Part shown: one piece after another, positions 1 to 29,338 of the stretch | Layout of the letters: each line of letters starts with the position of its first letter | Numbering within the stretch: the first letter of the stretch is position 1 | IMG/VR virus record: IMGVR_UViG_3300044911_002329 | Span: 1-29,338 of that record | Source of the DNA: a virus | Strand: one strand, 5' to 3' | DNA: 29,338 nt | Notes under the pieces: generated by a model | The model's input: the letters and a program-made list of their open reading frames with translations, nothing else | The model's database searches: none | What the model was told of the DNA's origin: nothing | Made by a program: the position numbers and the translations under genes

Positions 1-1458
1 ACTGCCATCGGCCCCGTGCTCCTTGCTTTAGAACATCAAGACGTAGGCATCACGGAACGGTACCAGCTTTTGTGCATGGCAGGCATAATGTGTGCAGACC
101 CAGCAAAACGCAGAAAATATCTGGGTGAGGCAGTAATGATTCAGCCCACACGCCGCGAGGCTTACGGCCACTACGCAACGCAACTCATGGACGACGGCAA
201 CTATCACGAAGCAGTGCGACTGCTTCAGATGATTATGACGCTCACGCCACCGGCCGGAGTCATCTGGAATCTGGACGCCAAGTGGTACGGCCACATGCCA
301 AATTTCTTACTGGAACAATCGCTCCGAGTTGTCGGCCAAACAGCCGACGCAGATCGATGCCTTAAAGAAGCGTTCCGAGCAGCCTGGGGGCAGGTCACCA
401 TCATTTACCAAGGGGAGCTGCCAGACGTAGTACGAACATCAAAGCTGATGATGGACACATCCGATCAGCCCGCTGGGTTGCAACATCTATTCATTACAAA
501 CCCCGGCGAAGATAAATTCGGCAAACGCCTAAACATTTGCACAAGCGTTGAGGACGCGATCAGCAAAACCCTCGGCAGAGTTCTGCTTTTTGTAAAGTGC
601 GGCAAAGACGTGGTAGTGCCTAGCTTGCGCTGGGACATGGATCTTTTAGGACAAGGCACACTGCCAGCCGGGGCCACACGCCTGCCAGATCCTGTTGATC
701 AAACGGGGAACGTCATCGTCGGTTTAACCACTACGCCTACACGAATCGGCAAGATTCTGCCCACAATTCAGAGCCTGCTGGCGCAATCGCGCCCAGCCGA
801 TCAGATCATTCTATCTGTGCCTGAAAAACTGGCACGCACAGGCGAACGCTTTGGAGATATTCCAAAAGAGCTACAGGCGCTGGCCGATGCTGGTAAATTT
901 CAAATTCACCGCACTAAGGACTACGGCCCAGCTACAAAGTTTATCGGCCCGCTGGAAGTAGGCGGGGATCCCGACGACAAGATTTGCTGGCTGGATGACG
1001 ACATCCTTTACAGCCCACTGCTTTTGCAGACCCTCGCCGAAGAATTAGATACCAGACCAAAAACGGCGTTAGGTGTCTGCGGATTTTTTATGACTGGTGC
1101 GACTGGCTACGCCATCGCCCCAGATCACGGCGGCCATGCCGAGATTTTGGAAGGATTCGGCGGCGTGATGTGTCGGCGTTCGGACATGCCGAAAGCCGAG
1201 CTATGGCCAGCCATCCCAGCAAGTGAGTTCGCTGGCCTGAGTCCTGTGGCTCGCGCCAAGTTCCTTGCTGACGATTACATGATGAGCACGGAGCTGCGTA
1301 AGGCTGGGACAGCTACGCTCGTCTGCAACACGCCTGAACTAAATCGTGGCAACTCTCTAAAGATTAGGCCGGAAGGGTTAGGCGCTGACGCCTTGCAAAA
1401 CAATAAAGGCACGGGCGGCAATCTGGCGGCATACGCCTTGCTAAAGGCAAATGGATAA
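1..1458 (+). CDS. Glycosyltransferase with N-terminal TPR-like region (5' partial)
   Basis: The frame is open to the first base, so the gene begins before the window; a GTG at 16 is the first start-type codon but probably not the real start. Counting from that GTG, residues 1-90 are helical and TPR-like. The C-terminal half looks like a GT-A glycosyltransferase: a strand and switch region near residue 235 (VGLTTTPTRIGKI), then a metal/nucleotide-sugar DDD motif near residue 330 (WLDDDILYSP). GT-A enzymes of this kind move a sugar from a nucleotide sugar to an acceptor in the cytoplasm. The stop overlaps the next glycosyltransferase by 8 nt, so the two are probably co-translated. The acceptor could be a virion protein or host surface glycan; the sequence does not decide. 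Confidence 0.75.
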   Translation, partial: TAIGPVLLALEHQDVGITERYQLLCMAGIMCADPAKRRKYLGEAVMIQPTRREAYGHYATQLMDDGNYHEAVRLLQMIMTLTPPAGVIWNLDAKWYGHMPNFLLEQSLRVVGQTADADRCLKEAFRAAWGQVTIIYQGELPDVVRTSKLMMDTSDQPAGLQHLFITNPGEDKFGKRLNICTSVEDAISKTLGRVLLFVKCGKDVVVPSLRWDMDLLGQGTLPAGATRLPDPVDQTGNVIVGLTTTPTRIGKILPTIQSLLAQSRPADQIILSVPEKLARTGERFGDIPKELQALADAGKFQIHRTKDYGPATKFIGPLEVGGDPDDKICWLDDDILYSPLLLQTLAEELDTRPKTALGVCGFFMTGATGYAIAPDHGGHAEILEGFGGVMCRRSDMPKAELWPAIPASEFAGLSPVARAKFLADDYMMSTELRKAGTATLVCNTPELNRGNSLKIRPEGLGADALQNNKGTGGNLAAYALLKANG

Positions 1459-2125
1459 GACGCTCACCATATCGGGCTACAATCGGCCTACATACTTTGC
1501 CCAAGTGTTAAAGGCATTGGCGTGGTGTGACGGCGTGGGTGAGTACGAGATCACCGCCATTCTAGATCCATCGGACAAGACGGCGGAGCTTTCAGAAATT
1601 GCCAAGGGGCACGGCATCGGCGTGCACATTCCAGATCATCACATGGGCTGCGGATCTGCCATTCAGTACGCGATGAAGTACGGGTTTAAAAAATCGGATT
1701 ACCACATCCACCTAGAGGACGACACTGTTCCCAGCCCGGACTGCCTGCGCTGGTTCGAGTGGGCAGGACAGAACGCTGGCCCAAAAGTGCTCACGGTATC
1801 TGGCTACAATCAACACGGCGAAAATGCCGAGAACGACGCCAGCGGATTTAGAAACTGGTTCACACCTTGGGGCTGGGCAACCTGGCGCGATCGATTTGAA
1901 AGACACCTGGTTCCCGCATGGGATTGCAACTTCTGGGACGGATCCGTTCAGCGGGTGCGTGAACGGACGGGGATGAGTGAACTATTCCCGCACGTAAGTC
2001 GGATACAAAACATAGGGGCAGAGGGCGGCACGTTTTGTCCAGGGCCGGAATTTCACAAGGAACATCAACACGCCACCCGCGTGGCCACGGCAAAAGAAAA
2101 GAGGACGCGATGGATAGTAAAATAG
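1451..2125 (+). CDS. GT-A glycosyltransferase (GNT-I-like)
   Basis: This 224-residue protein has a compact GT-A layout. It opens with a nucleotide-sugar-binding strand (TLTISGYNRP), has a DxD-type motif at E89-D90-D91 (HLEDDTVPSPD), and carries a WGWATWRDR motif near residue 140 typical of small family-2/GNT-I-like enzymes. It likely adds a sugar to a protein or glycan. The ATG lies inside the end of the upstream glycosyltransferase and its own end overlaps the methyltransferase start, so three glycan-modifying genes are read as one unit. There is no membrane segment, so a cytoplasmic soluble enzyme is expected. The exact sugar and acceptor cannot be read from sequence. Confidence 0.75.
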   Translation: MDKTLTISGYNRPTYFAQVLKALAWCDGVGEYEITAILDPSDKTAELSEIAKGHGIGVHIPDHHMGCGSAIQYAMKYGFKKSDYHIHLEDDTVPSPDCLRWFEWAGQNAGPKVLTVSGYNQHGENAENDASGFRNWFTPWGWATWRDRFERHLVPAWDCNFWDGSVQRVRERTGMSELFPHVSRIQNIGAEGGTFCPGPEFHKEHQHATRVATAKEKRTRWIVK

Positions 2126-2667
2126 AGCGGGGCAGGGTATGCGACGAGAACCCGTCGATCCATTGGGCACACATGCCCGTGGACAGTCAAAGCAGAGTCT
2201 TAGATTTAGGCTGTGCTTTTTGGGACGAGCCACTACGAGCGGATCGTCTTGGCACGCCATACTTTTACCTAGGACAGAAACCCGCATTTTACCTTGGCAT
2301 CGATCAAAACAACTCGGACATCGCGCTGCTAACTCATGAGCTAGGCGCTCATTTTTTAGAAGCGTCAATCGCTAGCCCAGCTCAGATCTGTGACTGGATT
2401 ACAGCTCAATCGATTACCCATATTAAAAGCGATATAGAGGGGGCGGAGGAGCACTTGGCCGCCATAGAAACTTTACTCCCCAGCCTTCAGGCGGTGGCTA
2501 TTGAAACGCACGGTGACGCCACCCATCGCAAGATATGCGACTGGATAAGTAGGCAGTGCATGACCATCTACCGCATTGATCGACAAGGCGACTGCACCGA
2601 CGTGTTTATCGTCTACGCCCGCAAACTCTTAGACGAAGGAACTTTGACAACCAGCTCCCAACAGTGA
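2110..2667 (+). CDS. FkbM-like SAM-dependent methyltransferase
   Basis: I chose the ATG at 2110 because a purine-rich GAGGA lies just upstream and the protein then starts shortly before the fold; an open frame continues upstream, but only as overlap with the glycosyltransferase. The 185 residues hold the SAM-binding motif VLDLGC (30-35), an acidic strand end (YLGIDQ, 61-66) and KSDIEGAE (106-113), a hallmark of the FkbM family, which methylates sugar hydroxyls or similar groups. It presumably caps or decorates the glycan made by the two preceding enzymes. Its TGA overlaps the GTG of the head-tail gene by 4 nt, which ties this sugar cassette to virion assembly. Confidence 0.75.
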   Translation: MDSKIERGRVCDENPSIHWAHMPVDSQSRVLDLGCAFWDEPLRADRLGTPYFYLGQKPAFYLGIDQNNSDIALLTHELGAHFLEASIASPAQICDWITAQSITHIKSDIEGAEEHLAAIETLLPSLQAVAIETHGDATHRKICDWISRQCMTIYRIDRQGDCTDVFIVYARKLLDEGTLTTSSQQ

Positions 2668-2972
2668 CCGAAATTCAAACCCTAATGACCACAGGGGTGG
2701 CCGATATGATTGCGGCCATGCCGACGACTGCGACCATCTCCGGCCTCGCCGTCCGTGGCGTCTACACACCTAGCGAACAAACCGCAGAGCTGGGCATGGG
2801 CGGATTCGTGAATCCACAAAATGCGGAGTTCGTTTGCCTAACGGCCGCCGTCAGCCTGCCAGCCTTAATGACGATCGTGACCGTGGGCGGATCACCCAAA
2901 AGACTCACTGGCGTACAATCCGATCAAGGCGTCACGACTCTTATCTTGGCAGATCCAGAGGATGTGCGATGA
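2664..2972 (+). CDS. Head-tail joining protein (gpFII-like), putative
   Basis: This 102-residue protein starts at GTG in a GTGA overlap with the methyltransferase. A short helical N-terminus is followed by a small beta-rich domain (GVYTP, VNPQNAEFVCLTA, TIVTVGGSPKRLTGV, TTLILADPEDVR). That size and strand pattern, with a final strand ending in an aspartate-rich tail, suit the small head-tail attachment proteins of siphoviruses such as lambda gpFII. Position supports this: it precedes the tail completion and tail tube candidates. The call rests on layout and fold impression, since these proteins diverge beyond clear motifs. Confidence 0.5.
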   Translation: MTEIQTLMTTGVADMIAAMPTTATISGLAVRGVYTPSEQTAELGMGGFVNPQNAEFVCLTAAVSLPALMTIVTVGGSPKRLTGVQSDQGVTTLILADPEDVR

Positions 2973-3367
2973 GTTTGAGGCTTGCAGCGGAGGACGGCTT
3001 GGCCGCCTACCTATCCACAGCCAGTAAGCCAGCCGGGCTATACGTTCAAGCGGGGCACAGGATTGCGGAGTTACAGCTACCCGCCTGCATCGTTCACGCA
3101 GAGTCGAGCGTGCCAGTTGTTGAGGGATCTCTAGCCACCACCCGCAAGGTGACTTTTACATGTTCGATTATGACGCCGCTGGAAGTTACCAGTACGGTGA
3201 CGGCCCATAGGACTAACTTTGACTGGCTAAACACAAAGCTGACGGCCGTAACTACCATAGCCGGTGCCACTCTGATGGGCGGATATTTGGGCGAAGAAAG
3301 CACAGGAAGCAACGACAAGGTGATGGAGGATTCGGTGAAATTCACCGCCTTTGTCACGCCTAGTTGA
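2969..3367 (+). CDS. Tail completion / tail terminator-like protein
   Basis: The ATG at 2969 overlaps the preceding stop in an ATGA junction; this start is preferred over an in-frame one further upstream, which would lie wholly inside the previous gene. The 132 residues begin with a helix (LAAEDGLAAYL), then alternate strands and helices in the manner of tail-terminator proteins that cap the tail at the neck: a strand with LPACIVHAES, a long strand RKVTFTCSIM, and a helix TNFDWLNTKLTAV. Its place between the head-tail joiner and tail tube genes matches lambda gpU or HK97 gp10-type order. The functional name is inferred mainly from position. Confidence 0.45.
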   Translation: MSLRLAAEDGLAAYLSTASKPAGLYVQAGHRIAELQLPACIVHAESSVPVVEGSLATTRKVTFTCSIMTPLEVTSTVTAHRTNFDWLNTKLTAVTTIAGATLMGGYLGEESTGSNDKVMEDSVKFTAFVTPS

Positions 3368-3386
3368 CACGTAGGGAAAAAACAAT

Positions 3387-3653
3387 ATGGCGATGACATA
3401 CGGAGTGACGGCTGGAATTTCTCAGAACATCAGCAACACGGACGAGTACGTCTACATCACGGGAACAGACGGCACCGTGGTAAAACACTTTAGAAAATAC
3501 AAAAGGATCGAGACAGTCACAGAGACTTTGCCCGATTCATTTGCTCACCCTGGCGTCTCTGGCCCAACGGCGTTCCGCCAAGAGTTGCGCCTGTCGAATA
3601 CGGATTTTGCCAGACTTACCAACACCGCCGTGACATTCAGCACGATCGCTTAA
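3387..3653 (+). CDS. Small tail protein, putative
   Basis: An 88-residue protein with a clear ribosome site (AGGGAAAA, about 8 nt before the ATG). It is mostly beta-strand with polar linkers: YVYITGTDGTVV, KHFRKYKRIETVTET, and AFRQELRLSN. It has no membrane segment or catalytic motif. It sits between the tail completion gene and the second small beta-rich gene, where siphoviruses encode tail tube or tube-associated proteins. It could be a tube subunit, a minor neck protein or a virion decoration; I cannot choose. Confidence 0.4.
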   Translation: MAMTYGVTAGISQNISNTDEYVYITGTDGTVVKHFRKYKRIETVTETLPDSFAHPGVSGPTAFRQELRLSNTDFARLTNTAVTFSTIA

Positions 3654-3665
3654 GGAAATAACAAT

Positions 3666-3986
3666 ATGCCATACAAAGGATTTACAGGGGTAGCAACCGT
3701 CACTGGGATTGAGGAATACATTTCTATGAGCATCACGGGCGAGCTGACGGAGATCGTTATCGATCCCGGCACAGCCAACACCGCTCCCACAGTTACCACC
3801 TACTACAATCCTCGCTACAATGTGTCGATCGAGGGCATCAGCTCTGGCGCTTCCGTTCCAGCCACCTTTACTGTTGGTTCTTATAGCTACGTAAAGACGG
3901 GCGAATCCTACACCAAGACCGTCGGGGATGTGGTGAAGGTTAGCGTTACTGGCGTCTACAATCCAAACAGCTCGCTTGCCTCGTAG
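3666..3986 (+). CDS. Tail tube-like protein
   Basis: The gene begins 12 nt after the previous stop with a good ribosome site (AAGGAAATAAC then ATG). The 106 residues are beta-rich: GVATVTGIEEYISM, SITGELTEIVID, TTYYNPRYNVSIEGI, GSYSYVKTGES, DVVKVSVTGVY. Repeated antiparallel strands with glycine turns and a C-terminal VTGVYNPNS segment suit a tail tube or Ig-like virion protein. A strong ribosome site, rather than coupled translation as for most neighbours, fits a protein needed in many copies. It is small for a classic tube protein, so a tube-decorating role remains possible. Confidence 0.45.
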   Translation: MPYKGFTGVATVTGIEEYISMSITGELTEIVIDPGTANTAPTVTTYYNPRYNVSIEGISSGASVPATFTVGSYSYVKTGESYTKTVGDVVKVSVTGVYNPNSSLAS

Positions 3987-4000
3987 TCGGTAAGACGGCG

Positions 4001-4564
4001 ATGAATCGCCACTTTGCCGAATCATTCCTAAATCGTCAGGATCACCGCGTCCTAGGCTTGCCACTCCTGCCGCTTTCCTTGTGGCACATGTTTAATCTGG
4101 AAGTCGCTCAATCGCCCTACTTCATCGGCGGCTCGTTCCCATCGGCCAGAGATTTGCGCCTAGCGGTGAACATTTGCCGGACGCCGTTTCCACTGTTGCC
4201 GAATCTCTCTGATCGCAGGCTGTGGCTGGATTGGATGAAAAGCTGGCGGTGCCAGTTCTTGATCGAGACGGCCAAGTTTCGCGCCTATCTAGATGACTTT
4301 AATGCGTTGCCACAGTTATGGCAGCCAGAGAAAAAGAGGGGCACCGGCCGGGAGGCCACGGGCTTACCCTGGTCGCTGGCCATTGTGTCGGGGGTATGTG
4401 GGGCGACCGGGTGGGACGAGGCAAAGGTATGGAACATGCCGATTGGGCAGGCGTACTGGTACCACGTAGCGTTTGCTATGCAGGCAGGAAGCAACGTGGA
4501 TCTACTGAGTGAGGGCGAGTTGCTGGCGATCGAGGCCGTTCGTGCCAGGAGGGCGGGCAAGTGA
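4001..4564 (+). CDS. Hypothetical protein in the tail-chaperone position
   Basis: A 187-residue, largely helical protein rich in tryptophan, with features such as LSLWHMFNLEVAQSP, WLDWMKSW, GWDEAKVWNMPIGQAYWY and a C-terminal acidic helix. It lies between the tail tube and tape-measure genes, where most siphoviruses encode tail assembly chaperones. Unlike lambda G/GT, I see no obvious slippery heptamer leading into a second frame near its end; instead the next gene starts with a GTGA overlap. The chaperone role is inferred from position only. No catalytic motif or membrane span is visible. Confidence 0.45.
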   Translation: MNRHFAESFLNRQDHRVLGLPLLPLSLWHMFNLEVAQSPYFIGGSFPSARDLRLAVNICRTPFPLLPNLSDRRLWLDWMKSWRCQFLIETAKFRAYLDDFNALPQLWQPEKKRGTGREATGLPWSLAIVSGVCGATGWDEAKVWNMPIGQAYWYHVAFAMQAGSNVDLLSEGELLAIEAVRARRAGK

Positions 4565-5406
4565 TTGAGAAAATCACAGTAGATGATCGCGAGCTGCAGC
4601 GAGCTTTGCTGCGTTTTTATAAAACAAAGACGCCAGCACAGGTGCTGCGAGCGCAGGCAAGATTGATGGCGGTTAACTTAGCGTTTCAAACTCAGCCATT
4701 CGGAGGATCGAAGGCAATCGGAGGCCAGCAAGACAGCGCTAAAGCACAAGGCGAGGGAGCGGTAGCGCGGGATATTAGAAAGGTAATTAGGACGCCATCT
4801 GATGTTTATCAAGAAATAGAAAAGCAAGGGATAGGGGCAGGGCGTGCTTTTGTTGCTATGGTCAAGAAGGGCGACTTTGACTTGGCTAAAAATCTATTGA
4901 TTCGACTTCGAGTGCCGGGACTTATGCAGGCGCAAGTTGGTGATATGAGCGGGATGTTTCATAAGTCAGCTCGCAAGCCGATACCCAAAAGACCAAGAAT
5001 TGAGAAAAGGCAGGAGCCGTTATTGATCACAGATCAAAGGGCAAAATTAAAATCCTACGTTAAGGAAGTGCAGAAAAGGGTGGGCATAGCAAAAGGCGGA
5101 TGGGCCGCCTGCGCCATGCAGTTAGGCGGAACGAGAGGCAGGATGGAAACAAACGTGCCAGGCATGCAACAGCAAGCAGTGCCCGCTTGGGTCAAAAGAC
5201 ATGCTGGCAATCGGGCCGCCGGGACTGTGGTGGATCAATCCGAAAACTTTCTAACCGGCAGGATTAACATGATCAATCATGTGCCTTGGGTGAGTAATTG
5301 CCTCAGCGATCAGCAGGCGCAGCAGGCTATTGACATACAAGCAGAAAAGATGCGGCGGGCGTTGGATTACGCTTATCAGGCTGATCTGAAAGCCGTCGGA
5401 TTCTAA
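4561..5406 (+). CDS. Minor tail / virion morphogenesis-like protein
   Basis: The 281-residue protein starts at GTG in a GTGA overlap and ends 7 nt before the tape-measure gene. It is basic and mostly helical, with an N-terminal DDRELQRALLRF helix, a central stretch rich in lysine, arginine and proline (residues 135-165), and a C-terminal region where a strand (INHVPWVSN) is followed by a long helix containing KMRRALDYAY. The last pattern resembles HK97 gp10-like or virion morphogenesis proteins. It may act in tail initiation or with the tape measure. Confidence in it as a coding gene is high; the role is tentative. Confidence 0.45.
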   Translation: MIEKITVDDRELQRALLRFYKTKTPAQVLRAQARLMAVNLAFQTQPFGGSKAIGGQQDSAKAQGEGAVARDIRKVIRTPSDVYQEIEKQGIGAGRAFVAMVKKGDFDLAKNLLIRLRVPGLMQAQVGDMSGMFHKSARKPIPKRPRIEKRQEPLLITDQRAKLKSYVKEVQKRVGIAKGGWAACAMQLGGTRGRMETNVPGMQQQAVPAWVKRHAGNRAAGTVVDQSENFLTGRINMINHVPWVSNCLSDQQAQQAIDIQAEKMRRALDYAYQADLKAVGF

Positions 5407-5413
5407 TACTACC

Positions 5414-6844
5414 ATGGCAAAACTAGCGATCGATGTGGTGCTGAACAAAGCCTCGGCCATGACTGGCCTGCGTGGCTTAGAAAAAGATTTTACATCATTC
5501 GGGAAATCAATGCTTGGAGTCGTCGGGATCGGCGGGGGGCTTGCTGGGTTGGTGGCCGGGATCGACAACATTCTGGCAAAGGCCGGTCAACTGCAGGACG
5601 TGTCCGACGCCTTTAATGTAAGTGCGGAAAGCGTCCAACGACTGGCGGCCGTAGGTGTCACAGCAAATTTATCGATCGAGGAGATCGGCAGCAAACTGGG
5701 CAAGTTAGGCAAGGCAGCCCAAGACGCTGCAGGCGGAAACACAAACCTTGCTAAAACATTTGAAAAAATAGGCGTTACAGGACAGCAGTTAGTCAGCCTC
5801 TCTCCAGAGGAATTATTTAATAAACTAAGGGAATCTGTCAGTAGTGGGGCACTGGCAGGGGAGGAGTTGAAGGTTGTAAATGAGCTTCTCGCTAAAGATT
5901 ATCAGAGATTTTTGCCGTTATTAAGAATGACGGCAGAGGAATACAAAAGCCTCGGCGCCGCGTCAGGGGTACTGTCCGACACCACCGTTTCCAATTTGGA
6001 TGCGATGAATGTTAAGTGGCGCCAATTTCAGAATACAGTATCTACAGCTTTGGCATCAATCGCGGGCGGATTCTTAGATCTCGGCACAGATATAAAAGAA
6101 AGCCCGCTGCAATCCACAGTAGATTTACTAACTGGCGACTACGACAAAATTGAAAAAAGAATTATTGAAAGAGAGAGAAAGCTAAAAGAGGTCATACAAA
6201 AAGAAAGAACCCAGAGGGCTGGGCAACAAAAAACCGTAACAGACCAAGCCGAGCTGGATCGGGAAGATGTAAATGCCGTTAAACAAAAAGTAAAACAAAT
6301 CGACGCCGAACTCGCGGCAATCGACAAGGCGTATCAAATGCTGGCAGACAGCGAGGAGGACAGGCGCAAACAAGACCTAGCCGACTTTAAGCAGGCTGAA
6401 AAAGAAAAGCGCGATTTACTGCAGAAGCGGGCAGAGCTGATTCCCACGCTTCAAGAACTGGAGGCAAGGAGAGCAGGCCCAGAGGCCGAGATGCGGTTAC
6501 TTGAGGATAGGGCGCGAGAAGCGGCAGATAGGGCACGCTCCTCTGGAACCATTGAGGATGTAACTGCCGCACAACAACAAGCGCTTGAATTACAATCTGC
6601 AAAGGAAAACGTTTTAAGCCAGAGGGGATTTGGCGATCAATCCGCGCAGCTCGCAAGGGCGCAAACTGAATCCATCGTCGGAAAGCTGCAGTCTGCGGCT
6701 GAGTTGCAACAGCAACTGCGTGACATCCCCTCCAGCACGGAGGCACAACGCACGCAACCAGTGAGACTAGAAAACCCACCTGATCTAAAAGGCGTACTGG
6801 ATAAGCTGGATCTACTCATCAAAAACGCCGGGGTGTTTAGCTAA
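5414..6844 (+). CDS. Tail tape-measure protein
   Basis: The 476-residue protein has the usual tape-measure build: an N-terminal domain with a glycine-rich hydrophobic stretch (about residues 32-50, LGVVGIGGGLAGLVAGI), then alanine-, glutamine- and lysine-rich helices that look coiled-coil through most of the C-terminal half (about 240-440). The region of residues 50-200 (QDVSDAFNVSAESVQRL, LSPEELFNKLRES) matches the conserved N-terminal part of phage tape measures of this class. These proteins set tail length and enter the tail lumen. At roughly 0.15 nm per residue, a tail near 70 nm would be expected, which is short for a siphovirus. No muralytic domain is evident. Confidence 0.8.
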   Translation: MAKLAIDVVLNKASAMTGLRGLEKDFTSFGKSMLGVVGIGGGLAGLVAGIDNILAKAGQLQDVSDAFNVSAESVQRLAAVGVTANLSIEEIGSKLGKLGKAAQDAAGGNTNLAKTFEKIGVTGQQLVSLSPEELFNKLRESVSSGALAGEELKVVNELLAKDYQRFLPLLRMTAEEYKSLGAASGVLSDTTVSNLDAMNVKWRQFQNTVSTALASIAGGFLDLGTDIKESPLQSTVDLLTGDYDKIEKRIIERERKLKEVIQKERTQRAGQQKTVTDQAELDREDVNAVKQKVKQIDAELAAIDKAYQMLADSEEDRRKQDLADFKQAEKEKRDLLQKRAELIPTLQELEARRAGPEAEMRLLEDRAREAADRARSSGTIEDVTAAQQQALELQSAKENVLSQRGFGDQSAQLARAQTESIVGKLQSAAELQQQLRDIPSSTEAQRTQPVRLENPPDLKGVLDKLDLLIKNAGVFS

Positions 6845-7635
6845 TGGCTAGGGGCAGCAGCTACGGTGGGGGCAGCGGAGGATCCGTTCAAAACACGGGT
6901 GTCGAGATGCTGGGTGGTGGCGGCAGCTTTCAATCCACCGGCAAAACCACGATCAATAAAAAGTATTTTGTCACAGATTTCGCACAGCTAGAAACAGCCC
7001 CAAAAATAGACGGCTATCAAGCAACCAACATTAGTTATACCAAGATAAACGACACTGCCTACGAGCAGTCGGTCACCTACGAGGCGATGACGGAGGGATC
7101 ATCAAGTGAAACAGGCGGAGTCGTTTGGCTACAGGCAGGAGTTAAGGGCACGTTTGAAATGTTTTGCTCCTATGAGAGTAAGCCGATCGAGCTGCATCCC
7201 CGCATCGATAAACTTTCTGTAGATTTTGGCGGGTACTTTACGCCAGATGGATTTGCAAAATGGCCGCCCACTTACACTCCGACATCAGGCGGAGGATTAG
7301 GATCTGGCAATACTGTAGCTAATCCTATGTTTGGAGTTACCCGCTACAAAGAGGTCACGCTAACCTTGCGTCACACCTACTTTACGAAAAGTGTAAATCC
7401 TAACATTTGGGATACCGCAGGCCGGGTAGTAGATAAATTGCCAGCGGGCATCCCCATCCCAAGGGGCGAAAAGGATAAGGACGGAAAAGAAATCCCTCGG
7501 CGCTGGATGATGCAGGCTCCAGCCGTCAGCAGGCAGGGCGAGGCATGGCAAGTGGTGCAGGAATACGTGCTGCTGGATTCAAAGGGGGTGGCTGACGGCT
7601 TATACGAAAAGGGCACCGTACCAGGGGCCACATGA
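6844..7635 (+). CDS. Distal tail structural protein, unassigned
   Basis: A 263-residue protein that starts in a TAATG overlap with the tape measure. The N-terminus is glycine- and serine-rich and probably flexible (residues 1-35). After it come beta strands such as NKKYFVTDFAQLE, YEQSVTYEAMTEGS, and KEVTLTLRHTYF, and a basic, lysine/glutamate-rich loop near residue 205. Position directly after the tape measure suggests a distal tail or baseplate hub component. I do not recognise the family, and there is no peptidase or lysozyme motif. Confidence 0.45.
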   Translation: MARGSSYGGGSGGSVQNTGVEMLGGGGSFQSTGKTTINKKYFVTDFAQLETAPKIDGYQATNISYTKINDTAYEQSVTYEAMTEGSSSETGGVVWLQAGVKGTFEMFCSYESKPIELHPRIDKLSVDFGGYFTPDGFAKWPPTYTPTSGGGLGSGNTVANPMFGVTRYKEVTLTLRHTYFTKSVNPNIWDTAGRVVDKLPAGIPIPRGEKDKDGKEIPRRWMMQAPAVSRQGEAWQVVQEYVLLDSKGVADGLYEKGTVPGAT

Positions 7636-8222
7636 TCCCCAATGAGCTAAAGGCGGAATCGGGCGACAAGATCCTGCCTAAGTTCAAAAAGCTGGTCGCT
7701 TGGATCGACAGCCAGCGCCTCGTCTCCGTAGACGATCGAGTCCTAATTAACTCAACTCCAAACGGCTCTCTAGTTTCCATGGTGGATCGGCCGCCGACAA
7801 TCTCTACCCCACTGCAAGTGCGATTCAACGGGACAAAGTTTTTCAGCATTAGCGAGGGCTACATCAACGGCAAGCTGCCGCAGATCAAGCCGAGTACAGG
7901 CCAACTGCAAGACATCGTCGACCCAGACGGTGTGCCAGCACCGCCAGCAAAACTACCGGCAGAACGCCCTGTCCTAGTGTGTGCCCTTGTTACATTTACC
8001 GAAACATTCGCTCTTAAATTCAGCGAGATCGTTTGCAGAAAGCCAAATGAGATACCACGCACGGGCAGTGCAAATTACGCCGCAAAAGATAAAACCACCT
8101 CTGGCCTAATCCCTCTGGCCTACTTGCGTAAAAATAACTTCATTCAATTCGTCACTCACAATCTGCAAGTGCGTGCTTATCTTCATAACGGATCGCATCG
8201 CGTGATCTACTGGCCAGCGTGA
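7632..8222 (+). CDS. Hypothetical tail/baseplate protein
   Basis: A 196-residue protein beginning in an ATGA overlap. It has short strands and proline-rich loops (around residues 90-115: DPDGVPAPPAKLPAERP), which suggests a virion protein with a flexible linker, then RPVLVCALVTFTETFALKF and a C-terminal beta segment ending in RVIYWPA. It is locked between two other distal tail genes by 4-nt overlaps, so a stoichiometric assembly partner is likely. No motif gives a precise role. Confidence 0.4.
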   Translation: MIPNELKAESGDKILPKFKKLVAWIDSQRLVSVDDRVLINSTPNGSLVSMVDRPPTISTPLQVRFNGTKFFSISEGYINGKLPQIKPSTGQLQDIVDPDGVPAPPAKLPAERPVLVCALVTFTETFALKFSEIVCRKPNEIPRTGSANYAAKDKTTSGLIPLAYLRKNNFIQFVTHNLQVRAYLHNGSHRVIYWPA

Positions 8223-9250
8223 AATATACAAGCCAGCTATGGCATAAGCTGCTGGATAAGGTTGCACATTATCTGCCCATAAAGTTCGACTATACTGCGG
8301 CAGGGAGTCGGCCGCATCCTTGGCAGATTCAAGCACAGTATTACACCGATCCGATCGCAAACATCTCCTACTGGCGGGCGTCCTTATCGCCGGGCTTGGT
8401 TAACGGATTTCCGGCTAAAATTACGATGCAATACTCGGATGCTCCGCTGGCCGCGCAAGAGCGTATAAGGCTAGAAAACATAGAGGCCAAAAAGCCTGCA
8501 CCTAAAAAGACGGATCGAGTGCCCATCTATCTGGACGAGCAGGCGGCTGTAAAATTATCTTTCCGCAAAATAGGATCTGATGCCGACCCGTCATCCATCA
8601 CGGCAAACGCTGGCAGCGGAAACATCACCGGCGTATTTGAGAAAGTGCCAGACTTCTTTAAGAGGCTCGGCGTCTCCGACGCCAATACAAACCTATTGGC
8701 TGAGAAACCCGAAACTAAACGCCTGCTCCTCGCTTGCGATATAGTCCTTAATCAGCCTCGCGTTTCGCTAACCAACTCCATTTCTATCTCTGCCGCATCC
8801 ATCGATACCACGCTAGTCAGCATTAACCCTGGATTCCTATCGCCCACAGATCGCGAGGCGACCGTTACTGCGTTGCCTAAGTATGTCGTTCCAACTGAAA
8901 TCACTAACTTTGCCGATCTATTTTTTCAACGATTTGTAGACAGCTCGACAGATCGATTTCACTTAAGCACCGTCTATCTTTTGTCGCCTGTTCTTCCTTT
9001 GTTAGATCCGACAGACCTGTCTGGATGGCAGCCTTATATTCAATACAACTGCCATCACAATCTAGTTCACGCGACAAAGCAGATCGAGAAGCGTGACGAA
9101 TTTACCCCGTTGAGCCTAGTTCTTCCATTTGCGGGCGGAGTCGCCCAGCCGATCTTTGACTATATCTTGGCCGAAAACAACTTCTTTGCCCAAGCGGCTT
9201 TGGACTTCTATCAGCAACGCAACCTAGCAGGAAAGTTTTACGCCGTATGA
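8219..9250 (+). CDS. Hypothetical tail/baseplate protein
   Basis: A 343-residue protein starting at GTG in a GTGA overlap. It shows mixed alpha/beta character with many aromatic residues and no hydrophobic span long enough for a membrane. A linker rich in lysine and proline (residues 88-101) separates an N-terminal domain from a larger C-terminal one. The C-terminal part contains LFFQRFVDSSTDRFHLSTVY and ends in a helix (QAALDFYQQRNLAGKF). From its location in the distal tail block it is probably a baseplate hub component, but I do not recognise the family. Confidence 0.4.
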   Translation: MKYTSQLWHKLLDKVAHYLPIKFDYTAAGSRPHPWQIQAQYYTDPIANISYWRASLSPGLVNGFPAKITMQYSDAPLAAQERIRLENIEAKKPAPKKTDRVPIYLDEQAAVKLSFRKIGSDADPSSITANAGSGNITGVFEKVPDFFKRLGVSDANTNLLAEKPETKRLLLACDIVLNQPRVSLTNSISISAASIDTTLVSINPGFLSPTDREATVTALPKYVVPTEITNFADLFFQRFVDSSTDRFHLSTVYLLSPVLPLLDPTDLSGWQPYIQYNCHHNLVHATKQIEKRDEFTPLSLVLPFAGGVAQPIFDYILAENNFFAQAALDFYQQRNLAGKFYAV

Positions 9251-9441
9251 GCCTAGACAAGTCAGCCGAGCGTCGCAAAAAGATCATCGAGGAAAACCGC
9301 AGGCTTCGGAAGTTAGGGGTCGTCCAGCTTACTGAGCCTGGGCCGTGGTATCCCATAGCTGCCAGCGTGCAGTTCGATCCAACCTTCTTTAATGGCTTTA
9401 CGGAGCAGGAGACAGGGATTGACACGCTTCCCGCAAAGTAA
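9247..9441 (+). CDS. Small hypothetical tail-operon protein
   Basis: A 64-residue protein beginning in an ATGA overlap with the upstream gene and ending 2 nt before the large fibre gene. The first 30 residues form a charged helix (ERRKKIIEENRRLRKLG); the rest is a short loop region with GPWYPIAAS and FDPTFFNGF. It has no signal peptide or membrane span. The tight spacing on both sides argues that it is translated with the tail genes, perhaps as a chaperone or small adaptor for the fibre that follows. That role is a guess from position. Confidence 0.4.
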   Translation: MSLDKSAERRKKIIEENRRLRKLGVVQLTEPGPWYPIAASVQFDPTFFNGFTEQETGIDTLPAK

Positions 9442-9443
9442 CC

Positions 9444-11801
9444 ATGGCCACACTCCTTTACGGTAACATCTCCAACAAAACGGCCAGCTACACTATCGAG
9501 CCTGGTTCGATTACCCTGCCCACTGTCGTGCAGGGAGATACCTTCACGGTGGCAGTGCGGTTGACGGAAACGTCGAACAACACCACTACCGTCACCGCTC
9601 CTTCCGTCTACTCCGCCCGTCTTAGCTATGGCCCGGTGGATGTGGCGCCTACGGCCGGCACGTTTAAAGTGCTGGTCAATGCGGTTACATCTAGCGCCAT
9701 CACCCTAGGATCTACCGCTGCCAGCGTGGCCGCCATCCTGAACACCATCTCGGCCGCTACTGGCTGGACTGTTAGTGAGGATCAAGGATCCTACATCGTC
9801 GGCAGGACGGCCAACTGGACGACGACTAGCGGCATCACCATCGTCGATAATAACCTCACGCCAGACAGCTTTGTCCGGGTTACTAGCTACTCCGCCAACA
9901 ACATATTCTACCAAGAGCTGCGGCCGATGCAATCACCGTTGGCTTATACCAGTGCATTCGGGCTGATCGTTCCGCCAGCGCCTACTATCACCCGCGTAGT
10001 TACGGGCTACAGTGATCCGACTACGGGCGTGTTCGTCAATGAAGTGCAACGGCTCTACATCCCGCCAGCGTTTGATACCACCTATCAAATCTATCGTGGG
10101 ACAGCCCGCACCGCCTTGCTGAGTAAGGACGATGGATCCACCGAGATTGAAGCCGCGCTGATGCAAGGCTGCGTTACTGTTGGAGCAGGGGAGATATTCC
10201 TTGTTACAAACCCGCAAAACTACACCGCCGACATTGAGTTCGCTGGGGCGATGAGCGGGTCTACCCATAGCCTGCTCACAGTAGCCGTGCCCATTTCGCC
10301 ACAAGGCGACATCACATTTGATCTAGATCTCAACACCCAAGGGATGCTGGCCGCTTTGCGTGGAGATTTTGAAGTCACGCACCCGCTGACTTGCGAAGTA
10401 GGAATTAACTACGGCACGGCAACCACACCCAATGTCCAGTACGTCACCGTGTTCCAGCAGAATCTTACCGTGCAGGCCGACGGTGCTTGGACAGGACTAG
10501 CGGCCGCCCAGCGGATCAACTGGCTAAACCCACCGCAGCCGGTCAACTATATACCTTTCACAACAGACCAAGTGATCACTGGCATACAGAGCTTCACCGC
10601 AGTAATTACAGGCAGCGGGCCGTGGACTATCGCCCATAATCTCGGGACGGAGGCGATCCACGTCACAGTGCGTGAGAATTATTCTGGCGGAAGCTTTTTG
10701 GCTAACACAATTAATTACGGGATACAGACATCAACAAGCCAGAGCATTATTGTAGAAAACGCTGGCGGCTCTACGCCAACACAAGGCTGGGCCGTTATGA
10801 TCTCCTCGGCTGGCCCGACAAGTGCCTTTCAAGCGCACACCCACACGATTGCCCAAGTGGTAGATTTGCAAGATACGCTGAGCGCAATCGGCACACGACT
10901 AAACACCCTAGAGAATGTGTTGCCCAATGGCGTGGGAATTATTAACCAGTCTGGCGTAAATACCACTCCGCTTACTATGACGATCCCAGCACGCTCAGAG
11001 GTTTTGTTCACGCAAGATATAGAAGGCGCTTGGGGCGATAGCGGCATCGATCAGACAAAGCTACCCATCCGTGGCCCTAGCTTACTGCGATCATTCTCTG
11101 GCCTAGCGAATAACTCTAACATTACGACAGCACCTACGGCCGCTGGCGCCTACATCTATTCTGGCGGGATTGAGCTGGCGCCTATGGGCTACATCCCCAG
11201 CGACACAGTGCCACCAGGCGGGATCGTTGTTTACGACGAAGGCCGCATTTACCAAGGCCGCCAAGATGGAACTAACAAAACCTACTACCCCGTGCCTTAC
11301 GAGGTGGAGCTTTTCCGCGTACCCGTTAACGCCAACCAATTCCGAGTCGGCCGCACCCTAGAAATTAAGTTTGGGCTAGTTCTACAGATGCTGGCTAAGA
11401 CAGACGCCCAGTGGCGTGTGGTCATCGATGCGGCCAATTTAAGTGAGGTGACTAGCCCAGCTGTCCAGGGGATGAACATCTCCAGCGCTGACTATAACCA
11501 GAACAAATTGATGGATCACCGCATCATGCTCACCCAAGCGTTAGTTCCTCACATCTTGGGAGTGCGCCTAGTACGTTCTTTGAGCGGTGAGAATATAGTT
11601 ATTACAGCAGATAAGAATATCTACGGCACCTACGAAAGCACGATCGGAGCGCCCGCTGGTGCCAGCTTTATTTTGCGTGCCCGGCTGATAAACTTTGATA
11701 TTGCGAATACTGCCGACGATGTACGCGGCTGGGTGGGCTACGCCTTAAAAGGGGTAGAGAATGACACGATCGGCGGTGAAGTGAAGGTGACAATCTCATG
11801 A
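9444..11801 (+). CDS. Large tail fibre / adhesin with BppU-like N-terminus
   Basis: A 785-residue virion protein. The N-terminal ~190 residues look like the BppU-type fold seen in fibre and baseplate proteins (SITLPTVVQGDTFTVAVRL, then ARLSYGPVDV, then AGTFKVLVNA), followed by several beta-rich domains. Near residues 380-450 there is a fibre-tip style segment with HTHTIAQVVDL and a short coiled-coil (LSAIGTRLNTLEN), common where a fibre shaft trimerises. The C-terminal 250 residues are a separate beta-rich domain that may be exposed or receptor-binding. It probably forms the main tail fibre or upper baseplate. It overlaps the next gene by 4 nt. Confidence 0.6.
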   Translation: MATLLYGNISNKTASYTIEPGSITLPTVVQGDTFTVAVRLTETSNNTTTVTAPSVYSARLSYGPVDVAPTAGTFKVLVNAVTSSAITLGSTAASVAAILNTISAATGWTVSEDQGSYIVGRTANWTTTSGITIVDNNLTPDSFVRVTSYSANNIFYQELRPMQSPLAYTSAFGLIVPPAPTITRVVTGYSDPTTGVFVNEVQRLYIPPAFDTTYQIYRGTARTALLSKDDGSTEIEAALMQGCVTVGAGEIFLVTNPQNYTADIEFAGAMSGSTHSLLTVAVPISPQGDITFDLDLNTQGMLAALRGDFEVTHPLTCEVGINYGTATTPNVQYVTVFQQNLTVQADGAWTGLAAAQRINWLNPPQPVNYIPFTTDQVITGIQSFTAVITGSGPWTIAHNLGTEAIHVTVRENYSGGSFLANTINYGIQTSTSQSIIVENAGGSTPTQGWAVMISSAGPTSAFQAHTHTIAQVVDLQDTLSAIGTRLNTLENVLPNGVGIINQSGVNTTPLTMTIPARSEVLFTQDIEGAWGDSGIDQTKLPIRGPSLLRSFSGLANNSNITTAPTAAGAYIYSGGIELAPMGYIPSDTVPPGGIVVYDEGRIYQGRQDGTNKTYYPVPYEVELFRVPVNANQFRVGRTLEIKFGLVLQMLAKTDAQWRVVIDAANLSEVTSPAVQGMNISSADYNQNKLMDHRIMLTQALVPHILGVRLVRSLSGENIVITADKNIYGTYESTIGAPAGASFILRARLINFDIANTADDVRGWVGYALKGVENDTIGGEVKVTIS

Positions 11802-14095
11802 GCTTATATTTTAATACATTGGCAGGTACGGCCGGATCCGCTGGCAGTACGGACGCTACTGGCTCTGCCGCTAGGTTTAGCGGCCCCTACGACGTCTCAA
11901 CTGATTTGTCGGGTAATGTTTTTGTGGCGGATACTAATAACCACACTATCCGCAAGGTAACGAGTGCAGGCGTAGTGACCACCATCGCCGGCACCGCTGG
12001 CGCTAGTGGGAGCACAGACGCCACCGGCTCCGCCGCTAGATTTAAAAATCCCTATGGCATTTCAGTAGATGCTGCAGGCAATATCTTTGTGTCAGATACA
12101 AATAACTACACTATCCGCAAAGTAACTAGCGCTGGCGTAGTAACTACACTTGCAGGCTCGCCTGGCTCTACTGGTAGCACCGACGCTACTGGCTCTGCTG
12201 CTAGGTTTGGTACTCCTTATGGGTTGTCAGTTGATACTGCGGGGAATGTTTTTGTAGCGGATAGGGGTAACCACACCATCCGTAAAGTTACTAGCGCCGG
12301 AGTTGTTACCACGCTTGCTGGACAAGCTGGCTCTGCTGGCAGTACCGACGGTACTGGGTCTGCCGCTAGGTTTAATCAACCCAACGGAATTTCGGTTGAT
12401 ACTGCTGGGAATGTTTATGTTGGGGATATATACAACCACACCATCCGAAAAGTGACGAGCGCTGGCGTAGTTAGCACCTTAGCAGGCTTGGCTGGCTCTG
12501 CTGGCAGTACCGACGGAACTGGCTCAGCTGCTAGGCTTAATCATCCCCATGGCGTCTCAGTGGATACGGCAGGCAATGTTTTTGTATGTGATCTATATAA
12601 TCACACCATCCGCAAGGTGACGAGCGCTGGCGTGGTTACTACTGAAGCAGGGCTTGCTGGTAGCGCGGGCTCAAACAATGGTCTAGGCACTGCAGCTAGG
12701 TTTTATTATCCCCATGGCGTCGCAGTTGATGCGACAGGCAATGTTTTTGTGGCGGATACTTTTAACGCCACCATTCGCGTCTCCGTTACCTCCGCACCTG
12801 CAACGGTCACTCTTTCTAACTTATCTAAAACCTATACTGGATCTGCCCAAGCGCCCACCACAACCGTCTCTCCATCTGGCCTTGCCATCGAGCTAACTTA
12901 CACAGGCACCGCAGCCAGCTTGTCGGCACCCGTCACCGCAGGATCCTACGTAGTCACCGCCAGCATTGTGGATAATTTCTACTATGGCAGCGCCAGCGGC
13001 GTAATCACAATTTCTAAGGCATCACAAACAATCACTTTTGCGTCCGTGCCCAGCAAGTTCGTTGGATCTGGGCCTTTCACAGTTGCGCCTAGTTCTACAT
13101 CAAACCTCACCGTCGCCCTTTCCTCCAGCAACACTGCGGTCGCTACAGTGTCTGGCTTTTCTATTTCGCCCATCGGAGCTGGCACCACCACCATCTCAGC
13201 CACCCAAGCTGGCGACGTTAACTACCTCGCGGCCGCCACCGTCACTCAAGTTCTTACCGCGACCACTGCCCCAATCGCACAGACCATTGCCTTTGCCGCC
13301 CTTTCTCCTCGTCGGGTTGCGTCATTAAAAGACGTCTACTCGGCCGCTTCTGTTATCGCCTCTAGCACTAGCCTTTCTTTTGCAGACGCGACTAGCGTGG
13401 CCCAGGCAAACGCTCGTTCTAACGGATCTTTTGCTTTGGTGGCTACCGCATCTTCTGGATTGCCCGTCACTTTCACATCTACCGTTACTGGCGTTGCCTC
13501 TATCGTGGGTAATATCTGCACACCGGTAACGCCGGGGGTGACCAACATTGTGGCCGCGCAGGCTGGCAACAATGCTTACACTGCCGCTACTAGCGTAACG
13601 CAATCCCTCGTCATCGTGGAAAAGCAGTTTGCTTGGCTAGATCTGCGGTGGGAGCTGACCGATCTACAGATCGACGCCCGTACCCGTGTCGTCACAAGCG
13701 CGAAAGGTAATGGCGCCGTTCTTACCATTCGCCAGGGTGACGCTCACGACATCGCCGTTTTCTTTACCGATCCAGCCGGAGCCGCGATCCTCATGGCTCC
13801 TTCCGCCCTAAAACTTTGTATTCGCGAAAAAACAAATCGGCGTCCCGTTATTCTGGAAACCACCGCCTTTACCCCAGCAGACTTTGGCGGGTTTGATCCG
13901 TACTATCAAATCAGCTTCACCGCGGACAACGATTCACTCCAACGCTTTGTCGCGTTTAATGGCGTAGCCGACAACTCTGACGCTATCCCAGCCATAGGCG
14001 AAGTCGAATGGACTTACGGCGGCAAGGTCTACAGCTCCAAACCATTCACCGTGAATATCGTTCCAGAAATCGAACGGGAAATATCGGACGTCTAA
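11798..14095 (+). CDS. NHL-repeat / MBG-domain virion adhesin
   Basis: This 765-residue protein begins with six tandem NHL-type repeats of 55 residues (about 8-337), each with the core GNVFVADTNNHTIRKV, predicted to close into a six-bladed propeller. An MBG-like Ig domain follows (about 334-406, SKTYTGSAQAPTT) and further Ig/Big-like strands to about 620. The last ~125 residues (QGDAHDIAVFF, KPFTVNIVPEI) resemble the BppU-like fold of the neighbouring genes and may anchor it to the tail. There is no signal peptide, as expected for a virion protein. NHL propellers usually bind ligands or other proteins, so this could contact a host surface component. It overlaps both neighbours. Confidence 0.65.
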   Translation: MSLYFNTLAGTAGSAGSTDATGSAARFSGPYDVSTDLSGNVFVADTNNHTIRKVTSAGVVTTIAGTAGASGSTDATGSAARFKNPYGISVDAAGNIFVSDTNNYTIRKVTSAGVVTTLAGSPGSTGSTDATGSAARFGTPYGLSVDTAGNVFVADRGNHTIRKVTSAGVVTTLAGQAGSAGSTDGTGSAARFNQPNGISVDTAGNVYVGDIYNHTIRKVTSAGVVSTLAGLAGSAGSTDGTGSAARLNHPHGVSVDTAGNVFVCDLYNHTIRKVTSAGVVTTEAGLAGSAGSNNGLGTAARFYYPHGVAVDATGNVFVADTFNATIRVSVTSAPATVTLSNLSKTYTGSAQAPTTTVSPSGLAIELTYTGTAASLSAPVTAGSYVVTASIVDNFYYGSASGVITISKASQTITFASVPSKFVGSGPFTVAPSSTSNLTVALSSSNTAVATVSGFSISPIGAGTTTISATQAGDVNYLAAATVTQVLTATTAPIAQTIAFAALSPRRVASLKDVYSAASVIASSTSLSFADATSVAQANARSNGSFALVATASSGLPVTFTSTVTGVASIVGNICTPVTPGVTNIVAAQAGNNAYTAATSVTQSLVIVEKQFAWLDLRWELTDLQIDARTRVVTSAKGNGAVLTIRQGDAHDIAVFFTDPAGAAILMAPSALKLCIREKTNRRPVILETTAFTPADFGGFDPYYQISFTADNDSLQRFVAFNGVADNSDAIPAIGEVEWTYGGKVYSSKPFTVNIVPEIEREISDV
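11819..12808 (+). repeat. Six tandem 165-nt repeats encoding NHL units
   Basis: Units begin at about 11819, 11984, 12149, 12314, 12479 and 12644, exactly 165 nt apart, and keep the reading frame. DNA similarity between units is high in the segment encoding NHTIRKVTSAGVVTT and in the GSTD.TGSAARF segment. The last unit diverges after its TIR codons, where the propeller ends. Such repeats can gain or lose whole units by recombination without frameshift. Confidence 0.9.
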
Positions 14096-14430
14096 TGGCC
14101 GCCTCCTACGACATCACGATCGAGCAGGGGACGGACTGGACGCGGGATCTATTCCTAGCCACAGCCACCCAAGGCGCGATTGATCTAACGGGCCGGACGT
14201 TCTCCGCCCAGATCCGTCAAATGCCAGGGGGCACGGTAGTTACACAGATTGCCACCAGCGTAGTGTCGGCGGCCGGCGGGCAAGTGCGCCTTACCGTAAC
14301 CTCGGCCGCCAGCTTGCTCGTTCCTACCAGCGGGGCGAAGTATGACCTAGTCCAAGTCACTAGCGCTGGCATCGCCACCCGGTTACTGGAAGGCGTGGTG
14401 ACACTATCTCCAAGGATTACAATACCATGA
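14095..14430 (+). CDS. BppU-like baseplate/fibre adaptor
   Basis: I chose the ATG at 14095 because it forms a TAATG junction with the previous stop; a longer frame upstream only overlaps that gene. The 111 residues have the BppU-like N-terminal fold: an opening strand with QGTDW, a hydrophobic strand, DLTGRTFSAQIRQMPGG, a helix-poor middle, then YDLVQVTSAG and a closing strand LLEGVVTLSPRITIP. Proteins of this type anchor or cap fibres in the baseplate of siphoviruses. It starts the fibre-associated set that continues with the TVTV-rich protein. Confidence 0.6.
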   Translation: MAASYDITIEQGTDWTRDLFLATATQGAIDLTGRTFSAQIRQMPGGTVVTQIATSVVSAAGGQVRLTVTSAASLLVPTSGAKYDLVQVTSAGIATRLLEGVVTLSPRITIP

Positions 14431-15653
14431 GCGACATTTATCTTCAGATCACCGAAACGCCTACTGTCGTTACACTATCCGCCCCCGTTATTTCTGGGGC
14501 ACTTTCATCGACCGTTACCGTGGCCAATACCGTCACCGTAGCACTGGACGCTAACAGCCTGAGTGCGTTAGAGAACGTGACCGTGACCGTGGGGGCGGCA
14601 ATTACCGGGACAGTGACCGTCAGTAACTTTCCGGCATCGCAAGCGGTAACCTTTTCTTCCGTAAGTATTTCAAACCTTCCCGCCACGCAAGCCGTTACCT
14701 TCGGCCAAGCGATTGTCTCTGCTTCAAATATAACTGGCCTGAATAATTCAGTTGGCACAGATGGAGGCACGCCAACTTCAACAAACTTTATTAAAATTGG
14801 AGGCCACCAAGACGGCTCTAATCAAGTAGAACATATCGTTCATGTCTCGGCTGGCGGGTCGATGAAGGTGGATGCAAGCGATTCAACTGTTACTTTTGGG
14901 ACGATTACAGGCACAGTCACAGTCGGGAACAGCCTCACCATCTCTTCTCTTCCTGTAATTAGCGGGACGGTAACCGTTGGAGGATTTTCTGGTGTTAGCG
15001 TTGGCTCGGGTGCTTTGCTTGCTGGCGGCTTAAGATTCGGAAATGTAGCGGCGTTAAGTTTAGATGGTGGAACTGGATATTTACAAGTAAAGGTAGAATC
15101 AGCTCCCTCAATCTCTGGAACAGTTACCCTCGGAGCTGGCACAAACCAAATCGGCTCTGTCACCGCATCGATCAGCGGGACTGTTCCCATCAGCATCTCC
15201 TCCGTCACAGTTGGCAATTCGGTGACCATCGGATCATTCGCCACTAGCGTCACGGCAAGGCTGATTAACCCCGCTGGTACTGCGGTTACCTATGCGGAAG
15301 TGGGTACGGCTGGGAATCCTTCGATCGATGTGCTTTCCGTGCAGGGAGTGACGAGTGGTACGCCAATCAATGTTTATCCTCAGCAGGGCACGACAGTATC
15401 TAACACAAACTTTACCAGCACCACGGCCTCCACCACGCTCGTCTCGGCGGTGGCGGTGAGGGAATCGCTGACCGTGTTTAACGAAGGGGCTGGCAATCTA
15501 CACATCTCGCCCGGTGCGACCTGCACTACGATTTCCTACCAAGTTCGCCTATCGGCGGGAGATTATTGGGAATGCCCGCAGGGGCAGTTATCGCTACTTC
15601 ACTCGGCCGTGTTTGCCACGGCGGGCACGGCACGCGTTTGCCAAGTAAGTTAG
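14427..15653 (+). CDS. TVTV-rich repetitive tail fibre
   Basis: A 408-residue protein starting in an ATGA overlap. Much of it is made of short beta-strand repeats of the form TVTVSNFPASQAVTF and GTVTVGN, typical of a fibrous beta-helical shaft. Residues about 100-150 (NSVGTDGGTPTST, HQDGSNQVEHIVHV) interrupt the pattern. The last ~75 residues form a compact C-terminal domain (SLTVFNEGAGNLHIS, QVRLSAGDYWECP) of a kind often found at the end of phage fibre and decoration proteins. There is no signal peptide. The call as a virion fibre is reasonably supported by composition and position; its target is unknown. Confidence 0.6.
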   Translation: MSDIYLQITETPTVVTLSAPVISGALSSTVTVANTVTVALDANSLSALENVTVTVGAAITGTVTVSNFPASQAVTFSSVSISNLPATQAVTFGQAIVSASNITGLNNSVGTDGGTPTSTNFIKIGGHQDGSNQVEHIVHVSAGGSMKVDASDSTVTFGTITGTVTVGNSLTISSLPVISGTVTVGGFSGVSVGSGALLAGGLRFGNVAALSLDGGTGYLQVKVESAPSISGTVTLGAGTNQIGSVTASISGTVPISISSVTVGNSVTIGSFATSVTARLINPAGTAVTYAEVGTAGNPSIDVLSVQGVTSGTPINVYPQQGTTVSNTNFTSTTASTTLVSAVAVRESLTVFNEGAGNLHISPGATCTTISYQVRLSAGDYWECPQGQLSLLHSAVFATAGTARVCQVS

Positions 15654-15662
15654 GAATAGGCG

Positions 15663-16145
15663 ATGCCTTTGTTTATCCCATCAAGGCGTTTCTTCACCTT
15701 GTTTGATGAGACGCAAACGCAAGCGGCATCTACTGCATTTGTTAATTCTGCAACGCAAATTACGCTTCCAATCGGAACATATATATATGAGGGACTAACT
15801 GGTGGCTCAACCGTATCTTCAACTGGCGGGGTAAGCGTTGACTCAACAATGGCTAGTGGGTTTGCTGTTAATGCAAACCATACACTTTATCAAGGAAGTA
15901 GTTATTTTTCTAACACTTTTAATAATTCATTTACCAGAATAGATACCAATAGTCAGCTTTTTGTATCTCTCAATTTAGATGCTAGTGCGTCCACAAAGTT
16001 TATATATGGAAGATTAGCAGGCGTACTTAAGGTAACATCAGACACAACCTTTGGATTTAAGATTGCTCAAAGAACTGCAACAGATGCAAGCAATCCGGCC
16101 ACTCTAATGAATCGTAGTTACATTAACTTTTCTAAAATAGCGTAG
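15663..16145 (+). CDS. Tail fibre / receptor-binding candidate (AT-rich)
   Basis: A 160-residue protein preceded by an AGGAATAGG ribosome site. It is rich in serine, threonine and asparagine and mainly beta (ITLPIGTYIYEGL, QLFVSLNLDASAS, FIYGRLAGVLKVT), with no cysteine and no membrane segment. It looks like a small jelly-roll or C1q-like fibre head domain. The DNA is visibly richer in A and T than upstream tail genes, which hints at separate acquisition. A host-recognition role is inferred from composition and from its place at the end of the fibre block. Confidence 0.5.
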   Translation: MPLFIPSRRFFTLFDETQTQAASTAFVNSATQITLPIGTYIYEGLTGGSTVSSTGGVSVDSTMASGFAVNANHTLYQGSSYFSNTFNNSFTRIDTNSQLFVSLNLDASASTKFIYGRLAGVLKVTSDTTFGFKIAQRTATDASNPATLMNRSYINFSKIA

Positions 16146-16156
16146 CTCCCCATCCA

Positions 16157-16939
16157 ATGAGCATCCTCATCAAACCCGCCTACGATGCTGATGCCTCTAC
16201 ATACTTCACCACCGCTGGCGTCACTAACACGGCTGGGCGACAACAGATCAGCCGATTTGTTACTGGCGTAAAAGACCTCGGCCTTTGGAGCAGTATGGTG
16301 TGCTGGCCTTTGCGTTCATCGCAGAACGCCGGAACGGGGACAACTGCCTATAGCTTGGGCGGGTTGGGGACTTATAATGGGACGCTAGCTAATGGGCCGA
16401 CTTGGGGAACGGATGGAGTGGTGTTTGATGGCGTGAATGACTGCATAACTACTGCGTATGTTATCCCCAATGGGGCGGCAAGTTTCGGTTTTGTTTCAAA
16501 AATTGCAATAACACCAACAGATAATTATATTGTATATTCAATAGATAATCTCACAAACAGAAAAATGGATTTATACTATGCTAGTGCGGCGGGAGGCAGA
16601 GTCAGATTCGAGGCAAATTTAAGTGGCACAGTCGCCACCAGATTAGATTTAAATGGAACAAACACATTAAACTTTGCTTTTAGTCAGACTTCACACGATG
16701 GAACAAATTTCTATGGTCAAGGAAATAACGAAACGATTCAATCTGTTGCTGGTTCTGGAACAATGCAGGGAACAGGTGCATCCCTCGTATTTGGAAGAAG
16801 AAGTATAGATGCGGCTCCGCTAAATTTTCCAGGCACAATAGCTTTTACTTATTATATATCTTCTAGCGTGAATGCCAACTTTACAAATTTATATACCCTC
16901 TACAAAACTACCCTCGGCCAAGGGCTAGGATTGCCGTAA
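16157..16939 (+). CDS. LamG-like carbohydrate-binding fibre protein
   Basis: The 260-residue protein has an N-terminal linker (about 1-70), then a concanavalin A/LamG-like beta-sandwich: a DGVVFDGVNDCI entry motif near residue 95, FGFVSKIAITPTDNYIVYSI strands, and a late GTIAFTYYIS segment. LamG-type domains in fibres bind surface glycans. The first half has the usual base composition, while the second half (roughly 16480-16900) is strongly AT-rich, so the sandwich domain may have been swapped into a resident gene. It ends in a TAATG overlap with a small lipoprotein gene that begins the lysis block. Confidence 0.6.
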   Translation: MSILIKPAYDADASTYFTTAGVTNTAGRQQISRFVTGVKDLGLWSSMVCWPLRSSQNAGTGTTAYSLGGLGTYNGTLANGPTWGTDGVVFDGVNDCITTAYVIPNGAASFGFVSKIAITPTDNYIVYSIDNLTNRKMDLYYASAAGGRVRFEANLSGTVATRLDLNGTNTLNFAFSQTSHDGTNFYGQGNNETIQSVAGSGTMQGTGASLVFGRRSIDAAPLNFPGTIAFTYYISSSVNANFTNLYTLYKTTLGQGLGLP

Positions 16940-17067
16940 TGCCTCTGTTTTTTATCGCACTCATGCTCTGCTCCTGCTCGCCAAGGCCAGTAGATCATAA
17001 CAACGCCCTGCCACGGTACAGCGATATGTCTGCCGCCGAGGATGCGGGTAAGGCGCCTAGCAAATGA
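16939..17067 (+). CDS. Small lipoprotein, possible spanin-like
   Basis: A 42-residue protein that starts in a TAATG overlap. It has a hydrophobic signal (LFFIALML) and a lipobox-like LCSC at residues 10-13, so lipidation at C13 is likely. The mature part is short and polar, with prolines (SPRPVDHNNALPRYS). It opens the lysis cassette and shares the LCSC box with the lipoprotein at 17814. It could be an outer-membrane spanin subunit or a superinfection-exclusion lipoprotein. The gene is too short for any family match by eye. Confidence 0.5.
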   Translation: MPLFFIALMLCSCSPRPVDHNNALPRYSDMSAAEDAGKAPSK

Positions 17068-17237
17068 GCAAAGACGAACAAGCCTGCAAAGCCCTGCAAT
17101 ATCTATTAGACGAGGGCTTCATCTCCCTAGGCTATATCGACGGCAAGCCAGCGGTCTATCTTACTACGAGCCTGTTAGAAGCAAGAAAGGCCATCACAAA
17201 GCTAGTATCTAACGACTCAGCAGATTGGTGGAAGTGA
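17064..17237 (+). CDS. Small hypothetical protein
   Basis: A 57-residue acidic protein in an ATGA overlap with the lipoprotein gene. It has an amphipathic N-terminal helix (EQACKALQYLLDEGF), a beta hairpin (ISLGYIDGKPAVYLT), and a second helix (LLEARKAITKLVSN) ending in ADWWK. This resembles a small winged-helix or dimerisation fold. It has no signal or membrane span. It links the first lipoprotein to the XhlA-like gene by overlaps on both sides and might regulate lysis, but nothing in the sequence proves that. Confidence 0.4.
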   Translation: MSKDEQACKALQYLLDEGFISLGYIDGKPAVYLTTSLLEARKAITKLVSNDSADWWK

Positions 17238-17494
17238 GTGCAGACCAAGTAGCGGAGTTGAGCGAACGACTGGCTCTAGTTCGAGAATCAATAGCCCGGA
17301 TCGAAACCCGCCAGTCGGTAATTCTGGATTTATTAGAGCGCTCGCAAGCCAGCCTCGGCGAATACCACGGCCGCCTAACCAACATGGAGCGCGACGCTCA
17401 CACGATTAAAACGAAACTGTGGCTATTGGCGCTTGTATCTGGGGCAGTGGTAAGCACGGCTTGGGAGCTGATCAAGCGCCGGTTCAGCCTTTGA
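17234..17494 (+). CDS. XhlA-like membrane protein of the lysis cassette
   Basis: I chose the GTG at 17234 because it forms a GTGA overlap; earlier TTG and GTG codons are also in frame. The 86 residues are a long amphipathic coiled-coil (about 1-62, with ERLALVRESIARIETRQSV) followed by one C-terminal membrane span (LWLLALVSGAVVSTAW) and a short basic tail (KRRFSL). This is the build of haemolysin XhlA-type phage proteins, which act with holins in lysis. Its place just before the holin-like peptide and upstream of the endolysin agrees. Confidence 0.65.
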   Translation: MSADQVAELSERLALVRESIARIETRQSVILDLLERSQASLGEYHGRLTNMERDAHTIKTKLWLLALVSGAVVSTAWELIKRRFSL

Positions 17495-17509
17495 CACCCC
17501 GCTAGGGGC

Positions 17510-17674
17510 ATGGAAATTATCAATAATATACTAACCAACTGGCAGTCTTATCTTGGCGCCTTGTCGGCCGTGCTTGTCGCCGCCATCGCAGTCGCCTCTC
17601 TTATCCCCGGCGACCAGCCTGAGAAAGCCTTGCAGGCTGTGGTGGACGTGATTTCACGCTTCTCGCGAAAATAG
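17510..17674 (+). CDS. Holin-like single-span membrane peptide
   Basis: A 54-residue protein with one strong membrane segment at about 14-32 (YLGALSAVLVAAIAVASLI) and a charged amphipathic C-terminal tail (DQPEKALQAVVDVISRFSRK). Small phage proteins with a single span followed by a P-[G/T]-D/K segment and a helical tail are common in lysis cassettes and are usually called holin-like. A modest ribosome site (AGGGG) lies a few bases before the ATG. Function as holin or antiholin is inferred from location and topology. Confidence 0.5.
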   Translation: MEIINNILTNWQSYLGALSAVLVAAIAVASLIPGDQPEKALQAVVDVISRFSRK

Positions 17675-17680
17675 TCATAA

Positions 17681-17851
17681 ATGATCGCCGGCATACTAAC
17701 GGCGTTAGGCGGGATAATCGGGATCGTGCTCTGGTTCTTAAAACGCAAATCGCCGCTTCAGCGCAACTTTGAAGCAATCGAAAAAGAACGCCGAAACAGG
17801 CAAAGGGATATAAATGATTGGTGGACGAAACGCCCTCCTGCTGATTCTTAG
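17681..17851 (+). CDS. Small membrane protein overlapping lipoprotein gene (inner spanin candidate)
   Basis: A 56-residue protein with an N-terminal membrane segment (about 2-20, AGILTALGGIIGIVLWFL) and a highly charged helix after it (NFEAIEKERRNRQRDIND). Its end overlaps the start of a lipoprotein gene in another frame by 38 nt, an arrangement like the Rz/Rz1 inner and outer spanins. Against this, KRK directly after the span would favour a cytoplasmic C-terminus, and the soluble part is very short for crossing the periplasm. It may instead be a second holin-type peptide. Confidence 0.4.
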   Translation: MIAGILTALGGIIGIVLWFLKRKSPLQRNFEAIEKERRNRQRDINDWWTKRPPADS

Positions 17852-18065
17852 CCTTGCGCTGTGCTCCTGTGCGACAACCTCGCAAACGCAAGACGGCCCG
17901 CCGCCTAGCCCGGACACGATCAGCTACTTCATCTACGAGTGGGACAAAGCCGAGCGAACAAACAAGCCCTGCCCACAGGCTTACCGAGATCTGTTTGCAA
18001 AATCGCTCAAAGCGTTATCTGACTGCTTGGCGGAAGTTGAAAGAGAGCGAGCAAGGAATCAGTGA
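17814..18065 (+). CDS. Lipoprotein of the lysis cassette (outer spanin candidate)
   Basis: An 83-residue protein with a textbook lipoprotein signal: basic start (MIGGR), hydrophobic core (NALLLILSLAL) and LCSC at residues 17-20, giving lipidation at C20. The mature part begins with a proline-rich stretch (DGPPPSPD), as in Rz1, then a helical, charged region to the end (AKSLKALSDCLAEVERERA) with two further cysteines. It starts inside the upstream small membrane gene and ends in a GTGA overlap with the endolysin. The outer-spanin role is inferred from lipobox, prolines, overlap and neighbours. Confidence 0.5.
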   Translation: MIGGRNALLLILSLALCSCATTSQTQDGPPPSPDTISYFIYEWDKAERTNKPCPQAYRDLFAKSLKALSDCLAEVERERARNQ

Positions 18066-18580
18066 CCAGCCTCGCGGAAGCTAGTTCCCGCACCTTGCGG
18101 GCGATCGATTCCCTAGACGCCAGCTTCCAAAAACAGGTGAGGGGATGGGTGAATGAAATGGTCACAAGCCGGATCGAGCCGCTGATCTACTGCGGCCGCC
18201 GAACGATGGAGGAGCAGGCCGCGCTTTATGCGAAAGGTAGAACGGCTGGCGGCAGGATCGTGACTAAGGCCAAGCCAGGCGAAAGTTATCACAACTACGG
18301 CCTCGCGTTTGATTGGGTGCCGTTAAAACAGTCGGGCAAAAACGCGGATCTATGGATCGCAGATTGGGACAACGAGACAGCTTTCCGACTGGGCGAGCAC
18401 GTGGGCGTTAGCTTTGAACTGGCCGCAATCTCTTGGGAAACAGGCCATCTTCAATCTAGCAAATACAAGTCGTGGCGTGACATCTCACGCAAGCCTGTGG
18501 AACAAGTGCAGGCCAAGGACATCCGCAAAAAGAGCAAGGCCACAAGCCTCGTAAGTAACCGGCCGTGGAGTTCACGGTGA
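18062..18580 (+). CDS. Endolysin: M15-family L-Ala-D-Glu peptidase
   Basis: The 172-residue protein shows the zinc site of VanY/Ply500-type peptidases: SYHNYGLAFD (zinc ligands H77 and D84) and WETGHLQ, where E126 matches the catalytic acid and H129 the third zinc ligand of the ExxH pattern. The spacing from H77 to H129 agrees with the family. Such enzymes cut the L-alanyl-D-glutamate bond in the peptidoglycan stem. There is no signal peptide, so export depends on the holin-type genes upstream. The C-terminal ~40 residues are basic (KDIRKKSKATSLVSN) and could bind the wall or membrane. The gene starts at GTG in a GTGA overlap. Confidence 0.85.
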   Translation: MTSLAEASSRTLRAIDSLDASFQKQVRGWVNEMVTSRIEPLIYCGRRTMEEQAALYAKGRTAGGRIVTKAKPGESYHNYGLAFDWVPLKQSGKNADLWIADWDNETAFRLGEHVGVSFELAAISWETGHLQSSKYKSWRDISRKPVEQVQAKDIRKKSKATSLVSNRPWSSR

Positions 18581-18891
18581 CGCCCGAACACGAAAAGCAT
18601 CTGGCGGGGATCCTGCGCGATTTAACCAGGGATTTAGACGCCAAGTACCGCAAGGGGCAAGACGAGCACGGGGGAGCGTTGTGGCGTAGGCCCGTGTGGA
18701 AGGATGCGTGGGACGAGATATTGGATTTATGCACGTACCATCACACATTAAAGATGCAGCTTTCCGTGATCGCGGAGATTGCACTGATGGGCGCGGCTGA
18801 CGAGAGCGTGGTGGCGGCACAATCGCGGGAAAGTTGCCGTCAGATCCTAGCCGTTCTCGAAGGGTTCCCGTCGGCCGCTGATAAGAAATGA
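18577..18891 (+). CDS. MazG-like protein, putative
   Basis: I chose GTG at 18577 (GTGA overlap with the endolysin stop) over an in-frame GTG at 18565. The 104 residues are all-alpha, with a central KYRKGQDEHGGALW motif followed by DAWDEILDLCTYHHTL, in which the acidic residues are placed like those of all-alpha NTP pyrophosphatases. Phages use such enzymes to hydrolyse certain nucleoside triphosphates. The match is by impression and lacks the full ExxE-ExxD set in clear form, so the function is uncertain. It joins the lysis genes to the metallophosphoesterase by overlaps. Confidence 0.4.
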   Translation: MTPEHEKHLAGILRDLTRDLDAKYRKGQDEHGGALWRRPVWKDAWDEILDLCTYHHTLKMQLSVIAEIALMGAADESVVAAQSRESCRQILAVLEGFPSAADKK

Positions 18892-19634
18892 AAGTCATTC
18901 GCAAGTGGAAACGGTGGCTGGCCGTTAGCTGCAGTCACGGACACCTGGCGAACGCGGCTGCTTGCAAGGCTGCGCTGGAAATGAAACGCCGGTGGAATCC
19001 AGACATGACTCTCCACCTGGGCGATTTTGTCGATCTGTCCGGGCTAATGGGCAGCGCGAGGAAAGATCCAGATTCGCCTGAACGCACATCATCCATCCGA
19101 GAGGACTTCGACGCTGGCCTTAATTTCGTTCGAGAACTGGCACCACGTTACATCTTTGAGGGAAACCATGAGCACCGCCTTACAGCTCTACAATACTCGC
19201 CTAGCGCAATCGTGGCGCACTGTTGCACCTCTGCGAAGTCGGAGATCTACAATATGTGCAAGGATCTAAAGGCGCAGTATGTGCCTTATGATATTGAGAA
19301 AGGCTGGCGTATCCTAGGGGGTACAGCGTTTGGGCACGGTTTTATGTATTCAGAGTCCAGCGCTGTACGCGACCACGTTGAAATGCTACGCAAGCCGGTC
19401 GTCATGGGGCATCTGCACCGGGTAGATCGGACGGCTGGCCGTAGCATCGGCGCACCCGTGGGCTGGTCGATAGGTTGCCTAGCAGATATTTCCAGCATGC
19501 ACTACGCTAGGAGAATGCGATCCGTTACCAGATGGCAGCACGGCGTCGCTTGGGGCGAATATGTTGAGGGCGGGCAGGGGTGCACGGTCAACGTCTTGTC
19601 GCCCGTGGGAGGAGTATGGCGGTATCCGCTGTAA
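18888..19634 (+). CDS. Calcineurin-like metallophosphoesterase
   Basis: The 248-residue protein carries the metal-binding motifs in order: SCSHGH (14-19), GDFVD (45-49), GNHEHR (92-97), GHGF (149-152) and GHLHR (174-178). These make up the two-metal site of calcineurin-like phosphatases or nucleases. The first motif is usually DxH; here the Asp is replaced, so only the histidines remain there. Phage enzymes of this family act on nucleic acids or nucleotides, and the substrate here is not evident. It starts in an ATGA overlap and its end overlaps the HTH gene by 19 nt. Confidence 0.8.
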   Translation: MKVIRKWKRWLAVSCSHGHLANAAACKAALEMKRRWNPDMTLHLGDFVDLSGLMGSARKDPDSPERTSSIREDFDAGLNFVRELAPRYIFEGNHEHRLTALQYSPSAIVAHCCTSAKSEIYNMCKDLKAQYVPYDIEKGWRILGGTAFGHGFMYSESSAVRDHVEMLRKPVVMGHLHRVDRTAGRSIGAPVGWSIGCLADISSMHYARRMRSVTRWQHGVAWGEYVEGGQGCTVNVLSPVGGVWRYPL

Positions 19635-19912
19635 AAGATTGGGCGGTTGCGCTTGAGGAGTTCGTCGAGCGCAAAGCAGTAGCTGTTCCGCCTGAGTTTA
19701 AGAGTGCCGCTGAGATTGCTAAAATATGGGGCTACACGCAGTCGCACGCCAGTAAGATGCTGAACACGATGGCGCGAAACGGCAGAGCCGAGATAAAGAA
19801 GTTTTCAGTCATGGTAGATACAGCTAATAAAAACAAGTATGGCCCGCGTCGTAGCTATTCCCGCCTAACGCCTTTTTATAGGCTGACCACAGGCAAATCG
19901 CCCAAAAACTAA
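19616..19912 (+). CDS. Small helix-turn-helix (winged) DNA-binding protein
   Basis: The ATG at 19616 follows a strong GGGAGGAG ribosome site and lies within the end of the metallophosphoesterase gene. The 98 residues contain a helix-turn-helix near 29-51 (SAAEIAKIWGYTQSHASKML) and a basic wing-like tail with KFSVMVDTANKNKYGPRR. It is the last rightward gene of the late region and ends in a 4-nt tail-to-tail overlap with the leftward ribbon-helix-helix gene. It may regulate late or lysogeny genes. Confidence 0.6.
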   Translation: MAVSAVKDWAVALEEFVERKAVAVPPEFKSAAEIAKIWGYTQSHASKMLNTMARNGRAEIKKFSVMVDTANKNKYGPRRSYSRLTPFYRLTTGKSPKN

Positions 19913-20052
19913 CGTCTATTTTCTTTGGCCAGCTCTTTAACCAGCAGAGTGGTGATATATGCCGAAAGGGATAATCCACTTTTTTTGGCAAGACGCTCAC
20001 CGTTGCGCTTTACTTTTGGGTCGATTGTAAGGTTCGTTTTCGCCTTTTTCAT
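19909..20052 (-). CDS. Ribbon-helix-helix regulator, leftward arm of a divergent pair
   Basis: The ATG is at 20052-20050, because its codons fit a full ribbon-helix-helix; open frame further upstream would cover the promoter. The 47 residues show the fold plainly: basic start, strand (TNLTIDP), helix (KVKRNGERLAKKSG), turn LSLSAY and a second helix (ITTLLVKELAK). Proteins of this kind (Arc, Mnt, CopG) bind operators as dimers of dimers. No Shine-Dalgarno sequence precedes the ATG, and the promoter call places transcription start at or next to it, so the message may be leaderless, as for lambda cI. It is probably the repressor or its opponent in a lysis-lysogeny switch. Confidence 0.7.
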   Translation of the reverse strand: MKKAKTNLTIDPKVKRNGERLAKKSGLSLSAYITTLLVKELAKENRR

Positions 20053-20059
20053 AGTGAGT

Positions 20060-20087
20060 ATTGTATGCGTAATAAATACGCATTCAA
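20060..20087 (-). promoter_or_regulatory. Promoter of the leftward RHH gene with operator in its spacer
   Basis: On the minus strand, -35 TTGAAT (20087-20082) and -10 TACAAT (20065-20060) lie 16 nt apart. The -10 ends 7 nt before the ATG, so the start of transcription would fall on or next to the start codon. The perfect inverted repeat ATGCGTA-N5-TACGCAT lies between and partly over the two hexamers, a place where a bound repressor would block RNA polymerase. Confidence 0.6.
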
Positions 20088-20124
20088 GTTTAAAACGAAA
20101 AGTTAATGCCCAAAAGAAATGTGT

Positions 20125-20133
20125 TGCTAATAC
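20125..20133 (+). promoter_or_regulatory. Possible extended -10 for the rightward RHH gene
   Basis: TG-C-TAATAC fits an extended -10 element, 24 nt before the ATG at 20158. No good -35 lies at 17 nt; TTAATG is 19 nt away. The last TAC overlaps the first arm of the ATACGCC/GGCGTAT inverted repeat, which would allow repression. This is a weak call. Confidence 0.35.
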
Positions 20134-20157
20134 GCCGTGTGTGCGTAGCAAAGGCGT

Positions 20158-20319
20158 ATGCCTCGTCGTCCACTCAACGGTTTTAAAGCGGAAAAGACCA
20201 ACATCGTTCTGCCTGTTGCTGTGAAAAAAGCATCTCAAAAACTGGCCGCTCTCCGTCGTATTTCGCTTTCCCAGCTCATTACTCAACTGCTTGCAAAAGC
20301 ATCGGGAGAGCAAAGCTAG
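20158..20319 (+). CDS. Ribbon-helix-helix regulator, rightward arm of a divergent pair
   Basis: A 53-residue protein with a basic arm (MPRRPLNGFK), a strand (KTNIVLPV), a first helix (AVKKASQKLAALRR) and a second helix (SLSQLITQLLAKA): the ribbon-helix-helix layout again, with different detail from the leftward protein. The ATG is part of the right arm of an inverted repeat, and AAGG at 20151-20154 is a weak ribosome site. It is followed closely by the excisionase-like gene. The two RHH proteins may oppose each other like Arc/Mnt of P22 or Cro/CI, but this is inferred from layout. Confidence 0.65.
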   Translation: MPRRPLNGFKAEKTNIVLPVAVKKASQKLAALRRISLSQLITQLLAKASGEQS

Positions 20320-20355
20320 ATATTTATGTGCTTGGGGCGCCTCAATGATACAGCA

Positions 20356-20691
20356 ATGAAACTCCGCCAGGAGAACCGAGCTCTTTCACTTCGCCAATTA
20401 GGCGCTGCTTACGGCCTCGGCTATGTGCGAATTAAGCAAATGCGGGAACTGTCAGGCTTTCCGCTGATTGCTGGAAAGATAATGCCCTCTGATTTTGATC
20501 AATGGCGACTGACGCAGACTGGCCTAAATTTACCGCGTCCCGCAGATCGTCTACGCAGTGCCTCTGATACAACTCGTGCACTAAAGTCGACGAATGATTC
20601 ACGAGTCTCATGGCAACGGATTGCGAGCAACCTGAAAGCCGAAGCCTGGTTACACGAGTTACACGCAGGGAGTGAAAACAGTGACGTTTAA
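20356..20691 (+). CDS. Excisionase-like HTH protein overlapping integrase antisense
   Basis: The ATG at 20356 gives a protein that starts at the fold; an in-frame ATG at 20326 is an alternative with a GGAGAG-type ribosome site upstream. From 20356 the protein has a helix-turn-helix (LSLRQLGAAYGLGYVRIKQM) and a wing-like segment (GFPLIAGKIMPSDFDQW), a layout seen in excisionases and other MerR-like small DNA-binding proteins. Its position next to the integrase and attP supports an excisionase or recombination-directionality role. The last ~260 nt lie antisense to the 3' end of the integrase gene, including its catalytic tyrosine codon, so the C-terminal half may be under dual constraint or unimportant. 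Confidence 0.5.
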   Translation: MKLRQENRALSLRQLGAAYGLGYVRIKQMRELSGFPLIAGKIMPSDFDQWRLTQTGLNLPRPADRLRSASDTTRALKSTNDSRVSWQRIASNLKAEAWLHELHAGSENSDV

Positions 20692-21529
20692 GACCGCATA
20701 TATCGAGCAGGCGACGCCAGCAAAGCGAAGCTCGCGTGCGGGGCACTTCGCAAGTGATCTCGCGGCCCTCGGCCTTCATTCTAGCCAGCATGGGTTCGAG
20801 AGCGGCCGGGATGGGAATCGAGAAGGATTTGCCGGCGCCACCCTTGGGACAGGGGAAGGTAAGGACGCGATTCTTCAGATCCACACACTCAAGCGGGATC
20901 TGTGTCTCTCTCAGGCGACAGCCCGTAGCCAGGGCGATCTCAAAGCTGATTCGCATCCATTCGGGCACGCCTTCCACGGCCAAAGCCTTCCGGGTAATTT
21001 TTATTTCATTGTCCGAAAAGACGGGTTTTACGCGGGCTATCGGGCCCCTTTTAATTCTGTAATCCAGAAGGGCGACAGAATCCATCTTGCCAAGAAGTCT
21101 GCCCTGGCGGTGAATCCATTTCAGAATCTTCAGATCTTGGCAGGCTTGGTTCCTGCCCGCCTTACCGCCGGACGTGCGGGGGAGGCTTTGGCGCCATTTC
21201 AAATAAATTTCACAATCGGATGGAGAAAACGCTTGCAGACTGATTTTTTTCTCACTAATAAATCTCCCCAGATGACGCCACGAGTTCCTGTAATAAATTT
21301 TTGTCAGAGGAGAAACGGGATGATTTTCAATCAAATCATCAACCCAATCGCTGCCGCAATCTTTGCGCTTTTCATTAACGCCAAGTCTGGCGGCCTCGGC
21401 CGTTGCCTTCGCGCGGTGCAGGGTATTGTCGATTCGGTATCGCGTACTTTTAGTGCGCCACTTGCCCGTGGGATCTTTGAAGCGAATGTAGAACCACGGA
21501 TTGCCTTTCTTAATGTAGGAATAGGCCAT
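20432..21529 (-). CDS. int: Tyrosine-recombinase integrase
   Basis: The 365-residue protein has an N-terminal arm-binding-like region (YIRFKDPTGKWRTKSTRY, about 14-31), a SAM-like core-binding domain (about 60-150), and a catalytic domain with R205 (ATGCRLRE), likely K229 or K234, the HSLR box (H286, R289), H312 (VNHSS) and the nucleophile Y321 (HELYQRH). All expected catalytic residues are visible, so it should be active. It drives integration between attP and the host tRNA gene. The start lies about 90 bp from the tRNA fragment at 21622-21646, a usual int-attP spacing. Its 3' end overlaps the excisionase-like gene on the other strand. Confidence 0.9.
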   Translation of the reverse strand: MAYSYIKKGNPWFYIRFKDPTGKWRTKSTRYRIDNTLHRAKATAEAARLGVNEKRKDCGSDWVDDLIENHPVSPLTKIYYRNSWRHLGRFISEKKISLQAFSPSDCEIYLKWRQSLPRTSGGKAGRNQACQDLKILKWIHRQGRLLGKMDSVALLDYRIKRGPIARVKPVFSDNEIKITRKALAVEGVPEWMRISFEIALATGCRLRETQIPLECVDLKNRVLTFPCPKGGAGKSFSIPIPAALEPMLARMKAEGREITCEVPRTRASLCWRRLLDICGLKRHCFHSLRVTRVTRLRLSGCSQSVAMRLVNHSSTLVHELYQRHCVDDLRDAVNLGQSASVAIDQNQRALSFQQSAESLTVPAFA

Positions 21530-21530
21530 A

Positions 21531-21564
21531 GTTACAAGGGTAACATTTGCTTAATTTAAAGCAA
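21531..21564. promoter_or_regulatory. Inverted repeats between int and attP
   Basis: Two inverted repeats stand side by side: GTTAC-N4-GTAAC at 21531-21544, beginning 2 nt upstream of the integrase start codon, and TTGCTT-N6-AAGCAA at 21547-21564. They could be an operator for int expression or arm sites for integrase or excisionase. No convincing promoter hexamers accompany them. Confidence 0.4.
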
Positions 21565-21579
21565 TAACACACAGCAAAC

Positions 21580-21837
21580 ATGCAAAGCATAATCAATCAA
21601 ATCAAAGAAGGAGATAGAACCGTGGGTTCAAATCCCACCCCGTCCGATGCTTATCACTATAATGACTTACGCCGAAACGGTAACACGGCGGTAATAACTG
21701 AGCCTAAAAAGGCTCTCTACCAACAATTTAATTTAAATATACGCGGCGGGTACGATTTGACCCCCGAAGCGTTCGTTTATCACCCAAACCCCGCCGTGTG
21801 CCGTATGTGGGCACAGCAGCACGAGGCCAGCAAATGA
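21580..21837 (+). CDS. Hypothetical protein whose frame runs through attP
   Basis: The ATG at 21580 opens an 85-residue frame with no other ATG until near the end. Residues 14-23 are encoded by the tRNA fragment (TVGSNPTPSD), so the N-terminus changes if the phage integrates. The C-terminal part (LYQQFNLNIRGGYDLTP, YHPNPAVCRMWAQQHEASK) looks like a small protein and its stop overlaps the next gene in an ATGA junction, which supports translation of that part. A GAGCC-N6-GGCTC hairpin lies inside it at 21700-21715. The true start may be a non-ATG codon after attP. Confidence 0.4.
   Translation: MQSIINQIKEGDRTVGSNPTPSDAYHYNDLRRNGNTAVITEPKKALYQQFNLNIRGGYDLTPEAFVYHPNPAVCRMWAQQHEASK
21622..21646 (+). 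other. attP: attP core: 3' end of a tRNA gene
   Basis: The sequence folds as a T-arm (GTGGG, loop TTCAAAT, CCCAC; 21622-21638) followed by the acceptor 3' strand CCCGTCC (21639-21645) and a G discriminator base (21646). No matching 5' part of a tRNA is present upstream. Tyrosine recombinases often use such tRNA 3' ends as attachment cores, and int lies about 90 bp away. A G discriminator and this T-stem would suit a serine tRNA, but the identity is uncertain. The exact ends of the core are not visible from one sequence. Confidence 0.75.
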
Positions 21838-21995
21838 TTTCTTGGGAAGTCATGCGGGATCTTGCCCAAGTATCCATGCTGATTACTGGCTGGGCTTTAT
21901 TCGTAGGCTCTGGAATCGCTGGGCTGACCGTAGCCGTGATCGTGCTGGGCTGGGTAATCGATCAAGTGCGTCGATTCTTTAGGGAGGGCAGATGA
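21834..21995 (+). CDS. Small membrane protein
   Basis: A 53-residue protein starting in an ATGA overlap, with a hydrophobic core that could form one long or two short spans (LITGWALFVGSGIAGLTVAV, IVLGWVI) and a basic C-terminal tail (QVRRFFREGR), suggesting a cytoplasmic C-terminus. It is the second gene of the rightward operon after attP. In prophages such small membrane proteins near the attachment site may act in superinfection exclusion, but nothing proves that here. Confidence 0.45.
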   Translation: MISWEVMRDLAQVSMLITGWALFVGSGIAGLTVAVIVLGWVIDQVRRFFREGR

Positions 21996-22255
21996 TTTAC
22001 GCCAAGGACAACGGTGCCCCCGCACCTGAAAGCCAAGGCGGCGTGGCCGGGGCGTTCTATCCGCCTGCGGCTACTGTTCGCGACCTCGAAGCAGAGGGCA
22101 TTCTGCCGATCTCAGTCTCGCAATCCTACGGATCGGCGCAGCTCTCGCAGACCACTGCTCTGATCGATCTGCAAACCAAGTACCGAAAGCTGCGTAATGA
22201 CCTAGACGGCATTCAAGAGGTGGTCGCAAGCCTGCTCAAGAGGGCGCAATCGTGA
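21992..22255 (+). CDS. Hypothetical early protein
   Basis: An 87-residue protein in an ATGA overlap. The first half is flexible (proline-, glycine- and alanine-rich), and the second half is a helix with coiled-coil character (LIDLQTKYRKLRNDLDGIQEV) ending in SLLKRAQS. It has no catalytic motif or membrane span. Its place ahead of an endonuclease in the replication operon suggests a small accessory protein of DNA metabolism or a structural adaptor. Confidence 0.4.
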   Translation: MIYAKDNGAPAPESQGGVAGAFYPPAATVRDLEAEGILPISVSQSYGSAQLSQTTALIDLQTKYRKLRNDLDGIQEVVASLLKRAQS

Positions 22256-22584
22256 GCGCACTGGCAAAAAAGTTTATTGTGCTTTGGACTGTGGCTGGTG
22301 GCCCGGAGTTAGTGGCCGAGCACACGTTTCACCCGACCCGTAAATGGCGTTTCGACTTCGCCTGCAAAAACGCCCGCTGTGCGATCGAGCTGGACGGTGG
22401 TGCGTTCCTACCGTTTGGCGGCCGTCACGGGCGGGGGATGGGGATGGTAAAAGACTGCGAAAAATATCGAGCTGCCGCCGACCTGGGCTGGCGCATCTGG
22501 CGTTTTACAACCAAGTGCCTGACGGCCGAAGCAGTAGCGATGACGGCTAAGTCATTCCGCCTTTCGATGAAGGAGAAAAAATGA
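22252..22584 (+). CDS. PD-(D/E)XK-type endonuclease (phage VSR/resolvase-like)
   Basis: The 110-residue protein has the small nuclease pattern: FHPTRKWRFDFA with D35, then AIELDGG with E46 and D48, a basic loop with GGRHGRGMG, and KDCEKYRAAADLGW followed by a core strand RIWRFT. This matches phage endonucleases of the PD-(D/E)XK fold, often annotated as VSR-like or Holliday-junction resolvase-like and used to process replication or recombination intermediates. It starts at GTG in a GTGA overlap. The exact DNA structure it cuts is unknown. Confidence 0.65.
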   Translation: MSALAKKFIVLWTVAGGPELVAEHTFHPTRKWRFDFACKNARCAIELDGGAFLPFGGRHGRGMGMVKDCEKYRAAADLGWRIWRFTTKCLTAEAVAMTAKSFRLSMKEKK

Positions 22585-22721
22585 GCGAACCAACCAACGA
22601 TACACCTATTAACAACGACAAGCCGGACTACGAATACGACGTCTACGAGCGGGAGAGGGCTGACTCTGAATATGAGAGTCAGCGTTTCGCCGATTACTAC
22701 GGCAACAACCGCCGGGGCTGA
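22581..22721 (+). CDS. Small acidic, tyrosine-rich protein
   Basis: A 46-residue protein in an ATGA overlap with the endonuclease gene. It has no hydrophobic core: the sequence is rich in Asp, Glu, Asn and Tyr (DYEYDVYERERADSEYESQ) and is probably disordered. Such acidic peptides in phage early operons can mimic DNA or bind a host protein, but none of this can be read directly. Translation is supported by the 4-nt overlap upstream and the short gap downstream. Confidence 0.4.
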   Translation: MSEPTNDTPINNDKPDYEYDVYERERADSEYESQRFADYYGNNRRG

Positions 22722-22723
22722 TT

Positions 22724-22939
22724 ATGACCGATCTAACGAAATTCCGTTTAATCGAAAACATTGAAGTAATGGCCTGCCGCAACTCAGCCGAGCGAGTTGT
22801 GAAAGCCGTCAATCGTGGCGACTTAGCTCAAGCAAAGGACTTGGCCCGCAAGCATGAGATCGCGTGGCACTTGGCCGACCGCGAGTTCCAAGACCTTAAG
22901 CAACCGCACCGAAACAACGATTTTTGCGACGACGAGTAG
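22724..22939 (+). CDS. Small hypothetical helical protein
   Basis: A 71-residue protein beginning 2 nt after the previous stop, with a GGGG site close upstream. It is all-helical and charged (KFRLIENIEVMACRNSAERVVKAV, then LAQAKDLARKHEIAWHLADREF), a helical hairpin likely to bind protein or nucleic acid. The tail is acidic (DFCDDE). It is located just before the ssDNA-binding protein gene. I do not recognise a family. Confidence 0.4.
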   Translation: MTDLTKFRLIENIEVMACRNSAERVVKAVNRGDLAQAKDLARKHEIAWHLADREFQDLKQPHRNNDFCDDE

Positions 22940-22982
22940 TCGCAAATCCAAGAAACCCAAACCAAGAAAGCAAAATAAAAAT

Positions 22983-23465
22983 ATGCCAATAGTAGCAAGC
23001 AGAGGGGGCAGCTTCACGCCAGCCCCGCAAGGAAATCACGACGCAGTTTTCTGCGACGTTGAGGACTTAGGCGAAGTAGAAACGCAGTATGGAAAGAAGC
23101 ATCAGATCCGCCTGGTGTGGCAGATCGCCGAGAAGATGGAGGACGGGCGGCCGTTTACCATTGGCCGGCGTTACGGACTAACCCTACATGAAAAGGCGGC
23201 TCTGTTTAAAGACTTGAAAACCTATGCCAAGAAGGCACCACCGCAGAATCTGGATCTGGAAACGCTCATCGGTAAGCCGTGCCAGATCCTCGTGACACAT
23301 GCGGAGCGTGATGGTTCAACCTACGCGAATGTGCAGGCGGTACTCCCTGCCGGAGCGAATAAAATCAAAGTCGATAAAGACTTCGTCCGGAAATGCAATC
23401 GTCCGGGCGCACCGAAACCAGCCGTCGTCGAGTTAGATGCCGACGGGACTCCCGTGCCGTTCTGA
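22983..23465 (+). CDS. Phage single-stranded DNA-binding protein (SSB-like)
   Basis: The ATG at 22983 is chosen because the fold begins there; the open frame upstream is overlap with the previous gene. The 160 residues match a phage SSB-like family by pattern: an opening beta strand (AVFCDVEDLGEVETQYGKK), the HQIRLVWQIAEK segment, RRYGLTLHEKAALFKDL, KPCQILVTHAERDG, and TYANVQAVLPAG. These proteins cover ssDNA during replication and recombination. The neighbouring Cas4/RecB-like exonuclease gene supports a recombination-replication role. An acidic C-terminal end (VVELDADGTPVPF) recalls the partner-binding tails of SSBs. Confidence 0.65.
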   Translation: MPIVASRGGSFTPAPQGNHDAVFCDVEDLGEVETQYGKKHQIRLVWQIAEKMEDGRPFTIGRRYGLTLHEKAALFKDLKTYAKKAPPQNLDLETLIGKPCQILVTHAERDGSTYANVQAVLPAGANKIKVDKDFVRKCNRPGAPKPAVVELDADGTPVPF

Positions 23466-23516
23466 GCACTTGGGCTAGGTGGTTCTATCCCGCCTTGGCC
23501 AGAAAGAATACCCACC

Positions 23517-23612
23517 ATGGAAATCCTAACTTTGATAGTTCAAATCGTATTCCCAACCACAGCAGTCGTGCTGGCCCTTATGACCATGCGCTTGCTGAAG
23601 GACTGGCAGTAA
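23517..23612 (+). CDS. 31-residue membrane peptide
   Basis: A very small protein (MEILTLIVQIVFPTTAVVLA and on) with one hydrophobic span and a charged end (MRLLKDWQ). Its TAA overlaps the ATG of the exonuclease gene in a TAATG junction, which is the main reason to accept it. It may help translate the nuclease gene by coupling rather than have a function of its own. No clear ribosome site is seen. Confidence 0.4.
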   Translation: MEILTLIVQIVFPTTAVVLALMTMRLLKDWQ

Positions 23613-24394
23613 TGGCTGCGCTTATTGCCACGGCAAAGACGGAGTCGTCGCACTATTACCTGGCGTCGGGTGAGTCGTGCCACGGTGACTTGCGATCCGC
23701 CCGAAAGGTAGGGGCGTATCCGTCCGTGACCACCATTCTCGGGGCGGCTGGCCCCAGCAAGCAGGGGCTGATGAATTGGAAGGAGGAGCAGGCGATTCTA
23801 TCTGCCTTATCGCTACCACGTAACAATGGCGAGGCCGACAGTGACTTTGCCAAACGAGTCGTATTGGACAGCAGAAAGGAAGTGGAAGCGGCAGCACTGC
23901 GCGGAACTCACATTCATTCCCTAGCTGAAATCATAATCAATGGCGAGGAGCCGGGTGACTTGGTTAAAGGATACGAGGAGCACTATGCGGGCCTAAAGGA
24001 ATGGCGGGATTGTTGCGTCACTAAAGTGCACGCCAGTGAATCCGTGCTAGTCAATGAGGCCGAAGGGTACGCAGGAAGGGTGGATTTGATCGCCCAGATC
24101 CACGGCGAGATGGAGGTTATCGATTTTAAAACCAGAAAATTTAAGAAGGATGCGAAAGGCGTCTCAAAAGCATCGGGCTATGAAACTGATCTTTTGCAAC
24201 TTAGTGCATACGCGTACGCATTCACGGACGAAGGCATGGCCTGCCGCAACATCCTGATCGATCCAGTCACCGGCCAGTTGCAGGACATCCGCTACACCTC
24301 CGAGCAAGTTGCCCAGGCCTTTGAGGCGTTCACATCTATCTGCAAGGTGTGGCGTTGGTTGAAGAAGTACGACCCGCGGGAGGTGAAGTTGTGA
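23612..24394 (+). CDS. Cas4/RecB-like PD-(D/E)XK exonuclease
   Basis: I chose the ATG at 23612 because of the TAATG overlap and because the fold begins soon after; a longer frame upstream overlaps the SSB gene. The 260 residues hold the nuclease motifs: a conserved His in RGTHIH (H102), GRVDLI with D158, and EVIDFKTRK with D171 and K173. This is the PD-(D/E)XK core of Cas4/RecB-type 5'-3' exonucleases used by phages to make ssDNA tails for recombination. It belongs with the SSB gene upstream. It ends in a GTGA overlap. Confidence 0.75.
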   Translation: MAALIATAKTESSHYYLASGESCHGDLRSARKVGAYPSVTTILGAAGPSKQGLMNWKEEQAILSALSLPRNNGEADSDFAKRVVLDSRKEVEAAALRGTHIHSLAEIIINGEEPGDLVKGYEEHYAGLKEWRDCCVTKVHASESVLVNEAEGYAGRVDLIAQIHGEMEVIDFKTRKFKKDAKGVSKASGYETDLLQLSAYAYAFTDEGMACRNILIDPVTGQLQDIRYTSEQVAQAFEAFTSICKVWRWLKKYDPREVKL

Positions 24395-24543
24395 TTGAGA
24401 TCCTACCCGAACAATCTACCCACGAGCAGTTACTGAACCGCGTGCGTTCGTTGGCCCGTGAGCTGGCGGAAGCAAAAGCTGCGCTGGCGGCTGCTGAAGG
24501 ACGCGAGAACGATCTGATCGATCGGATAAGGGCGGGGCTATGA
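24391..24543 (+). CDS. Small coiled-coil protein
   Basis: A 50-residue protein beginning at GTG in a GTGA overlap. It is almost wholly helical with coiled-coil spacing (HEQLLNRVRSLARELAEAKAALAA) and ends in DRIRAGL. It has no signal peptide or metal-binding motif. In phage early operons such proteins often act as adaptors or inhibitors, but no role can be read from the sequence. It overlaps the 3D-domain gene by 4 nt. Confidence 0.4.
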   Translation: MIEILPEQSTHEQLLNRVRSLARELAEAKAALAAAEGRENDLIDRIRAGL

Positions 24544-24956
24544 GGACACTGCTATCAATCCTGGCCCTGCTTGGCTTTACCACGACGAAACTAAGTAACG
24601 CACTAATCGATCTGCGTCCGATCGCCAAGAAGATCGACGTTAAGAAAATCAAGGTTCGCATCACTGGCTACTGGCCGGGAGAAGATGAGTGGAGCAGTCG
24701 CTATCAGTCCAGCACTGGCACACGCTTGCGTGCTGGCCGTCACTGTGCCGTCGATCCAGACATTATTCCGCTATGGTCTAAGATTCGCGTGATGGGCGGC
24801 AAGCGTGAGTGGGTGGCCGTGGATACGGGCACTGCCGTTAAAAGCAAAAAGGCAAGCGGTGGGAAGTTGCCCGTTGTGGACGTGTTTGCTGCAAGCGAAA
24901 AGCAGTTTAACGCGATGCGCCTGCCGAAGTTCGCGATGGTGGAGGTGATGAAGTGA
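24540..24956 (+). CDS. 3D-domain cell-wall protein
   Basis: The 138-residue protein starts with a hydrophobic segment that may be a signal (LLSILALLGFTTTKL). The rest is a double-psi beta-barrel of the 3D type, with ITGYWPGEDEWSS, HCAVDPDIIPLWSKI (D72), VAVDTGTAV (D95) and VVDVFAASEKQF (D114), the three aspartates that name the domain. Members such as YuiC and MltA cut glycan strands in peptidoglycan. Its presence among replication genes is unusual, because lysis genes lie elsewhere. It might act early, at entry, or on the wall of lysogens. The signal and three Asp residues are visible; the activity is inferred from the family. Confidence 0.6.
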   Translation: MRTLLSILALLGFTTTKLSNALIDLRPIAKKIDVKKIKVRITGYWPGEDEWSSRYQSSTGTRLRAGRHCAVDPDIIPLWSKIRVMGGKREWVAVDTGTAVKSKKASGGKLPVVDVFAASEKQFNAMRLPKFAMVEVMK

Positions 24957-25234
24957 GTACGACACCCGCTAGGCTCGCATCTAAACGCAATCGGGCGATG
25001 AGCCTGGGCGATACACGGCCGACGTTTCGCCGCTTGGGCGTGATCGCTGGCATGCTGCGGCGGGATCTGACGCTGCCTAGCTGTGCCAGGTTAGGTGTAA
25101 AACTTGAGTGCAGTTACAAGACCATCCAACGGGACATCGATCTGTTGCGAGACTTTTTTGGCTATCCGCTGGAATACGACGCCAGCAAGTACCACTACAA
25201 ACTGGCGGGGCCGCTGCCGAAGGCGGTGCTGTGA
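24953..25234 (+). CDS. HTH_11-type winged-helix regulator
   Basis: A 93-residue protein beginning at GTG in a GTGA overlap. Its second half contains a helix-turn-helix ending in the motif YKTIQRDIDLLRDFFGYPL, a near-textbook HTH_11 recognition helix and wing, followed by EYDASKYHYKLAGP. That motif opens WYL-type regulators, but here no ligand domain follows, so it is a free-standing DNA-binding unit. It probably controls early genes. The N-terminal ~45 residues are basic. Confidence 0.6.
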   Translation: MSTTPARLASKRNRAMSLGDTRPTFRRLGVIAGMLRRDLTLPSCARLGVKLECSYKTIQRDIDLLRDFFGYPLEYDASKYHYKLAGPLPKAVL

Positions 25235-25359
25235 GCCTAGCCGATCTCCTGACCATGTTCTCCGCCCGCGTGATTTGCACTTACACCCCGAAGCAGTACG
25301 CCGACTGTGTGCGAGAGGCCCGTGCCAATCGCCACCGTTGGGGAATGGGGCAGTGGTGA
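25231..25359 (+). CDS. Small hypothetical protein
   Basis: A 42-residue protein starting at GTG in a GTGA overlap. It has a short hydrophobic opening (LADLLTMFSARVICTYTP) and a basic, helical end (ECR-type segment CVREARANRHRWGMG). It has no recognisable domain. Support for translation comes from the 4-nt overlaps on both sides. Confidence 0.35.
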   Translation: MSLADLLTMFSARVICTYTPKQYADCVREARANRHRWGMGQW

Positions 25360-25652
25360 GTGTGTCTTTGGCCTATGTGCACGGTACAAATCATTCCTGT
25401 CTATTTACACCTGGCGACGGATCTTTGGATGCTTTTGAGCAAGAGCATGGATTTGCCATGACTGTATGTTCGAGTGAAACCGAAAGAATTAAGGCACTGG
25501 GTGCAGGTCTTTTCTGGATGGTTGCTTTTCATCACGCAGTTATTAGGGACAAGATCGATGCACAGAGTTTGCATAAAACTATGATGCAAATTCCTGAATT
25601 TAGAAATCACTGCGCTTCCGACATTCCTTTTATGGAGAAGTACGAAATCTAA
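25356..25652 (+). CDS. Hypothetical protein of differing composition
   Basis: A 98-residue protein beginning at GTG in a GTGA overlap. It contains many His, Cys and Met residues (LAYVHGTNHSCLFTPGD, AFHHAVIRD, NHCASDIPFMEKY). The DNA is visibly more AT-rich and uses other codons than its neighbours (many TTT, GAT, CAT), which suggests recent acquisition. Possible metal ligands (H, C) are scattered and do not form a known motif. It lies in the replication operon between tiny genes and could be an accessory (moron) gene, for instance in host interaction. Confidence 0.45.
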   Translation: MSVSLAYVHGTNHSCLFTPGDGSLDAFEQEHGFAMTVCSSETERIKALGAGLFWMVAFHHAVIRDKIDAQSLHKTMMQIPEFRNHCASDIPFMEKYEI

Positions 25653-25828
25653 TGAGCGTAAAACGTCTCACCTGGCATCTCGCCGTGCTCGAACGTGCGA
25701 AGAAGAATTTGCTGAAGAAGCAGTACGATGCAGTGCGCACCCGGCTGGATCTGGCCGTTCTTATGGCCACGGAAATGCTGAAGCAGGCCGAGGGCTATAA
25801 GGCCAAGGCGATGGAGGCCAAAAAATGA
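25652..25828 (+). CDS. Small basic coiled-coil protein
   Basis: A 58-residue protein in a TAATG junction, nearly all helix and rich in Lys and Leu (HLAVLERAKKNLLKKQYDAV, TEMLKQAEGYKAKAMEAKK). A coiled-coil or nucleic acid-binding helix is likely. It overlaps the next gene by 4 nt (ATGA). No known family is recognised. Confidence 0.4.
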   Translation: MSVKRLTWHLAVLERAKKNLLKKQYDAVRTRLDLAVLMATEMLKQAEGYKAKAMEAKK

Positions 25829-26004
25829 AACTGCTTTCAATCCTGTTCTATTACTTAGGAGACATAGCCAGCCACACGATCGCCCGGTGGAGCTGGGGCG
25901 GGTGGTTGTATCAGCGGCTGATGCTGTTGTCTGTCGATTGCGACAAGAACTTTCAAATTTGGAAGGAAGTGAAGCCACGCAAAAAGAGGAGGAAACGCAA
26001 ATGA
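25825..26004 (+). CDS. Small hypothetical phage protein
   Basis: A 59-residue protein in an ATGA overlap. It starts with a hydrophobic run (LLSILFYYLGDIASHTIARW), then tryptophan- and glycine-rich WSWGGWLYQRLMLLS, and ends in a strongly basic tail (KPRKKRRKRK). Short proteins with a YxLYQxLMxxS-like centre followed by an aspartate-rich SxDxD and tryptophan are common in phage and prophage early regions, but their role is unknown. Confidence 0.45.
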   Translation: MKLLSILFYYLGDIASHTIARWSWGGWLYQRLMLLSVDCDKNFQIWKEVKPRKKRRKRK

Positions 26005-26192
26005 AGGATCTGGGTAAAATTACTTTTGGCAAAGCACGGCCCGCACCGAAGCAAGTTTTAGTCGATGTGACCTACGACGAAAAGACGGCTCAAGCCCTAC
26101 ACGCTTTTGGCATAAGGCAGTTAAAGAAAGATCCAGAAGCAGTTATAGAATACGTAATCGTCAAGGCGCTGGAGGCGTTTGCTAAGAAATGA
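26001..26192 (+). CDS. Small hypothetical protein before the primase-helicase
   Basis: A 63-residue protein that starts in an ATGA overlap and ends in an ATGA overlap with the primase-helicase gene, so both are probably made together. The first half has strands (KITFGKARPAPKQVLVDVTY) and the second a helical end (AVIEYVIVKALEAFAKK). It may be a small loader, regulator or partner of the helicase. The sequence does not decide. Confidence 0.4.
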   Translation: MKDLGKITFGKARPAPKQVLVDVTYDEKTAQALHAFGIRQLKKDPEAVIEYVIVKALEAFAKK

Positions 26193-28147
26193 TCGCACCC
26201 CTCCCACCCGCAATCGAAGCGATCCATCGGAACGGAGCCGCTGAAGGCGAGCGCAACACGCAACTTTTTAAGCTGGCCTGCCAATGGCGCGACCAAGGGC
26301 TGACGGAGTTCGACGCAACGACTAACGCAGAGGAGTGGGCCTACAAGGTAGGGCTATCGCAGAACGAGGCAGTAGGTGCAGTCAGATCCGCATTCAGCAA
26401 GCCAGCCAGAGAGCCGTGGAAGCCGAAGGCCAAGTATGCTTATCAGAATGGGGCGATCGTTCGTGAGGATCTGCCAGTGCCGCCTATGCCTATCAGCGTG
26501 GAAAGTGGCCCGGTAGATAAATTCCTGACCACGTGTTTCGACGTAGGCGATCAGATTAACATCTGCCGATCGATTAAAGATGGCGACCGCGAACGGCCGG
26601 ACGGTGCTGGGGACACGCGAAGCCGGGAGGAGTGGCTAGAGCTGTTTAAAGGCGACGGGTTGAAGGAATGGCAAGGCGATGCAGTAGGCGTCTATGTGTC
26701 GATCAACGCTAACAACGGGAAAGGGCGGGCTGCAGAGCACATCACGAAATATAGGCACTGCCTAATCGAGTTTGATGAAAGCACGATGGCTGAACAGTGG
26801 GCAATTATTAAGCGCAGCGGCCTGCCTACGTCGTCTATCATTAAGAGCGGATCGCGCAGTTTGCACGCCTTTGTTGAAGTTAGGGCAGCAAATGCCAAGG
26901 AGTTTGCCGAGCGAGTGGCGTTTATTTACAAACACCTTGAGCACACAAAGCTAGATCCTGCCAATAAGGACGCAGGCCGGTTGTCGCGGTTGCCAGGGGC
27001 GATGAGGACGGCCACAGGATTGCAGCAGGAGTTAGTCGAGTGTGGCGCACCTACGCTGACCTACATGGAGTGGATGGAGCGCACGATCTACGGTGATATT
27101 CCAGAGCCGTATAGCTGGGAGCAGTTGGTTAATTTCAAGGAGGATGCCGATATAACGCAACTACTAGGCAAGCGGTGGATCTGCCGTGGCGGTTCAGCGT
27201 TGTGGGTGGGTAGCAGTGGCCTTGGTAAGAGCGTGCTGTGCTTACAGGCCGCTATTACATGGGCGGCTGGGCGTGATCTGTTCGGAATTAGCCCACACGG
27301 CAAGCCGTTAAAGTCGCTAATCGTGCAGGCAGAGAACGATGAGGGGGATGTGGCAGAGGCGTTGCAGGGCATCTTAAAGGCGCTGGATTTGACCGCAGAG
27401 GAGCTGGATCGGGTGAAGCAAAACATTGTGATCGTGCGTGACTGCACGTCCACAGGTGAACGGTTCGTGGACAGGATGCGTCGCCTAGCTGAAAAACATA
27501 AGCCCGACTTAGCCTGGGTAGATCCGTTGCTGGCGTTTATCGGTGGCGACTTATCCAGCCAAGAGACTGCCGGTGGCTTTTTGCGTAATTTGCTTAACCC
27601 ACTCGCCCTATCTGGAGGATTTGCTTGGATGCTTATGCACCATACGCCAAAGCCAACACGGGACGGCAGCGGTTACCAAGGGCACGACAAGGCGTATAGC
27701 GGATTTGGATCGAGCGAGCTGACGAATTGGGCGAGATCCGTTTTAATGCTGTCGCCTTGTGGCCAGGATGAGCAAGGAACGTACACATATAAGCTAGAGG
27801 TGACCAAGCGCGGAAAGCGGTCTGGATTGCGTTCTGGCGTAACTGCGAGCGATTTAATTGCGAGCAAGACGCAGCCGCTAGTTCACTTAAAGCATGCCGA
27901 CAAAGGCATGGCGTGGATTGAGGTGGGAGCGCCTGAGAAGTCAGTAGGCCGCAGGGCAACGTCGATTGATTGGGCAAAGCTACCTGAAGGGGCAAAGTAC
28001 ACCCAAGTTGTTACATTCGTACAACATGCCACCGGGTTGCAGGAACGCCAAGCGAAGGCCCGCGTGAAGCAGGCTAAAGATGACGGTTTAATCGAAGAAG
28101 CCAGCGATGGCTTATTCAGCAAAAAGGTGACAAATGAGCCATTTTAG
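26189..28147 (+). CDS. Primase-helicase (RepA-like AAA/RecA-fold ATPase)
   Basis: The 652-residue protein has an N-terminal helical part (1-80), a prim-pol/AEP-like region (about 160-300) with LIEFDE (192-197), SIIKSGSRSLHAFVEV (216-231) and DAGRLSRLPG (261-270), then a RecA-type ATPase with Walker A GSSGLGKS (341-348) and Walker B LAWVDP (D445), and a long C-terminal region with a probable winged helix (QERQAKARVKQAKDDGLIEE). Such fused enzymes unwind DNA and make primers for phage replication. It closes the operon and is followed by the repeat-rich non-coding stretch, a likely origin. It begins in an ATGA overlap. Confidence 0.8.
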   Translation: MIAPLPPAIEAIHRNGAAEGERNTQLFKLACQWRDQGLTEFDATTNAEEWAYKVGLSQNEAVGAVRSAFSKPAREPWKPKAKYAYQNGAIVREDLPVPPMPISVESGPVDKFLTTCFDVGDQINICRSIKDGDRERPDGAGDTRSREEWLELFKGDGLKEWQGDAVGVYVSINANNGKGRAAEHITKYRHCLIEFDESTMAEQWAIIKRSGLPTSSIIKSGSRSLHAFVEVRAANAKEFAERVAFIYKHLEHTKLDPANKDAGRLSRLPGAMRTATGLQQELVECGAPTLTYMEWMERTIYGDIPEPYSWEQLVNFKEDADITQLLGKRWICRGGSALWVGSSGLGKSVLCLQAAITWAAGRDLFGISPHGKPLKSLIVQAENDEGDVAEALQGILKALDLTAEELDRVKQNIVIVRDCTSTGERFVDRMRRLAEKHKPDLAWVDPLLAFIGGDLSSQETAGGFLRNLLNPLALSGGFAWMLMHHTPKPTRDGSGYQGHDKAYSGFGSSELTNWARSVLMLSPCGQDEQGTYTYKLEVTKRGKRSGLRSGVTASDLIASKTQPLVHLKHADKGMAWIEVGAPEKSVGRRATSIDWAKLPEGAKYTQVVTFVQHATGLQERQAKARVKQAKDDGLIEEASDGLFSKKVTNEPF

Positions 28148-28296
28148 AGTTAGTGCAATAACTATTACTGCACTAGTGCAGTATTGCGGAGCATGTAGGT
28201 GCAGTAATAAAGGCCCTTTAGGGCCTATTATTGCACTAATGCAGAAGGCCGTTTCCATTACTGCACTAACGACTGCACTTAGGGGGTTAATCTAAT
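28148..28296. promoter_or_regulatory. TTACTGCAC iteron-like array, candidate origin or operator
   Basis: This 149-nt gap between genes holds TTACTGCAC or its complement GTGCAGTAA, exact or near exact, at 28153, 28165, 28176, 28199, 28228 and 28258, plus a shorter copy at 28271. Two copies form an 18-bp palindrome, TACTGCACTAGTGCAGTA (28166-28183). Sites like these are typical of replication initiator binding or multiple operator sites. The region lies directly after the primase-helicase gene and before the DNA-binding protein at 28297, both natural partners for an origin. Confidence 0.6.
28199..28236. repeat. Long imperfect hairpin inside the repeat array
   Basis: GTGCAGTAAT with an AA bulge and AGGCCC pairs, across a TTTA loop (28217-28220), with GGGCCT and ATTATTGCAC. 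That gives 6 GC-rich pairs and 10 further pairs (one G-U), so two of the array's sites are its outer arms. The core AGGCCC-TTTA-GGGCCT is also terminator-like, followed by ATTATT rather than a T run. It could end the upstream operon or be an origin hairpin. Confidence 0.6.
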
Positions 28297-28788
28297 ATGA
28301 TAGATCAGCAAGCGTTAGAACGAATCCCTTGCGGTTCGGCCCACATATCCACCCGGATCGACGGCATAGCGGATCTAGTCCATGAGGCGTTCTGTGAGCT
28401 GGGTCTAACTGTTACAACGTCGTCAGTGGCTTTAACCACACAGGTATTCCATTACCTTATAACTAAGGCGCCAGACCATCCAGCCGTTCAGAACATGGCC
28501 GACACGTTGGAGCAGTCTGTGCTGGCGGTCGTGCTTAACAGGTCGACCAAGTCCATGACCCAGCTTGCAAGCGAACACAAGATTACCAAGCAGGCTTTTA
28601 GCAAGCGGGTGCTCAGTCTAACTGATCGCCTTGGTTTGCCTGTCAGAGCACAGAAAAGCCAAAAGGCTCGTGAGGCATACGACCTCAGAGCAAGGAAGCA
28701 CCACGACAAGCGGCGTCGTCAGATTCCTAAGTTTAACAACGCCGCATTATTGAAAGGCAGGGACAGATGCAAGAACTCAAAGAAGTAA
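28297..28788 (+). CDS. DNA-binding regulator/initiator candidate (HTH)
   Basis: A 163-residue protein with a clear ribosome site (AGGGGG, 28281) before the ATG. It has two helical blocks; the second contains a helix-turn-helix (TQLASEHKITKQAFSKRVLSL) resembling sigma-factor region 4 or FIS-like HTH, followed by a highly basic tail (RARKHHDKRRRQIPK). It starts right after the TTACTGCAC array and could bind it, as an initiator or a regulator of its own gene. The next gene begins inside its end (22-nt overlap). Confidence 0.5.
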   Translation: MIDQQALERIPCGSAHISTRIDGIADLVHEAFCELGLTVTTSSVALTTQVFHYLITKAPDHPAVQNMADTLEQSVLAVVLNRSTKSMTQLASEHKITKQAFSKRVLSLTDRLGLPVRAQKSQKAREAYDLRARKHHDKRRRQIPKFNNAALLKGRDRCKNSKK

Positions 28789-29228
28789 TTAAAAAGCTAA
28801 ACAAGAGGCGTACCGAAACGCTTGAGCAGATGGGTGAGGTGATTGGCTTGGCAGCACAGGCCGGTGCCATCATATCTAACGCACGAGATAAAGGTGAGAA
28901 CGTGTCTGCGTTGCTAGAGTCGGTTGATCTAACTGATGAGCAAGGCAAGCGGTTAGAACGTGTAGCGGCACATCAGAAGAAACTGCAAGACGGTGACCCA
29001 ACCGCCTTGCGCCAGATCATGCTGTGGACAGAGATGCTTCCCGATCCGATCACGACATCCGTACCAAGCGAACGCAAACCGTTCTTCTTTCCGCTGATTA
29101 AGGTTAGTCAGTGGTTCCTGAACCGATCCAAGCCTGAAGCCTGGACAGCCGACATGCGTACAGAGTTCATCCGCTACGCAGAGCCGATCGCTAAGAAGTA
29201 CACTGAGCTGACTGGCAAAGGCTCTTGA
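28767..29228 (+). CDS. DUF3102-like protein, putative
   Basis: A 153-residue protein with GGCAGGGA just before the ATG. Its first 85 residues resemble the DUF3102/ParB-like helical pattern (LGQMGEVIGLAAQ type, AIISNARDKGENVSALLESV, TDEQGKRLERVAAHQKKL), and the second half is aromatic and basic (FFFPLIKVSQWFLNRSKPEAW). Proteins of this kind lie near plasmid or phage replication genes. The function is not established. It is probably co-transcribed with the preceding HTH gene. Confidence 0.45.
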   Translation: MQELKEVIKKLNKRRTETLEQMGEVIGLAAQAGAIISNARDKGENVSALLESVDLTDEQGKRLERVAAHQKKLQDGDPTALRQIMLWTEMLPDPITTSVPSERKPFFFPLIKVSQWFLNRSKPEAWTADMRTEFIRYAEPIAKKYTELTGKGS

Positions 29229-29230
29229 GT

Positions 29231-29338
29231 ATGCGTGATAAAATTCTATTGAGTAGGAGTCGTCAAAATTTCTTGAGTAGGAATTTTAATCCGACACAAG
29301 GAGTCTCCTTGAGTAGAAACATCGCGGTGGAAACGACT
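29231..29338 (+). CDS. Short open frame with LSR repeats (3' partial)
   Basis: An ATG at 29231 opens a frame of 36 codons to the window end without a stop. It encodes three LSR peptides (ILLSRSRQNF, FLSRNFNPTQG, VSLSRNIAVE), matching DNA repeats TTGAGTA at 29225, 29249, 29273 and 29309, spaced 24, 24 and 36 nt. A TTG at 29225, overlapping the previous stop, is an alternative start. If not coding, the same repeats could be binding sites. No ribosome site is evident. Confidence 0.35.
   Translation, partial: MRDKILLSRSRQNFLSRNFNPTQGVSLSRNIAVETT

Follow-up and report, generated by a model that had tools for sequence, protein, structure and literature searches.

The virus record of 29,338 bp that was analysed here over its whole length (the window) carries two small genes for ribbon-helix-helix (RHH) proteins, P1 and P2, which face away from each other across one short intergenic region. 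We consider it probable that they make up a self-contained two-repressor switch of a temperate phage, which uses RHH proteins only and would decide between lysis and lysogeny. This reading draws on the gene layout, the paralogy of the two proteins, phased operator boxes, promoter geometry, the swapping of the cassette between relatives and the lack of a CI-type gene above cut-off. The pair is most likely the dormancy switch of this virus, and its proteins have another fold than those of textbook switches. In an uncultivated phage family, probably of Verrucomicrobiota, the roles of CI and Cro appear to have passed to two RHH paralogs, and dormancy control of these phages is otherwise undescribed. 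Lysogeny modules can escape genome scans that are limited to CI-like repressors. Since proteins and boxes differ between naturally occurring types, the family is also a ready system for specificity change in beta-sheet DNA readers.

The virus family and its two RHH proteins

The window was 100% identical to most of a relative of 36,470 bp (G063). Late genes flank the switch locus on one side, and a tyrosine integrase with a tRNA-like attP flanks it on the other. A search with P2 returned 51 viral loci and a search with the integrase returned 75, among which 65 matched both P1 and P2. Seven of the other ten integrase loci stop in or just past the integrase, two (L125 and L127) hold only part of it, and L113 has the full integrase without P1, P2 and P3. 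The set of 67 switches used below consists of the window, the 51 loci of the P2 search and 15 more of the integrase search, with 57 distinct intergenic regions; one member, L002, comes from the very phage that the window represents. We named four types for this analysis: A (window-like), B (L067, L068, L076, L089, L092 and L112), C (L103 and L116) and D (L118).

P2 and the integrase had no match among 50,697 phage records. The replication protein had distant matches in 59 phage records, with less than 30% identity in the best 20 of the 59. Verrucomicrobia bacterium UBA3063, a metagenome-assembled genome, has a relative of the integrase with 55% identity on a 3.4-kb contig which stops before the switch. 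In the order of UBA3063, 8 of 62 genomes including UBA3063 itself had an integrase match, the other matches being at most 40% identical. Because of the 55% identity on this single contig, the hosts of the virus family are probably Verrucomicrobiota.

P1 (20052-19909, minus strand) has 47 amino acids and P2 (20158-20319, plus strand) has 53. An earlier note on this DNA had described two RHH proteins facing apart over 105 nt, and both ORF coordinates and the 105-nt gap were confirmed. P1 matched PHROG 582, 'Arc-like repressor' (E 7e-5). P2 alone gave a weak RHH match (E 0.029), and the best of 32 members of its family matched RHH_5 at E 2.8e-4. The best Pfam match of the P1 family was DUF6364 (E 3.4e-4), and neither protein attained the curated Pfam cut-off for any family. 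P1 and P2 are paralogs as judged by hhalign, which aligned the two families with 97% probability and 36% identity over 42 columns. By their pN/pS ratios, 0.10 for P1 (in A/D-type relatives) and 0.21 for P2, both are under purifying selection.

The structure model of P2 (mean pLDDT 72.5) has an extended N-terminus followed by helices at residues 20-32 and 37-48, without a strand in the monomer. It agrees with the RHH plan of an N-terminal strand and two helices, and P1 was judged from sequence alone. The top Foldseek matches of the P2 model were mostly RHH proteins (Arc, CopG, VapB26, ParG), none at E ≤ 0.001. The presumed DNA-reading strand contains KTN in both proteins of A types, and TNIYL and TNLYL in B types. 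In the RHH fold this strand reads DNA in Arc and MetJ, and by analogy the same strand would read DNA in P1 and P2.

The leftward promoter (minus strand) is present as the earlier note had described it: TTGAAT-16-TACAAT at 20087-20060, with the -35 at 20082-20087 and the -10 at 20060-20065, which ends 7 nt before the P1 ATG. Taken by itself, the promoter scan is not significant (4 sites against 1.7 expected). Over the 57 distinct intergenic regions the -10 hexamer reads TACAAT in 40, TACTAT in 5, TAGAAT in 4, TATTAT in 4 and otherwise in 4. Its distance from the P1 ATG is 6 nt in 13, 7 nt in 36 and 8 nt in 8 of them. Since the -10 ends 6-8 nt before the ATG in 57/57, the mRNA of P1 is very probably leaderless, as had been proposed. 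On the plus strand, a -35-like TTGCTA (20124-20129), which is TGGACA or TTGACG in other members, precedes a -10-like TAGCAA (20146-20151) which lies 6 nt before the P2 ATG and is without the consensus last T. The same geometry, with 16-nt spacing and a -10-like hexamer 6 nt before the ATG, was found in 54 of the 57. The mRNA of P2 may also be leaderless, a point absent from the earlier note, though its -10 is poor (TAnnnA in A types). No Shine-Dalgarno word precedes P1 in any of the 57 intergenic regions. This says little, because such motifs are rare in this phage anyway: they precede 9 of 31 other window genes (background 0.107; one start was entered 2 nt off).

Phased operator boxes and exchangeable types

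GCGTA or TACGC words occur at 20067, 20077, 20131, 20143 and 20154. The earlier note had placed five such half-sites in the gap as shared operators. All five exist, but only four lie inside the gap, since the fifth (20154) ends on the A of the P2 ATG. Both inverted repeats claimed there are real and perfect: ATGCGTA-5-TACGCAT (20065-20083) sits in the spacer of the leftward promoter, and ATACGCC-16-GGCGTAT (20130-20159) overlaps the P2 ATG. The idea of shared operators is supported, but the half-sites themselves are better read, on the sequence pattern, as five CpG-centred 6-bp boxes of about TRCGYA that are phased by 11 bp.

Two of these boxes lie in the leftward promoter spacer: L1 (TGCGTA, 20066-20071, CpG centre 20068.5) and L2 (TACGCA, 20077-20082, centre 20079.5), 11 bp apart. 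The other three span the rightward promoter up to the P2 ATG. These are R1 (TACGCC, 20131-20136, centre 20133.5), R2 (TGCGTA, 20142-20147, centre 20144.5), which is 11 bp from R1 and overlaps the rightward -10, and R3 (GGCGTA, 20153-20158, centre 20155.5), which is 11 bp from R2 and ends on the first base of the P2 start codon.

When the window was shuffled 200 times, the highest count of these 5-mers per 105 bp came to five in 1 shuffle, and a 5-mer used at least four times inside the gap is ordinary (1790 of 5000 shuffles). What goes beyond chance is that the CpG centres are phased by 11 bp and that relatives conserve this phasing, both of which were absent from the earlier note. The gap of the window holds three pairs of CpG centres at 11 bp (P 0.003 by shuffling), and strict box pairs at 11 bp in the whole 29,338 bp are only the three of the switch.

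The left 11-bp CpG pair was kept in 67/67 switches. On the operator side, this step may correspond to the roughly one helical turn that separates the sub-sites bound by Arc-type RHH dimers. The right triple lies at -25/-14/-3 from the ATG in 60 of 61 non-B members, and L044 is without the third CpG. All six B members have a mirrored layout, three boxes left and two right, with the same 11-bp step and boxes of TGCGC type. Over the 57 distinct intergenic regions there were 172 CpG pairs at 11 bp; next came 58 at 22 bp, which is a harmonic, and 40 each at 8 bp and 19 bp. In the 49 distinct intergenic regions of A and D types, conservation was 98-100% in the CpG columns, averaged 93.5% in the remaining columns of the right boxes and was 78.8% outside the boxes; R3 reads GGCGTA in 48 of them. 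Strict boxes at 11 bp formed 165 pairs in the switches, and the rest of the 697 kb of locus sequence had 0, with a pattern that does not take in B-type boxes. Among eight whole relatives, two (G075 and G078) had one strict pair each outside the switch.

The same box position tolerates TGCGTA, TACGCA or TGCGCA, which is the behaviour to be expected of a two-fold site that a dimer reads. The inverted repeat was considered as the conserved unit and rejected, since the left cluster is a direct repeat, TACGCA-N5-TACGCA, in 4 of the 49 A/D-type intergenic regions.

As a test outside the set of 67, further relatives were sought with a B-type P2 and with the alignments of both protein families. Three distant contigs had a visible intergenic region, all with divergent small ORFs, and the commonest CpG spacing was 11 bp in each (L205, P 0.006; L273, P 0.0008; L286, P 0.036, by shuffling). 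In L273 a consensus TTGACA-17-TAAAAT ends 6 nt before the P1 ATG. In L205 the leftward ORF was judged RHH by eye only and the promoter geometry differs.

When each of the six B members was compared with the A or D member nearest in integrase, P1, intergenic region and P2 were 49-64% identical between types, whereas the adjoining P3 start was 84-94% and the integrase region 88-92% identical. The right border of the cassette lies between P2 and P3, because identity changes there from 49-64% to 84-94%. The left border is not fixed, since the 900 bp left of P1 are likewise diverged (46-59%). Whole cassettes of P1, operator and P2 have thus been swapped, as far as sequence tells, and would represent exchangeable immunity types. 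P1, P2 and boxes change together in B types. The tracking is imperfect elsewhere: L118 pairs an A-type P1 with left boxes of TGCGC type, and the C-type P2 differs without large box change.

An alignment of 20 sequences and a strict-box scan showed no convincing phased operators at the integrase promoter or the early genes, and hence no sign that lytic genes are repressed directly. In the same alignment the word GGTAACATTT (21539-21548), just 5' of the integrase start, is nearly invariant, L113 included, and it may be a regulatory site. The window has no second exact copy of GGTAACATTT.

A second operator was considered inside a glycosyltransferase-like coding sequence which starts just outside the window, where a phased pair is present in six of the eight relatives with whole records. 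We did not count it, because the region is coding, its amino acids are conserved and each record has a few loose pairs. It is probably coding conservation, and a true distant operator is possible. This phased pair lies near 15963 of L288, with homologous pairs in L289, L292, L294, L295 and L298, and it is a triple in B types.

A proposed mechanism and other explanations

In the proposed switch, one RHH dimer would occupy each CpG-centred box, and adjacent dimers, separated by one helical turn, would stack along the same face of the DNA. L1 and L2 take up the space between the -35 and the -10 of the P1 promoter, and R1 to R3 extend over the P2 promoter from its spacer as far as the start codon. 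An occupied cluster would block the promoter under it, and two paralogs acting on similar boxes would give mutual and self repression. P1 is likely the maintenance repressor (CI/Mnt-like), because it stands alone behind the better, probably leaderless promoter. P2 (Cro/Arc-like) with P3 from the opposite promoter (P_R) is likely the lytic or induction side, since P2 leads P3 toward the early genes.

P3 (20326-20691, plus strand) is an ORF of 121 amino acids, 6 nt past P2, with a predicted N-terminal HTH, and is possibly excisionase-like. It is open in 66/67 switches, starting 3-16 nt past P2, and the exception (L026) is a contig end. AlphaFold gave an HTH-like part at residues 11-60 (pLDDT 87-91); from residue 68 on, in the part antisense to the integrase gene (int), pLDDT is mostly below 50. 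Assignment of P3 to a known family was tried and dropped: there was no PHROG match and no meaningful Pfam match, and fold searches returned weak HTH-type matches only. The integrase (20432-21529, minus strand; PHROG 1 integrase, E 3e-30) is convergent with P3. Their antisense overlap, 20432-20691, is 260 bp, unusually long and kept across the family. Due to this overlap, conservation of the 3' part of P3 proves nothing.

The attP core (about 21620-21647, plus strand) resembles a tRNA 3' end; it is identical in L128 and present in 70 integrase loci. An ORF at 21580-21837 passes straight through the core and is open with an in-frame start in all 70 of these loci. Its pN/pS is 0.23-0.40 past the core, which is a coding signature, and 0.52-0.78 before the core, which is hardly so. 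Translation of this ORF could really begin at a GTG within the core.

P_R transcription would run through P3, antisense over int, then attP and the early operon if nothing stops it. A terminator scan of 19600-22100 gave four weak sites where 3.4 were expected, and two of the four lie within int on the plus strand, so read-through to the early genes is possible. A more far-reaching form of the proposal says that immunity comes only from the two leaderless RHH paralogs, that integration itself cuts the lytic programme and that types arise by whole-cassette swap; taken as a whole, we hold it to be doubtful. In this form P_R would pass P2, P3, the antisense strand of int and attP before the early operon. 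Because attP precedes the early operon on this path, recombination at attP would part P_R from the early genes, and would also remove the start of the first early ORF.

Against the switch stands L113, which is without P1-P3 yet keeps integrase and attP. It is a natural loss (L113 7060-7350) where the integrase end meets the winged-HTH-like upstream ORF, with attP and the HTH_11 gene kept. In L127 (6001-6432) the C-terminal part of P1 is joined directly to residues 1-115 of the integrase, which looks like a deletion of P2, P3 and most of int.

It had been claimed that no CI-type repressor is in view, and this holds when the search is extended beyond the window: HTH_3 was above cut-off in 0/25 family records (sub-threshold in three) and Peptidase_S24 was found in 0/25, CheckV completeness not being given for these records. 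We identified two other predicted HTH genes, a winged-HTH-like one (19617-19912) and an HTH_11 one (24953-25234; Pfam E 4e-5), both below the Pfam cut-off, and either could be the true repressor. The HTH_11 protein, whose N-terminus we take to be WYL-regulator-like, could serve in this way if the RHH pair has a local task. P1 would then repress P2 and P3, P3 would be excisionase-like, P_R would silence int by antisense transcription, and the early genes would be held by the HTH_11 or the winged-HTH-like protein. Such local control of excision and integration is possible, and we give it a limited chance. It fits the confinement of phased boxes to the switch within the window, a predicted HTH protein (P3) beside int, and the HTH_11 gene, which 56 of the 75 integrase loci have, L113 among them. 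But the cassette diversity at the RHH pair looks immunity-like, and the HTH_11 protein sits inside the early operon and does not vary with immunity type, since five of the six B-type loci yielded it, with an identity of 89-92%.

That the pair is a secondary immunity module controlling P3, with the primary switch elsewhere, is unlikely in our view. P3 lies directly 3' of P2, and immI of P22 also has two repressors, Mnt and Arc, which control a further gene, ant (PMC2629481). P3 matches no antirepressor family, however, and the 25 records hold no primary CI-type gene above cut-off. A toxin-antitoxin or plasmid copy-control or partition module is highly improbable. Sub-threshold matches of P1 to CcdA, DUF6364, CopG and HicB-like PHROGs point in that direction, but no toxin family lies beside P1 or P2, P3 matches none, and the pair adjoins int in a phage. 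Type II systems have a toxin in operon with the RHH gene, and here P1 is alone on its own strand, convergent with the next gene, with no same-strand partner downstream.

Comparison with known systems

Lambda CI and Cro are two divergent repressors with common operators. The present switch is lambda-like in logic, having a divergent repressor pair and shared operators. It is unlike lambda in its proteins: those of lambda are HTH_3 proteins, CI with S24, and neither domain was above cut-off in the family records. Lambda cI is leaderless, as also cited in PMC4488713. In the telomere phage PY54, CI and Cro lie around one shared intergenic region, as here, with both mRNAs starting at the AUG by RACE (PMC4488713). 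Unlike the present RHH pair, the PY54 CI and Cro are likened there to those of lambda (PMC4488713).

In mycobacteriophage BPs, which has integration-dependent immunity, attP lies inside a phage gene and integration alters that gene (PMC4557955). An attP inside a gene is found here too; the gene is the repressor gene in BPs and a function-unassigned ORF heading the early genes here. F55 of SSV1 is a small RHH protein that keeps lysogeny in a CI-like manner, and its repeats overlap promoters including its own (PMC5569661). SSV1 differs from the present switch in being an archaeal virus with a single repressor and ATAGATAG tandem repeats, and the passages of PMC5569661 consulted describe no paralogous divergent partner of F55.

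Among the titles listed by our literature searches, which covered few subscription papers, none describes a tailed phage with a divergent switch made of RHH proteins only. Nor does any of these titles combine such proteins with divergent genes, phased boxes and allotypes.

The Arc of P22 has 53 amino acids and heads the ant operon, with Mnt and Arc divergent, and it binds between -10 and -35 at half-sites about 11 bp apart. The present switch has two small divergent RHH repressor genes as P22 immI has. In P22, immI is a moron that controls ant and is accompanied by a separate prophage repressor, whereas the present family is without a CI-type gene above cut-off. The gene past P2 is a predicted HTH protein and not Ant, and leaderless starts are predicted here. 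A further part of immI is the antisense RNA sar. PMC2629481 names Mnt, Arc, sar and ant. The kind of switch is already known from P22 Arc/Mnt and SSV1 F55, and the present one is a variant of that kind.

Follow-up and report, generated by a model that had tools for sequence, protein, structure and literature searches.

A 149-nt repeat array that fills the gap between a primase-helicase gene and a gene for a basic HTH protein is probably a replication origin, with the adjoining primase-helicase as its initiator, acting through its C-terminal domain (Table 1). The array was found in the window, a stretch of 29,338 nucleotides of viral DNA. An origin function is suggested by the anatomy of the array and by the precedents of SaPI, SCCmec, pRN1 and PLE, and the C-terminal tail as the binding partner of the array is well supported by comparison of related loci. 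Further, there is about an even chance that the locus represents a widespread, undescribed module, in which a RepB'-type primase, a RepA-type helicase and a swappable tail are combined with an iteron-hairpin origin, and in which the tail-origin cassette has been exchanged repeatedly.

Table 1. Coordinates of the primase-helicase gene, the repeat array with its elements, and the HTH gene in the window.
Feature	Position	Strand	Remarks
Primase-helicase gene, 652 aa	26189-28147	+	primase ~110-300, RepA-type RecA-fold helicase ~324-490, variable C-terminal domain
C-terminal ~60 aa, predicted winged helix, proposed array reader	27965-28144	+	AlphaFold2; covariation with array
Repeat array, proposed replication origin	28148-28296	.	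149-nt gap; conserved in 49 distinct aligned sequences
Repeat copy TTATTGCAC	28153-28161	-	at most 1 mismatch to TTACTGCAC
Repeat copy	28165-28173	+	at most 1 mismatch to TTACTGCAC; one of the two palindrome copies
18-bp perfect palindrome TACTGCACTAGTGCAGTA	28166-28183	.	two repeat copies, 28165-28173 (+) and 28176-28184 (-)
Repeat copy	28176-28184	-	at most 1 mismatch to TTACTGCAC; other palindrome copy
16-pair hairpin	28199-28236	.	arms 28199-28216 and 28221-28236; repeat copies in both
Hairpin tip AGGCCC-TTTA-GGGCCT, loop TTTA	within 28199-28236		
Repeat copy	28199-28207	-	at most 1 mismatch to TTACTGCAC; in hairpin arm
Repeat copy	28228-28236	+	at most 1 mismatch to TTACTGCAC; in other hairpin arm
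Half repeat copy	about 28236-28244		
Repeat copy TTACTGCAC	28258-28266	+	at most 1 mismatch
Weaker repeat copy CGACTGCAC	28270-28278	+	two mismatches; missing from some relatives
Basic HTH protein gene, 163 aa	28297-28788	+	not array partner by comparison

Six copies of TTACTGCAC with at most one mismatch, plus one or two weaker ones, were located in the array in both orientations, in agreement with the seven copies or variants counted in a first-pass annotation of this DNA. The perfect palindrome made of two copies, the 16-pair hairpin that carries copies in both arms and the placement of the array between the two genes were also as that annotation had described them. The pairs of the hairpin include one G-T, and the stem contains a 2-nt bulge. 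The density of repeats was far above chance: the six copies in 149 nt compare with at most two per 149-nt segment in 40 first-order Markov genomes, and the most repeated 9-mer occurred nine times in the array but at most five times in 194 other segments. Within the 29.3-kb window TTAYTGCACTA was confined to the array, and each of ten related 31-37 kb contigs likewise contained it in a single cluster. The array folded as single-stranded DNA with a z-score of -4.5. A simple hairpin scan, in which the bulge is penalised, gave this hairpin a low rank; the folding z-score and pair covariation were used instead.

When relatives with the same array type (type A, see below) were compared, the gap was almost always exactly 149 nt. 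The alignment of 49 distinct sequences showed that the repeats and the hairpin arms were near-invariant, with much of the spacer variable. The hairpin tip changed almost only as matched pairs (AGGCCC/GGGCCT, AGGGCC/GGCCCT, TAGGCC/GGCCTA, TGGGCC/GGCCCA and AGGCTC/GAGCCT), and 99.9% of the cells were paired; both sides had changed in 49 cells (0 of 500 shuffles). Neither shuffled nor slid controls approached the observed number of paired cells or the covariation score. Compensatory pairs would fit an RNA as well, and two terminator-like matches were found at the array on the minus strand. However, we give next to no weight to a role of the hairpin in transcription termination or as an RNA element, as no terminator-like site was found on the plus (gene) strand of the array, an Rfam search of the array gave no match, and the repeats, which lie beside the hairpin arms and extend into them, differ along with the tail of the protein. 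A DNA search of the array against phages returned chance-level hairpin matches only.

The primase-helicase matched AAA_25 in Pfam (5.6e-20) and the DNA primase PHROG 2597 (4.6e-48). Among matches to its predicted structure, the S-2L PrimPol ranked first (5.5e-6); RepB' of RSF1010 was matched with E-values of 5.4e-5 (3h25) and 4.8e-4 (3h20), and RepA of RSF1010 more weakly than the primases (1olo, E = 0.004). By predicted structure, the enzyme is a RepB'-like primase and a RepA-like helicase fused to a DNA-binding tail. The AlphaFold2 model of the tail, of medium confidence (pLDDT about 73-86), has an H-H-E-E core with a predicted recognition helix at about QERQAKARVKQAK. Compared with the PDB, this model gave weak matches to winged-helix DNA-binding domains, none of which passed an E-value of 0.001. 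A sequence search against the PDB and a search of the tail alone against phages gave no match. Cultured relatives of the enzyme, among the listed records, were about 25-29% identical over 50-61% of its length.

To compare arrays with their neighbouring proteins, we collected several hundred related loci from viral contigs and genome contigs. Four array types were distinguished: A (TGCAC), B (CTTGAAGG, with B' sub-variants), C (CTATC; few near-identical 9-mer copies per array) and D (TTTGTCTG). Array type agreed with the type of the C-terminal domain in 169 of 169 loci, including 28 with a STAYR helix that the first B-type pattern missed and that were concordant when typed by eye. When the tails were clustered at 45% identity, ignoring the DNA, the resulting groups each shared one repeat. 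The rank correlation with the 6-mer content of the array was 0.66 for the tail and 0.085 for the HTH protein. The corresponding partial correlations were 0.405 for the tail (0 of 200 permutations), 0.243 for the enzyme body and -0.008 for the HTH protein (137 of 200 permutations); the value for the body, which also correlates somewhat with the array, counts against a tail-specific reading.

The exchange of tail and array was also evident in individual loci. In 158 locus pairs the enzyme bodies were at least 85% and the HTH proteins at least 90% identical while the tails were less than 35% identical, and the mean array similarity was 0.06. In two locus pairs (L017/L027 and L285/L274), body and HTH gene were nearly alike and tail and array differed. 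DNA identity in these pairs was about 0.9 until roughly 250-300 bp ahead of the stop codon of the enzyme gene, where it dropped to 0.4, and it rose again at the start of the HTH gene. When mapped on a phylogeny of the enzyme body, the array type changed at least 25 times, compared with 56-71 times with shuffled labels; the phylogeny was a quick one, and errors in it may account for part of this count.

The first-pass annotation had proposed an origin with the HTH protein encoded at 28297 as initiator or, alternatively, an operator array for that gene. The origin is retained here, on the basis of anatomy and comparison. The HTH protein as the partner of the array, whether as initiator or as repressor, was rejected because the similarity of arrays was independent of the allele of this gene. 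The position of a basic HTH gene next to the array speaks for such a role; however, the TTAYTGCAC array was kept where homologues of the HTH protein were only 51-54% identical, and at 93-98% identity the arrays could differ wholly (CTTGAAGGT in L017 and L036, CTATCGATAGG-like in L027 and L033). We therefore regard either role of the HTH protein as extremely unlikely.

The tail codons and the array are separated by zero base pairs, and a single crossover moves both. Because they touch, co-transfer is expected even without function, and covariation by itself does not allow function to be told apart completely from linkage. Array and tail might thus travel together by linkage in mosaic phages while a host protein or another phage protein binds the repeats. 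Three observations argue for reading of the array by the tail instead. First, the repeats and the ERQAK helix motif were kept in L291, L293 and L309, in which tail identity was down to 43-47%. Second, copies within one array tended to share a variant (AA, AG or GG), and this variant matched the tail subtype. Third, crossover junctions were common right after the array and were never seen between tail and array. Further, one would not expect a host factor to differ in step with the tail. Linkage with a different binder is thus very unlikely in our assessment.

An array read by the tail might instead be mainly regulatory, i.e. an operator or switch between replication and packaging genes. The array occupies the leader of the HTH gene, whose homologue in a relative opens a series of genes that extends to a putative small terminase and a large subunit resembling terminases, and covariation with the tail fits this possibility equally well. 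However, a consensus scan found no promoter-like match in the array. Further, an origin is favoured by the conserved hairpin, the fusion of primase and helicase domains and the precedents of SaPI, pRN1 and RSF1010, and we consider a mainly regulatory role rather unlikely. A switch of GC skew was absent at the array in five long contigs, which speaks against an origin, although the surrounding genes run in one direction and the skew proved uninformative.

For the origin, we infer the following steps of binding, helicase loading, hairpin priming and origin activity. The C-terminal winged-helix domain would bind the TTAYTGCAC repeats, whose arrangement in pairs and palindromes would serve to load the ring of the RepA-like helicase. 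This helicase would open the DNA, and the N-terminal RepB'-like primase would start primers at or near the central hairpin. In RSF1010 (IncQ), one protein binds the repeats, a second is the helicase, and a third, the primase, begins at stem-loops (PMC4234260). The primase and helicase folds of that plasmid are alike to those predicted here, and its oriV likewise combines repeats with a hairpin. In contrast, RSF1010 uses three proteins (the RepA helicase, the RepB' primase and the iteron binder RepC), whereas here there is one fused chain with a short winged-helix tail, and the repeats lie directly 3' of the gene and enter the hairpin arms. The three roles of RSF1010 would here lie in one chain.

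The first-pass annotation had also spoken of a new origin type, which overstates the case: initiators are already known that recognize repeats lying immediately 3' of the gene encoding them, and in PLE a DNA-binding domain is exchanged together with its origin. For both SaPI Rep and SCCmec Cch2, it is the C-terminal domain that recognizes repeats immediately 3' of the respective gene (PMC7581432). The position of the iterons is the same here, where their reading by the tail is indicated by covariation; however, these two proteins belong to a different family of initiator helicases (Cch2 has been assigned to the D5 helicases; PMC7581432) and lack the RepB'-RepA make-up. ORF904 of pRN1 is a primase-helicase-winged helix protein with an origin stem-loop just after its gene, and a similar arrangement has been suggested for several phages (PMC4234260). 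Domain order and stem-loop position are alike here, the winged helix being predicted, but pRN1 has an SF3 helicase and an origin without iterons. The alpha protein of phage P4 likewise unites primase, helicase and winged-helix origin binder, and repeats lie in its origin (PMC4234260). This one-protein organization, with a predicted winged helix, and the origin repeats are shared here, although the primase of P4 alpha is of the bacterial Toprim type. The SF3 helicase of the P4 alpha/pRN1 class was not found in our enzyme, whose helicase is AAA_25/RepA-like, and P4 alpha was absent among the sequence or structure matches listed. In PLE, the RepA_N domain covaries with its origin (PMC8263062). 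The joint exchange of DNA-binding domain and origin, with the rest of the protein kept, is the same as here; however, PLE is a satellite and not a phage, and its initiator is a separate protein in which the RepA_N DNA-binding domain is at the N terminus.

In the open-access papers searched we found no account of this enzyme make-up together with an iteron-hairpin origin and frequent cassette swaps. What appears to be new is the combination of such a protein with a hairpin surrounded by iterons, and the swapping of the cassette in nature. The repeated exchange raises the question of which pressures favour new origin specificities; perhaps it is driven by defence that targets origins or by competition among phages infecting the same cell. 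The module, if real, would offer a natural set for deciphering a protein-to-DNA recognition code. Since origin, proposed reader and natural specificity variants lie side by side, recognition can be tested by swapping the tail of about 60 residues.

To our knowledge, the origins of most uncultivated phages are unknown; the locus suggests a rule for finding them, namely to look just 3' of genes for primase-helicases of this family. Contigs of Verrucomicrobia, Planctomycetota and Lentisphaerae encoded distant homologues (about 33-47% identity), and in these contigs a hairpin, often with an CCCTTTAAGGG- or CCCTACGGG-like tip, frequently lay directly 3' of the gene together with locus-specific repeats. 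Two of the homologues (L316 and L317) had no array after the gene; this, like the scarcity of near-identical 9-mer copies in type C arrays, counts against the origin reading. Eight further records came from seven cultured phages and one Deinococcus plasmid, and in six of these the most repeat-rich 250 nt of the locus lay directly after the gene. A repeat or hairpin segment right after this gene is thus frequent, not universal.

A second array (29225-29316) contains four TTGAGTA(G) copies, at 29225, 29249, 29273 and 29309, with the unit TTGAGTAG, which is unrelated to that of the first array. The spacing is mostly 24 bp, and up to six copies were present in relatives, in which this array lies upstream of a putative small-terminase gene. 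It tracks the allele of the downstream genes and not the primase-helicase, indicating that the two arrays have different partners; the second array is a candidate packaging (cos/pac) or regulator site.

Elsewhere in the window, a 365-aa ORF on the minus strand (20432-21529), oriented against its neighbours, gave weak matches to Pfam phage integrases (8e-6, just below the cut-off), which raises the possibility of a temperate virus. Two ORFs at the beginning of the fragment (1-2125) had glycosyltransferase-like matches, the first of them weak. A 165-bp tandem repeat (11840-12758, 5.6 copies) lies inside the ORF of a 765-aa NHL beta-propeller repeat protein. Direct terminal repeats were found at the ends of four of five related contigs (the L397-L398, L401-L406 set), 116-123 bp in three and 51 bp in one, consistent with closed or terminally redundant genomes.
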